DNA from: Streptomyces sp. NBC_01465
Lineage (GTDB): Bacteria > Actinomycetota > Actinomycetes > Streptomycetales > Streptomycetaceae
Assembly: GCF_036227325.1 (NCBI RefSeq)
Contig: NZ_CP109467.1
Location: forward strand, 1,302,001-1,366,000
DNA length: 64,000 nt
Reading direction: 5' to 3'
Shown: positions 1 to 64,000 of the stretch, piece by piece
Layout of the letters: the number at the start of each line of letters is the position of its first letter
How positions within the stretch are numbered: position 1 is the stretch's first letter
Translations under genes and position numbers: made by a program
Notes under the pieces: generated by a model
What the model saw: the letters and a program-made list of their open reading frames with translations, nothing else
What the model was told of the DNA's origin: nothing
Database searches by the model: none

Positions 1-405
1 GCCGGCCGCCATACCGGGCAGCCACTGCTGCTTCTGCTCCTCGGAGCCGAAGCGGTGGATCGCGTACATGGCGAGGGAGCCCTGTACGGAGACGAGCGAC
101 CGGATCCCCGAGTCGGCGGCCTCCAGCTCCAGGCAGGCGAGCCCGTACTGGACGGCGCTGGCCCCGGCGCACCCGTATCCCTGGAGCGACATCCCGAGCG
201 CCCCGATGGAGCCGAGCTCGCGGGCCAGCTCACGGATGCCGGGGAGCTCACCCTTCTCGTACCAGTCGGCGACGTACGGAATGACGCGGTCCGCGGCCCA
301 GGAGCGCACGGTGGAACGGATCGCGAGGTCCTCGGCGCTGAGCAGGTCGTCGATGCCGATGGGGTCGGCGGGGTCGAAGGGCGGCAGCTTCGAGGATGCG
401 GACAT
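1..405 (-). CDS. acyl-CoA dehydrogenase, N-terminal part (cut by window edge)
   Basis: The first 135 residues of a flavin-dependent acyl-CoA dehydrogenase are present; the C-terminus lies outside the window. The chain begins MSASSKLPPFDPADP and runs into the helical N-terminal domain of the family, with an EDLAIRSTVRSWAADRVIP segment and, near residue 110, a VSVQGSLAMYAIHRFGS stretch resembling glutaryl-CoA dehydrogenases. These enzymes form an alpha,beta double bond in an acyl-CoA and pass electrons to ETF. The substrate cannot be fixed from this fragment. The ATG at 405 is preceded by GGAGGT at good spacing. A small palindrome lies about 30 bp upstream. The next upstream gene on this strand is the MFS exporter. 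Confidence 0.85.
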   Translation of the reverse strand, partial: MSASSKLPPFDPADPIGIDDLLSAEDLAIRSTVRSWAADRVIPYVADWYEKGELPGIRELARELGSIGALGMSLQGYGCAGASAVQYGLACLELEAADSGIRSLVSVQGSLAMYAIHRFGSEEQKQQWLPGMAAG

Positions 406-430
406 GGCAGGACCTCCGACGGTTCACGTA

Positions 431-449
431 AAACTAGCGCTGCTAATTA
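431..449. promoter_or_regulatory. candidate TetR-type operator upstream of the acyl-CoA dehydrogenase
   Basis: The sequence TAGC-GCT-GCTA (435-445) is a perfect 4+3+4 inverted repeat inside an AT-rich island between the dehydrogenase start (405) and the end of the MFS gene (501). The flanks (AAAC on the left, ATTAA on the right) extend it imperfectly. Spaced short palindromes with a TAGC/GCTA core are common TetR-family operators near acyl-CoA dehydrogenase genes. No regulator gene is visible here, so the assignment is inference. Confidence 0.35.
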
Positions 450-500
450 ACGGCTCGCGCAGACACTACGACCCAGCCTCCCGCACGTCCAGACACCGGG

Positions 501-2111
501 TCAGGCCGTCGACTCCGCATCGACCCGGGCGCCCCGCTCCCGCTCACGCGGAGCGGGAACGCACGCCGCAGGCGACCCGCAGTCCATGACCCGAGGCAAC
601 CGCAGCGCAGCCAAAGCCCCCAGCAGCAACAGCCCCGCACTGACGACCAGCGTCACATGCAGCCCGTGCACAAACGCATGCCGCGCCGCACTCCGCAGCG
701 CCTCGCCCGCGGGCCCGCCCAGCCGGGCAGCCACCTCGTACGCCTCGCCCAGCGAGTTCTCCGCATGCGCACTGGCCCCCGAGGGAACCCCCTGCACCGA
801 GGCGAGCGCCGGCGCGTACGCCGCGTTCATGACGCTGCCGAGCAGCGCGATCCCCATCCCCGCACCCAGCTGGTACGAGGTCTCGCCAATGGCGGCCGCC
901 CCGCCGGCGCTGTCGGCCGGGGCCTCGCTCAGCATCGATTCGTACGCACCGAAGAGCGTGGTCTGCAGCCCGGCGCCCAGCAGCACGAAGGCGGACGTCA
1001 GCAGCCACGGCCGGTCGTGCTGGCCCATCGCGACCAGGCACAGCACGGCGGCGGCGGTCAGCACGAAGCCGTAACTGACCATCCGGCGCGGCCCGATCCG
1101 GCGCAGGGTGTACGAACCGGTGGCGCCCGCCGCCATGGCGGCGAAGGTCAGCGGCAGCAGCCGCAGGCCGGTGGCGAGCGGACTCAGTCCCAGCACGAGC
1201 TGCAGGTACTGGACCGCGATCAGCTCCAGACCGACCAGCGCCAGCATGGCGAGGACGATGCAGCCGACAGCGGTGGTGAAGGTGGGCCGGGCGAAGAGCC
1301 GCATGTCGACGAGGGGGTGTTCGCGCCGCTTCTGCCGCCGTACGAAAAGAACCAGCAGCGCGGACCCGATGCACAGCGGCCCCAGCGTCCCGGCCCCGAA
1401 CACCGCCTCACCCGCGCCCAGCCGTTTCACGCCGAGCACGACACCGAGCACACCGGCCGCGGCCATCAGCGCGCCGAGCACGTCCCACGGTCCCTCGGCG
1501 CTGCCCTTGGACTCGGGCAGCAGCCAGCGGCCGAGCGGCAGTATCACCGCCATCAGCGGGATGTTGATCAGGAAGACCGAGCCCCACCAGAAGTGCTCGA
1601 CGAGGAAGCCGCCGAGCACGGGCCCGGTGGCCGCGCCGACCGCGGCGACCGCCGTCCAGATGCCTATGGCGACGGCCCGCTCGCGCCGGTCGGGGAAGAC
1701 CGCCCGCAGCAGCGAGAGCGTCGCGGGCATGATCATCGCGCCGCCGACACCGAGCAGCGCACGGGCGCCGATCAGTATCTGCGGGGTGGTCGCGAGGGCC
1801 GCGACGGCGGAGGCCACGCCGAAGAGCGCGTAACCGAGCAGCAGGATCCGGCGGCGGCCGACGCGGTCCCCGAGCGTGCCGAAGAGGATCAGCAGGGACG
1901 CGCAGACCAGCGGGTAGGCGTCGACGATCCAGAGCAGCTGCATCGCGCCGGGGTGCAGGTCCTGTGTGACGGACGGCACGGCGACGTGCAGCACGGTGGC
2001 GTCCAGCGCGACGAGCAGAAGGCTGATGCAGAGGACGATCAGGACGACCCAGCGGTTCGCACCGCTCGAGGCGGCGCGCAGTCGCGCACCGGCCGTGGAC
2101 GTCCTGGACAT
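501..2111 (-). CDS. MFS drug exporter, DHA2 (14-TM) family
   Basis: A 536-residue integral membrane protein of the drug:H+ antiporter-2 family, expected in the cytoplasmic membrane exporting a hydrophobic compound or drug with proton exchange. Visible signatures are the LDATVLHVAVPSV motif in the first membrane helix (about residues 36-48), the motif-A loop GDRVGRRR (about 81-88) and a long series of hydrophobic segments fitting 14 helices. The ATG at 2111 is chosen because GGGAGG lies just upstream and the basic head MSRTSTAGARLR is typical; the frame stays open for another 110 residues but without family similarity. It lies upstream of the acyl-CoA dehydrogenase on the same strand, separated by about 95 bp. 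The substrate is unknown. Confidence 0.9.
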   Translation of the reverse strand: MSRTSTAGARLRAASSGANRWVVLIVLCISLLLVALDATVLHVAVPSVTQDLHPGAMQLLWIVDAYPLVCASLLILFGTLGDRVGRRRILLLGYALFGVASAVAALATTPQILIGARALLGVGGAMIMPATLSLLRAVFPDRRERAVAIGIWTAVAAVGAATGPVLGGFLVEHFWWGSVFLINIPLMAVILPLGRWLLPESKGSAEGPWDVLGALMAAAGVLGVVLGVKRLGAGEAVFGAGTLGPLCIGSALLVLFVRRQKRREHPLVDMRLFARPTFTTAVGCIVLAMLALVGLELIAVQYLQLVLGLSPLATGLRLLPLTFAAMAAGATGSYTLRRIGPRRMVSYGFVLTAAAVLCLVAMGQHDRPWLLTSAFVLLGAGLQTTLFGAYESMLSEAPADSAGGAAAIGETSYQLGAGMGIALLGSVMNAAYAPALASVQGVPSGASAHAENSLGEAYEVAARLGGPAGEALRSAARHAFVHGLHVTLVVSAGLLLLGALAALRLPRVMDCGSPAACVPAPRERERGARVDAESTA

Positions 2112-2293
2112 GCAACTACCTCCCGGTGGAAATCCCTCGCGTTCGGCAGGTCTGTGGGGCATTGCCCCAGGCCCGGCGTCGATGGGCGAGTGAGCCGCCA
2201 GCGTACGCGAGTTCATGTAAGCGTCAGGTGGTGTCGTGTCGTACGCCACACCCTGTCCGCTCTCCTGCGCCGCGCACCCCGATAATCGTGGCC

Positions 2294-3436
2294 GTGACTG
2301 ATCTTGTACAACCCCTCGCCCCACCCCGGTCCGCGCTGCACCGCGCCGGTCCCGCGCTGCTCGCGTTCGTGGCGGTGCGGCTGACCGGGATCGCCGTGCT
2401 GGCGATCTGGTCGGCGGCGAACGGCAAGAGCTGGCACACACTGCTCTCGGCCCGCTGGGACTCGCTCTGGTACACCCGCGTCGCCGACCTCGGCTACGGC
2501 TTCGAGGTCCGTCTGCCCAATGGAGACGTCCACTCGAACCTGGCGTTCTTCCCGCTGCTGCCCTGGCTGGAGCGGCTGGTCTCGGCCGTCACCCCGCTCG
2601 GTTACGCGGACGCCGGGCTCGCGGTGAGCTGGATCGCCTCGCTCTTCGCGGCCTGGGGGATCTTCGCCGTCGCCGACCGGCTCTACGGACGCACGGCGGG
2701 CACCGCGGCGGCCGTGCTCTGGTCTGTGCTGCCGGTGGGCATCGTCACATCGATGGCGTACAGCGAATCGCTGTTCACGGCGCTCGCCGCCTGGGCGCTG
2801 TACGCGGTCCTCCGCGACCGCTGGATCATGGCCGGCCTCCTGGCGTCGCTGGCGGGGCTGACCCGCCCGGTGGGTGCGGCTGTCGTCGCGGCGGTCTGGG
2901 TCGCCGTGGTGGTGGCGCTGCGGAAGGACGAGGGCCCGCGCGCCCGGATGCTGGCGGGCGCGGTGCTGGCACCGCTGGGCGCGGCGGCGTACGTGCTGTG
3001 GGTGGGGCACAGGACCGGGGGCGGCATCGTCGGCTACCTCGACGTCCAGGCCGGCTGGGGCAACGGTTTCGACGGCGGTCTGGCCTTCGCCCGGTTCATC
3101 GGGGACAAACTGGGCGGCAGTCCGGCCTTCCTGGCCGGGATCGGTCTGATCGTCGGGGTCGCTCTGGTGATCTGGCTGTACGTGAAGGGCGTACGGCAGC
3201 GCCAGCCGCTGCCGCTTCTCGTCTACTGCGGCATCGTCGTCGCGCTGGCCCTCTGCGCCTCCGGCTACTTCGGCTCCAAGCCGCGCCTGCTGCTGCCGGC
3301 CTTCCCGCTGCTCTTCCCGGTCGCCCTGGCGGTGGCCCGTCTGCGCAGGTCGCGGGCGGTTCTGGTGCTCGGCTCCGTGGCCCTGGCGTCCGCCGTGTAC
3401 GGGGCGTTCTGGCTGAACGGATCGGGCCCACCGTGA
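2294..3436 (+). CDS. PIG-V-like mannosyltransferase family membrane protein
   Basis: About 380 residues, nearly all hydrophobic, with the family hallmark WDSLWYTRVADLGYGF near residue 55 (in a first extracytoplasmic loop), followed by about nine membrane segments. This matches the bacterial PIG-V/GT-C class, which uses polyprenyl-phosphate-linked sugars to add mannose to lipids or proteins on the outer face of the membrane. The GTG at 2294 gives the start VTDLVQPLAPP; an in-frame GTG at 2288 is an alternative, and neither has a strong Shine-Dalgarno. The gene is divergent from the MFS exporter and is followed by a hairpin and then the PAP2 phosphatase. The acceptor is not predictable. Confidence 0.75.
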   Translation: MTDLVQPLAPPRSALHRAGPALLAFVAVRLTGIAVLAIWSAANGKSWHTLLSARWDSLWYTRVADLGYGFEVRLPNGDVHSNLAFFPLLPWLERLVSAVTPLGYADAGLAVSWIASLFAAWGIFAVADRLYGRTAGTAAAVLWSVLPVGIVTSMAYSESLFTALAAWALYAVLRDRWIMAGLLASLAGLTRPVGAAVVAAVWVAVVVALRKDEGPRARMLAGAVLAPLGAAAYVLWVGHRTGGGIVGYLDVQAGWGNGFDGGLAFARFIGDKLGGSPAFLAGIGLIVGVALVIWLYVKGVRQRQPLPLLVYCGIVVALALCASGYFGSKPRLLLPAFPLLFPVALAVARLRRSRAVLVLGSVALASAVYGAFWLNGSGPP

Positions 3437-3445
3437 CCCGTACAA

Positions 3446-3477
3446 GAATTCAGCACCGCATTTCGGTGAATGAATTC
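3446..3477 (+). terminator. hairpin after the mannosyltransferase gene
   Basis: An inverted repeat GAATTCA-g-CACCG / CGGTG-aa-TGAATTC with a 5-nt CATTT loop begins 10 bp after the stop codon. There is no T-run, as is common for Streptomyces terminators. Confidence 0.55.
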
Positions 3478-3650
3478 GGTCGCCGTAAGGCCCCGATAAA
3501 AACGATCAACACCACCAGTGCCGAAAGTCCTACATGACGTCCGAATAAGCGGGAACAAACTCTCGTGTGAGACCAACTCCACATCACATCGTCATCACAA
3601 AGACACCGGATCGGCCTAGTCCGCATCTCACCCGCTGTAACGTCGATTGG

Positions 3651-4667
3651 GTGCGTACCGACCGATCCATCACCCGACTGGAGCGGCTCTTCGCCCGTCT
3701 GGACCGGGAACCGGAGCCGCCGAAGATAGAGACCCCGCGGATGACGCGTACCCGCGTGGTCCTCTTCGGCGCGACTCTGGCGTTCTACACGGCCATCATC
3801 GTCGCCGTACTGACGACGTCCTGGCTGGTGGATCTGGACTGGAAGGTCTTCATGTTCCGGCCGTTCCAGCAGTGGCCGGAACTGCACGCCTTCCTGGACT
3901 ACTTCGTCGTACTCGGCCAGCGCGGCCCGACCGCCGTGATGGTCGCCGCCTGGCTCGGCTGGCGCTCCTGGCGCCAGCACACCCTCCGCCCGCTGATCAC
4001 GCTCGGCGCCGCACTGCTGCTGCTGAACGTCACGGTCGGCGCGGTCAAGATCGGCCTCGGCCGCCTCGGCCCGCACTACGCCACCACCATCGGCTCCGCC
4101 GAGCTCTACCAGGGCGGGGACATATTTCCCTCCGGGCACACCGCGAATGCGGTCGTGACCTGGGGAATCCTGGCCTACCTCGCCTCCACACCCCTGACCA
4201 GGCGCTATCTGTCGGTGGTGTCGTCGGTCATCGCGCTCGGCGTGGGCGCGACCACGGTCTATCTCGGGACGCACTGGCTGAGCGACGTCCTGCTCGGCTG
4301 GGCCGCGGGCCTGCTGATCCTGCTGGCCCTGCCCTGGTTCGAGCCGCTGATCGGCCGGGCCGAGGCGCTGATCTTCGCCGTACGGGAACGCTGGCGCACC
4401 CGGCGCAGGCTCGCTCCCGTATTGCCCTCCCCCGTTCCCACCAGCCCCGCGCTGTACCCGACGCACCGTCCGGCACACGACGCGGACCAGCTGCGCGAGC
4501 CCGTGGGGGCTGTCGCGGGACGGTCGGCGGCGGCGCTCAGGACCACGGTGCAGCGGCCGCACGGGGCCCGCTCCGAACGTACGCCGGTCGCTCCGGCGGG
4601 CGGCAGCCGGCGACCGCCGCACGCGGACCGCACGCCGCGCAATCCGCAGGCGCGTCCGGTCAACTAG
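3651..4667 (+). CDS. PAP2-superfamily membrane phosphatase
   Basis: A 338-residue membrane protein of the phosphatidic-acid-phosphatase type 2 family, which dephosphorylates lipid phosphates on the outer membrane face. The motif-2 sequence FPSGHTANA is at about 159-167 and motif 3 is YLGTHWLSD (His about 208, Asp about 212). Motif 1 is a loose KIGLGRLGP. The arginine normally preceding motif 3 (SR-x5-H) is replaced by Thr-Thr in the segment GATTVYLGTHW, so activity is plausible but not assured. After residue 230 the tail is proline/arginine-rich and likely cytoplasmic. A GTG start at 3651 (VRTDRSITRL) is chosen; the frame is open further upstream but without a convincing start. The gene is convergent with the I78 gene, with a strong hairpin between them. 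Confidence 0.8.
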   Translation: MRTDRSITRLERLFARLDREPEPPKIETPRMTRTRVVLFGATLAFYTAIIVAVLTTSWLVDLDWKVFMFRPFQQWPELHAFLDYFVVLGQRGPTAVMVAAWLGWRSWRQHTLRPLITLGAALLLLNVTVGAVKIGLGRLGPHYATTIGSAELYQGGDIFPSGHTANAVVTWGILAYLASTPLTRRYLSVVSSVIALGVGATTVYLGTHWLSDVLLGWAAGLLILLALPWFEPLIGRAEALIFAVRERWRTRRRLAPVLPSPVPTSPALYPTHRPAHDADQLREPVGAVAGRSAAALRTTVQRPHGARSERTPVAPAGGSRRPPHADRTPRNPQARPVN

Positions 4668-4690
4668 AGCGCTTCACGAACGGTACGGCG

Positions 4691-4719
4691 AAGGCCCCGG
4701 CCCCTGCGGCCGGGGCCTT
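4691..4719. terminator. terminator between convergent PAP2 and I78 genes
   Basis: The arms AAGGCCCCGGC and GCCGGGGCCTT flank a short CCCTGCG loop. The hairpin sits in the 62-bp gap between convergent stop codons and can serve both strands. Confidence 0.8.
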
Positions 4720-4729
4720 CGTCATGCCG

Positions 4730-4945
4730 TCAGCCGTGCCAGCAGCGGGTGACCCGGCCGTCCTTGACCTCGAAGTTGAGGCGCCCCTGCCGGTACTCCA
4801 TGGTGATGATCGCGCCCGGCGGCAGCGACCTCACGGAGGACCAGCCGCGCTCGCGGGCCTGCTGCTCGGCGCGTGCGGCGTCGAGGCCCACATAGGCGTC
4901 GGGGGTGTCGTCGGGGTGTGCGGGAGGGGTCGGTACGGGTGCCAT
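4730..4945 (-). CDS. I78-type peptidase inhibitor family protein
   Basis: A 71-residue protein whose second half, with VRSLPPGAIITMEYRQGRL and then NFEVKDGRVTRCWHG, matches the pattern of proteinase inhibitor family I78: a PG turn, the T-M-x-Y-R-x-x-R-L-N strand, and a C-terminal xRxxC-type end. Family members inhibit serine proteases, often outside the cytoplasm, but no signal peptide is seen here, so the target and location are unknown. The ATG at 4945 is preferred because the conserved region follows soon after; a GTG at 5008 would add 21 residues including a short hydrophobic patch. It is convergent with the PAP2 gene. Confidence 0.7.
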   Translation of the reverse strand: MAPVPTPPAHPDDTPDAYVGLDAARAEQQARERGWSSVRSLPPGAIITMEYRQGRLNFEVKDGRVTRCWHG

Positions 4946-5369
4946 GACAGCCACCGTAGGCGGCGGGCCGGCCAGAAGGAAGGCCGCGTTCCGTGCCCCG
5001 TCGGTCACACTTGTGTCACAAGATCACGACCGATGTTTGTATCGAACTCCGTCACCCGTTCGGGCACTTACCGCGTCACTGGTGAAGGAATTCCAGCACC
5101 CCCGAGGACTTCATCCATATCCACGGTGAATTCCCGGCCAACGCCCTCCGAGCTGCGTTTGAATTCACACGTCCCGGCGGCCGCACAGGAGTTGGCGGAG
5201 CATAGGGGATTCACCGATTCCTTACATCATTCGCACCCCTGACCGAACCGGGGCCGAAGGCTCCGCGGCCCCTGTACACCGATCTCGTTGTGTACGCCCC
5301 CTGTTGGAGCGGGCACCGGTGCGCGCATCATGTCTCCTGCCCGACACCCGGCCATCGAGGGGGCACGTG
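4946..5369. other. non-coding region between divergent I78 and ctaD genes
   Basis: A 424-bp gap (361 bp if the longer I78 start is used) holding the 5' regions of both genes. It is more AT-rich than its surroundings, with several short AATTC-containing words between 5085 and 5220. I see no convincing -35/-10 pair, palindromic operator or RNA gene. The only clear signal is the GAGGGGG ribosome-binding site for ctaD just before 5370. Confidence 0.5.
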
Positions 5370-7064
5370 ATGGGTGCGACGACCACGGAGGCGACGCCCG
5401 ACGACCCCGCGCGCGTGCGCCGGCCGGGCCGGATCCTGGTGGACTGGCTGACGACCACGGACCACAAGAAGATCGGGCACCTCTACCTGATCACTTCTTT
5501 CGTCTTCTTTCTGATCGCCGGGCTGATGGCGATGCTGATGCGGGCCGAACTGGCCCGTCCCGGTCTGCAGATCATGTCGAACACCGAGTACAACCAGATG
5601 TTCACGATGCACGGCACGATCATGCTGCTGCTCTTCGCGACCCCGACCTTCGCGGGATTCGCCAACGCGATCATGCCGCTGCAGATCGGCTCGCCCGACG
5701 TCGCCTTCCCGCGGCTCAACATGTTCTCGTACTGGCTGTTCCTCTTCGGCGGGCTGATCGTGCTCGGCTCGGAGCTCACCCCGGAGGGCCCGGCCGACTT
5801 CGGCTGGTTCGCCTACGCGCCCCTCAACTCGCTCAACCACTCCCCCGGCATCGGCGCGGACCTGTGGATCATGGGCCTGGCGCTGGCCGGTTTCGGCACG
5901 ATCCTGGGTGCGGTCAACTTCCTGACCACCATCATCGGGATGCGCGCTCCCGGCATGACGATGTTCCGGATGCCGATCTTCACCTGGAACGTGCTCTTCA
6001 CCTCGATCCTGGTGCTGATCGCGTTCCCCGTACTGGCCGCGGCGCTCCTGGTCCTGGAGGCGGACCGGCGGTTCGGGTCGGTGGTCTTCGAGCCGGAGTT
6101 CGGCGGTGCGCTGCTGTGGCAGCACCTCTTCTGGTTCTTCGGCCATCCCGAGGTCTACATCATCGCGCTGCCGTTCTTCGGGATCATCAGCGAGATCATC
6201 CCGGTCTTCTCGCGCAAGCCGATCTTCGGTTACACCACGCTGGTCGCCGCGACGATGTCGATCACCGGTCTCTCCCTGGTGGTGTGGGCGCACCACATGT
6301 TCGCCACCGGCGCGGTGCTGCTGCCCTTCTTCTCCTTCATGTCCTTCCTGATCGCGATCCCGACCGGGGTGAAGTTCTTCAACTGGACCGGCACGATGCT
6401 CAAGGGCTCGCTCTCCTTCGAGACGCCGATGCTCTGGTCGGTCGGCTTCCTGGTCTCCTTCCTCTTCGGCGGGCTCACCGGTGTGCTCCTGGCCTCGCCG
6501 CCGCTCGACTTCCATGTCACCGACTCGTACTTCGTGGTCGCCCACTTCCACTACGTCGTCTTCGGCACGGTCGTCTTCGCCACCTTCGGCGGCTTCTACT
6601 TCTGGTGGCCCAAGCTGACCGGCAAGATGCTCGACGAGAAGCTCGGCAAGATCCATTTCTGGACGCTCTTCGTCGGCTTCCACACCACCTTCCTGGTCCA
6701 GCACTGGCTGGGCGCGGAGGGCATGCCGCGGCGGTACGCGGACTATCTGGCGGCCGACGGCTTCACGCTGCTCAACACCATCTCGTCGATCGGCGCGTTC
6801 CTCCTCGGCCTCTCCACGCTGCCGTTCCTCTACAACATCTGGAAGACGGCGAAGTACGGGAAGAAGGTCGACGTCGACGACCCGTGGGGATACGGGCGCT
6901 CACTGGAGTGGGCGACCTCGTGCCCGCCGCCGCGCCACAACTTCCTCACCCTGCCCCGGATCCGCTCCGAGTCCCCCGCCTTCGACCTCCATCACCCGGA
7001 GTTCGCGGCGCTCAGCGCGGCCCCGGAACCCGTGGGGCCGAAACCGGGTCCAGACGCAGACTGA
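5370..7064 (+). CDS. ctaD: cytochrome c oxidase subunit I (aa3-type), solitary copy
   Basis: A 564-residue heme-copper oxidase core subunit that reduces O2 to water and pumps protons. All metal ligands are visible: heme a His81 (TMHGTIML) and His394, the CuB ligands His259 with the cross-linked Tyr263 (GHPEVYII), His308 and His309 (WAHHMFATG), and heme a3 His392 ([11 protein letters not shown]). The K-channel lysine is in IPTGVKFF. The start ATG follows GAGGGGGCACGTG. The gene stands alone: no ctaC, ctaE or qcr genes are nearby, so it is probably a second copy besides the main cta-qcr cluster expected elsewhere. Its 3' end overlaps the convergent gene at 7012 by 53 bp. Confidence 0.95.
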
Positions 7065-7821
7065 GATCGTTGTCGACGGTGTAGTACGGGACCGCCGTGA
7101 CCCGTCCCTCCGCGTCCGCGGGGCCCGCCGGATAGACGTAGATGCCCTTGCGTTCGGCGATGTCGTCGAGGATGCGGGCGATCCGTACCGCGCCCTGCCG
7201 CTCGCCCGAGGGCAGCAGCCACAGGTCCCAGTACGTGTCCTTCGGGACGCCGACGGCGGCCAGCGGGCCGTAGGGCAGCGTGAAGGCGAAGGCCCCGGAC
7301 TCCCCGGTGGCGGGCTCGTGATGCACCGTGCCCGGCGTCCCGCGCAGCCGGGCCTCGACGACCGCGCCGGGGCCGAGCGAGGTGCCGTACAGCCGTCCCT
7401 CGACCGTCATCCCGCGCTCGGCGAAGACGATCGCGCCGGCCTCCGCGTGCGGGGCGCGCAGCCAGCTGCGGACGGCGAGGGCGCCGCCCTTGGCGGGGTA
7501 GGGGATACGGACGGCGACGGGCGCGGACGCGGGCTCCGGGGTGCGGTCGACGAGGGTGCTCAGGTCCCGGATGCCGGACTCGACGCGTCGCGAGCCGTAC
7601 TCGCCGCAGTCGGCGAACACGTCCCAACGGCCTGGTGCGAGAGGGGTTTTCGCGGCCAGTACGGCGTCGGGGGCGAGTTCCAGGCGGAGGCGCTCGCCGG
7701 TCTTGCGGTGCTTGAGCACGAGCGCCGTGGCGTGTGCGTCGTCCGCGAGCACGAAGGTGATCGAGCCGTCGGCGGCGGCCGTGCAGTGCGCGCGCAGGGG
7801 TGTGCTGGTGTCGGTCGTCAT
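7012..7821 (-). CDS. conserved hypothetical protein, coupled to a glycosyltransferase
   Basis: A 269-residue soluble protein with no signal peptide or membrane segment that I do not recognise as a named family. It is rich in beta-prone stretches and has a repeated look, with two similar blocks ending in [13 protein letters not shown] and [14 protein letters not shown] near the C-terminus; such ends occur in proteins or extensions associated with cell-wall glycopolymer transferases. Its ATG overlaps the stop of the upstream GT4 gene by 4 bp (ATGA), so the two are translationally coupled and probably act in the same pathway. A role modifying or escorting a surface polymer is a guess. It overlaps the 3' end of ctaD on the opposite strand. 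Confidence 0.7.
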
Positions 7822-9101
7822 GAGGACTTGCCCTTCCGGAGCACGGCAGCTGCCCTGTGGCGGAGCCCGTACGCCCCGTCGAAGACCGTTGCGCGCGTGC
7901 GGTGCACGGTGTCGCGCAGTCCGCTGCGGGAGTGTCCCGAGCCTGCGGCGGTGACGAGTTCGCCGAAGAGCGTCTCGTGCCGTTCGGCGATGCGGGACGG
8001 GTCGAAGCGGGCGGCGTTCGCGACCGCCGACTGCCCCATCCTGCGCCGGAGTTCGTCGTCCGCGATGAGCGAGAGCAGTCCGCCGGCGATCGCGTCGACG
8101 TCGCCGACCGGGACGAGCCGTCCGTCGACGCCGTCGGCGATGATCTCGCCGGGGCCGTGCGGGCAGTCCGTGGAGACGACGGGGAGCCCGGAGCGCATCG
8201 CCTCGACGATGGTCATGCCGAAGGACTCCAGGCGCGAGGTGACCGCGGCGATGGAGCCCTTGGTCCACTCGGGCTCGATGGGGTGGGCCGATCCCATCAG
8301 GAACACATGGTTGTAGAGGCCGAGTTCATTGATGAGGGCGCGCAGGGCACCCCTCTCGTCGCCGCTGGCGTCCCCGCTTCCGTAGATGCGCAGCCGCCAG
8401 TCGGGGCGGGCCACGACGACCTGGGCGAAGGCCCGTACGAGGAGGTCGTAGCGCTTGACGTCGGTGAGGCGGCCCGCCGCGATCACCCACTTGCCGGTGG
8501 AGTCGGCGGGCGGTGTCCGGGGGGCGGGGACGCTGTTGGGGACGGCGTCGATCCGTACGCCGGGGAGCTTCAGCCGCGTGCGGTAGGCGTTCGCGTCGGC
8601 CTCGGTGACGGTCGTGACCGCGTCGAGGAGCGGATAGCGGTGGGCTATCTCGCGGCGCAGCCGGTAGCTGTGGCTGTCCAGGGTGAGGTGCTCCTGGCCG
8701 ACGCGGACGGGTCCCTTCCGGGCCTGCCGGGTGATCTGCACATTGAGCCCGGGCCTGGTGCCGACGACGACATCGCACCGCAGCGCCTTCAGATGGGCGC
8801 CGATGCGGGCGTCGGTGAGCCGGCTGTACTGCCGGTGGCGCCCGTCGCCGCGCGGGAAGACCGTCGCGGGGCGGGCGTGCTCCGGGTCGTCCCCGTCGAA
8901 CGTCGCGCCGGCCTTGCGCATGTCGACGAGGTGGCGCAGGGTCACACCGGCGGGGGCTCCCAGGACCGGCTGGTCCCGGTGGCGGAAGACGGAGACGATC
9001 TCCACGTCGTGGTGCTCGGCGAGGGTCTCGGCGAGATTGAACGTCGTACGGATCGTGCCGCCGATCCCGTACCCGTTATGGAGCAGAAATGAAATGTGCA
9101 T
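7818..9101 (-). CDS. family 4 glycosyltransferase (GT-B fold)
   Basis: A 427-residue cytoplasmic retaining glycosyltransferase. The N-terminus MHISFLLHNGYGIGGTIRTT is the typical first strand and glycine-rich loop of GT4 enzymes, and the C-terminal domain has the E-x7-E nucleotide-sugar motif region around ESFGMTIVEAMRSGLPVVST. The ATG at 9101 is selected because it begins exactly at the family's first beta strand; an upstream ATG at 9140 adds 13 unrelated residues, and neither start has a strong Shine-Dalgarno. Downstream it is coupled by ATGA to the hypothetical protein; upstream on the same strand is the ABC binding protein, 69 bp away. The donor and acceptor are unknown; a cell-surface glycan role is inferred from the family. 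Confidence 0.85.
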   Translation of the reverse strand: MHISFLLHNGYGIGGTIRTTFNLAETLAEHHDVEIVSVFRHRDQPVLGAPAGVTLRHLVDMRKAGATFDGDDPEHARPATVFPRGDGRHRQYSRLTDARIGAHLKALRCDVVVGTRPGLNVQITRQARKGPVRVGQEHLTLDSHSYRLRREIAHRYPLLDAVTTVTEADANAYRTRLKLPGVRIDAVPNSVPAPRTPPADSTGKWVIAAGRLTDVKRYDLLVRAFAQVVVARPDWRLRIYGSGDASGDERGALRALINELGLYNHVFLMGSAHPIEPEWTKGSIAAVTSRLESFGMTIVEAMRSGLPVVSTDCPHGPGEIIADGVDGRLVPVGDVDAIAGGLLSLIADDELRRRMGQSAVANAARFDPSRIAERHETLFGELVTAAGSGHSRSGLRDTVHRTRATVFDGAYGLRHRAAAVLRKGKSS

Positions 9102-9170
9102 GACTGTGCCCGATCCCCCGGTTCTCCATGCGGTCAACATGTGAGTCTTCTGTGGAGCGTACTAGGGGGA

Positions 9171-10445
9171 TCAGGGCCGGTACGGAAGCTGGGGGACGGT
9201 GAAACAGTTCGAGGTCATGGGGGCACTCTGGGTCACCCAGCCCGCTCCGTCCTTCCACCGGGCGACCGACAGACAGGTGCGCCGGGTCGCCGGAGGCTGC
9301 GGGAGGTTCTCGTATACGACGGGGAGCAGCAGGCCCCGGGCCGTGTACGGCTGCGGACGGCCGACGTAGCCCTCGACGCAGGCGCGGGTGAGGTGCGCGG
9401 CGCAGGAGCGGGCGGCGTCCGTGAACCACATCGCGGCGGCCCAGCCCTCCAGCTGCCACTGGGAGAGCGGCTTTCCTCGCAGGGCGGCGCGGAAGGCGCG
9501 GACCTGGGGGTCGGTGGTGTCGTCGTAGTTGCGGCTGGATCCGGTCACCCAGAGGGCGTTGCGGCAGCGCGGGGATTTCTTGTAGTCCTGGGGAACGGAG
9601 TCGGTCCAGTTCTGGACGTTGGTGACCTTGGCGGTGACCGTGGCGCCGACCGCGTCCATCGCCTCGCAGAGCCGGGCGTTGCCGTGGGTGTCGAGGGCGT
9701 CGAAGACGAGGTCGGCGTGCTGGTCGCGCAGGTCGGCGGCGACGGCGCGGAAGTTGGGGAGGGCGAAGTCGACCTGCTCGGGGACGACTTCGTACCCCTC
9801 CTTGCGCAGTCCCTGGGCGATGAGGCGGGCATACGCGGCCGACGACGCCTGGTTGTAGGAGACGACGGCGGCGGTGCGGGCGCCCTGGGTCAGTCTGAAG
9901 TAGCGGTAGACCTCGGTGCCGCCGTAGAGCTCGCCGTGCCAGCCGGGGGTCCCGGTGCGGGGGGCCTGGCTGCCGTAGATGCCGTACAGGTGCGGATAGG
10001 TGTCGTACGCGGGGCCGATCGGCTGGCCGCCGATGTCGGGGACGGCGGCCCGGGAGACCAGCGGTGCCCCCGCGTAGTCGAGGGCGGTCGTGGCAACGAG
10101 CGCGAACACCTTCTTCTCGTCGAGGAGTTGGTGCACGCACTCGGTGTTGCCGAGGGGGCTTCCGCCGTCGTCGCAGGTGAGGACTGTGACGGGGCGGCCC
10201 GCGATGCCGCCCTCGGCGTCGGCCTTCCGGAAGTAGGCCTGTGCGCCGTCGCGGGTCCCGGTGAAGGCGGAGCCGCCGACGGGGCTGGTGACGCTGGTGA
10301 TGATGCCGATACGTATCGGAGCAGTGGCGGCCGTCGGCGAGGGGCCCTGCTCGAAGTCGCGCTCGGGCAGCCGGCTGCCGCAGGCGGCGCTCAGCAGGAG
10401 GAGCACCGCCGCGAGAGCCCGCTCAGCAGCCCGGTGCCGCCGCAT
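9171..10445 (-). CDS. ABC transporter substrate-binding lipoprotein, branched-chain amino acid type
   Basis: A 424-residue exported solute receptor. The N-terminus carries a basic start, a hydrophobic core and a lipobox (LLSAAC) for lipid attachment. The mature part begins with IRIGIITSVTSPVGG, and the segment DGAQAYFRKADAEGGIAG is typical of periplasmic binding protein type 1 receptors (LivJ/HAAT family). The matching membrane and ATPase components are encoded divergently at 11398-15008. The start overlaps the end of the upstream lipoprotein gene by 23 bp, suggesting cotranscription. The ligand may be an amino acid, amide or urea-like compound and cannot be named from sequence. Confidence 0.9.
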   Translation of the reverse strand: MRRHRAAERALAAVLLLLSAACGSRLPERDFEQGPSPTAATAPIRIGIITSVTSPVGGSAFTGTRDGAQAYFRKADAEGGIAGRPVTVLTCDDGGSPLGNTECVHQLLDEKKVFALVATTALDYAGAPLVSRAAVPDIGGQPIGPAYDTYPHLYGIYGSQAPRTGTPGWHGELYGGTEVYRYFRLTQGARTAAVVSYNQASSAAYARLIAQGLRKEGYEVVPEQVDFALPNFRAVAADLRDQHADLVFDALDTHGNARLCEAMDAVGATVTAKVTNVQNWTDSVPQDYKKSPRCRNALWVTGSSRNYDDTTDPQVRAFRAALRGKPLSQWQLEGWAAAMWFTDAARSCAAHLTRACVEGYVGRPQPYTARGLLLPVVYENLPQPPATRRTCLSVARWKDGAGWVTQSAPMTSNCFTVPQLPYRP

Positions 10446-10959
10446 TGCCGCTCAGGGCGACCAGCGCGCAGAGGGACTTCACGGAGACCTTCCAGGTCCG
10501 GTCCTGGAGGACCGAGGTGCCCTTGCTGCCCGGCAGCGCGGTGGTGGTGCCGACCATCAGGTCGTACGTGACGGTGGCGGACGTCGCCGAGGTGAACGCC
10601 ACGGCGGTGACCTTGGCCTTGGCCTGTGTGGCGTTCTTGTCGCCGCTGAAGAGGGCGAGCAGGGGGCGCAGGGTGTTGCCGTTCTCCAGGACTTTGACCT
10701 TGTCGTCGGTGGGGGTCTTGGGGTCGAAGAAGACGGCCCAGTTCTTCTCGATCTGCTGCTTGGCGGCGGCCTGGTCCGCAGGGGCGCCGGCTGCGGGTGC
10801 GGACGTGGTGGGAGCCGCGCTCGTACTCGGACTGCTCGAACTGCCCGTGCTCGGGGCGGGCTTGGACGGCGAGCTGTCCGAGCACCCGGCGAGCAGCAGC
10901 GCTGCGACGGCCACCCCCAGTGCGGCACGTGGGTACCTGAAGAGGTCCATAGGGGGCAT
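10423..10959 (-). CDS. small exported lipoprotein
   Basis: A 178-residue lipoprotein: signal sequence with lipobox LLLAGC, then about 45 residues of Ser/Thr/Pro/Ala-rich spacer, then a folded domain containing KQQIEKNWAVFFDPKTP and ending with SLCALVALSGNAAAPGC, which has two cysteines that could pair. It resembles low-molecular-weight-antigen-like Streptomyces lipoproteins but I do not recognise a named family. It precedes and overlaps the ABC binding-protein gene by 23 bp, so it is likely its operon partner. An in-frame ATG at 10950 (MDLFRYPRA) is an alternative start; neither has a good Shine-Dalgarno. Confidence 0.8.
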   Translation of the reverse strand: MPPMDLFRYPRAALGVAVAALLLAGCSDSSPSKPAPSTGSSSSPSTSAAPTTSAPAAGAPADQAAAKQQIEKNWAVFFDPKTPTDDKVKVLENGNTLRPLLALFSGDKNATQAKAKVTAVAFTSATSATVTYDLMVGTTTALPGSKGTSVLQDRTWKVSVKSLCALVALSGNAAAPGC

Positions 10960-11012
10960 AGTGCAAGGGATTGGCGTCCTTGCACAGACCTACGGGGACC
11001 TACGGGGGCCGG

Positions 11013-11393
11013 ATGCGCACCTCCCGACTGCTCTGGGCGGGCCTGGCGGCCCTCTGCTGCGGCGCGCTGCTGTGCGCGGCGGGCTGGTACGGGGTCTCCG
11101 GCGAGCGCTTCACCGCACGCCAGGTCCCGTATCTCGCCTCCTGTACGGTGCCGGGCGCAGCGCTGATCGTCGCGGGGGCGGTGCTGCTGGCGCTGGCGGA
11201 GGTGTACGCACTCCTGGCGGAGGACGCCCCAACTCCGCTTGTGTTGACCCCCGTTGACGCCGAAGGCCCGCTCCTCTGCCTCCCGGACGGGACCCTCGCC
11301 CACCGCCCGGGCTGCCTGCTGGTCGCGGGCAAACCGGAGGCGGTACCGGCGGAGGGCCGGGAGCTCGCGCCGTGCCCGGTGTGCGAACCCTGA
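11013..11393 (+). CDS. small membrane protein with C-terminal Cys/His motif
   Basis: A 126-residue protein with two predicted membrane segments (about residues 5-25 and 45-75) and a soluble C-terminal part. The tail contains an H-x3-C pair (AHRPGCLLVAG) and ends with PCPVCEP, so one His and three Cys could form a metal site. It starts at ATG 11013, with only a weak G-rich ribosome site. Four nucleotides after its stop begins the fused ABC permease/ATPase gene, so the two are probably one transcriptional unit. The function is unknown; an accessory role for the transporter is inferred only from position. Confidence 0.7.
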   Translation: MRTSRLLWAGLAALCCGALLCAAGWYGVSGERFTARQVPYLASCTVPGAALIVAGAVLLALAEVYALLAEDAPTPLVLTPVDAEGPLLCLPDGTLAHRPGCLLVAGKPEAVPAEGRELAPCPVCEP

Positions 11394-11397
11394 CGCC

Positions 11398-14318
11398 GTG
11401 GACTCGCTGACGTACGACCTCGTCCTGGCGGGCCTGGCGGTGGGAAGTGCCGCGGCCCTGACGGGAATCGGCCTGATCGTCACGTACCGGGCGACGGGCG
11501 TGCTCAACCTCGCGCACGGCGCGATCGCGATGATCTGCGCCTTCCTCCTTCGCCAACTGGCGGTCGGCTGGGGCTGGCCACTGCCCCTCGCGGCCTGCGT
11601 GACGCTGCTGATCGCGGCTCCGGGCCTGGGCCTGCTGATGTCGCTCCTGGCCACGGACCCCACGCGCGCACTGGTCGCGTCGATCGGCGCTTTTGTGCTG
11701 CTGATCGGTGTCGCGGGCCTGGTGTGGGGCACGGGAGCGCGCCCGGACGCACCGGCGCTGCTCCCCGACGACCCGTGGATCCAGCTCGCGACGGTGTGCG
11801 TACTGGCGGGCGCGGTGACAGCGGTGACGCACAGGACCCGCTTCGGCCGGCACCTCAGGGCGGTGGTCGACAACCGCGCACTGGCCGAGCTGGGCGGCAT
11901 CGACGCGGGCCGGGTGGCGGCGGCGGGCTGGGCGTTCGGGGCGTTCACGGCGGGCCTGACGGGGGTGCTCCTGGCCCCGTACGTACGCCTGGATCCGTAC
12001 GGACTCCCGCTGCTGGTCATGGAGGTGATGGCGGTGGCGGTGGCGGCGCGCATGAGGAGCATGCCGGTGGCGGTGGGAACGGCACTGGCGCTGGGCGTCA
12101 CCCAGTCCCAGCTGACCCGCTTCCACCCACCGGGCAGCCTGGACCCACTGCTCCAGGCGGTGGGCTCGAACCTGTTCGTGGTGGCACTGCTGATCGCGGC
12201 ACTGGCGGTGCGGGGCGTGGGCGACAGCGTGCCGCCAACCACCGATCGGGGTAAGGGCGTTGTGCGGCGCCTGCGCCGAAGCGAGCCGCCGATTGCGGCA
12301 CCGACGGTACGCGGGGCGGGCACTTCAGCGCCGACAAGCGCTTGGGGGCGGTCTGTTTTCCGCCGCCGGACGCCACCTCGGCCCCGGCCGCACCTCCGGG
12401 CCAGAGGCCGGGCCCGCCCCCAGGACACGGAGCGAGCGCAGTCGGCTCCGGGAATCGCAGCGCCGGACCCGACGCCATGGCAGACCGGCACGACGTCACG
12501 CACGGACCGGAGACGGAACCCACGGGCAGCGTCCGGGGCACGGGCGTTGCGGCGGGTACGCGAGGCGCTGCGCACGCTTGCGCCGCACCGGACCAGAACC
12601 GCGGCACCGGGCCGCCGCACCCACGCCGCACTTTCGACCCACGCCGCGGCGGCCCCAAGGCCGCTCACGGCGTCCCGCACCAGGTCCGCGACATCGGGTG
12701 CGGCCCCCCGCCTCCGCACCCTCGCTTGGGTCCCCGTTTTCGCGCTGCTCCTGCTCCCGCTCATCAAGTCCCCGCACGCCGCCCTTCCCGTCCCCGCCCT
12801 CGCCGTCGTCCTGCTCTCCCTCGTCGTCGTCGCCGGTCGCAGTGGTCAACTCGCCCTGGGGCAGGCCGCGTACGCCGGGCTCGGCGCCCTCTTCGCCGCC
12901 CGGCTCTCCGGGCACCTGCCCGTGCTCGTCGCGCTCCTCCTGGCCGTCGCCCTCGTCGCTCCGCTCGGTCTTCTCACCGGCTGGCCCGCGATCCGGCGCC
13001 GCGGTCTTGCGCTGGCGCTCACCACCCTCGCCGTGGGGACGGCCGTCAGTCGCTTCGTTCTTGATCAGCCGTACGCGACCTCGGGCGTGACGGTCGCCCG
13101 GCCCGCCGGGTTCGGGTCGGACCGCGCCTTCTATCTCCTCGAACTCCTCGCCCTCGTCGCCGCGTTGCTCTCCGTCGCCGCTCTGCGCCGCGGCCGTACG
13201 GGGCGGGCCCTGGCGGCCATGCGCGACCACGAGCAGGGTGCGGCGGCCTCCGGTGTTCCGGTGCCGCGGCTCAAGCTCCTGGCGTTCACCCTCGGCGCCG
13301 CCCTCGCCGCGCTCGGCGGCGCGCTGCTGTCGCTGGGGGCCAACGCCTTCGATCCGACGGCGTACGAACCGGTGCGCAGTCTCCTCTGGTTCGCGGCCCT
13401 GATGATCCTCGGCGCGGACACCCTGCTCGCCGCGCCCGTGGCGGCCGCACTCCTCACCGTCCTGGACTCCGGATCCCGTACGGGGCTCGCGGCCACCGCG
13501 GTCGGCGCCCTGGCCCTCCTCCTCACCCGCTTCCGGCCCGCCCTGCGCCCGCCCCGCCCCCGCACCCCGACCCCGCTGGGCGAGCGCGCACGGGCCCGGC
13601 TGCGGCTCCCCGCCCCCGGATCTCCCCCTGCCGCCCGCAGAGCGCCCGCCCCCTCGATGCCCGACCTCGACCCCCCGAGCCCCCTCGTCGCCCACCAACT
13701 CCGCCTCGCCTACGGCGCGTTCACCGCCCTCGACGGCGTCGACCTCACCGTCGAGCCCGGCCGCGTCACCGCCCTGATCGGCCCCAACGGCGCCGGCAAG
13801 AGCACCCTCTTCCACTGCCTCTGCGGCACGCTCCGCCCCGCATCGGGCCGCGTCACCCTCGCCGGGACCGACATCACCCGCCGCAGCGCCCACGCCCGGA
13901 CTCGGCTCGGTGTCGCCAGGACGTTCCAACAGCTCGCCGTTTTCCCGTCGTTGACGGTCGCGGAGCAGGTACGGATCGGCGCCGAGCAGGGCCGGGTCCG
14001 CGACCCCGGCCGCACCGTCGAGTCCGTACTGCACCTCCTCGATCTGGACGGTCCCGTACGGAACCGGTACGCCGCCGGGCTCCCCACCGGCGTCCTGCGC
14101 CGCGTCGAGCTCGCCAGGGCCCTCGCCGGGCAGCCGTACGTCCTCCTCCTGGACGAGCCCGCCGCGGGCCTGGACACGGCCGAGGCCCACCACCTGGCGG
14201 GGCTGCTCGCCGACCTCGCCGCGCACGGCACGGCCGTCCTCGTCGTCGAACACGACCTCGACCTGGTCGCGGACATCGCCGACACCGTGCACACCATGAC
14301 AGCAGGGCGGATCGCCCC

Positions 14319-14322
<4 letters not shown>
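11398..14322 (+). CDS. fused ABC transporter: LivH-like permease, LivM-like permease and LivG-like ATPase
   Basis: A 974-residue protein joining three parts normally encoded separately in branched-chain-amino-acid-type (HAAT) importers. Residues 1 to about 271 are a LivH-type permease (TGVLNLAHGAIAMICAF). Residues 272-441 are a very Arg/Pro/Ala-rich linker without membrane segments. Residues about 442-725 are a LivM-type permease (RSGQLALGQAAYAGLGA). Residues about 754-974 are the ATPase, with Walker A GPNGAGKST near 795, Q-loop RTFQQL, a degenerate signature LPTGVLRRVELARAL, Walker B VLLLDEPAAGLD and the H-loop VVEHDLD. The GTG start at 11398 lies 4 nt after the previous stop. The ATPase end overlaps the livF-like gene (ATGA). 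Internal translation of the LivM-LivG part cannot be excluded. Confidence 0.85.
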
Positions 14323-15564
<1,242 letters not shown>

Positions 15565-15608
15565 CTAAGCAGCGGCGGACCCGGTGGTGATCATGCCGCG
15601 CGGCGGAC

Positions 15609-15650
15609 GGGGAGGTCCCACCCGGTCGGGTGACCGGACGGAACCTCCCC
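15609..15650 (-). terminator. terminator-like hairpin after the second Rpf gene
   Basis: GGGGAGGT and ACCTCCCC form the outer stem, with an inner CGGTC/GACCG stem, in the 100-bp gap between the two Rpf genes and immediately downstream of the stop at 15656. Confidence 0.6.
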
Positions 15651-15655
15651 GCTGC

Positions 15656-16736
<1,081 letters not shown>

Positions 16737-17513
16737 GTGCCGCGCATGCTCGACGTCAGCCAGGACGTACGCGCCGAGATCGGCGACGAAGAAGCCGACC
16801 TGCTGCTCGCCGGCGAGAACGCCCCGGGCAGCTACGACTGCACCTCCTGCCGCACCCCAGGCGATTCCGACCAGGAGCGCACCAGCACGGTGCTGTTCGT
16901 CGGCGACGAGACCGCCGTGCTCGCCTTCGCGCACGCCACCTGCATCCCCTCCCAGGTGGTCCAGGTCTCCGAGGACCAACTCCAGGGAGCCGTACGGTCG
17001 TTCGCCGCCGACGGCGACCCGGCCGCCCCCGCCGGCCCCGAGCAGGCCGTCCTCGGTATCACCAGCGGACTGGTCCTCATCGAGGGCGAGCTCCGCCCGG
17101 CGCTGGTCGTGGAACCGACCGCCCCGATCTCCCGCCCCGGCTCGACCGCGGGCGTCGACGAGTTCCTGCCGCTCCTCATCGAGCAGGGTTTCCAGCCGGT
17201 GTCCGACGTGAACCGCCCGCCCGCCCCGCTCCCCGGCTGGTCCGTACTGCTCGCGATGGGCCAGCTGCACGCCATCCTCCAGCCGGGCACCGGCGGCGGC
17301 AGCCCGGTCTCCTGGTGGCAGGCCCATCAGCCGCTCCAGGTCACCGACAGCTGGCGCGCGGCGGCCAACAAGTCGCACACCGTGCTGATCTTCGCCGCCC
17401 CGGTGGGTTCCATCGGCCAGCAGCCCCGCGAGGACCTGCTGCGCGGCGCACTGGAGAAGGCAGCGGCGGGCGGCTTCCTGGTGGCGGCCGCACTCCCGCT
17501 CGCAGGCACCTGA
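16737..17513 (+). CDS. conserved hypothetical protein with CxxC motif
   Basis: A 258-residue soluble acidic protein, not recognised as a named family. It begins PRMLDVSQDVRAEIGDEEAD and carries a single CTSC pair near residue 35, followed by alternating strand/helix patterns such as TSTVLFVGDETAVLAFAHATC. There is no signal peptide or membrane helix. The GTG at 16737 is the best start because GAGGAG lies six bases upstream; an ATG at 16689 lacks any ribosome-binding site. It is flanked by a divergent rpf gene and followed after about 100 bp by another small unknown gene. Confidence 0.75.
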   Translation: MPRMLDVSQDVRAEIGDEEADLLLAGENAPGSYDCTSCRTPGDSDQERTSTVLFVGDETAVLAFAHATCIPSQVVQVSEDQLQGAVRSFAADGDPAAPAGPEQAVLGITSGLVLIEGELRPALVVEPTAPISRPGSTAGVDEFLPLLIEQGFQPVSDVNRPPAPLPGWSVLLAMGQLHAILQPGTGGGSPVSWWQAHQPLQVTDSWRAAANKSHTVLIFAAPVGSIGQQPREDLLRGALEKAAAGGFLVAAALPLAGT

Positions 17514-17616
17514 GTCACACCCCGCGCACCCCACGCGCCCCCGCTCGCACCCCCGCCGATCAGCGATTTCTTTGCCGTGCCCGCATCCGACGGGCGGTGG
17601 TGTCGTTGGCAGGTAC

Positions 17617-17967
17617 GTGCACTCATACGACTCCAGCCGCCAGCCGTATCAGAATCAGATCCCTGCCATGCGCCCGTCACAGGACCCTTCGCAGCCCCAC
17701 TCCCCCACCCCGATCTACGACGCCCTGTACTCCGAGTACCGCAGATCCTTCCGGGCGCTCCCGGGCGACCGGAGCGGTGAGGAGAACCTGGGCTTCACGG
17801 CGTTCGGCAGCGGAGTGCACAACAGCGGCCGCTACCCGGGCCACACCGGGTCCTGGCACGCACCGGCCCACGGGACCGGCCACACCCCCGGACACACAAC
17901 AGGGCGGCAGCACACCGGGAACCATCTCCCGGCAGCGCTGCCGCCCGGGCCCCGAAGGGGCCTGTGA
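17617..17967 (+). CDS. small hypothetical protein, His/Gly/Pro-rich
   Basis: A 116-residue, low-complexity protein beginning VHSYDSSRQPYQNQ and containing IYDALYSEYRRSFRALPGD, a likely helical segment, and then a long His/Gly/Thr-rich tail (HTGSWHAPAHGTGHTPGH) that could be disordered or bind metal. The GTG at 17617 is preferred, with GGCAGG seven bases upstream; an ATG at 17668 is the alternative. It is convergent with der, 22 bp away. The family and function are unknown, but the codon pattern and third-position GC fit coding. Confidence 0.55.
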   Translation: MHSYDSSRQPYQNQIPAMRPSQDPSQPHSPTPIYDALYSEYRRSFRALPGDRSGEENLGFTAFGSGVHNSGRYPGHTGSWHAPAHGTGHTPGHTTGRQHTGNHLPAALPPGPRRGL

Positions 17968-17989
17968 GTCCGCGTAGGACCGCGTAGGA

Positions 17990-19420
17990 CTACTTGTTCC
18001 GCCCGCGCTTCTCGCGCACCCGCACGGAGATGTGGATCGGGGTGCCCTCGAAGCCGAACTCCTCGCGCAGCCGGCGCTCGACGAAGCGCCGGTAGCCGGC
18101 CTCCAGGAAGCCCGAGGCGAAGAGGACGAAGCGCGGCGGCTTGGTGCCCGCCTGCGTACCGAAGAGGATGCGGGGCTGCTTGCCGCCGCGGACCGGGTGC
18201 GGGTGCGCGGCGACGATCTCACCGAGGAAGGCGTTGAGCCGCCCGGTCGGAATGCGCGTCTCCCAGCCCTCGATGGCCGTCTCGATCGCCGGAACCAGCT
18301 TCTCCATGTGGCGGCCGGTCAGCGCGGAGACGTTGACGCGCGGCGCCCAGGCGATCTGCCCGAACTCGGTCTCGATCTCGCGCTCGAGGTAGTAGCGGCG
18401 CTCCTCGTCGAGCGTGTCCCACTTGTTGTACGCGATGACGAGCGCGCGCCCGGCCTCCACGGCCATCGTCACGATGCGCTGGTCCTGGACGCTGATGGAC
18501 TCGCTGGTGTCGATCAGTACGACCGCGACCTCGGCCTTCTCCAGGGCGGCGGCGGTACGCAGCGAGGCGTAGTAGTCCGCACCTTCCTGGAGGTGGACCT
18601 TGCGGCGGATACCGGCGGTGTCGATGAACTTCCAGGTGACGCCGCCGAGGGTGATCAGCTCGTCGACCGGGTCACGGGTGGTGCCGGCCTGCTCGTTGAC
18701 GACGACACGGTCCTCCTTCGCCACCTTGTTCAGCAGCGAGGACTTGCCGACGTTCGGGCGCCCGATGAGGGCGATCCGGCGCGGACCGCCGACGGCCGTG
18801 CCGAAACGCTGCTCGGGCGCCTCGGGGAGCGCCTCCAGGACGGCGTCGAGCATGTCGCCCGTACCGCGGCCGTGCAGCGAGGAGACGGGGTGCGGGGTGC
18901 CGAGACCGAGCGACCACAGGGCGGTGGCGTCCGCCTCGCCGCTCAGGCCGTCGACCTTGTTGGCGCAGAGCACGACGGGCTTGCCGGCCCGGCGCAGCAG
19001 CTTGACGACGGCCTCGTCGGTGTCGGTGGCGCCGACCGTGGAGTCGACGACGAAGACGACGGCGTCGGCGGTCTCGATGGCGTACTCGGCCTGGGCGGCG
19101 ACGGAGGCGTCGAGCCCGAGGACGTCCTGCTCCCAGCCGCCGGTGTCCATGACCTTGAAGCGGCGGCCCGCCCACTCGGCCTCGTACGAGACCCGGTCGC
19201 GGGTGACGCCCGGCTTGTCCTGGACGACGGCTTCGCGGCGGCCGATGATGCGGTTCACCAGGGTCGACTTGCCCACGTTCGGGCGGCCGACGACGGCAAG
19301 GGTGGGAAGCGGCGGCCCGACGGCCTCCTCAAGAGCGCCTTCGACATCCTCGATGTCGAAGCCCTCTTCCGCGGCGAGCTCCATGAACTCTGCATACTCG
19401 GGATCCAGCTGGTCGTTCAT
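17990..19420 (-). CDS. der: ribosome assembly GTPase Der (EngA)
   Basis: A 476-residue tandem GTPase acting in 50S subunit maturation. Two GTPase domains are visible: the first P-loop [14 protein letters not shown] begins near residue 45 with switch DTGGWE and NKVDG; the second has [21 protein letters not shown] and NKWD. A KH-like domain follows, ending in a basic tail KRGRNK. The first 40 residues are an acidic extension. The ATG at 19420 is preceded by AGAGGAAC; the open frame continues 19 residues upstream. It is the last gene of the aroH-tyrA-cmk-plsC-der series, 71 bp after plsC. Confidence 0.97.
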
Positions 19421-19491
19421 GAAGTCCGTTCCTCTTTGTTGCTCATCGTCGGTGGACCCGTGATCCCACGCGTCCACTACTCAAGTCTCGC

Positions 19492-20136
19492 TCAGCGCCC
19501 GGTCAGGCGCCTGGCGCTGTCCAGGTGGGCGGTCAGCCGCGCCTGGATGCGCACGGTGGCCTCGTCCAGCGCCTTTCGCGTACGCCGTCCGCTTCCGTCC
19601 CCCGCGTCGAAGGCGTCACCGAAGACGACGTCGACGCGGCTGCGCAGCGGAGGCAGCCCACCTATCAACCGGCCGCGGCGCTCCGTACTTCCCAGCACCG
19701 CCACCGGCACGATTCGAGCCCCGCTGCGTACCGCGAAGTACGCGAGCCCGGCGCGCAGTGAGGCGAAGTCTCCTTCGCCCCTGGTGCCCTCGGGAAAAAT
19801 CCCCAGCACCCCTCCATCATCCAGCACACCGAGCGCATCACCGATCGCGTTCCGGTCCACGCTCGTCCGGTCGACCTTGACCTGACCGATTCCGCGCAGG
19901 AACGGATCGAGCGGGCCCACGAACGCTTCCTTTTTGATCAGGAAGTGCACCGGCCGCGGGGCGGTCCCCATCACCATGGGACCGTCGATGTTGTGCGAGT
20001 GGTTGACGGCGAGAATCACCGGGCCGCTCGCCGGAACCCGCCAGGCGCCGAGCACCCGGGGCTTCCACAGCCCGTACATGAGCCCGATTCCGATGGACCG
20101 TCCGACCGCCGCACCGCGCTGGGCGGGAGCGGTCAC
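19492..20136 (-). CDS. plsC: 1-acyl-sn-glycerol-3-phosphate acyltransferase family protein
   Basis: A 214-residue PlsC-type acyltransferase that transfers an acyl chain to lysophosphatidate or a related acceptor at the membrane. The catalytic HX4D motif is NHSHNID (about residues 45-51), and FPEGTRGEGD is the glycerol-phosphate-binding motif. The GTG start overlaps the cmk stop by 4 bp (GTGA), indicating coupling. The cmk-plsC-der order is conserved in actinomycetes. Substrate specificity within the family cannot be told from sequence, so the gene symbol is tentative. Confidence 0.88.
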   Translation of the reverse strand: MTAPAQRGAAVGRSIGIGLMYGLWKPRVLGAWRVPASGPVILAVNHSHNIDGPMVMGTAPRPVHFLIKKEAFVGPLDPFLRGIGQVKVDRTSVDRNAIGDALGVLDDGGVLGIFPEGTRGEGDFASLRAGLAYFAVRSGARIVPVAVLGSTERRGRLIGGLPPLRSRVDVVFGDAFDAGDGSGRRTRKALDEATVRIQARLTAHLDSARRLTGR

Positions 20137-20840
20137 TTGGCTGCCCGCTTCTCCTCGATGAGGGTGACGACGCACTCGATGACCTGGTCAAGGGTCAGTT
20201 CCGTGGTGTCCACCTCGACCGCGTCGTCCGCCTTGGCGAGCGGCGAGGTCTTGCGGCTGGAGTCGGCCGCGTCCCGCTTGACCAGCGCCTCCCGGGTGGC
20301 CGCGACATCGGCACCCTTGAGCTCGCCGCTGCGCCGGGCGGCGCGCGCCTCCGGGGAGGCGGTCAGGAAGACCTTGAGGTCGGCGTCGGGCAGCACCGTG
20401 GTGCCGATGTCACGCCCCTCGACGACGATCCCGCCCTCCGCGCCCGCGGCGATGGACCGCTGCAGCTCGGTGATCAGGGCCCGCACCTCGGGGACGGCGC
20501 TGACCGCGCTGACCTTGGAGGTGACTTCCTGCGTACGGATCGGCCCGGAGGCGTCCTGTCCGTCGACGGTGATCGTCGGGGCGGACGGGTCGGTGCCGGA
20601 TTCGATGGCGGGCTTGCCCGAGGCGTTGGCCACGGCTGCGGCGTCGGAGACGTCGATGCCGTTGTTCAGCATCCACCAGGTGATGGCGCGGTACTGGGCG
20701 CCGGTGTCCAGGTAGCTCAGGCCGAGCTTGGCGGCGACGGCCTTGGAGGTGCTGGACTTGCCCGTGCCGGAGGGGCCGTCGATGGCGACAATCACTGCTG
20801 CCGGAGCGGTCCGGGCGGCGGTTTCCACGGTGACGGGCAC
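20133..20840 (-). CDS. cmk: cytidylate kinase
   Basis: A 235-residue P-loop kinase converting CMP and dCMP to diphosphates with ATP. The P-loop is DGPSGTGKSS (about residues 21-30), followed by SYLDTGAQYRAIT and the CMP-binding segment GIVVEGRDIGTTVLPDADLK. The lid has RRSGELKG. Length fits the bacterial long-form enzyme. The GTG at 20840 is used; AGGAAG lies immediately upstream, so a second in-frame GTG at 20828 is also possible. It overlaps plsC by 4 bp and is 97 bp downstream of tyrA. Confidence 0.96.
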   Translation of the reverse strand: MPVTVETAARTAPAAVIVAIDGPSGTGKSSTSKAVAAKLGLSYLDTGAQYRAITWWMLNNGIDVSDAAAVANASGKPAIESGTDPSAPTITVDGQDASGPIRTQEVTSKVSAVSAVPEVRALITELQRSIAAGAEGGIVVEGRDIGTTVLPDADLKVFLTASPEARAARRSGELKGADVAATREALVKRDAADSSRKTSPLAKADDAVEVDTTELTLDQVIECVVTLIEEKRAAK

Positions 20841-20937
20841 CTTCCTGGTTCACGGGACAGAGACATCAGGGCGCAGAAGTGCCCCGCACCAGGTTACCGG
20901 CCGACCCGGCCTCTCCGTTACGCCGCCCGTGGAGCCC

Positions 20938-22023
20938 CTACTGCCGCAGCGCCCAGCCCCGCTCCCGGAGCGACGCCGAGAGCCCCGGCACCGCGGCGGG
21001 ATCGACCATGAGCTGGACCAGACCCGCCTGCTGCCCGGTCGCGTGCTCGATCCGTACGTCCTCGATGTTGACCCCGGCCCGTCCCGCGTCGGCGAAGATC
21101 CGGGCCAGCTCGCCCGGCTGGTCGCTGATGAGGACCGCCACGATCTCGTACGTCGCCGGGGCCGCTCCGTGCTTGCCCGGCACCCGCACCCGCCCGGCGT
21201 TGCCCCGCCGCAGGACGTCCTCGATGCCCTCGGCCCCGCCGCGCCGCTTCTCCTCGTCCGAGGACTGCAGGGCGCGCAGCGCCAGAACGGTCTCGTCCAG
21301 GTCGGCGGCGACCCCGGCCAGCACGTCGGCCACGGGACCGGGGTTGGCGGAGAGGATCTCCACCCACATCCGCGGGTCCGACGCGGCGATCCGGGTCACG
21401 TCCCTGATGCCCTGACCGCACAGCCGTACAGCGGTGTCATCGGCTTCTTCGAGCCGGGCCGCGACCATGGAGGAGATCAGCTGCGGGGTGTGCGAGACGA
21501 GCGCCACCGCCCGGTCGTGGGCGTCGGCGTCCATGACGACGGGCACGGCACGGCAGAGCGCGACGAGCTCCAGCGCCAGGTTGAGGACCTCGGTGTCGGT
21601 GTCCCGGGTCGGCGTGAGCACCCAGGGCCGCCCCTCGAAGAGGTCGGCGGTCGCCGCGAGGGGACCCGAACGCTCCTTGCCCGCCATCGGATGCGTACCG
21701 ATGTAGGAGGTGAGATCGCAGCCCAGCGCCTCCAGCTCGCGCCGCGGCCCGCCCTTGACGCTCGCGACGTCTATGTAGGCGCGCGCGACCCCGCGCCCCA
21801 TCGCGTCGGCGAGGGTGGAGGCCACATGGGCGGGCGGTACGGCGACGATCGCCAGGTCCACGCGCCCCTCGGCCGGATCGTCCGTCCCCGCGCCGAGCGC
21901 GGCGGCCGTACGGGCCTGCCCCGGGTCGTGGTCGACGAGGTGGACGGCGACGCCCCGGCCCGCGAGGGCGAGGGCGGCGGAGGTGCCGATCAGGCCGGTT
22001 CCGATGACGACTGCGGTTCTCAC
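20938..22023 (-). CDS. tyrA: prephenate dehydrogenase with C-terminal ACT domain
   Basis: A 361-residue NAD(P)-dependent enzyme oxidising prephenate to 4-hydroxyphenylpyruvate for tyrosine. The Rossmann motif VVIGTGLIGTSAA is at residues 5-17, and THPMAGKERSG, containing the substrate-binding His of the family, is near 120. The C-terminal 75 residues form an ACT domain (EIVAVLISDQPGELARIF), the usual site of feedback control by an amino acid. The GTG start overlaps the aroH stop (GTGA), so chorismate mutase and prephenate dehydrogenase, two successive steps, are translationally coupled. Confidence 0.95.
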   Translation of the reverse strand: MRTAVVIGTGLIGTSAALALAGRGVAVHLVDHDPGQARTAAALGAGTDDPAEGRVDLAIVAVPPAHVASTLADAMGRGVARAYIDVASVKGGPRRELEALGCDLTSYIGTHPMAGKERSGPLAATADLFEGRPWVLTPTRDTDTEVLNLALELVALCRAVPVVMDADAHDRAVALVSHTPQLISSMVAARLEEADDTAVRLCGQGIRDVTRIAASDPRMWVEILSANPGPVADVLAGVAADLDETVLALRALQSSDEEKRRGGAEGIEDVLRRGNAGRVRVPGKHGAAPATYEIVAVLISDQPGELARIFADAGRAGVNIEDVRIEHATGQQAGLVQLMVDPAAVPGLSASLRERGWALRQ

Positions 22024-22382
22024 TGGGCGATGTCCTTGCGGAGGGCGCCCGCGGCACCCAGGTAGACGTGGGCGATCTCCGACTTGGGCAGGTACGTCTC
22101 GATGTGCGCCAGGATCCGTACGACCCTCGGCATCGCGCCCGCGATGTCCAGCTCCTGGGCGCAGATCAGGGGGACGTCCACGATGCCCAGCTTGCGGGCC
22201 GCGGCGGCCGGGAAGTCGCTGTGCAGATCGGGGGTGGCCGTGAACCAGATGCTGATCAGGTCGTCGGCGACGAGCCCGTTGCGCTCCAGGACGGCGGTGA
22301 GCAGCTCGCCGACCTGCTCCTCCATGTGTCCGGCGTCGTCCCGTTCCAGCTGGACGGCTCCGCGGACCGCTCGTACCGCCAC
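22020..22382 (-). CDS. aroH: chorismate mutase, AroH class
   Basis: A 120-residue monofunctional chorismate mutase of the trimeric AroH type, rearranging chorismate to prephenate. The N-terminus VRAVRGAVQLERDD, the segment SIWFTATPDLHSDFPAAAAR and the C-terminal HVYLGAAGALRKDI match the family, including the active-site Arg and Glu region. The GTG at 22382 has an ideal AAGGAG six bases upstream. It is the first gene of the aroH-tyrA-cmk-plsC-der unit. A hairpin at 22451-22492 separates it from the upstream yidB-like gene. Confidence 0.95.
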   Translation of the reverse strand: MAVRAVRGAVQLERDDAGHMEEQVGELLTAVLERNGLVADDLISIWFTATPDLHSDFPAAAARKLGIVDVPLICAQELDIAGAMPRVVRILAHIETYLPKSEIAHVYLGAAGALRKDIAQ

Positions 22383-22450
22383 GTGCTGCTCCTTGATCGG
22401 ATGAGGTTCTGCTGCCTGTCAAGAGTAGTCAGCCCCACCGGCACACCACT

Positions 22451-22492
22451 GCGGCGACCGCCCTCCGAGACGAGTCCCGGGGCGGCCGCCGC
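22451..22492 (-). terminator. terminator-like hairpin after the YidB-family gene
   Basis: The arms GCGGCGACCGCCC and GGGCGGCCGCCGC are complementary at 12 of 13 positions with a 16-nt loop, located just downstream of the stop at 22508 and upstream of aroH. Confidence 0.6.
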
Positions 22493-22507
22493 GATGCCGT
22501 ACAGCGG

Positions 22508-22948
22508 TCAGAGCTGCTGCTGCTTGATGATGTCCTCGAGGGAGCCGCCGTGCGGGACCTCGCCGGCGGGGGTCAGCTTGTCGACGGCCTGCGGGAGGGA
22601 CTGGGCGATCTGGTCGGCCGCCTGCTGCGGGGAGACGCCCGCGTCCTCGGCGACCTTCTGCAGGGTCTCGTCGGGCAGCGCCTGGGCGATCTGCTCGCCG
22701 CTGACCTGCTTGTTGTCGCCGGTGCCGACCCAGGACTGCGCCTGGTCCATCAGCCCGGACTTGGTCAGCATGCCCATCAGGCCTTCGAGGGGGTTGCCGC
22801 CGCTGCCGCCGCTCTTGCCGGTGAAGGCGCCGAGCAGCGAGCCGAGGATGTCTCCGGCCCCGCCGCCGGCCGCGGTGCCGCCTTCGGCGTTCTTGCTGCC
22901 GCCGCCCAGAAGGCCGCCGAGCAGACTGCCGAGGTCATTTCCCGCCAT
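22508..22948 (-). CDS. YidB family (DUF937) protein
   Basis: A 146-residue protein starting MAGNDLGSLLGGLLGG. It has Gly/Leu-rich repeats LGSLLGGLLGG and ILGSLLGAF, then a helical domain with QSWVGTGDNKQVSGEQIAQAL and a second helix pair ending in EVPHGGSLEDIIKQQQL. This layout is that of the YidB/DUF937 family, widespread and uncharacterised; the QSWV-G-NxxVS motif is its hallmark. The ATG follows AAAGGC. It appears monocistronic, with a terminator hairpin downstream and a divergent exported-protein gene upstream. Confidence 0.85.
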   Translation of the reverse strand: MAGNDLGSLLGGLLGGGSKNAEGGTAAGGGAGDILGSLLGAFTGKSGGSGGNPLEGLMGMLTKSGLMDQAQSWVGTGDNKQVSGEQIAQALPDETLQKVAEDAGVSPQQAADQIAQSLPQAVDKLTPAGEVPHGGSLEDIIKQQQL

Positions 22949-23144
22949 GGTTCTGCCTTTCGAGGAAGGACTACCGGGTCCGCGGGGGCGCGGAATGCCC
23001 GGCACCAGTACTGGACAATCTGACGTAAACCTCCCTATGCCGCCACTTGGGCGACACAGACCTGTTCGCGCTATGGACGCCAGGGGTGCGGGTCCGCTTG
23101 CATGGTGGTTCTCGTACCACCCGGCGCCTCGGGGGAGGCTTTCC

Positions 23145-23822
23145 ATGAAGCGCTCCGGACCCCTGTACACGCTCCTCGCGGGCCTGCTGCTGGCTCTCGT
23201 GATGCTGTCCCTGAATGCCACGACGGGGAGCGGGGTGTCCTCGTACGGGGACACCCCGGCCGCACCGAGCACCCCACCGGGCACGGCGAAGCCGTCGGCC
23301 ACCGCGAGCACCCCGGCCCCGTCGCCGACACCGACTCCGTCGAAGACCGCGACGCCGCCGCCCGATGCCTCGTACGCGGGCCGTACCAAGGACGACAGAG
23401 CCTCCGTCGCCATCTCGCTCAAGGACGGCAAGGCCATCGCGTACGTCTGCGACGGCCGCGCCCAGGAGGCCTGGCTGAAGGGTGACGTCAAGGACGACGG
23501 CACCATGAAGCTGAGCGGCAGCGGCGGCGCCAAGCTGGAGGGCACGCTCCGCGGGAACAAGGTCGACGGCACGGTCGACCTCCGCAAGCAGAACTGGCAG
23601 TTCACCGCGGCGAAGGCGGTCAAGCCCTCCGGGCTCTACCGCGCCACGACCGAGGTGCGCGGCGCGAAGATCGACGGCGGCTGGATCGTCCTCCAGAACG
23701 GCCGCCAGGTCGGCATCGTCGACACCGACGGCAAACCGGCCGGAGCGCCCCCGATCGACCCGCAGACCGGCGCCGTGACCGTCAACGGCACCGAGATCAC
23801 CGCTGCCCCCGCCGTCCCCTGA
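23145..23822 (+). CDS. exported or membrane-anchored hypothetical protein
   Basis: A 225-residue protein with an N-terminal signal/anchor (KRSGPLYTLLAGLLLALVML), a Pro/Ser/Thr-rich spacer (about residues 40-85) and a beta-rich extracytoplasmic domain with ASVAISLKDGKAIAYVCDG and GAKLEGTLRGNKVDGTVDL. I do not recognise a named family. The ATG is preceded by GGGAGG. It heads a compact three-gene set: 20 bp to the next gene and then an ATGA overlap to a Rieske lipoprotein. It may supply an outer-face component to that redox module, but only position supports this. Confidence 0.75.
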   Translation: MKRSGPLYTLLAGLLLALVMLSLNATTGSGVSSYGDTPAAPSTPPGTAKPSATASTPAPSPTPTPSKTATPPPDASYAGRTKDDRASVAISLKDGKAIAYVCDGRAQEAWLKGDVKDDGTMKLSGSGGAKLEGTLRGNKVDGTVDLRKQNWQFTAAKAVKPSGLYRATTEVRGAKIDGGWIVLQNGRQVGIVDTDGKPAGAPPIDPQTGAVTVNGTEITAAPAVP

Positions 23823-23842
23823 GTGCAGGGAGTGAGTACGCC

Positions 23843-24439
23843 ATGAGCGTCGACCCCAACGCCCCCACCTCCTCGTTCCCCGCCCAGCCGGACGGCGGCC
23901 ACGCCCGCCCGGGCGCCGCCCGCTATCTGGTGCCCGCGCTGGTGGCCGCGGCGGTCGCCGTCGCTCTCGGGGTGTACGGCAAGGAGCACGACCCCGCGGG
24001 CACGGCCTTCAACCTCGCGGGCTTCAGCAGCACCAGCGCGGTCAAGGCCTGGCTGGCCACCGCGGCGATCGCCTTCGCGCTCGTCCAGCTCTTCTCGGCG
24101 CTGGCGATGTACGGCCGCCTGCCGGGCCTTGCCCGCGCCACCTGGACCGCGCCGCTGCACCGCTGGTCGGGGCGGATCGCCTTCCTCCTGGCGGTCCCCG
24201 TCGCGGTGCACTGCCTCTATGCCCTGGGCTACCAGACGTACAGCACCCGGGTGATGTGGCACTCGCTCTTCGGCTGCTTCTTCTTCGGGGCGTTCAGCGC
24301 CAAGATGCTGCTGCTGCGCGCCGAACGGCTGCCCGGCTGGCTGATCCCCGTCGTCGGCGGACTTGTCCTCGTCGTGCTCGCCGTCATCTGGCTGACCTCG
24401 GCGCTCTGGTTCTTCCGTACGTTCGGAGTCACGACATGA
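23843..24439 (+). CDS. membrane protein, DUF6529/cytochrome b561-like, probable heme-binding
   Basis: A 198-residue membrane protein with five predicted helices (about 27-45, 68-90, 108-130, 138-160, 168-190). Histidines fall at or near helix faces: His106 (LHRWSG), His123 (VAVHCLYAL) and His140 (MWHSLFG). This layout resembles small b-type cytochrome/ferric-reductase-like proteins of actinomycetes, but heme binding is inferred from the histidines only. GGGAGTG precedes the ATG. The stop overlaps the start of the Rieske gene (ATGA), which argues that this protein passes electrons to or from the Rieske centre. Confidence 0.75.
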   Translation: MSVDPNAPTSSFPAQPDGGHARPGAARYLVPALVAAAVAVALGVYGKEHDPAGTAFNLAGFSSTSAVKAWLATAAIAFALVQLFSALAMYGRLPGLARATWTAPLHRWSGRIAFLLAVPVAVHCLYALGYQTYSTRVMWHSLFGCFFFGAFSAKMLLLRAERLPGWLIPVVGGLVLVVLAVIWLTSALWFFRTFGVTT

Positions 24440-24906
24440 GCGGGGTGACGAGCCGCCGCGCGGCGCTCGTGACCGGCGGCGCAGCGCTGGCGGCCCTGGC
24501 GGGCTGCACGAAGTACGGGGACGAGTCCCAGCAGCCGGAGGCCCCGCCCTCATCCGCGCCCGCGTCCGGCAGTTCGAAACCGGCCGGAGGCGGAGGCGGC
24601 GGCGGAGGCGGCGGCGGCGCCCCGGCACTGGCCAAGACGACCGACATCCCGGTCGGCGGCGGCAAGATCTTCGCCGACAAGAAGGTCGTGGTCACCCAGC
24701 CCGAGGCGGGCGCGTTCAAAGCCTTCTCGGCGATCTGCACCCACCAGGGCTGCACGGTCTCCAGCGTCTCGGACGGCACCATCAACTGCCCCTGCCACGG
24801 CTCCAAGTACCGCATCGCGGACGCCTCCGTGGCCGGCGGTCCGGCGCCCCGTCCACTCGCCCCCCAGGCCATAAAAGTCACGGGGGATTCGATCAGCCTC
24901 GCGTAA
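24436..24906 (+). CDS. Rieske [2Fe-2S] lipoprotein with Tat-type signal
   Basis: A 156-residue exported Rieske protein. The N-terminus has a twin arginine (TSRRAALVTGG) and a lipobox LAGC at Cys24, implying Tat export of a folded Fe-S protein and lipid anchoring. A spacer with eleven consecutive glycines (about 51-61) precedes the Rieske fold. Cluster ligands are Cys101/His103 in ICTHQGC and Cys118/His121 in CPCHGS. It is shorter than the cytochrome bc1 Rieske subunit and is not near qcr genes. Translational coupling with the upstream membrane protein suggests a dedicated electron-transfer pair. Partners and substrate are unknown. Confidence 0.92.
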   Translation: MSGVTSRRAALVTGGAALAALAGCTKYGDESQQPEAPPSSAPASGSSKPAGGGGGGGGGGGAPALAKTTDIPVGGGKIFADKKVVVTQPEAGAFKAFSAICTHQGCTVSSVSDGTINCPCHGSKYRIADASVAGGPAPRPLAPQAIKVTGDSISLA

Positions 24907-24917
24907 CGTCTCGGTCC

Positions 24918-25646
24918 ATGCAGGTCACTCCCGAAGCGCTCGTCACCCACCACACGATCTACTCCTGCGTGATGGGCTCACGCGCCTTCGGCCTGGCCAC
25001 GGACACCAGCGACACGGACCGCCGGGGCGTCTTCCTCGCCCCGACCCCGCTCTTCTGGCACTTCGACAAGCCGCCCACGCACGTGGAGGGACCGGCGGAG
25101 GAGCAGTTCTCCTGGGAGCTGGAGCGCTTCTGCGAACTGGCCCTGCGCGCCAACCCCAACATCCTGGAGTGCCTGCACTCCCCCATCGTCGAGCGCATCG
25201 ATGCGACGGGCCGCGAACTCCTCGCCCTGCGCGACGCGTTCCTCTCCCGCGAGGTGCACAAGACCTTCTCCCGATACGCACTCGGCCAGCGCAAGAAGCT
25301 GGAGGCGGACGTACGGATCCACGGCGCCCCGCGCTGGAAACACGCGATGCACCTCCTGCGTCTCCTCGCGAGCGCCCGCGATCTGCTCCGCACCGGCGAG
25401 CTGGTGATCGACGTGGGCGAGGACCGCGAGCCCCTGCTCGCCGTCAAGCGCGGCGAGGTCCCCTGGCCGGAGATCGAGAAGCGCATGACGCGCCTGGCGG
25501 AGGAGTGCGACCAGGCGGCGACCACCACCCCGCTTCCGGCCGAACCGGACCGCGCCCGGGTGGAGGCGTTCCTGTTCCGGGTCCGGCGCGACTCAGCGCT
25601 GCAGTCGGGCCCGTACGACGAAATCGTGCAGCGCGTCGTGCGCTGA
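24918..25646 (+). CDS. nucleotidyltransferase, PF10127/RlaP-type DNA polymerase beta superfamily
   Basis: A 242-residue minimal nucleotidyltransferase. The catalytic pattern GS-x(10)-D-x-D is visible as GSRAFGLATDTSDTDRRG (Gly20-Ser21, Asp32, Asp34), followed by helices including NPNILECLHSP. RlaP-family proteins transfer nucleotides to unknown, possibly RNA-related, acceptors; the biological role is not established. It starts 12 bp after the Rieske gene but is probably a separate function. Its 3' end overlaps by 54 bp a convergent, decayed relative at 25593-26118. Confidence 0.85.
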   Translation: MQVTPEALVTHHTIYSCVMGSRAFGLATDTSDTDRRGVFLAPTPLFWHFDKPPTHVEGPAEEQFSWELERFCELALRANPNILECLHSPIVERIDATGRELLALRDAFLSREVHKTFSRYALGQRKKLEADVRIHGAPRWKHAMHLLRLLASARDLLRTGELVIDVGEDREPLLAVKRGEVPWPEIEKRMTRLAEECDQAATTTPLPAEPDRARVEAFLFRVRRDSALQSGPYDEIVQRVVR

Positions 25647-26118
25647 GGCCGCCTCGGGCAGCCCGGACACGGCCTGGGCCGCGTCGAGAACACCGTGCAG
25701 CGCCTCGACATCGGCCTGCATCCGGGCGATGTCGACGGGCGCTGCCCCGTGCTCGGCCTCGGCCTTCACCGCGATCAGCTCCGGCAGATACTCCGGAGCC
25801 TCACCCACCTCCCGCACCAGCGTGGGCAGATCGGCCTGCACCTCGCCGCTGCGCATCAGATGGATGCCGGTGAGCAGCACCCTGAAGGTGTACAGCAGCG
25901 GCTTCAGCTCGCCGGTCTTCTCGAAGAGCCGCCACTGCGTGGGGCTCGTGCAGCCCCACGAGGGCCTCCACGGGCAGCAGATGGACACCCCGCAGGTCCA
26001 CGTCGGAGTCCCGCGAGGGGAAGCCGTAGAGATGTGCGCCGGAGACGGTCGCGAAGAGCAGCGGATCGGGCTGCTCCGCGACCACGTCCCGCAGGTCGAG
26101 ACCGGATATGTCCATCAT
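25593..26118 (-). pseudogene. decayed PF10127-type nucleotidyltransferase with internal deletion
   Basis: Two pieces of one gene lie in different frames. From ATG 26118 the frame reads MMDISGLDLRDVVAEQ, then GAHLYGFPSRDSDVDLRG (the GS-like and D-x-D nucleotidyltransferase motif) and VEALVGLHEP, up to about 25941. There the frame changes, and from 25940 down to the stop at 25593 it continues TQWRLFEKTGELKPLLYTFR and HLMRSGEVQADLPTLV, the C-terminal helical part of the same family. The pieces total about 175 residues against about 240 for the intact neighbour, so roughly 200 bp of the middle is missing as well as the frame. This is a deletion, not a simple frameshift, and the product should be inactive. 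It is convergent with the intact family member. Confidence 0.8.
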
Positions 26119-26121
26119 GGA

Positions 26122-27141
26122 TCAAGCATCCCAGAGCGCCCCCAGCGTCAGGAGCTCGCTCCGGTACTCGATGCGCTCCTCCCACTCCTTGGGCCACGCC
26201 CGCGCCCCCAGGTGCGCCCCCGCGAAGGCCCCCGTCAGACAGGCGATCGAGTCGGAGTCGCCCTCGGTGCAGGCGGCCCGGCGCAGGGCGAGGACCGGCT
26301 CGTCGGGGAAGAGGAGGAAGCAGAGCAGCGCGGTGGCGAGTGCCTCCTCGGCGATCCAGCCCTCACCCGTGTCCAGGCACGGGTCCGTCTCCGGCGAGGG
26401 CGAGCGCAGCGCCTTGACGACGCGGTCGAGGGCGGTCAGGCAGTCGTCCCAGCCCCGGGAGATGAAGGCCTCGGGCGAGGGGTCCTGGGAGTGCTTCCAC
26501 AGGTTGCCGAGCCAGCGCTCGTTGTAGTGGCTGCGGTTCTCGAAGGCGTACGAACGGAGCTGCCCGACGAGCCCCGCCGGGTCCGCGCCCTGCGCCAGCA
26601 GATAGACCGCCCGGGCCGTCAGGTCACTCGCGGCCAGCGCCGTCGGGTGCCCGTGGGTGAGCGCCGACTGCAACTGGGCGGCCCCCGCCCGCTGTTCGAC
26701 GCTCAGGCCGGGTACGAGACCGACCGGCGCGACCCGCATATTGGCGCCGCACCCCTTGGAGTCGATCTGGCTGGCCTCCTGCCAGGGCAGGTCGCTGTCG
26801 AGGAGCCGGCAGGCGACCAGGCAGGTCCGCCCGGGGGCCCGGTTGTTCTCCGGCGAGTGGTACCAGTTCACGAACTCCTCGCGCACGGGCCGCGCCATCC
26901 GCAGCGGCGCGAGGAGCCCCCGGTCCATGGCCGTGCGCATGCCGCGTCCCAGCGCGAGCGTCATCTGCGTGTCGTCGCTGACGATCGCGGGCTTGATCAG
27001 CTCCATCTCGCGCCACGGCCCGCACTTGGCGAGGATCTCGGGCACGTTGTTGAACTCGGTCGGGAAGCCGAGCGCATCCCCCAGCGCGAGCCCGATCAGC
27101 GATCCGGTCGCCGCCCATTTCGTACTCATGCCACTGGTCAT
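26122..27141 (-). CDS. ADP-ribosylglycohydrolase family protein
   Basis: A 339-residue all-helical hydrolase of the ARH/DraG family, which removes ADP-ribose from proteins or other acceptors using two Mg ions. The metal-binding motifs are seen: GLALGDALGFPTEF near residue 17, SDDTQMTLA at about 55-63, and the C-terminal EGDSDSIACLTGAFAGAHLG. The start ATG at 27141 overlaps the stop of the NrtR-like gene by 4 bp (ATGA); ATG 27129 is a second option. Coupling to a Nudix regulator of the NrtR type ties it to NAD/ADP-ribose metabolism. The physiological substrate is unknown. Confidence 0.92.
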   Translation of the reverse strand: MTSGMSTKWAATGSLIGLALGDALGFPTEFNNVPEILAKCGPWREMELIKPAIVSDDTQMTLALGRGMRTAMDRGLLAPLRMARPVREEFVNWYHSPENNRAPGRTCLVACRLLDSDLPWQEASQIDSKGCGANMRVAPVGLVPGLSVEQRAGAAQLQSALTHGHPTALAASDLTARAVYLLAQGADPAGLVGQLRSYAFENRSHYNERWLGNLWKHSQDPSPEAFISRGWDDCLTALDRVVKALRSPSPETDPCLDTGEGWIAEEALATALLCFLLFPDEPVLALRRAACTEGDSDSIACLTGAFAGAHLGARAWPKEWEERIEYRSELLTLGALWDA

Positions 27142-27872
27142 GCGATCCGTCCTTCGGGGCGCAGAAGAGGTGGGTGGAGGGCGGTGGCCGGCCCCGCTCG
27201 ATAGAGCGAGGCCGGCTTCCCCCGTCCCCCGGTGAGGCGCGCGGCCCCGGCGACCGGCTCGACGAAGCCGGGCGTGGCAAGGACCTTGCGCCGGAAATTG
27301 GGCCGGTCCAGGGCGGTGCCCCAGACGGTCTCGTACACCTGCTGGAGCTCGCCGAGCGTGAAGGCGGTCGGGCAGAAGGCCGTGGCGAGGCAGCTGTACT
27401 CGAGCTTGGAGCCGATGCGGTCGTGCGCGTCGGCGACGATCTGCCCGTGGTCGAAAGCGAGTTGGCCGAGATTCCCGTCGGCCGGCACCCACTCCGCATG
27501 AGCCGCGTCGCCGCCCCCGTGCGGCTCGGGCAGGTCGGGTACGAGAGCGGTGTACGCGACGGAGACCACCCGCATCCTGGGGTCGCGGTCGGGCCCGCTG
27601 TAGGTCCGCAGCTGTTCCAGGTGGAGCGACTCGACGACCGGCTCCAACAGCCCGGTCTCCTCGGCCAGTTCGCGCCGGGCGGCCTCCTCGGCGGACTCCC
27701 TCGGCAGTACGAAACCGCCGGGCAGCGCCCAGGACCCCGCGTACGGCTCCTGCCCGCGCCGGATCAGCAGTACGTGCAACTGCCCGTCCCGCACGGTGAA
27801 TACGGCGAGGTCGACGGTGACGGCGAAGGGCGCGAACGCATAGGGGTCGTAGTCCTTCACCGGATCGGTCAT
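27138..27872 (-). CDS. NrtR-like Nudix-domain transcriptional regulator
   Basis: A 244-residue protein with an N-terminal Nudix domain (VDLAVFTVRDGQLHVLLIRR) and a complete Nudix box from Gly-Gly in PGGFVLPRESAEE to RELAEETGL, then a C-terminal winged-helix-like domain (TAFTLGELQQVYETVWG and DRPNFRRKVLAT) typical of NrtR regulators. NrtR proteins sense ADP-ribose and repress NAD-synthesis or ADP-ribose-turnover genes. Because the Nudix box is intact, catalytic activity may remain. The ATG at 27872 (MTDPVK) has GGAGG seven bases upstream; the ATG at 27878 is too close to it. A perfect palindrome lies about 20 bp upstream, fitting autoregulation. It is coupled to the downstream ADP-ribosylglycohydrolase. 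Confidence 0.88.
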   Translation of the reverse strand: MTDPVKDYDPYAFAPFAVTVDLAVFTVRDGQLHVLLIRRGQEPYAGSWALPGGFVLPRESAEEAARRELAEETGLLEPVVESLHLEQLRTYSGPDRDPRMRVVSVAYTALVPDLPEPHGGGDAAHAEWVPADGNLGQLAFDHGQIVADAHDRIGSKLEYSCLATAFCPTAFTLGELQQVYETVWGTALDRPNFRRKVLATPGFVEPVAGAARLTGGRGKPASLYRAGPATALHPPLLRPEGRIA

Positions 27873-27890
27873 CGCCATGCCTCCGCCTTA

Positions 27891-27907
27891 ATAGTCACCC
27901 TGACTAT
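27891..27907. promoter_or_regulatory. perfect palindrome, probable NrtR operator
   Basis: ATAGTCA-CCC-TGACTAT is a perfect 7+3+7 inverted repeat in a short AT-rich stretch, 19 bp upstream of the NrtR-like start. Its position against the ribosome-binding site fits repression of the regulator-ARH operon. The assignment to NrtR rests on position and symmetry. Confidence 0.65.
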
Positions 27908-27938
27908 AAAGCGGAACGGGGCGGCCCGACAAGAAGAA

Positions 27939-27973
27939 AACCCGGCCCCCGCGAAAAAAGCGGGGACCGGGTT
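27939..27973 (-). terminator. rho-independent terminator after rluB
   Basis: A 14-bp stem with one mismatch (AACCCGGCCCCCGC / GCGGGGACCGGGTT) around a GAAAAAA loop. On the minus strand it is followed by TTCTTCTTG, giving a T-rich tail, 21 bp after the rluB stop. Confidence 0.85.
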
Positions 27974-27993
27974 CCGACGGAGACGGACGACGT

Positions 27994-29139
27994 CTACATG
28001 CCGACTTCCTTCATCAGCATGCCGACCTCGGTGTTCGTCAGACGGCGCAGCCAGCCGGACTTCTGGTCTCCGAGACCGATCGGCCCGAAGGAGACGCGCA
28101 CCAGCTTCTCGACCGGGAAACCGGCCTCGGCCAGCATCCGGCGGACGATGTGCTTGCGGCCCTCGTGGAGGGTCACCTCGACCAGGTAGTTCTTGCCGGT
28201 GTTCTCGACGACCCGGAAGTGGTCGGCGCGGGCGTACCCGTCCTCCAGCTCGATGCCGTCCTTGAGCCGCTTGCCCAGGTCGCGCGGGAGCGGGCCCGTG
28301 ATCGCCGCGAGGTAGACCTTCTTCACGCCGTACCGCGGGTGCGTCAGCCGGTGGGCCAGCTCGCCGTGGTTGGTGAGGAGGATGATGCCCTCGGTCTCGG
28401 TGTCGAGGCGACCGACGTGGAAGAGGCGGGTCTCGCGGTTGTTGACGTAGTCGCCGAGGTTCTGACGTCCGTCCGGGTCCTCCATGGAGGAGACGACGCC
28501 GGCCGGCTTGTTGAGCGCGAAGAAGAGGTACGACTGGGTGGCGACGGTCAGACCGTCCACCTTGATCTCGTCCTTGGGCAGGACACGGCGGCCCTGCTCC
28601 ATGACGATCTCGCCGTTGATCTCGACGCGCGCCTGGTCGATGAGCTCCTCACAGGCACGCCGCGAACCCATGCCCGCACGGGCGAGGACCTTCTGCAGTC
28701 GCTCGCCCTCCTCCTCGGCGCCGGGGTGGGTCTTGGGCGTCTTGACCTGCGGCCGGTTCTCGTACCTGTCCCGGTTGCGCTGTTCGATCTTGGCGTCGAG
28801 CTCGCGCGACTGGGCCTGGCCGATCCGCTGCCCGTGCGGACCACGGCGCACGGGAGTGCCGCCCTGCGGGGTCTTGGGGCCACCCTTGGCGCCGCCGCGC
28901 GCCGAGGCACCGCGGCCGGACTTCGCGCCGCCCTGGCGTCCCTGGCCCGCACCGGGGGCGTCGTTGCCGACGTCGTAGCGGCGCTCCTCGGGGCGGGGCT
29001 TGCGCGGGCGCTCCTCCTGCTTGTCGCCGCGCTGGTCGCCTCGCGCACCCTGGGACTTCGGCCGGGGGGACTGTGACCTGCCGCCCGCACCCCGGTTGTC
29101 CCGGTTGCCGCTACCGCTGTTCCTGCCGTTGCTTCGCAT
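27994..29139 (-). CDS. rluB: 23S rRNA pseudouridine synthase, RsuA/RluB family
   Basis: A 381-residue RNA-modifying enzyme. Residues 1 to about 140 are a very basic, Gly/Arg/Pro-rich disordered extension; an S4 RNA-binding domain follows (ERLQKVLARAGMGSRRACEEL), then the catalytic domain with GRLDTETEGIILLTN holding the catalytic Asp, and EGRKHIVRRMLAEAG. Large-subunit uridine modification near the peptidyl-transferase centre is the family role. The ATG at 29139 shares its A with the TGA stop of scpB, so the two are coupled. The scpA-scpB-rluB order is widespread. The long basic tail is typical of actinomycete members. A strong terminator follows. Confidence 0.93.
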   Translation of the reverse strand: MRSNGRNSGSGNRDNRGAGGRSQSPRPKSQGARGDQRGDKQEERPRKPRPEERRYDVGNDAPGAGQGRQGGAKSGRGASARGGAKGGPKTPQGGTPVRRGPHGQRIGQAQSRELDAKIEQRNRDRYENRPQVKTPKTHPGAEEEGERLQKVLARAGMGSRRACEELIDQARVEINGEIVMEQGRRVLPKDEIKVDGLTVATQSYLFFALNKPAGVVSSMEDPDGRQNLGDYVNNRETRLFHVGRLDTETEGIILLTNHGELAHRLTHPRYGVKKVYLAAITGPLPRDLGKRLKDGIELEDGYARADHFRVVENTGKNYLVEVTLHEGRKHIVRRMLAEAGFPVEKLVRVSFGPIGLGDQKSGWLRRLTNTEVGMLMKEVGM

Positions 29140-29782
29140 CAAAATTCCGTCTTGTCGTCGTCTGCGTCGGTGTCCGGACCGTCCGGTGCATCCGGATCGA
29201 ACGACGGCACACCCTCTTGTGTCTCGGCCTCGATCGCATCCGCCTCGGGGAGGAAGGGTGCGAGCTCCGGGAGCTCGTCCAGGCCTCGCAGGCCCATCCG
29301 CTCCAGAAAGTAGTTCGTCGTCCTGTACAGGATCGCACCTGTTTCGGGTTCCGCGCCCACTTCCTCGACCAGGCCCCTCTGCAGGAGGGTCCGCATGACC
29401 CCGTCACAGTTGACTCCGCGGACGGCCGAGACCCTCGACCTGCTGACCGGCTGGCGGTACGCGACGACCGCCAGGGTCTCCAGCGCGGCCTGTGTGAGCC
29501 GGGCCTGCTGACCGTCCAGTACGAAGCCCTCGACGGCCTCCGCGTACTCGGCCCGGCTGTAGAACCGCCAGCCCCCGGCCACCAGCCGCAGCTCAAATCC
29601 GCGCCCCTGCACGGTGTACTCGTCCGCCAGCTCCCGCAGGGCGTCGCCCACCTCGCGCCGGGTCGAGTCGAGCACCTTGGCCAGGTGCTCCTCGGTGGCC
29701 GGCTCGTCGACGACCATGAGGACCGCCTCCAGTGAGGGCTTGAGGGGGGAGTCGGGGGGTGTCCCCCCGAAAGACGCAGTGC

Positions 29783-29786
<4 letters not shown>
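29139..29786 (-). CDS. scpB: segregation and condensation protein B
   Basis: A 215-residue subunit of the SMC-ScpAB condensin that organises the chromosome. Two winged-helix domains are evident, with [20 protein letters not shown] at the first and [21 protein letters not shown], containing the family motif, at the second, then [20 protein letters not shown]. The tail is acidic ([14 protein letters not shown]). The ATG overlaps the scpA stop (ATGA) and its stop overlaps the rluB start, so all three are translated as a chain. Confidence 0.95.
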
Positions 29787-30883
<1,097 letters not shown>

Positions 30884-30909
30884 CGCGGTCCAGGGTACGG
30901 AGGTACGTC

Positions 30910-31443
30910 TCAGCGCCCGCGCAGCCGCCGTACGAGAATGCTCGCGTCGCCCCGCGACTCCAGGTCGGCCAGGACCACGGCGACGGCCTCGCGCACGATC
31001 CGCCCGCGGTCGACCGCGAGCCCGTGCTCGCCCCGCAGCACCAGACGCGCGTGCTCCAGGTCCATGAGCTCCTCGGCCGAGACGTAGACCGTGATCTTCT
31101 CGTCGTGCCGCTCACGCCCGCTGGGGCGCCTGTTGGCCCCGCGCCCGCCCCCACGGCGCCGCTGCTGCTGAGGAGCCGCCTGAGCCGCCTGGGGACGCCG
31201 TCCTGCGGCCTCCCCGTCGGCGGCGCGGCTCCGCGGTTCCCCGGAGGAGGAGTCCTCCTCCGCGGCGGAGTGCTCCGAGGGCTCGCCGGACTTCTCCGCG
31301 GCGCCCGTGTCGCTCTCGCCCGCGGGCCCCGGCACTCTGGCCTCGCCGTTGGCGGGCCGGCGCGGGGACGAGGACTGGAGTGCCATGCCCCCGGTCGTAC
31401 GGAACAGTTCGTCGGCCCCCGGCAGACTCACTCGGCGTGACAC
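30910..31443 (-). CDS. small basic protein with ribbon-helix-helix-like C-terminus, between parA and scpA
   Basis: A 177-residue protein. Residues 1 to about 110 are low-complexity and charged, changing from acidic/Ser-rich to Gln/Arg-rich ([19 protein letters not shown]). The C-terminal 60 residues ([20 protein letters not shown], then [20 protein letters not shown]) have the strand-helix-helix pattern of a ribbon-helix-helix DNA-binding protein. GGGAGG precedes the GTG at 31443, and the gene overlaps the parA end by 16 bp. Its place in the parA-scpAB chain suggests a role in chromosome segregation, perhaps as a ParA partner; this is inference. Confidence 0.7.
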
Positions 31444-32618
31444 CGGGCGAGCACCTCCCTGGCGAGCTGACGGTAGGCGGCTGCGCCGACGGAGTTGGAG
31501 GCGTACGTGGTGATCGGCTCACCGGCGACCGTGGTCTCCGGGAAGCGAACGGTCCGGCCGATCACCGTGTGGTAGACGTGCTCGTCGAAGGCCTCGACCA
31601 CACGGGCCAGGACCTCACGGCTGTGCACGGTCCGCGAGTCGTACATCGTGGCGAGGATGCCGTCGAGCTCCAGGTCGGGGTTGAGCCGCTCCTGGACCTT
31701 CTCGATGGTCTCCGTCAGCAGGGCCACACCGCGCAGCGCGAAGAACTCGCACTCCAGCGGCACGATCACCTTGTGAGCCGCCGTCAGGGCGTTCACGGTG
31801 AGCAGGCCGAGCGACGGCTGGCAGTCGATCACGATGTAGTCGTAGTCCTGCATCAGCGGCTTGAGCGCCCGCTGCAGCGTGGACTCACGGGCGACCTCGC
31901 TCACCAGCTGCACTTCGGCGGCCGAGAGGTCGATGTTGCTGGGCAGCAGGTCCATGTTGGGGACCGCGGTCTTCAGCAGCACCTCGTCCGCCGCCATGCC
32001 CCGCTCCATGAGCAGGTTGTAGACGGTGAGATCGAGCTCCATCGGATTGACGCCGAGACCCACCGACAGCGCCCCCTGAGGGTCGAAGTCGACGAGCAGC
32101 ACCCGGCGTCCGTACTCCGCGAGCGCGGCACCCAGGTTGATGGTCGACGTGGTCTTGCCGACGCCGCCCTTCTGGTTGCACATCGCGATGATCTTCGCGG
32201 GGCCGTGGTCGGTCAGCGGTCCTGGGATCGGGAAGTACGGCAACGGCCTTCCGGTCGGGCCGATCCGCTCGCGGCGCTGACGGGCAGCGTCCGGTGCGAG
32301 GGTGGCCGCGTACTCGGGGTCGGGCTCGTATTCGGCGTCGGGGTCGTAGAAATGCCCCTGGGGAACCTCGGTGTAGTCGGCGAGAACATGGGTGGTCGTA
32401 TCGCCACTCCGGTCGCCGGCCCTGGCGTTCACGTGTTGGCCGTCCATACTCTGGTGGGCACTCCGGTGGACTGTGGTCTGGGCTGTGATCGGAGCGCGCT
32501 GATGTGCCGCGAAGGTGCGGACAGCGACGGAGCCGACAGCCTCTCGCCCTGCAGGACCCTGATCCCGCACAGGCATTCCTGGTTGACCACCCCCGGGAGT
32601 AAATGTCGACTCATTCAC
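31428..32618 (-). CDS. ParA/Soj-family ATPase of the scpAB operon
   Basis: A 396-residue Walker-type ATPase. The deviant Walker A KGGVGKTT is at about residues 150-157, followed by VLLVDFDPQGALSVGLG and YDYIVIDCQPSLGLLTVNAL. The first 140 residues are a poorly conserved extension. Members dimerise with ATP on DNA and position chromosomes or protein cargo. This is a distinct copy, not the parAB gene near the origin: no parB is adjacent, and the following genes are the small basic protein and scpA. The GTG at 32618 has a full AAGGAGGT about ten bases upstream. The region from 32619 to 32879 (upstream, after ald) holds no gene. Confidence 0.9.
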   Translation of the reverse strand: MNESTFTPGGGQPGMPVRDQGPAGREAVGSVAVRTFAAHQRAPITAQTTVHRSAHQSMDGQHVNARAGDRSGDTTTHVLADYTEVPQGHFYDPDAEYEPDPEYAATLAPDAARQRRERIGPTGRPLPYFPIPGPLTDHGPAKIIAMCNQKGGVGKTTSTINLGAALAEYGRRVLLVDFDPQGALSVGLGVNPMELDLTVYNLLMERGMAADEVLLKTAVPNMDLLPSNIDLSAAEVQLVSEVARESTLQRALKPLMQDYDYIVIDCQPSLGLLTVNALTAAHKVIVPLECEFFALRGVALLTETIEKVQERLNPDLELDGILATMYDSRTVHSREVLARVVEAFDEHVYHTVIGRTVRFPETTVAGEPITTYASNSVGAAAYRQLAREVLARCHAE

Positions 32619-32879
32619 AAGTCGTCTTACCTCCTTGGACGTGACCAGGAAAATTTATCGATACGTCAGCGTAGAACCATGCCGACGGTTGGCGACTCTA
32701 TGGCGTGTCACCACTCCGCAGCAACACAATCCGCCGGACCCGGCCCGATGTGTCGGCAACCCAACACCCTTGTGTCAAGGGCTCATGGGGGCCGCACGGG
32801 TGCTGAACACGCGACCGGCCGGACCTCACCTGGGCAAGATCCGGCCGGTTGCGCGCGGTTGACGACGCGTGTTGACGCG

Positions 32880-34004
32880 TCAGCCGAGCAGCGTGCTCAG
32901 TTCGACATGCTCCAGGCCGTGCGCTTCGGCGACGGAACCGTAAACCACCTGTCCGTCATGGGTGTTGAGGCCCAGGGCAAGGGCCGGGTCGCGGCGCAGC
33001 GCCTCGGCCCAGCCGCGGTTGGCGAGCTCCACGATGTACGGAAGCGTCGCATTCGTCAGCGCGTAGGTGGAGGTGTTGGGCACCGCGCCGGGCATGTTGG
33101 CGACGCAGTAGAAGACCGAGTTGTGGACCGTGAAGGTCGGCTCGGCGTGCGTCGTCGGGTGCGAGTCCTCGAAGCAACCGCCCTGATCAATTGCAATGTC
33201 GACAAGTACACTTCCGGGCTTCATCTTGGCGACGAGCTCGTTGGTGACCAGCTTCGGGGCCTTGGCTCCGGGGATCAGAACGGCGCCGATGACGAGGTCC
33301 GCCTCGACGACGGCCTTCTCCAGTTCGAAGGCGTTGGAGACGATCGTCTGCACCTTGGTGCCGAAGACCTTGTCCGCCTCGCGCAGCTTGTTGATGTCGC
33401 GGTCGAGCAGCGTGACGTGGAAGCCCATGCCGACGGCGATCTGCGTGGCGTTCCAGCCGGAGACACCGCCGCCGATGACGACGGCCTTGCCGGCAGCCGT
33501 GCCGGGGACACCGCCGGGGAGCACACCGCGGCCGCCGACCTGACGCATCAGGTGGTACGCACCGACCTGCGGGGCGATCCGGCCCGCGACCTCGGACATC
33601 GGGGCGAGCAGCGGCAGCTGACGGCCGGCCGTCTCCACGGTCTCGTACGCGATGGCGGTGGTGCCGGACTCCAGGAGGGCGTCCGTGCACTCGCGCGACG
33701 CGGCGAGGTGCAGGTAGGTGAAGAGGGTCTGGTCCTTGCGGAGGCGGTGGTACTCCTCGGCGACGGGCTCCTTGACCTTCAGGAGCAGGTCGGCGGTGGC
33801 CCAGACCTCGTCGGCGGTGGCGAGGATCTTCGCGCCGGCCGCGACGTACTCGGCGTCCGTGATCGAGGAGCCGACGCCGGCGTTCTGCTCGACGACGACC
33901 TGATGACCGTGGCGCACGAGCTCGTGCACTCCGGCGGGGGTGATGGCCACCCGGAACTCGTTGTTCTTGACCTCGCGGGGGATGCCGACCTTCACGTCGA
34001 TCAC
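32880..34004 (-). CDS. ald: alanine dehydrogenase
   Basis: A 374-residue NAD-dependent enzyme interconverting L-alanine and pyruvate plus ammonia. It begins IDVKVGIPREVKNNEFRVA, the classic substrate-binding start, and has the Rossmann motif GGGVSGWNATQIAVGMG, the catalytic region around NMPGAVPNTSTYALTN, and GGCFEDSHPTTH. Length equals the family norm. The GTG at 34004 is chosen by match to family N-termini; the frame opens 8 residues further upstream. It is monocistronic, flanked by the parA unit downstream and the STAND ATPase, also minus-strand, upstream. Confidence 0.96.
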   Translation of the reverse strand: MIDVKVGIPREVKNNEFRVAITPAGVHELVRHGHQVVVEQNAGVGSSITDAEYVAAGAKILATADEVWATADLLLKVKEPVAEEYHRLRKDQTLFTYLHLAASRECTDALLESGTTAIAYETVETAGRQLPLLAPMSEVAGRIAPQVGAYHLMRQVGGRGVLPGGVPGTAAGKAVVIGGGVSGWNATQIAVGMGFHVTLLDRDINKLREADKVFGTKVQTIVSNAFELEKAVVEADLVIGAVLIPGAKAPKLVTNELVAKMKPGSVLVDIAIDQGGCFEDSHPTTHAEPTFTVHNSVFYCVANMPGAVPNTSTYALTNATLPYIVELANRGWAEALRRDPALALGLNTHDGQVVYGSVAEAHGLEHVELSTLLG

Positions 34005-34141
34005 GGTCCTTGACTCAGAGAGGGACAACTAGGGCAATGACATACATACCCGTCCGCGCACAGCACAGCGGGAGACACCACGGAAGTGCGCGGTGAACCC
34101 AGTCTATGGAAGGACTTCTCCCTGTCTAGCCTTTCAATGCA

Positions 34142-36277
34142 TCAATCTTTCGCCGACTGACTGCGGATTTCGTAGGCAGATGCCGGATCGACCAGCAGTC
34201 TTTCGGCCGAACCCCTGTGCAGCTGGGCCGCCGCCGGGTCGCCGAGCCGGTCCAGCGTGTCCGCGAGACGGATCTCCAGCGCCGCCTGAAGCCGCACGTC
34301 CTTGGCCTGCCGCGCCCACTCGACCGCCTCGCGGCAGGTGCGCAGCGACTCCTCGGGCCGTCCCGCGTACTCCTGCACCCGGGCCGCCTCGCTCAACACC
34401 CGCGCCTGGCCCGGCAGATCACCGAGACGGCGGTGCCCGGCGGCTGCGGCCCGCCAGTTCCGCAGCGCCTCGCCGTAGTTCCCCGCATAGGTCAGTACGG
34501 TGCCGAGCCGCCCGTAGAGCCGCGCCTCGTCGGCGGACTCCCCGCGGCTCTGACGCTGGGCGAGGGCCCGGCCGTACCAGTCGGAGGCCCGTTGCCAGTC
34601 CCCCAGCTCCTGGTAGGCGCCGCCTACGGATTCCATCGCGCGGCTGATCGCGAAGGGGTCGTTCGCGGCCCGTCCTGCCTCCAGCGCGGCCCGGTAGCGG
34701 GCCAGCGCCTCCTCGGTGCGCCCGGTGCGCGCGTCCAGGTCGGCCAGATTCAGCAGGGCCGCGGCCTTCTCCCGGGGCAGATCGCGGCGCTCGGCGACGG
34801 AGAGCACCAGCTGGTGCAGCCCGTACAGCTCGGCGGCCGCGTCCGCGGCGCCCCGGTGTGCGATCAGTGCCCGTACCAGCGCGGCCACCAGACGGCGGGC
34901 GAGCGTGTCGAGGTCGCCGTCCTCGACGGCGATGCGCGCCGAGGCGATCAGCGCGGGCTGCCGCACCCGCAGCCACTCGGCCGCGGCCGGGGCGCTCGGG
35001 AAGCGCAGCGACTTCGGCAGCCCGGCGAGCCGCTTGCGGGCCGGTGAGCCGTCGGGGTCGGTGACCGCTCGGCACGACTGCAGCTGCCGTACGGTCCGCT
35101 CCAGCATCCGCGCCCTGGCCAGCTGCACCTCGGCGGGCCGGTCGCGGTCCTCCATCAGCGCCCGCAGCAGCGGGGCGAGCGCGCCGGGCACCTCGTACAG
35201 GGGGCCGAGCCGCCGCAGCAGACCGAGCGCGGCGAAGTCGTCCAGGGTCGACTGGGCGGCCGAGACCGAACAGCCGGCGAGCGCGGAGGCGATGTGCGCG
35301 TCGGCGAGGCCGGCGGGAGCGAGGGCGAGCAGTCGCAGTATCCGCGCCGCGGGCGCGGGCAGCGATTCGTACACGAAGCGGAATGCGCGGACGAGCTGCC
35401 GGGGCGCCGCGGGCTGCTCGGCGGGGACGGCACGGCGCGCCTCGCCCGGCTCCTCGGAGTCCTCGCTCCCGGCATCCGACTGCGGCGGTGCGGGAGGGGC
35501 CACCCGGGGCAACCAGGTGTCGTCGCCGGGCAGTTCACGGAGCTTCTTGGCCGCGTCCGCGACCGAGTCCTTCGGCCGGGCCGCGAGCCAGCCGCCCACC
35601 AGGACGAGCGCGGACGGCTGGCCGCCGCACTCCTCCACGAGCGACTCCGCGGTCCTGGGGTCGACGGTGATCCGCACATTGCCGGTGAACCGGCCGAGGA
35701 GTTCGACGCCCGCGGCGGTGTCGAGACCACCGAGCGTGCACGGCCGTACGTCGGGGATCCCCGTCAGCGGCCCGGTCGCGGTGGCCACGACGAGGCAGTC
35801 GGCAGCGTCCGGAAGCAGCGGTTCGACCTGTTCGGCGTCGGCGGCGTCGTCGAGCAGCAGCACGACCCGGCGCACCGAGAGGGCTTCGCGCACCCGCTCG
35901 GTGAGTTCGTCCTCGCCCTCCCCGGGCGGCGCCACGACGGCCAGCGCGCCGAGCAGTTCGCGCGCCGTGTCCACGGTGGGGACGCGCTCGCCGCCGGGCA
36001 GGGTCAGACGGGCGCGCAGCACGCCGTCGGGGTAGTCGTCGGTGAGGCCTTGGGCCAGCTCGTCGGCGAGGGACGTCCGGCCGGAGCCCGGCCGTCCGGC
36101 GACGAGAAGCACACGGGGGCGTTTCCCCTTGCGACCGGCCATGGTGTCGAGACCGGCCCGTTCGATGTCGGCGCGCAGCGACTTCAACTCACGCTGTCTG
36201 CCGAAGAACTGACTGTCCGTCCGCCCGGTCTCCCGGACGCCGGTCCGGCCGCTCACATCCACCGCCTGATCCGTCAC
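34142..36277 (-). CDS. STAND/NB-ARC ATPase with C-terminal TPR repeats
   Basis: A 711-residue signal-transduction ATPase. After a short N-terminus with DSQFFGRQRELKSLRADIER comes a NOD-type nucleotide-binding domain (about residues 25-300), then a winged-helix-like segment and a TPR region from about 490 with repeats such as ALLNLADLDARTGRTEEAL. The P-loop reads GRPGSGRTS (61-69): the Walker A lysine is Arg67. Walker B is VVLLLDDA. No SARP or helix-turn-helix DNA-binding domain precedes it, unlike AfsR. Ligand and effector are unknown. The GTG start has a weak ribosome site. Confidence 0.85.
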   Translation of the reverse strand: MTDQAVDVSGRTGVRETGRTDSQFFGRQRELKSLRADIERAGLDTMAGRKGKRPRVLLVAGRPGSGRTSLADELAQGLTDDYPDGVLRARLTLPGGERVPTVDTARELLGALAVVAPPGEGEDELTERVREALSVRRVVLLLDDAADAEQVEPLLPDAADCLVVATATGPLTGIPDVRPCTLGGLDTAAGVELLGRFTGNVRITVDPRTAESLVEECGGQPSALVLVGGWLAARPKDSVADAAKKLRELPGDDTWLPRVAPPAPPQSDAGSEDSEEPGEARRAVPAEQPAAPRQLVRAFRFVYESLPAPAARILRLLALAPAGLADAHIASALAGCSVSAAQSTLDDFAALGLLRRLGPLYEVPGALAPLLRALMEDRDRPAEVQLARARMLERTVRQLQSCRAVTDPDGSPARKRLAGLPKSLRFPSAPAAAEWLRVRQPALIASARIAVEDGDLDTLARRLVAALVRALIAHRGAADAAAELYGLHQLVLSVAERRDLPREKAAALLNLADLDARTGRTEEALARYRAALEAGRAANDPFAISRAMESVGGAYQELGDWQRASDWYGRALAQRQSRGESADEARLYGRLGTVLTYAGNYGEALRNWRAAAAGHRRLGDLPGQARVLSEAARVQEYAGRPEESLRTCREAVEWARQAKDVRLQAALEIRLADTLDRLGDPAAAQLHRGSAERLLVDPASAYEIRSQSAKD

Positions 36278-36370
36278 GCCGCCGAGCGTAGTTCACACAG
36301 CGCGACGGACCAGGGGGAGCGCGGCGGGCACATCGCCCGTTCGGATCAACGGATCATCAGACCGGGGAGA

Positions 36371-36997
36371 TCAGGCCTCGAAAGGCCGGGCGGGCCAGGG
36401 GGCCTCCGCCGGGCGCAGCGCGTCGACGCCCTCGCCGCCCAGGGCGGCGGAGAGTGCAAGCACGCCCGCCACCGTGCAGCTGTTGTGCAACTCCCCGGCG
36501 AGCACGCCCCGTACGAGCTCGGGAAGCGGAATGCGCGCCAGCTCCATGTCGGCCTCCTCCTCGGAGACCTCGAAGCGCTCGCCGTCCGCCTCGGAGATGT
36601 CCCGGGCGAGGAAGATCCGCACCGCTTCGTCCGAGCCGCCGGGCGAGGTGTAGATGTCGGTCAGCACCCGCCAGTCCTCGGCCTTGACGTGCGCCTCCTC
36701 GTACAGCTCGCGCTGCGCGGCGTGCAGCGGGTTCTCGCCGGGGATGTCGAGGAGTCCGGCCGGGATCTCCCAGAGCTTGTGGCGTACGGGGTGGCGGTAC
36801 TGGCGCAGTACGAGAACCCGGCCCGAGTCGTCGAGCGCGAGGACGGCCACCGAGCCGGGGTGGACCTGGTAGTCGCGGCGGGCGACCGTGCCGTCGGGCA
36901 TGACCACTTCGTCGGTGCGGACGCTGGTCTTGTTGCCCGTGAAGGGGGTCACCGTTCCGGTGACCTGCCACTCCTCGGCGGTGTCCTTGATGGTCAT
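36371..36997 (-). CDS. Nudix hydrolase, ADP-ribose pyrophosphatase type
   Basis: A 208-residue Nudix enzyme of the AdpP/NudF class, splitting ADP-ribose or related nucleoside diphosphates. The N-terminal strand domain ends in GSVAVLALDDSGRVLVLRQY, the signature RQYRHPVRHKLWEIPAGLLD follows, and the Nudix box runs from Gly78 region to QRELYEEAHVKAED. ATG 36997 is preceded by GGACGAGG. It lies 87 bp beyond pyrG with a terminator in between, a conserved neighbourhood in Streptomyces. The substrate is inferred from the PAGLLD type. Confidence 0.9.
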   Translation of the reverse strand: MTIKDTAEEWQVTGTVTPFTGNKTSVRTDEVVMPDGTVARRDYQVHPGSVAVLALDDSGRVLVLRQYRHPVRHKLWEIPAGLLDIPGENPLHAAQRELYEEAHVKAEDWRVLTDIYTSPGGSDEAVRIFLARDISEADGERFEVSEEEADMELARIPLPELVRGVLAGELHNSCTVAGVLALSAALGGEGVDALRPAEAPWPARPFEA

Positions 36998-37026
36998 GCA
37001 GCCTCGTCCTCCCACGACAAACAGAA

Positions 37027-37064
37027 ACCGGGGTACGGAATCCCCTTCAGGATCTCGTACCCCG
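37027..37064 (-). terminator. terminator after pyrG
   Basis: CCGGGGTACGgaATCC pairs with GGATctCGTACCCCGG around a 6-nt loop (14 of 16 paired). On the minus strand TTTCTGTTTG follows. It separates pyrG from the Nudix gene. Confidence 0.8.
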
Positions 37065-37083
37065 GCAACGTTAACTCCTGGAA

Positions 37084-38733
<1,650 letters not shown>

Positions 38734-39149
38734 GGCCAAGAGGGGGCTCCCGTGGTCGCGATTCTGAGGTGCGTGCCAGCGAACCGGACCGGAATCTTCC
38801 GGAGGTGCCGTCGCTGCGGTCGGGGGCTTAATCACCACCGGTCCACGGGGTACCAGGGTATCAGCGACGGCGGGAGGTCGCTTCCGGCCACGCACGGAGC
38901 GCTCTCACCGGAGCTTCACCGGACGGTCATCGCTCGCCCACCCGACGCTCACCCGTTCGGCCCAGCACTGTTGCCTGGAGGGCCGCGCGGATCACTAGGG
39001 TGCGTCGTATCCTGCTCGGACACTTCGCTGCCGAGCCTCCGGCAAACGGCAACATCCCCGCCAGCCCCCGGAAACAAAGCTCGTCAACGATCCCTTGACT
39101 GCAAGCGCCCTTGAGGGGGCGGACGTGGCCGTTCGACTGGAGATTGCAC
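38734..39149. other. 416-bp divergent region between pyrG and the GH15 gene
   Basis: No convincing coding or RNA gene is seen. Short open frames here (for example 38927-39163 on the minus strand) have no codon structure or ribosome site. GGAGATTGCAC before 39150 is the ribosome-binding site of the GH15 gene. Confidence 0.5.
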
Positions 39150-40952
39150 GTGGCCGGGCGCATCGAGGATTACGCACTCATCGGAGACATGCAGACCGCG
39201 GCACTGGTCTGCAGGGACGGCACGGCCGACTGGCTCTGCCTCCCACGCTTCGACTCGCACGCCGTCTTTGCCGGACTGCTCGGCACCGACGAACACGGTT
39301 TCTGGCGACTGGGCCCCGCGCACGCCGCGGACGACCCACCGCCGGCCGCCGACCGGCGCCGCTACCGCGGGGACTCCCTGATCCTGGAGTCCGAGTGGGA
39401 CACCCCGCGCGGCACCGTCCGTGTGACGGATTTCATGCCGCCGCGCGACGGCGCGCCCCAGCTGATCCGCATCGTGGAGGGCGTGAGCGGGCGCGTGCCG
39501 ATGCGCTCCGCGCTCCGTATGCGCTTCAGCTACGGCCGGGTCACGCCCTGGGTCCACAAGGTCGACAGCCGTACGGTCGCCGTCGCGGGCCCCGACTCGG
39601 TCTGGCTGGACACCTCGGCCGAGACCTTCGGCAAGAACCTGACGACGTACTCCGAATTCACCGTCGCACCGGGTGACCGGATCGCCTTCACGATCAGCTG
39701 GCAGCCCTCGCACAAGGAGCCGCCTCCCCTGGCGGACCCCGAGGGCGCGCTGACGCTGACGGAGGACTTCTGGCGGGAGTGGGTCGAGCAGTGCACGTAC
39801 CACGGCCCCTACCGCGAGGCCGTCGTCCGCTCGCTGATCACGCTGAAGGCGCTGACCTACGCTCCGACCGGCGGCATCGTGGCGGCGCCCACGACCTCGC
39901 TGCCCGAGGACATCGGCGGCTCCCGCAACTGGGACTACCGCTACACCTGGCTGCGCGACGCCGCCATCACGCTCTCCTCGCTGCTGCGCACCGGCTACCG
40001 CGAGGAGGCCCGTGCCTGGCGCGAGTGGCTGCTGCGCGCGGTCGCGGGCGACCCGGAGAACCTGCAGATCATGTACGGGATCGCCGGTGAGCGCGAGCTC
40101 GGCGAGGCGGAGCTGGACTGGCTGCCGGGCTATGAGAATTCTGGTCCCGTACGTGTCGGGAACGGCGCCGCAGGCCAGCTGCAGCTCGATGTGTACGGCG
40201 AGGTCACCGAGGCCCTGCACCTGGCGCACATGACAGGTCTGGCCCGCAACGACCACGCCGCCCTCCTCCAGCTGAAGCTGATCCGCCACCTCGAGGACAA
40301 CTGGGACCAGCCCGACGAGGGCATCTGGGAGGTCCGCGGCCCGCGCCGCCACTTCGTGCACTCCAAGGTCATGGCCTGGGTCGCCGTCGACCGCACGATC
40401 AAGCTCATCGAGTCGGGCGACGCCGACGGACCGCTGGAGAAGTGGCGCGATCTGCGCGACGACATCCACCGGGACGTCTGCGAGAAGGGCTACGACAAGG
40501 AGCGCAACACCTTCACCCAGTCCTACGGGTCGAAGGAGCTGGACGCCTCCCTGCTGCTCATCCCGCAGATGGGCTTCCTGCCGCCCGACGACAAGCGCGT
40601 CATCGGCACCATCGAGGCGATCCAGCGCGAGCTGTCCACGGAGGACGGCTTCGTCCTGCGTTACCCGACCACCGGCGAGGACGCGGGCGTCGACGGGCTC
40701 GAGGGCGACGAAGGCGCCTTCCTCGCCTGCTCGTTCTGGCTCGCCGACGACCTGGCGATGATCGGGCGCGTCGACGAGGCGCGGAAGCTCTTCGAGAAGC
40801 TGCTGTCGCTCCGCAACGACCTCGGTCTCCTCGCCGAGGAGTGGGACTCGCGGCTCCAGCGGCAGGTCGGCAACTTCCCGCAGGCGTTCAGCCATGTGCC
40901 GTTGATCGACACAGCCCTGCGGCTGACCGCTTCGGGAGCGTACGGCGGCTGA
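39150..40952 (+). CDS. glycoside hydrolase family 15 protein (trehalase/glucoamylase type)
   Basis: A 600-residue cytoplasmic GH15 enzyme. The N-terminal beta domain starts AGRIEDYALIGDMQTAALV, and the (alpha/alpha)6 catalytic domain carries SRNWDYRYTWLRDAA (about 261-275) and the hallmark C-terminal VGNFPQAFSHVPLIDTA. Actinobacterial members include trehalases that hydrolyse trehalose to glucose as well as glucoamylase-like proteins; the two cannot be separated here. No signal peptide is present. The GTG at 39150 has GGAG seven bases upstream. The pucR-type gene follows in the same direction after 35 bp. Confidence 0.9.
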   Translation: MAGRIEDYALIGDMQTAALVCRDGTADWLCLPRFDSHAVFAGLLGTDEHGFWRLGPAHAADDPPPAADRRRYRGDSLILESEWDTPRGTVRVTDFMPPRDGAPQLIRIVEGVSGRVPMRSALRMRFSYGRVTPWVHKVDSRTVAVAGPDSVWLDTSAETFGKNLTTYSEFTVAPGDRIAFTISWQPSHKEPPPLADPEGALTLTEDFWREWVEQCTYHGPYREAVVRSLITLKALTYAPTGGIVAAPTTSLPEDIGGSRNWDYRYTWLRDAAITLSSLLRTGYREEARAWREWLLRAVAGDPENLQIMYGIAGERELGEAELDWLPGYENSGPVRVGNGAAGQLQLDVYGEVTEALHLAHMTGLARNDHAALLQLKLIRHLEDNWDQPDEGIWEVRGPRRHFVHSKVMAWVAVDRTIKLIESGDADGPLEKWRDLRDDIHRDVCEKGYDKERNTFTQSYGSKELDASLLLIPQMGFLPPDDKRVIGTIEAIQRELSTEDGFVLRYPTTGEDAGVDGLEGDEGAFLACSFWLADDLAMIGRVDEARKLFEKLLSLRNDLGLLAEEWDSRLQRQVGNFPQAFSHVPLIDTALRLTASGAYGG

Positions 40953-40987
40953 TCTGCGGCCCAGGCGGTTCGGGTAGCGTCCGGGCC

Positions 40988-42577
40988 ATGGAGAACCAGG
41001 GCGGGATCACTGTGCAGCGGGCGCTGGAACTGCCGGGTCTGCGCGGCGGCCTTCCCGAGGTCGTCGCGGGCGCGGACCGGCTTCAGCGCACCGTGCGCTG
41101 GGTGCACGCGGGCGAGGTGCCGAACATCGCCTCGCTGCTCAAGGGCGGCGAGCTGCTGCTCACCACGGGCCTGGGGCTCGGCACCCGGCCCGCCGAGCAG
41201 CGGGCGTTCGTCCGCAGGCTCGCCGACCGGGGCATCGCGGCGCTCGTCGTGGAGCTCGGGCCCCGGTTCAGCAGGCTGCCCGCGACGCTGGTGGAGACGG
41301 CGCGGGCCGCCGGGCTCCCTCTCGTACAGCTGCACCGTGAGGTCCCCTTCGTCTCGGTGACGGAAGAGGTCCACACGGAGATCGTCAATGGGCACTACGC
41401 GCTGCTGCAGCGGGCCGAAGAGGTGCACCGGCGTTGTACGGAGGCGCTGCTCGGCGGGGGCGGGGTGCCTCAGGTCCTGCGGATCCTGGCCGACTTCGCG
41501 TCCAATCCGGTTTTCCTGGAGACGGCGGACGGGCAGCTCCTCTACGCCGCCGGTGAGGACGAGCCGCTCCAGGTGTGGGAGGGGCTGCGCGGACACCGGC
41601 CCGCTGGTGCGGTGCTGGTGGAGGTGCCCGGCGGGGGTCCCGGGACGGGTTTCGTACGGGCTCGGATCGCGCTGATTCCGGTCGCGGGACCGCTCGCGCC
41701 GGTGCACCGCATGGCGGCCGAGCGGGCTGCGGGGATCCTGGCCGTCGTGCTGATGCAGGCGCGTCAGGAGGAGGAGCTGGCGGCGCGCGGGCGCGGGGAT
41801 TTCCTCACCGATCTCGCGGAGGGCCGTATCAGCGCGGAGGACGCGCCCGCCCAGGCGCGGGTGCTCGGCTTCAAGCCGGGTGACGGACCGCTGCTGCCGG
41901 TGGTGATGCGGCTCGCCTCCGAGCTGTCGCCGACGGGGAACTGGGCGGTGCTCGCCCGGGCGGTCCTGGAGGAGCTGTCGTCGGTGGGGGTGCCGGTGCT
42001 CCTCGGCGTACGGCCTGTGGAGGGCCGGGTTCCGCTGCTGCTCGGGCTGCGCGGCGAGTCGGAGCGCACGGCGGTCGCCGACCGGGTCGCCGTGGCGCTG
42101 CGGGCCGGTGTGGAGCGGGCCGGGCTCGAACGCGCGGGGGCGCATCCGCCGGTGGTCGTGGTCGGGGTCGCGGGCGGCTGGGCGGCCGCATCCGCCGGGC
42201 TGCGGCACGCGGCGGAGACGGCCACGGCGGCGCAGGGGCTGTCCGACCGGCCCTGGTACGACGCACGGCGCCTCGACATCGACCTGCTGCTGTGGCGACT
42301 GCGGGACCACCCCGATCTCGCGGCTTTCGTGGACCGGGCGATCGGCCCGCTGCGCGAGCACGACCGGACCTCGCGGCCGCCTCTGTTGCCCACACTTCAG
42401 ACGTACTTGGCGCATGCGGGCCGCAAGGCGGAGACGGCGCGCGAACTGCATCTGAACCGCCAGACGCTCTACAACCGCCTCGCCCGGATAGCGGAGCTGC
42501 TCGGCACGGACCTGGACGATCCGCAGACGGTGCTGGCCCTGAGCCTGGCGCTGCGGGCCCGCCGCCACACGTCGTGA
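40988..42577 (+). CDS. PucR-family transcriptional regulator
   Basis: A 529-residue regulator. The N-terminal PucR domain (ITVQRALELPGLRGGLPEVV, with GGELLLTTGLGLG) is followed by a GAF-like/central GGDEF-like region and a C-terminal helix-turn-helix of the PucR/CdaR type, TARELHLNRQTLYNRLARI. Family members control purine, amino-acid or related catabolism in response to metabolites. It stands 35 bp after the GH15 gene and 1 nt from the convergent glycosyltransferase; the target genes are not evident. Confidence 0.9.
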   Translation: MENQGGITVQRALELPGLRGGLPEVVAGADRLQRTVRWVHAGEVPNIASLLKGGELLLTTGLGLGTRPAEQRAFVRRLADRGIAALVVELGPRFSRLPATLVETARAAGLPLVQLHREVPFVSVTEEVHTEIVNGHYALLQRAEEVHRRCTEALLGGGGVPQVLRILADFASNPVFLETADGQLLYAAGEDEPLQVWEGLRGHRPAGAVLVEVPGGGPGTGFVRARIALIPVAGPLAPVHRMAAERAAGILAVVLMQARQEEELAARGRGDFLTDLAEGRISAEDAPAQARVLGFKPGDGPLLPVVMRLASELSPTGNWAVLARAVLEELSSVGVPVLLGVRPVEGRVPLLLGLRGESERTAVADRVAVALRAGVERAGLERAGAHPPVVVVGVAGGWAAASAGLRHAAETATAAQGLSDRPWYDARRLDIDLLLWRLRDHPDLAAFVDRAIGPLREHDRTSRPPLLPTLQTYLAHAGRKAETARELHLNRQTLYNRLARIAELLGTDLDDPQTVLALSLALRARRHTS

Positions 42578-42578
42578 C

Positions 42579-43670
42579 TCAGCTGTGGTGGGTCAACTCG
42601 TCGTAGACGCTGAGGACTTGTGCCACCGTCTCGTCCTCGGTCGGCCAGCCGGCCGCCTGCGTCCGGCCTGCGGCCGCGAGCCCGGCGCGTCGCCCGGGGT
42701 CGGCGAGGAGCGCGGTCAGGCGTGCGGCGAGGGCTTTAGCGTCTCCGTACGGTACGAGCTCCGCGGCGTCGCCCACGAGTTCGGGCACTCCACCGACGGC
42801 GGTCGCCACCAGCGGGACGCCGAGGCGCAGCGCCTCCTGCGCCAGCAGGGATCTGGCCTCCCAGCGGCTGGGCAGGACGGCGACATCGGCCGCGGCGAGG
42901 AGTTCGGTGATGTCGTCCCGGCTGCCGATGAGCCGTACGGGCAGCGACTCGGCCTCGATACGGCGCTGCAGCGCGTCACGCTCCCGGCCCTCACCCGCGA
43001 TCACCACGAGGGGAAGGGGGTCGAGTCCGCGCAGCAGCCCGGCGGCGTCGAGGAGCGTTCCGTAGCCGCGGTGGGCCACCAGGCTGCCCACGGCCATCAG
43101 CAACGGCCGGTCCACGGCGCCCAGTTCGGCCCGCGCCTTGCTCTCGACCCCGTCCGCGGGGAGCCGCGGCGAGGGCACGGCGACCGGGGCGAGGCGTGCG
43201 TCGCGCGCGCCCCGGCTGCGCGCCCGGTCGACGAGGTCGGAGGACGTGCCGAGCACAACGGCCGCCGCACGGGCGGCCCTTCGCTCCATGAGCCGCATGA
43301 GATGGCCGCGTGCGCCCTCGGCGTGCGCCCGGGTGTGCCAGGTGACGACCAGCGGAACGCGCTGCCCACTGAGGGCGAGTGTGGTCCGTACGGCCGCGTT
43401 CAGACCGTGCGCGTGGACGATGCCCGCTCCGGCGCAGGCGGCGCGCAGTGCGGCGACGGCGGCCGGGTCGCTGCGACGGGGTACGGGCACGAAGTGGGCG
43501 CCGGCGCCGTTGAAGTCGTAGGAGCGTTCCAGCGCGGCGGGGGCGCAGACCGTGACGCGCACGCCTCGCTCCACGAGCCCGGCCGCCAGGGATCTGACGT
43601 GCGCACTGCTGCCCGCGCTGCCGCCTCCGAGGACGAGGACGGCGTTCAGCGGGGCGGGGGTGCTGCTCAC
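42579..43670 (-). CDS. family 4 glycosyltransferase
   Basis: A 363-residue GT-B glycosyltransferase. After the start SSTPAPLNAVLVLGGGSAGS comes the N-terminal fold with VHAHGLNAAVR and VVTWHTRAHAEG; the C-terminal donor domain has SRWEARSLLAQEALRLGVPL and AVGGVPELVGD, the family's E-x7-E-type nucleotide-sugar site. The GTG at 43670 has AGGAG about eleven bases upstream; a longer start at 43751 is possible. It lies downstream of recN on the same strand, a conserved pairing without an obvious functional link. Donor and acceptor are unknown. Confidence 0.88.
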   Translation of the reverse strand: MSSTPAPLNAVLVLGGGSAGSSAHVRSLAAGLVERGVRVTVCAPAALERSYDFNGAGAHFVPVPRRSDPAAVAALRAACAGAGIVHAHGLNAAVRTTLALSGQRVPLVVTWHTRAHAEGARGHLMRLMERRAARAAAVVLGTSSDLVDRARSRGARDARLAPVAVPSPRLPADGVESKARAELGAVDRPLLMAVGSLVAHRGYGTLLDAAGLLRGLDPLPLVVIAGEGRERDALQRRIEAESLPVRLIGSRDDITELLAAADVAVLPSRWEARSLLAQEALRLGVPLVATAVGGVPELVGDAAELVPYGDAKALAARLTALLADPGRRAGLAAAGRTQAAGWPTEDETVAQVLSVYDELTHHS

Positions 43671-43845
43671 GTGGCCGGAGACTCCTGAGTCGGCGTCGGG
43701 CGGGAGGGGTTCTGCGCCCAAGGATGCCAGTTGGCACGCGCGTTCCGGCACTGCCGTGCCTCCGATCCCGTACGCGATGGCGTCAACTCGCGTCCTGGAT
43801 CACCCACATGGGTGAGCGAACGGCTCAACCCGCAGCGTACGGCCC

Positions 43846-45582
43846 CTATCCGTCCCCCCGCGCCGTCGCCAGCAGCTCCTCCGCGTGGGCGCGTGCCGTC
43901 TCCGAGTCCTCCTGGCCCGCCAGCATCCGGGACAGCTCCCTCACGCGGTCCTCGCCCTCCAGGACCGTCACGCCGCTCCTGGTCACCGACCCGTCGTTCG
44001 TCTTCTCCACCAGCAGCTGGCGGTCCGCGAAGGCCGCCACCTGCGGCAGGTGGGTCACCACCACCACCTGCGCCGACTTGGCGAGCCGCGCCAGCCGGCG
44101 TCCGACCTCCACGGCCGCCTTGCCGCCGACGCCCGCGTCCACCTCGTCGAAGAGGTACGTCGGTACGGGGTCGGACCCCGCGAAGACGACCTCCACCGCG
44201 AGCATCACCCGCGACAGCTCACCGCCCGAAGCCCCCTTGGCGATGGGCCGCGGCTGCGCCCCGGGGTGCGGTGCCAGGAGCAGTTCGACCTCGTCCGCGC
44301 CGGTCGGCCCGTACGCGACGAGCCTGCCGCCCACCTCGACGCCCTCGGGGTCGTCGGCCTGGCGGATGTCGATGGAGACCCGCGCGTGCGGCATGGCCAG
44401 CGAGGCGAGCTCCGCCGTCACCGCCGCCGCGAACCGCTCCGCCGCCTCGGTGCGCGCATCGGTCAACGCCTGTGCCAGGCCGGACAGTTCGGCCCGCAGC
44501 GCATCGCGCTCCGTCGTGAGTTCACCGATGCGGTCGTCGTCGCCCTCCAGCTCGGTGAGCCGTTCGGCGCCGTCCTCGGCCCAGGCGAGCACGCCGGTGA
44601 TGTCCACGCCGTACTTGCGCGTCAGCTGGGTCAGCGCTGCCCGCCGTTCCTCCACCGCGGCCAGCCGCAGCGGGTCGGCGTCCAGGTTGTCCGCGTAGCC
44701 CGCCAGCTCCCCCGCCACGTCGGAGAGCAGGATCCCGATCTCGCCCATGCGCTCGGCGAGCGCCGCGAGGGCGGGGTCGTGCGACCGTACGGCGTCGAGC
44801 GCCCGGCCCGCCCCGGCGACCAGGGTCGTCGCGTCGACGCCCTCCTGGTCCTCGGGGTTCCCGGCCAGCGCGCCGTGTGCGAGGGCGGCGGCGGAGGCGA
44901 GCGCCTCCGCGTGGCCGAGGCGCTCGGCCTCGGCGGCAAGTTCAATGTCCTCGCCGGGCAGCGGCTCCACACCGGCGACCTCGTCGAGCCCGAAGCGCAG
45001 CAGATCCGCCTCCTGGGCCCGCTCGCGCGCCCGCGTGGTCAGTTCGTCCAGCTCGACCACGACGTCGCGCAGCCGCCGGTAGGCCGCCGCGTACTTGGCG
45101 TGCGGCCCGGAGACCGCGTCGCCCGCGTACCGGTCCAGCGCCTGCCGCTGCCGGGCCGGTCGCAGCAGCCCCTGCTGGTCGGTCTGCCCGTGTACGGCGA
45201 CGAGGTCGTCCGCGAGTTCGGCGAGGAGCCCCACCGGCACGGAGCGCCCGCCGAGGAACGCCCGTGAGCGCCCCTCCGCGGAGACCGTACGGCTGACGAG
45301 CAGCGCCCCGTCGTCGAGTTCGGCCCCGGCCTCCTCGGCCCGTACGGCAGCGGGCGCACCCGCCGGGACGGTGATCCGCCCCTCGACCACCGCCGACTTG
45401 GCCCCGAGCCGCACCAGCGCGGCATCCGCACGCCCGCCCAGCAGCAGCCCCAGGCTGGTCACCACCATGGTCTTGCCCGCGCCGGTCTCGCCGGTCACCG
45501 CGGTGAACCCGGGTGACAGCTCCACGACAGCGTCGTCGATGACCCCGAGCGACCGTATCCTCATCTCCTCCAACACGGACAC
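43846..45582 (-). CDS. recN: DNA repair protein RecN
   Basis: A 578-residue SMC-like ATPase for double-strand break repair. Walker A GETGAGKTM is at residues 31-39, coiled-coil-forming segments fill the centre, and the C-terminal part has the signature region GASGGELSRVMLAVEVVF and Walker B TYLFDEVDAGVGGKAA. The length is normal. The GTG at 45582 is used; an ATG at 45564 sits directly behind GGAGGAG, too close for ribosome binding. It is divergent from the permease gene at 45709. Confidence 0.96.
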   Translation of the reverse strand: MSVLEEMRIRSLGVIDDAVVELSPGFTAVTGETGAGKTMVVTSLGLLLGGRADAALVRLGAKSAVVEGRITVPAGAPAAVRAEEAGAELDDGALLVSRTVSAEGRSRAFLGGRSVPVGLLAELADDLVAVHGQTDQQGLLRPARQRQALDRYAGDAVSGPHAKYAAAYRRLRDVVVELDELTTRARERAQEADLLRFGLDEVAGVEPLPGEDIELAAEAERLGHAEALASAAALAHGALAGNPEDQEGVDATTLVAGAGRALDAVRSHDPALAALAERMGEIGILLSDVAGELAGYADNLDADPLRLAAVEERRAALTQLTRKYGVDITGVLAWAEDGAERLTELEGDDDRIGELTTERDALRAELSGLAQALTDARTEAAERFAAAVTAELASLAMPHARVSIDIRQADDPEGVEVGGRLVAYGPTGADEVELLLAPHPGAQPRPIAKGASGGELSRVMLAVEVVFAGSDPVPTYLFDEVDAGVGGKAAVEVGRRLARLAKSAQVVVVTHLPQVAAFADRQLLVEKTNDGSVTRSGVTVLEGEDRVRELSRMLAGQEDSETARAHAEELLATARGDG

Positions 45583-45708
45583 GACCTTACGAGGTCCCGG
45601 GCCCGGTGTGCGACGGGCCCCGCACCGTCACTCTCCCGTGCACGGGGGAAAACCCCACCCCAATCGGGGTGATCACCTCATGGCACCCGCCGCGCCTCCC
45701 CCGGCACG

Positions 45709-47049
45709 ATGCAATTCATGGGTACAGGACTGTCGCTCTCGGCACTGCGCGGGCACCGCCCCGCCTTCGTAGGAACGGTGGTGGCGGCGCTGTTCGCGGC
45801 GATCGTGGTGAGTGCGTCGGCGACGGTGCTGATCGCGACCGGCGGCGACGGGGTGTCCGCGCAGGCGCGCAGGACGATGACCGCCAACAGTGTCGGGGAC
45901 ACCGCCGTGGTCCTTCTGATGGTCTCGATCTACATGTCGATTTTTGTCGTCGCGTCGACGATGGGGACCGCTGTGGTGCAGCAGCACCGCGAGCTCGCGC
46001 TGGTCCGTGCGGTGGGCGCGAGGCCCCGCCAGGTCCGCCGGGCCGTGGCCGCCCAGGCCCTCGCGGCATCCGTGCCGGCGGCGCTCGTGGGTGCGGTGCT
46101 CGGCTCGGCGCTGTCCCGGCTGTGGTTCGACGCGATGGTGACGCACGGACTGATTCCGCAGGGCGTGCCGTTCGGCTTCACCTGGCTCGTCCTGCCGATC
46201 TGTGTGGGCGTCGCCGTGGTGACCTCGACCGCCGCCGCGATGCTCAGCTCGCTGCGCTTCTCGCTGCTGCGCCCTGCCAGGGCGCTGGACGAGGCGACGG
46301 CGGGCCGCCGGGGTCTGGGCCGGGTGCGGGCGCCGCTCGGGGTGATCGCGGTCGCCGGCGGGCTGTTCCTCTCCGTACTGCTGTCCCGGCAGGACGCGGA
46401 GGAGGCGGGCCAGGCCGCGTTCTTCGTACTGATCCTGTTCTGCGTGGGCGTGGGGCTGCTCGGCCCGCGCCTCGTCGGCCCCGCGGCCCGGATCGTCTCG
46501 GCGCCCTTCGGCCGCTTCGGGGTCACGGCCCAGCTGGCCGCGCTCAACGTCCGCTCGCAGCCGCGCCGTTTCTCCGCGGCGGTCGTCCCGCTGGTCCTGG
46601 CCACGGGGTTCGGGCTCATCAAGATCATGACGCTGGCCACCGCGCAGCACCGTACGGGCAGCGCGGGCAGCCCCGGCGACGTATGGCTGGAGTACCTCGG
46701 CACGGCGCTCTACACGGGCTTCGCCGCGATCGCCGCGGCCAACACCCTCGCCATGATCTCCTTCGAGCGCCGCCGCGACATCGCGCTGCTGCGGGTGGTC
46801 GGCACAAGCCCCTCCCAGGTGCGCGCGATGGCGGTCTGGGAGGCGCTGATCGTGGCGGCCACCGCACTGGTCCTGGGTACGGCGATCGCCCTGCTGACGC
46901 TGGCCCCGATGCTCGGCACCGCGTACGGATCACCCTTCCCGTACGTCCCCTGGCAACTTCCTCCGGGCGCCGTCGCGGGAACCGCGGCACTCACCGTGCT
47001 CGCCACAGGAATCCCCGTGCACACAGCTCTGCGCAGGCCCGCCGTCTAG
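45709..47049 (+). CDS. minimal FtsX/MacB-type ABC permease without a large ectodomain
   Basis: A 446-residue membrane protein with two FtsX-type four-helix cores. The first core includes QQHRELALVRAVGARPRQV and the second SFERRRDIALLRVVGTSPSQ, each a typical cytoplasmic coupling segment. The extracytoplasmic domains of about 200 residues usually found between helices 1 and 2 are nearly absent (about 25 residues), so it is a stripped-down member. No ABC ATPase lies beside it, so it must use an unlinked one or act alone. The start ATG has a weak ribosome site (45718 is an alternative). Its end overlaps convergent nadK by 4 bp. Confidence 0.8.
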   Translation: MQFMGTGLSLSALRGHRPAFVGTVVAALFAAIVVSASATVLIATGGDGVSAQARRTMTANSVGDTAVVLLMVSIYMSIFVVASTMGTAVVQQHRELALVRAVGARPRQVRRAVAAQALAASVPAALVGAVLGSALSRLWFDAMVTHGLIPQGVPFGFTWLVLPICVGVAVVTSTAAAMLSSLRFSLLRPARALDEATAGRRGLGRVRAPLGVIAVAGGLFLSVLLSRQDAEEAGQAAFFVLILFCVGVGLLGPRLVGPAARIVSAPFGRFGVTAQLAALNVRSQPRRFSAAVVPLVLATGFGLIKIMTLATAQHRTGSAGSPGDVWLEYLGTALYTGFAAIAAANTLAMISFERRRDIALLRVVGTSPSQVRAMAVWEALIVAATALVLGTAIALLTLAPMLGTAYGSPFPYVPWQLPPGAVAGTAALTVLATGIPVHTALRRPAV

Positions 47050-47957
47050 TTCGGCGCCCCGCGCCAACCCGCCACCGGCAGCGCGAACTTCGCGACCAGA
47101 CGGTCGGTGAACGACGCATGGTGCAGCCGCGCCAGCCGTACGGGAACAGCCCCGCGTCGCACCTCCACCCGCGCCCCCGCGGGCAGCGGAACCGACCTGC
47201 GCCCGTCGCACCAGAGCACCCCCTGCGGGGTGTGCGGCTGTACCTCGACGGCGAGCACCGACGTCGGCGAGGTGACGAGGGGCTTGGCGAAGAGCGCATG
47301 GGCGCCGATCGGCACCATCAGCAGCGCCTCCACCTCGGGCCAGACGACAGGACCGCCGGCCGAGAAGGCGTACGCGGTCGAGCCCGTCGGGGTGGCGCAG
47401 ACGATCCCGTCGCAGCCGAAGCCGGTCACCGGGCGTCCGTCGATCTCCAGGACGACCTCGAGCATCCGCTCGGGCTCGGTCTTCTGTACGGCGGCCTCGT
47501 TGAGCGCCCAGTCCCGGTGCACGACGTCCCCGTTGTTGTGCACCAGCACATCGACGGTCATCCGCTCCTCGACCTCGTACGCACGGGTGACGACCCGGTC
47601 GACGACCTTGTCGAGGTCGTCGCGCTCGGCCTCGGCCAGGAAACCGACCCGCCCCAGGTTGACCCCGAGCATCGGCACCCCGGAGGCGCGGGCGAACTCG
47701 GCGCCGCGCAGCAGCGTCCCGTCACCGCCGAGGACGATCAGCAGCTCGCAGTCGTCGAGCGCCGCGGGCGTCGCCTCGGCCACCAGCTGCACCGATGCGG
47801 GCAGCGGCAGGTCGGCCGCCTCCGCCTCCAGTACCCGTACGCCCAGGCCGCATTTGAGCAGCCCTTCGACGACGAGTTCGGCACTGCGGATGGCCGCCGG
47901 CCTTCCGGTGTGCGCCAGCAGGAAAACGGTGCGCGTCGCTGCTGCTTCTTCTGTCAC
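47046..47957 (-). CDS. nadK: NAD kinase
   Basis: A 303-residue enzyme phosphorylating NAD to NADP. The GGDGTLLRG motif (residues about 75-83), GVNLGRVGFLAE, the NAD-binding segment DGIVCATPTGSTAYAFSAGG and the C-terminal VDV strand pattern identify it. The GTG at 47957 overlaps the tlyA stop (GTGA) and has GAGGGG upstream. The tlyA-nadK-recN neighbourhood is conserved in actinomycetes; here a permease gene sits between nadK and recN. Confidence 0.96.
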   Translation of the reverse strand: MTEEAAATRTVFLLAHTGRPAAIRSAELVVEGLLKCGLGVRVLEAEAADLPLPASVQLVAEATPAALDDCELLIVLGGDGTLLRGAEFARASGVPMLGVNLGRVGFLAEAERDDLDKVVDRVVTRAYEVEERMTVDVLVHNNGDVVHRDWALNEAAVQKTEPERMLEVVLEIDGRPVTGFGCDGIVCATPTGSTAYAFSAGGPVVWPEVEALLMVPIGAHALFAKPLVTSPTSVLAVEVQPHTPQGVLWCDGRRSVPLPAGARVEVRRGAVPVRLARLHHASFTDRLVAKFALPVAGWRGAPN

Positions 47958-48769
47958 TGCGGCCCCTCTGCCACTGCACGGTCCACATCGGCCGGATCGA
48001 GCGCGGGCGCATCCGCCCGCAGCCACAGAAAGTACTCGACATTCCCGGAAGGTCCAGGCAGCGGGCTCGCGGTCACGCCCCGTACGCCGAGGCCGAGTTC
48101 GGCCGCCTGGCGCGCCACGGTCCGTACGGTCTCGGCCCGCAGTTCCGGGCTGCGGACGACACCGCCGCTGCCGAGCCGGTCCTTGCCGATCTCGAACTGC
48201 GGCTTGACCATCAGGACCAGGTCGGCGTCGGGCGCGGCGCACCGGGCCAGCGCGGGAAGCACCAGGCCAAGGGCGATGAAGGAGAGGTCGCCGACGACCA
48301 GATCGGCCGGCATTCCGTCGATCGCCTCGAGCGTCAACTCGCGTACGTTCGTACGGTCCTTCACGGTGACCCGGTCGTCGCTCTGCAGCGACCAGGCGAG
48401 CTGCCCGTACCCGACGTCCACGGCGACGACGCCCGACGCCCCCGCCCGCAGCAGCACATCGGTGAAGCCGCCGGTGGAGGCGCCCGCGTCCAGCGCGCGC
48501 CGCCCCTCGACCTTCAGCCCGAGCGGTACGAAGGCGGCGAAGGCCCCGGCGAGTTTGTGCCCGCCGCGCGAGACGTAGTCGGGATCGGTGTCGTCCTTGA
48601 GCACGACGACGGCCGCGCTCGTCTCGACCTGGGTCGCGGCCTTGGTCGCGGTGGCGCCGCCGACGGTCACCCGCTTCGCGGCGATCAGCTGACTGGCGTG
48701 CTCGCGCGAGCGCGCGAGGTTGCGGCGGACCAGTTCGGCGTCGAGGCGGCGGCGTGCCACTCCTGCCAC
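47954..48769 (-). CDS. tlyA: TlyA-family rRNA 2'-O-methyltransferase
   Basis: A 271-residue methyltransferase that in mycobacteria methylates 16S C1409 and 23S C1920, making ribosomes sensitive to capreomycin. It has an N-terminal S4 domain (RRLDAELVRRNLARSREHAS) and an FtsJ-like catalytic domain with the AdoMet motif ALDAGASTGGFTDVLL and DLSFIALGLVLPAL. Length fits. GTG 48769 is chosen over GTG 48760 because AGGAG lies eleven bases upstream. It is 7 bp beyond the small gene at 48777 and coupled to nadK. Confidence 0.94.
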   Translation of the reverse strand: MAGVARRRLDAELVRRNLARSREHASQLIAAKRVTVGGATATKAATQVETSAAVVVLKDDTDPDYVSRGGHKLAGAFAAFVPLGLKVEGRRALDAGASTGGFTDVLLRAGASGVVAVDVGYGQLAWSLQSDDRVTVKDRTNVRELTLEAIDGMPADLVVGDLSFIALGLVLPALARCAAPDADLVLMVKPQFEIGKDRLGSGGVVRSPELRAETVRTVARQAAELGLGVRGVTASPLPGPSGNVEYFLWLRADAPALDPADVDRAVAEGPQ

Positions 48770-48776
48770 GTTTCGT

Positions 48777-49040
48777 TCAGCTCCTGCGGTCGTACTGAGT
48801 CGATGTCGGGGGAGCCGGAGGACCCGGGCGTGCGTCCAGCGCGTCCAGCGCCTCACGCAGCCCCCGGTGTACATCTTCGTACACCTCGATGTGTCCGTCC
48901 GCCGGGAGGTGGTCCGCGTCGCCGAGCCGCTCCAGTTCCGCGTCGACCTGCGCGTTTCCGGTGGGTGTCCGCACCACGCCCAGGGGCACGGGCGCTGTGG
49001 GGTCCTGCACCGCGGTGGGGCCGCCGTCGCTCTCGCTCAT
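48777..49040 (-). CDS. small conserved hypothetical protein
   Basis: An 87-residue acidic protein with ERLGDADHLPADGHIEVYED followed by VHRGLREALDAL, a likely helix; both ends are disordered. No family is recognised. Its position just before tlyA on the same strand, 7 bp away, suggests cotranscription with tlyA-nadK. The ATG has no obvious ribosome-binding site, so it may be leaderless or begin differently. It is divergent from the SCP-2 gene. Confidence 0.65.
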   Translation of the reverse strand: MSESDGGPTAVQDPTAPVPLGVVRTPTGNAQVDAELERLGDADHLPADGHIEVYEDVHRGLREALDALDARPGPPAPPTSTQYDRRS

Positions 49041-49082
49041 GCCAAGACGCTACCGCGATCCACTGAGGTACCGTCGATCACG

Positions 49083-49430
49083 ATGGCCACGACAGAGGAG
49101 TGCCGCAGCGCGCTCGACACGCTTTCGGACAACATGGCGCAGGCGAACAGCCAGGTCCGCAGCGCAGCCGCGCTCGACCGCTCGCTGAGCTGCCACATCA
49201 CGGACCTCGACGTCACCTTCACCGGCCGTCTGGTGGACGGTCGTATCGAAGTGCGGGACACCCAGCACGGCCCGCCCCGCGAGAAGGCCGAGATCCGCCT
49301 CGCCATGAAGGGCGACGACCTGGTCGCGATGGTCGGCGGCGAGCTGAACTTCGCCAAGGCGTGGGGCTCGGGCCGGGTCCGCCTGGAGGCGGGCTTCCGC
49401 GATCTGCTGCGGCTCAGGACACTGCTGTAG
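49083..49430 (+). CDS. SCP-2 sterol-transfer-fold protein
   Basis: A 115-residue protein of the SCP-2 fold, able to bind lipid-like ligands in a hydrophobic tunnel. The pattern CHITDLDVTFTGRLVDGRIE and REKAEIRLAMKGDDLVAMVG is typical, as is the C-terminal helix GFRDLLRLRTLL. It is a stand-alone domain, without a fused dehydrogenase or thiolase. The ATG has only a distant GAGG. It overlaps the 3' end of the iron ABC ATPase gene by 17 bp (convergent). Confidence 0.8.
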   Translation: MATTEECRSALDTLSDNMAQANSQVRSAAALDRSLSCHITDLDVTFTGRLVDGRIEVRDTQHGPPREKAEIRLAMKGDDLVAMVGGELNFAKAWGSGRVRLEAGFRDLLRLRTLL

Positions 49431-50226
49431 CCGTACGGGCACGAGCCTTGCGCCCGGCCGGCACCACGAGCGGAGTCCCGGTCTCCGGATCGTCGATGAC
49501 CTGGCACTTCACCCCGAAGACCCGCTCCACGAGGTCTGCGGTGACCACATCCTCCGGGGCGCCCTCCGCCACGATCTCCCCGGTGCGCATCGCGATCAGA
49601 TGGGTGGCGTAGCGCGCCGCGTGATTCAGGTCGTGCAGGACGGCCACGAGCGTGCGCCCCTGCGTCTCGTGCAGGTCGGCGCAGAGGTCGAGGACGTCGA
49701 TCTGGTGCTGGATGTCCAGGTACGTCGTCGGCTCGTCGAGCAGCAGCAACGGCGTCTGCTGGGCCAGCGCCATCGCGATCCACACCCGCTGGCGCTGCCC
49801 GCCGGAGAGTTCGTCGACATAGCGATCGGCCAGCTCGGCGACGCCCGTCGAGGCCATCGACTCCTCGACGACCCGCTCGTCCTCGGGCGACCACTGACGC
49901 AGCAGCCCCTGGTGCGGATAACGCCCGCGCGCGACCAGGTCGGCGACGGTGATGCCGTCCGGGGCGATCGAGGACTGCGGCAGCAGCCCCAGCGTCTTGG
50001 CGACCTTCTTCGCGGGCATCGAGCCGATGGCCTGCCCGTCGAGGAGGACCCGCCCCTTCGTCGGCTTGAGCATCCGCGAGAGGGCCCGCAGCAGGGTGGA
50101 CTTGCCGCACGCGTTGGGTCCGACGATGACCGTGAAAGAGTTGTCCGGTATCTCGACGGACAGGTTCTCCGCGATGGTCCGCTGGTCGTAGCCGAGGGTC
50201 ACGGCTTCGGCGGTCAGTCGCTGCAT
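49414..50226 (-). CDS. fepC: iron-siderophore ABC transporter ATPase
   Basis: A 270-residue FepC/FhuC-type ATPase powering ferric-siderophore import. Walker A is GPNACGKST (about residues 36-44), the signature is LSGGQRQRVWIAMAL, Walker B LLLLDEPTTYLD and the H-loop VLHDLNHAARYA. ATG 50226 is chosen because CAGGAGCAGGACC precedes it; an ATG at 50274 overlapping the upstream permease stop would add 16 residues. It completes the fepD-fepG-fepC order after two permeases. Confidence 0.93.
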   Translation of the reverse strand: MQRLTAEAVTLGYDQRTIAENLSVEIPDNSFTVIVGPNACGKSTLLRALSRMLKPTKGRVLLDGQAIGSMPAKKVAKTLGLLPQSSIAPDGITVADLVARGRYPHQGLLRQWSPEDERVVEESMASTGVAELADRYVDELSGGQRQRVWIAMALAQQTPLLLLDEPTTYLDIQHQIDVLDLCADLHETQGRTLVAVLHDLNHAARYATHLIAMRTGEIVAEGAPEDVVTADLVERVFGVKCQVIDDPETGTPLVVPAGRKARARTATAVS

Positions 50227-50273
50227 GGTCCTGCTCCTGGAATTCCTGGAAGTCGACGGGGTCATCGAGGTCA

Positions 50274-51320
50274 TCAGATCCGTCCTGCCTTGCGTTCGGT
50301 GACCAGCAGCCACAGCAGGTAGACGCCGCCCAGCACACCGGTCACCACACCGACCGGCAACTGGCGGTCACCGAAGGCCTGTTGGGCGATCCAGTCGGCC
50401 ACGACGACCAGGACCGCGCCCATCACGGCGGCGGCGAGAAGATTGGGTCCGGCCGAGCGGGTCACCCGGCGGGCGAGCTGCGGCGCGGTGAGCGCCACGA
50501 AGGCGATGGGTCCTGCCGCTGCCGTGGCGATCGCGGTGAGGAGCACGGCGGCGAGCATGAGCACGAGCCGGGTCCGTTCGACCCGTACGCCCAGCGCGAA
50601 GGCCGCGTCGTCGCCCATCTCCAGCATCCGCAGGTTGCGCCCGTTGCCGAGCACCACCGGGACGAGGACCGCGCAGGCCACGAGCAGCGGCCAGAACTGC
50701 GACCAGTCCCGCCCGTCCAGCGAGCCCGTCATCCAGACGACGGCCCGGGTGGCGTCGACGAGGTTGGCCTTGGTGAGCAGATAGCTGACGCAGGCGGTGA
50801 GCATGGCGGCAGCCCCGATCCCGACCAGGACCAGCCGGTAGCCGTGCACCCCGCGCTTCCACGCGAGCGCGTAGATCGCGACGCCGGTCACCAGGCCTCC
50901 GACGATCGCCCCGCCCGCGACGGCGACGGATCCGCCCTGGAAGAGGACGATCACCGTGAGCGCGCCCACGGACGAACCCTGGCCGAAGCCGATCACGTCC
51001 GGACTGCCCAGCGGATTGCGGGAGATGGACTGGAAGACCGCCCCCGAAATCCCGAGCGCGACCCCGACGAGCAGCCCGACGAGCACGCGCGGCAGGCGCA
51101 GGTCGTTGACGATGAACTCCTGCGCGACGGTCCCGCCGCCGAAGAGTGTCCGTACGACGTCGCCGGGTGCGATCGGATAGTCGCCGACCCCGATGAGCAC
51201 GACCCCGGCCGCCAGCGCCACGACGGTCAGCAGCAGTACGGCCGCAGCCGCCCGGACGTCGACCCGGAAGGAGAACCCGCCCGAGGTGCGGATCGCACGT
51301 GTCCCACGTATCGCTTTCAC
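50274..51320 (-). CDS. fepG: iron-siderophore ABC transporter permease (second)
   Basis: A 348-residue FecCD-family permease. Hallmarks are LRLPRVLVGLLVGVALGISG, SRNPLGSPDVIGFGQGSSVG and the coupling helix sequence around GPIAFVALTAPQLARR, with ten expected membrane helices. The GTG start overlaps the first permease's stop by 4 bp (GTGA), indicating coupled translation and a heterodimeric channel. It lies just before the ATPase. Confidence 0.93.
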   Translation of the reverse strand: MKAIRGTRAIRTSGGFSFRVDVRAAAAVLLLTVVALAAGVVLIGVGDYPIAPGDVVRTLFGGGTVAQEFIVNDLRLPRVLVGLLVGVALGISGAVFQSISRNPLGSPDVIGFGQGSSVGALTVIVLFQGGSVAVAGGAIVGGLVTGVAIYALAWKRGVHGYRLVLVGIGAAAMLTACVSYLLTKANLVDATRAVVWMTGSLDGRDWSQFWPLLVACAVLVPVVLGNGRNLRMLEMGDDAAFALGVRVERTRLVLMLAAVLLTAIATAAAGPIAFVALTAPQLARRVTRSAGPNLLAAAVMGAVLVVVADWIAQQAFGDRQLPVGVVTGVLGGVYLLWLLVTERKAGRI

Positions 51321-52363
51321 AGCTGGGCCATCCTCCGGCGCCGTACGAGAAAGATGAAGACGGGCCCGCCGACGAGCGCGGTCACGATGCCGACCTGCAG
51401 CTCCGCGGGCCGGGTGACGACCCGCCCGAGCACATCGGCGCCGAGCAGCAGCACGGGCGAGAGCACCGCCGAGTACGGCAGGACCCAGCGCATGTCGGGC
51501 CCGGTGATGGCCCGCACCACGTGCGGCACCATCAGCCCGATGAAGAGGATCGGCCCGCAGGCGGCCGTCGCGGCCCCGCACAGGAGGGTGACGGCGATCA
51601 TCGCGACGACGCGCGTGCGGTTCAGATGGGCGCCCAGCGCCTTCGCGGTGTCGTCACCCATCGCCATGGCGTTGAGCGGCCGCGCGATGAGCAGGGCGAG
51701 GACCAGACCGACCACGATGAACGGCCAGACCTCCGAGATGACCTTCCCGTCGGCCGATGCGAGCGAGCCGACGGTCCAGAAGCGCATCTGGTCGAGCGCC
51801 GCCGAGTTCAGCAGCTGTACGGCGTTCACATAGCCGAGCAGCGCCGCGGTGAGCGCCGTCCCGGCGAGCGCGAGGCGCACCGGTGTCGCGCTGCGGCCGC
51901 CGCTCAGTGCGTAGACGAGGACCGAGACGACGGCCGCGCCGATGAAGGCGAACCACACGTAGCCGGTGAAGGACGAGACCCCGAAGAGGCTGATCGCGGT
52001 GACGACGGCGGCCGACGACCCTGCGTTCACCCCGAGGATGCCGGGCTCCGCGATCGGGTTGCGGGTGAGCGCCTGCATCACCGCACCGGCCACTCCGAGC
52101 GCGGCGCCGACGAGCAGCCCGAGCACGGTCCGCGGGATGCGAACCTCACGGATGAGGACATCGGTGCCCGCGCCCGAATTGTGCAGCAGTCCGTGCCACA
52201 CGTCGGCGACCGGCACCTGTTTGGCACCGATCGCGATGCTCGCCACAACGACCAGCACCAGCAGGGCCGTTGACGCGAGCAGACCGGCGGCACGGACCGT
52301 ATGACGCCTGCGGGGCACGGGCGCGGTCGCCGCACCCGCCTGAGGAGGACTCTCTACCAACAC
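51317..52363 (-). CDS. fepD: iron-siderophore ABC transporter permease (first)
   Basis: A 348-residue FecCD-family permease with VRIPRTVLGLLVGAALGVAG, TRNPIAEPGILGVNAGSSAA and GLMVPHVVRAITGP. The GTG at 52363 is the first in-frame start but overlaps the iron box and lacks a Shine-Dalgarno; if used it would be near-leaderless, otherwise translation begins further in. The unit fepD-fepG-fepC has no siderophore-binding lipoprotein gene in the window, so an unlinked receptor is needed. Confidence 0.9.
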   Translation of the reverse strand: MLVESPPQAGAATAPVPRRRHTVRAAGLLASTALLVLVVVASIAIGAKQVPVADVWHGLLHNSGAGTDVLIREVRIPRTVLGLLVGAALGVAGAVMQALTRNPIAEPGILGVNAGSSAAVVTAISLFGVSSFTGYVWFAFIGAAVVSVLVYALSGGRSATPVRLALAGTALTAALLGYVNAVQLLNSAALDQMRFWTVGSLASADGKVISEVWPFIVVGLVLALLIARPLNAMAMGDDTAKALGAHLNRTRVVAMIAVTLLCGAATAACGPILFIGLMVPHVVRAITGPDMRWVLPYSAVLSPVLLLGADVLGRVVTRPAELQVGIVTALVGGPVFIFLVRRRRMAQL

Positions 52364-52381
52364 CTGGTAAGGCTAACCTAA
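52363..52381. promoter_or_regulatory. iron box (DmdR1/IdeR-type operator)
   Basis: The 19-bp sequence ending GGTAAGGCTAACCTAA matches the DmdR/IdeR consensus TTAGGTTAGGCTAACCTAA at 15 of 19 positions. It sits exactly at the 5' edge of fepD, where iron-bound DmdR1 would block transcription of the importer. Confidence 0.85.
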
Positions 52382-52406
52382 CCTGACCGGGCGCTGTCCA
52401 GGGGCC

Positions 52407-53435
52407 CTAGAGCCCCAGCTTCGCGAGCGCCTTCCCGCCGTCCAGCGCGCACACCCCGTCGCCCGCCTCGGTCCAGGCCGCCGCGCACAGCGCCCGCAGC
52501 CCGTCCAGCGCCTCCCCGTCCCCGTCGAGCACAAACGCCTCGTCCCGTACGGAAGCGGTCCAGCCCCCGCACCCGAACCCGCCGTCCCGCGCCTCCACCG
52601 CCGGCTGCCCGGTCAGCAGCCCCCGCAGGTCGGCGTCCACATAGGTCGGCCGGTGCTCGGGCTTCGCCGCCAGGAGCTGCGCCCCGTCGGTCACCCCGGT
52701 CAGTACGAGCAGCGAGTCCACACCCCCGTTGAACGCGCCCTCGATGTCCGTGTCGAGCCGGTCCCCCACCACCAGCGGCCGCTTCGCCCCGGTGCGCAGC
52801 ACGGTCTCCCGGTGCATCGGCGGCAGCGGCTTCCCGGCGACCTGCGGCTCGGCGCCTGTGGCGATGCGTACGACCTCGACCGCGGCCCCGTTCCCGGGAG
52901 CGATCCCCCGCGCACTCGGGATGGTCAGGTCGGTGTTGGACGCGAACCACGGCACCCCGCGCCGGATCGCGTACGAAGCCTCGGCAAACCGCGACCAGGG
53001 CAGATCGGGTCCGCCGAACCCCTGCGCCACGGCGGCCGGATCGTCGTCGGCGGAGTCGACCGGCACCAGACCGCGCTCGCGCAGCGCGACCCGCAGCCCC
53101 TCGCCGCCGATGACCAACACCCGTGATCCTTCCGGCACTTGTTCGGAGATCAGCCGGGCGGCGGCCTGGGCGGAGGTGATGACATCGCTCTCCCCGGTGG
53201 GGATACCGAGCTCGGTGAGGTGCCCGGCCACCGCGTCCGGGGTCCGCAGCGCGTTGTTGGTGACGTACGCGAGATGCATCCCGCCGTCCCGCGCCGTCCC
53301 CAGCGACTCGACGGCGTGCACGATGGCCTCGCCGCCGGCGTAGACGACCCCGTCCAGATCCAGCAGAGCCGTGTCGTACGCCTCGCTCAGCGCGGTCGCG
53401 CTGCCGTCGGGGCTCTGCCTGCTCTGCTGACTCAT
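52407..53435 (-). CDS. HAD-superfamily phosphatase, NagD/AraL type (subclass IIA)
   Basis: A 342-residue phosphatase. Motif I is DLDGVV (about residues 26-31), motif II VTNNA, the lysine motif GKPLPPMHRE and the final Mg motif VVGDRLDTDIEGAFNGG, all in the NagD pattern. Family members remove phosphate from small molecules such as nucleotides, pyridoxal phosphate or 2-phosphoglycolate. After residue 260 the chain has an extra segment with CGGW. ATG 53435 has GAGGAG directly upstream; ATG 53447 is less suitable. It is divergent from the DUF1015 gene and lies upstream of the iron box. Confidence 0.9.
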   Translation of the reverse strand: MSQQSRQSPDGSATALSEAYDTALLDLDGVVYAGGEAIVHAVESLGTARDGGMHLAYVTNNALRTPDAVAGHLTELGIPTGESDVITSAQAAARLISEQVPEGSRVLVIGGEGLRVALRERGLVPVDSADDDPAAVAQGFGGPDLPWSRFAEASYAIRRGVPWFASNTDLTIPSARGIAPGNGAAVEVVRIATGAEPQVAGKPLPPMHRETVLRTGAKRPLVVGDRLDTDIEGAFNGGVDSLLVLTGVTDGAQLLAAKPEHRPTYVDADLRGLLTGQPAVEARDGGFGCGGWTASVRDEAFVLDGDGEALDGLRALCAAAWTEAGDGVCALDGGKALAKLGL

Positions 53436-53502
53436 CGCACTCCTCATTCGCTTGATCTCCCCCGATCATCCCCCATCGCCGCACCACACCTACGATGCAG
53501 CA

Positions 53503-54780
53503 ATGAGCACAACTGGGCGTGCGGCCGGCGGTTTGCACCTGTTCCCCTTCCGCGGACTGCGGTACGTCCCCGAGCGGGTCGGCAGCCTCGCGGCCGTCAC
53601 CTCTCCCCCGTACGACGTCGTGGTCCGCCCCGACGGACTGCACCACCTCGAATCCGCGGACCCGCACAACATCGTCCGGCTGATCCTCCCCCAGGCGAGT
53701 ACCCCCGCCGCCCGCAACGAACAGGCGGCGGCCACCCTCACCCAGTGGCTCGCGGAGGGCGTCCTCGCCCCGGACCCCGAACCGGCGCTCTACGTCTACG
53801 AGCAGAGCAGGGACGGTCTCCTCCAGCGCGGCCTGGTCGGCGCCCTGGCGCTCTCGGCCCCCGAGGACGGCGTGGTCCTGCCCCACGAGGACGTGATGCC
53901 GCACATCGTCGAGGACCGCGCGGCCCTGATGCGTACGACGGCGGCGAACCTCGAACCCCTCCTGCTCACCTACCGCTCGGACGGCACCACCACCGGCGCC
54001 ACGGCGGTCATCGAGCACACGATCACCCGCGACCCGCTCCTGGCGACCACCACGGAGGACGGCTTCAGCCACCGCCTCTGGTCCCTCACGGACCCCACCG
54101 AACTGGCCGAGGTCCGCGCCGACCTCGCACACCGCCAGGCGCTGATCGCCGACGGGCATCACCGCTGGGCGACGTATCTGCGGCTGCGGACCGAGCACGC
54201 GTCCCCCAGCCCCTGGGAGTACGGCCTGGTCCTCCTGGTCGACACGGCCCGCCACCCGCTCCAGGTCCGCGCGATCCACCGCCTGCTGCACCGCCTCCCG
54301 GTGGCGGAGGCTCTCCAGGCTGCGGCCGGTGCCTTCCACGTCCGTACGATCGACGCCCCGCTCCCCCAGGCCCTCACGGCGCTCGCGGAAGCAGCGGCCG
54401 AGGGCAACGCCTTCCTGCTGGCCGGCGACGGCCGCTTCCACCTGCTCTCCCACCCCGACCGGGCTCTTCTCGCGCGCACGATCCGCACGGACCGCCCGGA
54501 GGCCTGGCGCACGCTGGACGCGACGGTGCTGCACTCGACGCTGCTCGACGAGGTGTGGCGCACCCCGGACACCCCCGAGCACATCGCGTACATCCATGAC
54601 ACGGAGGCGGCGGTCGAGCAGGCGGAGCGCCACAACGCGACGGCCGTTCTGATGCATCCGGTACGCGAGGAGGTCGTACGGGACCTGGCCCGCCAGGGCG
54701 TGACGATGCCCCGCAAGTCGACGTCCTTCGGCCCCAAGCCGGCCTCGGGCCTGGTGCTGCGCAGCCTGACGGTCGACTGA
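53503..54780 (+). CDS. DUF1015 family protein
   Basis: A 425-residue soluble protein of the DUF1015 family, some members of which have been linked to SerC-like neighbourhoods; the biochemical role is unknown. The N-terminus FPFRGLRYVPERVGSLAAV and SPPYDVV are the family hallmark, with the further motifs LPHEDVM and IADGHHRWATYLRLR (a DGHHR block likely at the active site). The ATG lacks a clear ribosome-binding site. A strong hairpin follows between it and the convergent repeat-protein gene. Confidence 0.85.
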   Translation: MSTTGRAAGGLHLFPFRGLRYVPERVGSLAAVTSPPYDVVVRPDGLHHLESADPHNIVRLILPQASTPAARNEQAAATLTQWLAEGVLAPDPEPALYVYEQSRDGLLQRGLVGALALSAPEDGVVLPHEDVMPHIVEDRAALMRTTAANLEPLLLTYRSDGTTTGATAVIEHTITRDPLLATTTEDGFSHRLWSLTDPTELAEVRADLAHRQALIADGHHRWATYLRLRTEHASPSPWEYGLVLLVDTARHPLQVRAIHRLLHRLPVAEALQAAAGAFHVRTIDAPLPQALTALAEAAAEGNAFLLAGDGRFHLLSHPDRALLARTIRTDRPEAWRTLDATVLHSTLLDEVWRTPDTPEHIAYIHDTEAAVEQAERHNATAVLMHPVREEVVRDLARQGVTMPRKSTSFGPKPASGLVLRSLTVD

Positions 54781-54792
54781 CACGCGTACGCA

Positions 54793-54829
54793 AAGAAGGG
54801 CGGCACCCCGAGGGGGTGCCGCCCTTCTT
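54793..54829. terminator. bidirectional terminator between DUF1015 and repeat-protein genes
   Basis: A 17-bp perfect stem (AAGAAGGGCGGCACCCC / GGGGTGCCGCCCTTCTT) with a 3-nt GAG loop, between convergent stop codons and ending in TTC-rich sequence on the plus strand. Confidence 0.9.
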
Positions 54830-54838
54830 CACATGGAC

Positions 54839-57115
54839 TCAGTCCTTGTCGCGGTCGACAACCTGCTCGTCGACCTCAACTTCGGCCTCAACCTCGGCCT
54901 CGGCTTCAACCTCGGCCTCAACCTCGTCGTCGGCCTCAACCTCCACCTCGGCCTCAACGTCGGCTTCGTCGTCGGCCTCTTCCTCGACGTCGACGAACTC
55001 GACGCCCTCCAGCTCGGCGAGCCGGTCAGAGGCGTCGGTGGTCCCGTCGCGGTCGGCCTCGATCGCCTTGGCGAACCACTCCTTGGCCTCGTCCTCACGC
55101 TTGGCAGCCAGCAGCGCGTCGGCGTAGGCGTACCGCAGTCGCGCGGTCCACGGCTGTACGGAGTTCGACGCCAGTTCGGGGCTCTGCAGCGTCACGATCG
55201 CCGCGTCGATCTGCCCCATGTCACGCCGGGCACCGGCCGCGACGAGACGCATCTCGACCTGACCGGCCTTGTCGAGCTTCTGCACCTCGGGCTCGCCGGC
55301 CATGGCCATCGCGCGCTCGGGGCGGCCCAGACCGCGCTCGCAGTCGGCCATCACGGGCCACAGCTCCACGCTGCCGGTCATGCGCTTGGCGGCCCGGAAC
55401 TCGGCCAGCGCCTCGGAGTACTTCTGCGTGGCGTACGCGGCGAAGCCGGCGGCCTCACGGACGGCGGCCACGCGGGAGGCGAGCTTCAGCGCGATACGCG
55501 AGTACGCGTAGGCCTCCTCCGGGTCCTCGTCGATCAGCCGGGCGACCATCACCAGGTTCTTGGCGACGTCGTCGGCGAGGGTCTTGGGCAGGCTCATCAG
55601 CTCCTGCCGCACATCACCGTCGATCTCGTGCCCAGTGACGTCCTCGGGAATCGGCAGCCGGCGGATCGGCTCGCGGTCACGGTCGCCCTGGTAGCCGCCC
55701 CGCTCGCCACCACGGTCATCGCGCTGGCCACCGCGGTAACCGCCGCGGTCGCCCCCACGGTCGTCACGCTGCCCGCCGCGGTACCCACCGCGGTCGCCGC
55801 CGCGGTCGTCACGACGCTCGAAGCCACCACCGCTGGGACGGCCACCACGGTCGTCACGACGGAAGCCGCCACCGCGCTCGTCATCACGACGCGGCCCGCT
55901 CGGCCGGTCGTCACGACGTCCATAGCCGCCACCGGAGGGACGGCCCCCACGGTCGTCGTCACGACGGAAACTCGGCCGGTCGTCACGACGCTCGAAGCCA
56001 CCGCCGGAGGGACGGCCCCCACGGTCGTCGTCACGACGGGGTCCACGGTCATCACGCTGACCACCACGGAAGCCACCACCGGACGGACGGCCCCCCCGGT
56101 CGTCATCACGACGGAAACTCGGCCGGTCACCGCCACGGTCGTCACGACGCTCAAAACCGCCACCGCTCGGACGGCCACCACGGTCGTCGCGCTGACCCCC
56201 ACGGTATCCACCGCGGTCGTCGTCACGACGGGGTCCACGGTCATCACGCTGACCACCACGGAAGCCACCACCGGAGGGGCGACCACCACGGTCGTCATCA
56301 CGACGGAAACTCGGCCGGTCACCGCCGCGGTCGTCACGACGCTCGAAGCCACCACCGCTCGGACGGCCACCGCGGTCGTCACGACGCTCGAAGCCACCAC
56401 CGCTGGGACGGCCACCACGGTCGTCACGACGGAAGCCGCCACCGCGCTCGTCATCACGACGCGGCCCGCTCGGCCGGTCGTCACGACGCCCATAGCCGCC
56501 ACCGGAGGGACGGCCACCGCGGTCGTCGTCACGACGGGGTCCACGGTCATCACGCTGACCACCACGGAAGCCACCACCGGACGGGCGACCACCACGGTCG
56601 TCATCACGACGGAAACCCGGCCGGTCACCACCGCGGTCGTCACGACGCTCAAAGCCACCACCGCTGGGACGGCCACCACGGTCGTCATCACGACGGGGCC
56701 CACGGTCACGGTCGTCACGGCGGAAGCCGGGACGGTCGCCGCCGCCACGGTTGTCGTCCCGCCGGAACCCGCCGCGGTTGTCGTCGCGCTGACCGCCGCG
56801 GTACCCGCCACCGCTGCTGGGCCGTCCGCCACGGTCGTCGTCACGACGGGGACCGCTGGGCCGGTCGTCGCGACGACCGTAGCCACCGCCACCACCGCCG
56901 CCGGCCGGACGGCCACCGCGGTCATCACGACGCGGCCCGCCGGACCCACGGTTGTCACCGCCGCGGAAACCACCACCACCGCGGTTGTCACCGCCCCGGT
57001 CGTCCCTGCGGAAGCTGGAGCCACCACGGTCACTGTCCCTGCGCGGACCACGGTCACGGTCGTCACGACCGCGCTGATCGCGATCCGGACGATCGTCGGG
57101 AGAGTTGGTGGACAT
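54839..57115 (-). CDS. RGG-like repeat protein with helical repeat domain and acidic tail
   Basis: A 758-residue protein with three parts. Residues 1 to about 475 are almost entirely Arg, Asp, Gly, Ser and Phe/Tyr, built from units like GGRPSGGGFERRDDRGGDRP, FRRDDDRGG and FRGGQRDDRG; RPSGGG occurs eleven times. Residues about 480-690 are a helical TPR-like domain (DEDPEEAYAYSRIALKLASR, ALAEFRAAKRM, MAMAGEPEVQKLDKAGQ, EAKEWFAKAIEADRDG). The last 60 residues are an acidic Glu/Val/Asp/Ala tail. The repeats resemble eukaryotic RGG RNA-binding regions and suggest RNA binding or condensate formation, by inference only. ATG 57115 has AGGAG nine bases upstream. The gene begins 129 bp beyond the 5S rRNA, after the rrn terminator. 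Confidence 0.85.
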   Translation of the reverse strand: MSTNSPDDRPDRDQRGRDDRDRGPRRDSDRGGSSFRRDDRGGDNRGGGGFRGGDNRGSGGPRRDDRGGRPAGGGGGGGYGRRDDRPSGPRRDDDRGGRPSSGGGYRGGQRDDNRGGFRRDDNRGGGDRPGFRRDDRDRGPRRDDDRGGRPSGGGFERRDDRGGDRPGFRRDDDRGGRPSGGGFRGGQRDDRGPRRDDDRGGRPSGGGYGRRDDRPSGPRRDDERGGGFRRDDRGGRPSGGGFERRDDRGGRPSGGGFERRDDRGGDRPSFRRDDDRGGRPSGGGFRGGQRDDRGPRRDDDRGGYRGGQRDDRGGRPSGGGFERRDDRGGDRPSFRRDDDRGGRPSGGGFRGGQRDDRGPRRDDDRGGRPSGGGFERRDDRPSFRRDDDRGGRPSGGGYGRRDDRPSGPRRDDERGGGFRRDDRGGRPSGGGFERRDDRGGDRGGYRGGQRDDRGGDRGGYRGGQRDDRGGERGGYQGDRDREPIRRLPIPEDVTGHEIDGDVRQELMSLPKTLADDVAKNLVMVARLIDEDPEEAYAYSRIALKLASRVAAVREAAGFAAYATQKYSEALAEFRAAKRMTGSVELWPVMADCERGLGRPERAMAMAGEPEVQKLDKAGQVEMRLVAAGARRDMGQIDAAIVTLQSPELASNSVQPWTARLRYAYADALLAAKREDEAKEWFAKAIEADRDGTTDASDRLAELEGVEFVDVEEEADDEADVEAEVEVEADDEVEAEVEAEAEVEAEVEVDEQVVDRDKD
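55690..57100. repeat. array of imperfect coding repeats in the RGG-like gene
   Basis: About 1.4 kb of degenerate tandem repeats. Long near-identical blocks recur, for example GTCCACGGTCATCACGCTGA starts near 56041, 56232 and 56538, each followed by ACCACGGAAGCCACC, with period about 190-310 bp. Most differences are third-codon changes, so the protein repeat is under selection while the DNA is homogenising. Confidence 0.85.
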
Positions 57116-57183
57116 GGGTGGGGCTCCTGTCTTCGGGTACTGCAAGTCATTCTCGCGCAGTCGACGATGCGACGCGCTTCGGG

Positions 57184-57235
57184 AAATAAAAAAGGACCTT
57201 TGGTCCCAGCGTGATCGCTGGGACCAAAGGTCCTT
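57184..57235 (-). terminator. rho-independent terminator of the rRNA operon
   Basis: A 20-bp perfect stem with TGAT loop (57192-57235), left arm beginning AAGGACCTTTGG. On the minus strand it ends in TTTTTTATTTCCC. It begins 9 bp beyond the 5S gene and ends before the repeat-protein gene. Confidence 0.95.
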
Positions 57236-57243
57236 CAAAGATT

Positions 57244-57362
57244 GTTCGGCGGCGTCCTACTCTCCCACAGGGTCCCCCCTGCAGTACCATCGGCGCTGAA
57301 AGGCTTAGCTTCCGGGTTCGGAATGTAACCGGGCGTTTCCCTAACGCTATGACCACCGAAAC
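57244..57362 (-). rRNA. rrf: 5S ribosomal RNA
   Basis: On the minus strand it begins GTTTCGGTGGTCATAGCGTT and ends GACGCCGCCGAAC, with the CCGAACCCGGAAG loop of 5S RNA; about 119 nt as in other actinomycetes. It follows 23S after about 115 nt and is followed by the operon terminator. Ends are approximate by a few bases. Confidence 0.97.
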
Positions 57363-57476
57363 CCTAATGGGCCTCTAGCGAACAAGCACACTCTTCAATT
57401 AAGTAAGTGGAACTGTTCAAGTCGGGCAAGATTGTTCGTAGTCTGGGAACTACACAGTGGACGCGAGCAACTGAGG

Positions 57477-62425
<4,949 letters not shown>

Positions 62426-63001
62426 TGTTTTCTCGCCGAAGCGAGTAGACACACGAAAGAGCGGAACGGTCATGTCGGAATAGGACCGACCGTTCACTGC
62501 GTCCTCGCTGTGTTGCCTTGCCCTCAATCAAGGGACAAGGTCTTTTTCAAAGGAACCACCAACCCACCGAGGTGGGCCGGGGTATCAACATATCTGGCGT
62601 TGACTTTTGGCACGCTGTTGAGTTCTCAAGGAACGGACGCTTCCTTTGTACTCACCCGCAGAACATTTTCTGGGGCTTTCCTCCGGGCGCTTCCCTTCGG
62701 TCTTGCGTTTCCGACTCTATCAGATCCTTTCGGGCCTGATTCCCGGTCGGCGGGACCGCTTCGAGTTCTTCGCTTTCGCGTTTCCCTTTCGGCGTGTTCA
62801 CTACTTTAGACGATTTCCCCGGCAGCTCATAATCGAGCATTTGAGTTCTAATTTTCGGCATGCCGAAAACAAAACCCGTGAGGGTTGATCGTAGTAGTGG
62901 TTGGCCGCTTCCGGGTGCTCAGGTCGGGTCCTGAGGACCGTTCCGATAGCAGTACCCGTCTCAAGCGGCTCGGACTACGTTAGGCGCTCCCCGAGGCCGG
63001 G
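62426..63001 (-). promoter_or_regulatory. rRNA operon promoter and leader region
   Basis: A 576-bp region without genes upstream of 16S. On the minus strand it holds AT-rich patches and candidate -10 elements TAAAGT (62803-62808) and TAGAGT (62714-62719, within GATCTGATAGAGTCGG), as expected for the multiple promoters of Streptomyces rrn operons; -35 boxes are not clear. A conserved leader element lies at 62591-62630. The 3-methyladenine glycosylase ends at 63002. Confidence 0.65.
62591..62630 (-). promoter_or_regulatory. conserved actinobacterial rRNA leader element
   Basis: On the minus strand the sequence CTTGAGAACTCAACAGCGTG, then CCAAAAGTCAACGCCAGATA, matches the element found ahead of 16S in many actinomycetes. 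TTGAG-AA-CTCAA can form a small hairpin. A related TTGAGAACTG occurs before 23S. A role in processing or antitermination is assumed from conservation. Confidence 0.7.
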
Positions 63002-63643
63002 TCAAGTTCGCCTGCGTCGGGGGGTGTGGACCCGATAAGGGCTGACCGTGGGGTCGTTGTCGATCCAGAAGCGCCAGGGCTGGGTGGCTCCGCCGCCTCC
63101 TACTCCGGTCCTCGGGCCGTTGCGTACCTGGTCGGGGTGGGGTGGGGTCCCTGAGAGCAGGGACAGGGCGGTGGGCGGGGCGGCGCAGACGTCCGTGCCG
63201 TTGAGGGTGCGGTCCACGTCCAGGGCCGTGGCCAGGCGGGCCGGGCCTTTGGCCAGTTCTCTGTCATGGCGGGCCGAGATTCGACGTTTGCGGGCCAGAT
63301 CCGCGCCCACCCGGACCTCTCCTGCGCGGAGCAGGACGCCGCTCGCGGTGCCCTCGGGGCCGCAGACCGTGTTGAGGCAGTGCCACATGCCGTAGGTGAA
63401 GTAGACGTACGCGTGTCCGGGCGGGCCGAACATCACCTCGTTGCGCGGGGTGGGGCCGCGGTAGGCGTGCGAGCCGGGGTCGATCTCGCCTGCGTACGCC
63501 TCAACTTCCGTGAGGCGGAGTTCAATGGGTCCTTCGGGCGTGCTGCGGACCAGGGTGCGGCCCAGCAGGTCGGGAGCGACCTCCAGGACCGGGCGGTCGA
63601 AGAACTCCCGTGGCAGCGGCGTACGGTCGGGGCTCGCGATCAT
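63002..63643 (-). CDS. 3-methyladenine DNA glycosylase (AAG/MPG type)
   Basis: A 213-residue base-excision repair enzyme that removes alkylated purines. The fold starts [20 protein letters not shown], and the motifs [21 protein letters not shown] (catalytic Glu in EVEAY), [16 protein letters not shown] and [13 protein letters not shown] match the alkyladenine glycosylase family. Start ATG 63643. It lies on the same strand as, and upstream of, the rRNA operon promoter region, and is divergent from spo0M. Confidence 0.93.
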
Positions 63644-63717
63644 GGCGTACCAGCGTAGTGGGGAACCGAACGCGGTCGTTGCGCGTATGTAGGGGTCAGG
63701 ATCTAGGAGGAGTGGAT

Positions 63718-64000
63718 ATGGGGTTCAAGAAGCTGCTGGCCAGCTTGGGTGCGGGCAGTGCCTCGGTCGAGACCGAGCTGTTCGAGGCCAACGTCGTGCC
63801 GGGCGGTGTCGTCCAGGGTGAGGTGCGGATCCAGGGCGGATCCGTGGACCAGCAGATCGAGGGGCTCTCCGTCGGGCTGCAGGCGCGCGTCGAGGTCGAA
63901 GGCGGTGACCAGGAGGTCAAGCAGGACATCGAGTTCACCAAGGTGCGGATCGGCGGGGCCTTCGAGGTCAAGGCCGGCGCCGTGCACGTGGTGCCGTTCG
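63718..64000 (+). CDS. spo0M: Spo0M-family sporulation-control protein, N-terminal part (cut by window edge)
   Basis: The first 94 residues of a SpoOM-type protein with an arrestin-like beta fold: [40 protein letters not shown] and [20 protein letters not shown]. In Bacillus, Spo0M affects entry into sporulation; the actinomycete role is unproven. AGGAGGAG lies five bases before the ATG. The gene continues beyond 64000. It is divergent from the DNA glycosylase. Confidence 0.85.

Follow-up and report, generated by a model that had tools for sequence, protein, structure and literature searches.

An arginine-rich TPR protein encoded beside the rRNA operon in most actinobacterial regions sampled, with a tentative role as an RNA-associated scaffold

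The window, a 64,000-nucleotide stretch of DNA from Streptomyces sp. NBC_01465, carries an rRNA operon (rrn) followed on the same strand by a gene for a three-part protein (Table 1). The coordinates, strand, ATG start and TGA stop of this gene were exact upon translation of 54839–57115. Downstream lie a convergent DUF1015 gene and genes for a HAD-family hydrolase, an NAD kinase and a TlyA-like protein; genes of the tlyA type encode rRNA methyltransferases, a role that is predicted for the neighbor here. The three ORFs between the HAD and tlyA-like genes (49414–52363, minus strand) look, by eye, like a siderophore-type ABC importer consisting of an ATPase and two permeases.

Table 1. Features of the locus, with the DEAD-box helicase encoded elsewhere in the same genome
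Feature	Coordinates	Strand	Evidence and remarks
Whole gene	54839..57115	(-)	758 aa: Arg-rich arm, TPR core, acidic tail; translation and counts
Disordered arm, residues 1-480	55676..57115	(-)	RRDD, RGG and RPSGGG repeats
TPR superhelix (predicted), residues 481-704	55004..55675	(-)	AlphaFold2; generic TPR matches; weak Pfam TPR_19
Acidic tail, residues 705-758, including stop codon	54839..55003	(-)	Net charge -27
Leader, with -10-like element and ribosome-binding site	57116..57190	(-)	By eye, common to same-genus leaders
rrn operon hairpin terminator	~57236-57191	(-)	Terminator scan; fold of 128-nt interval
5S rRNA	57244-57360	(-)	Rfam RF00001, 101.1 bits
23S rRNA	57473-60597	(-)	Rfam RF02541
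16S rRNA	60900-62425	(-)	Rfam RF00177
mpg, methylpurine-DNA glycosylase, upstream of rrn	63002..63643	(-)	PF02245, E 1.6e-63; conserved neighbor
DUF1015 gene, convergent neighbor	53452..54780	(+)	PF06245
HAD-family hydrolase, conserved neighbor	52407..53447	(-)	PF13344
TlyA-like FtsJ/S4 methyltransferase, conserved neighbor	47954..48874	(-)	PF01728 and PF01479
DEAD-box helicase	L193 1-2154, own genome C1 near 4.37 Mb	(+)	PF00270/PF00271

The first-pass annotation had described about 475 residues of Arg-rich repeats, with eleven RPSGGG units and many RRDD motifs, followed by a helical repeat domain and an acidic tail. Within the 480 arm residues we counted 11 RPSGGG, 26 RRDD, 38 RGG and 9 RRDDDRGG motifs. 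As these counts far exceed both the means (0.011, 1.4, 11.5 and 0.009, respectively) and the maxima (1, 7, 23 and 1) of 1000 shuffles of the same residues, the repeats are real; at the DNA level, Tandem Repeats Finder detects them with periods of 12–192 bp. The arm is 29.6% Gly, 27.7% Arg and 19.8% Asp, with 19 Phe, eight Tyr and not a single lysine, and bears a net charge of +29; the tail (54 residues, 54% Glu plus Asp) is as acidic as Table 1 indicates, and the opposite charges described for the two ends of the protein are thus borne out. Its 38 RGG motifs give the arm the clustered RGG content of RGG-box RNA-binding proteins, and it likewise has the features of an Arg-enriched mixed-charge domain, with Arg and Asp as the main charged residues and a positive net charge. 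An antisense open frame (54833–57214, plus strand; 793 aa, rich in Thr, Val and Ala) and a shifted frame (55597–57150, minus strand) were taken as by-products of the arm repeats rather than as genes, and a match of the repeats to Pfam RDM3_C, scoring under its cut-off, was judged to be a low-complexity likeness.

The helical domain was predicted confidently by AlphaFold2, which gave an all-helical repeat fold with a mean pLDDT of 94.5 for the translation of 54977–55687. The predicted fold, a superhelix of antiparallel helix pairs, goes together with a TPR sequence signal that is weak (24.9 bits to PF14559, TPR_19, against a cut-off of 25), and we therefore class the core as a TPR domain. Fold searches of the model against the PDB returned generic TPR proteins, with no functional relative among those matches; a sequence search of solved structures gave none at E 0.1, and no NCBIfam model matched the full-length protein. 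No nuclease family, including the RNase E/G catalytic domain, was detected in Pfam or NCBIfam at E 1, which rules against a scaffold of RNase E-type RNP bodies. Across 51 loci of the same class, the nearly fixed core positions listed here (R72, R77, E78, Y85, R98, R102, D115, E117, R118, R122, E145, R154, D156, R183, Y188, D212 and R222, in the numbering of 54977–55687) are all charged or aromatic, and seven of them (E78, Y85, D115, R118, E145, D212 and R222) also hold in seven loci from other classes. Such positions would fit a conserved binding face, although some will be structural.

The TPR core proved to be widespread, being found in 280/295 genomes of the class, 120/121 of the genus and 101/246 of the phylum. 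Eight of the 15 misses in the class fall in one family (f79), whose missed genomes measure 1.2–1.8 Mb. Within the genus, 110 of the 120 matched genomes have an open frame of more than 500 aa. Of the ten best-match frames that are shorter than 500 aa, seven begin no more than 500 bases from a contig edge and one comes from G604, where the region contains 25 N; the remaining short frames are those of G628 and G582, with G553 split into two matches.

The gene had been reported to lie directly after the 5S rRNA on the same strand, and it does, with its start 128 bp 3' of the 5S gene; what was overlooked is that a terminator intervenes. The terminator scan found a hairpin of at least 20 pairs plus a T-run in this interval, and the fold z-score of the 128 nt is -6.4. 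Because this strong hairpin separates the 5S rRNA from the gene, plain co-transcription with rRNA is unlikely, and some read-through from the operon is possible. Among relatives, 34/51 of the intervals between 5S and gene contain a terminator by a strict rule. Many of the other 17 show, by eye, a GC hairpin with a poor T-run, and some (L058, L063, L075) were truncated because the start, assigned mechanically, fell too far upstream. Since the leader that follows the terminator looks conserved in the genus, with its -10-like element and ribosome-binding site recognized by eye, a promoter of its own, placed immediately behind the terminator of rrn, is probable for the gene; the sigma-70 promoter scan found none. 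A second short inverted repeat (GCGC...GCGC) seems, by eye, to follow the terminator in many leaders of the genus (e.g., L076, L077 and L078) and seems to be absent from L072 and L079.

Position next to rrn was then compared across 60 fetched regions, hand-chosen on long contigs, of which 56 were usable; left out were L044 (a 10-base placeholder), L067 (no core by BLAST), and L037 and L052 (less than 2.5 kb upstream). In 49/56 regions the gene is preceded, on its own strand and at a distance of no more than 1 kb, by a 5S gene (18/20 in the genus, 26/29 elsewhere in the class and 5/7 in other classes, counts that are uncorrected for relatedness), and in 44 of those 49 the gap from 5S to start is at most 250 bp. 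The adjacency is thus conserved across classes, well beyond the genus. The exceptions are L082, in which 5S lies 1397 bp before the core with no usable in-frame start; L083, with 25 N in the region; L036 and L045, in which 5S is 4.9 and 2.6 kb away, respectively, the latter with 100 N in the region, all of them outside the 3 kb that precede the core; and L055 (a Mycobacterium), L066 and L069 (other classes), in which no rrn adjoins the gene. Draft genomes outside the genus agree with the adjacency: 22/41 plus-strand matches lie within 2 kb of a contig start versus 0/23 minus-strand matches (both scored by distance to the contig start), a bias that would follow from assemblies breaking at an rrn upstream of the gene. 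One genome, G198, has two rrn-TPR copies (L050 and L051), in each of which 66 bp separate 5S from the predicted start, and the two proteins are identical at 338/345 ungapped positions; from this case, the pair appears to duplicate as a unit.

That the gene is held beside rrn in most regions suggests a possible tie to ribosome production. Adjacency alone, however, is no proof of function, because a terminator intervenes and because rrn itself sits inside an old, longer gene string: a tyrS-like gene was found in 16/20 upstream regions (with no more than roughly 30% identity in one case) and mpg in 10/20, with Pfam confirmation in L186 and the window. These observations favor the main rival explanation, which gives the protein a general role or one unrelated to RNA and sees the adjacency as old, slowly eroding gene order, as does the persistence of the gene where no rrn adjoins it (L055, L066 and L069). 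Against such a bystander stand the short gaps between 5S and gene and the comparison with the HAD neighbor. Among the 36 regions outside the genus, 11 keep rrn without a same-strand HAD gene and three show the reverse; the rrn link is present in 26/29 versus 20/29 for HAD elsewhere in the class, and in 5/7 versus 3/7 in other classes. The HAD counts come from a tblastn search of some 6 kb with the HAD protein of the window as query, which may have overlooked divergent copies. Within the genus, one region has rrn without HAD and two (L082 and L083) the reverse. In this hand-chosen sample, uncorrected for relatedness, the rrn link outside the genus looks more persistent than the HAD link, and we regard the bystander explanation as a genuine contender, if on the unlikely side.

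A search of the genome with the arm matched one other protein, a DEAD-box helicase whose C-terminal tail carries RRDD/RPSGGGF repeats like those of the arm. A codon pattern for RPSGGGF had 12 matches in the 9.14 Mb genome, nine in the TPR gene, two in the helicase tail and one in another ORF resembling a glycoside hydrolase, which we presume to be coincidental; a reversed control pattern had no match in the same 9.14 Mb. The motif FRRDDDRG occurs four times in the genome, always within the TPR gene. Elsewhere in the genus, a helicase of similar look, judged by eye, was recovered in 4/10 genomes, and a stricter shared unit, sought in ten other genomes of the genus, was matched in three: at the helicase's place in G023, beside the helicase in G360, and a third time in G446. 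In none of the ten did the stricter unit occur in the TPR gene. Arm searches in three other families returned no helicase; beyond the gene, those in G230 and G420 gave its antisense strand, and that in G192 one weak match. The repeat language common to the two proteins, as read from their sequences, is therefore clear in this genome and partial elsewhere.

The repeats in common with a helicase, together with the example of bacterial RNP bodies built on disordered arms (PMC10412687), could also indicate a general scaffold for mRNA or RNP condensates, one whose arm brings RNA and helicase together in the service of RNA turnover or cold adaptation, with no special tie to rRNA. As this would leave the persistence of the rrn link unexplained, we consider it unlikely.

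To what extent the arm itself is conserved was assessed in 58 loci, with the first ATG or GTG after 5S taken as the start; L082 and L083 yielded no arm, and in the other 56 it was 40 residues or longer. All 56 are positive (net charge +6 to +41), with 12–40% Arg (median 24.5%), a median of 0.2% Lys (maximum 7.6%) and 0–8% Phe, Tyr and Trp combined. Length runs from 280 to 574 residues in 18 regions of the genus, 43 to 599 in 31 others of the class and 68 to 318 in seven of other classes; 12 of the 31 have short arms of 43–119 residues. The repeat units differ among families and classes, and an Arg-rich positive arm is found throughout. This is the conserved trait; Streptomyces and certain other families show the RGG/aromatic dialect most strongly. 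The first-pass annotation thus stood as regards the Arg-rich RGG arm, TPR domain, charge split and rrn adjacency of the protein in the window; its RGG and aromatic character does not extend to the family in general, in which the arm is often short. The tail is also most pronounced in the genus, where the last 50 residues have a net charge of -10 to -23, compared with medians of -7 in the rest of the class and -2 in other classes.

Many database entries begin at or near the TPR core, which bears on whether the arm is always present. In a first search, 17/120 entries start within 40 residues of the core; in a second, which favors short proteins, 110/114 new entries do so, and some entries that start at the TPR domain lie on chromosome-sized contigs (e.g., P0123). 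Given that most genus frames are long, as described above, most such entries may simply be nearer start calls, with genuine short forms or true losses of the arm possible among the others. At least one entry, P0001, appears to carry a wrong-frame reading of the arm, and entries P0003, P0004 and P0018 have Arg-poor N-termini too. The DNA-level repeats, the length range outside the genus and the entries starting at the TPR domain could be taken to mean that function resides in the TPR domain and that the arm is a nearly neutral, slippage-prone expansion, the reading on which those entries mainly bear; it is very improbable given an Arg-rich, positive arm in every measured case, across families and classes, despite different repeat units.

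Among open-licence PMC articles, we found none with a title or abstract on the function of this protein. MSMEG_3754, described as a TPR protein and given as the orthologue of Rv1691, is on the high-confidence list of a formaldehyde pull-down with an antibody to the RNA polymerase beta subunit (PMC7092591); it showed no DNA association there, and the authors suggest that it may be RNA-associated. With 275 proteins listed, the pull-down is weakly specific. MSMEG_3754 also appears in a table of the ClpC1 interactome in the accessible part of PMC10433963. The gene order around Rv1691 given in PMC3072309 is lprJ, Rv1691, Rv1692, Rv1693, tlyA, ppnK, recN, and L055, the M. lacus relative, resembles it in having the TPR gene beside HAD, TlyA and NadK genes. 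From this gene order and the TPR description, we infer that MSMEG_3754/Rv1691 and the TPR-core proteins form one family, although the M. lacus relative differs in that its arm is short, with some 73 residues ahead of the core, and in that rrn does not adjoin the gene.

The reading that we prefer, tentatively and at a probability of about 0.45, is that the protein may be an RNA-associated actinobacterial TPR scaffold that serves the synthesis of rRNA or the assembly of ribosomes. Its disordered arm, rich in Arg and poor in Lys, would bind RNA weakly at many points, as its composition and the helicase with common repeats suggest; the TPR superhelix, by virtue of its fold, would dock a protein partner; and the acidic tail, where present, might compete with RNA for the arm, tuning release or solubility. 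The protein would most likely act close to transcribing RNA polymerase, on nascent rRNA or pre-ribosomal particles, and could there aid rRNA folding or assembly, perhaps with the DEAD-box helicase. This role as an RNA-associated scaffold is favored by the breadth of the core in class and genus, an rrn link that outlasts HAD outside the genus, the positive arm, the RPSGGGF units in common with the helicase, the nearby tlyA-like gene and the pull-down of the putative relative MSMEG_3754. We counted against it the terminator, the string of rrn with tyrS and mpg, the three loci without rrn, the variable aromatic/RGG content, the database entries starting at the TPR domain, the helicase link absent in three families, the stricter unit missing from the TPR genes of ten genomes in the genus and the weak specificity of the pull-down.

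A more elaborate version would have a dedicated scaffold made beside rrn, its arm on nascent pre-rRNA at RNA polymerase, helicase and assembly factors gathered through arm and TPR domain, a nucleolus-like condensate at the rrn loci, and release aided by the acidic tail; we judge this distinctly improbable. The protein has partial counterparts elsewhere. For Arg-enriched mixed-charge domains, whether targeting is to nucleoli or to speckles depends on net charge and patterning (PMC9324279); Arg and Asp are the main charged residues there as here, but those proteins are eukaryotic and nuclear, whereas the present arm is rich in Gly as well and is joined to a TPR domain. In yeast Loc1p, a ribosome biogenesis factor, RNA is bound by repeated, positive PUN motifs in a disordered region (PMC11662656); the present likeness is one of repeated positive motifs in a disordered region, and no folded domain is reported for Loc1p in that paper. 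RNase E BR-bodies are bacterial RNA condensates on a disordered region that recruits partners (PMC10412687), a basis similar to the scaffold proposed here, for which a condensate is only a proposal; the present protein differs in that no nuclease domain was found in it. The likeness to DEAD-box helicases with Arg-, Gly- and Asp-rich tails in the same genome extends to RRDD and RPSGGGF units, but these proteins have a helicase domain instead of a TPR domain and carry their arm at the C-terminal end.

A core so common in the class is, for all that, covered neither by NCBIfam nor by a function paper in the literature searched. A protein gene kept by rrn across several actinobacterial classes offers a lead on how these bacteria make ribosomes, and, if the arm does gather RNA and helicase, the protein would be a bacterial counterpart of Arg-rich nucleolar and speckle proteins. 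The arm also stands apart in its codons: CGT makes up 68% of its Arg codons, compared with 24% in the core and 0–17% in six neighboring genes, and its GC3 is low, at 0.62 versus 0.84–0.92 in those genes, with the CGT bias reflecting either translational selection or the history of the repeats.
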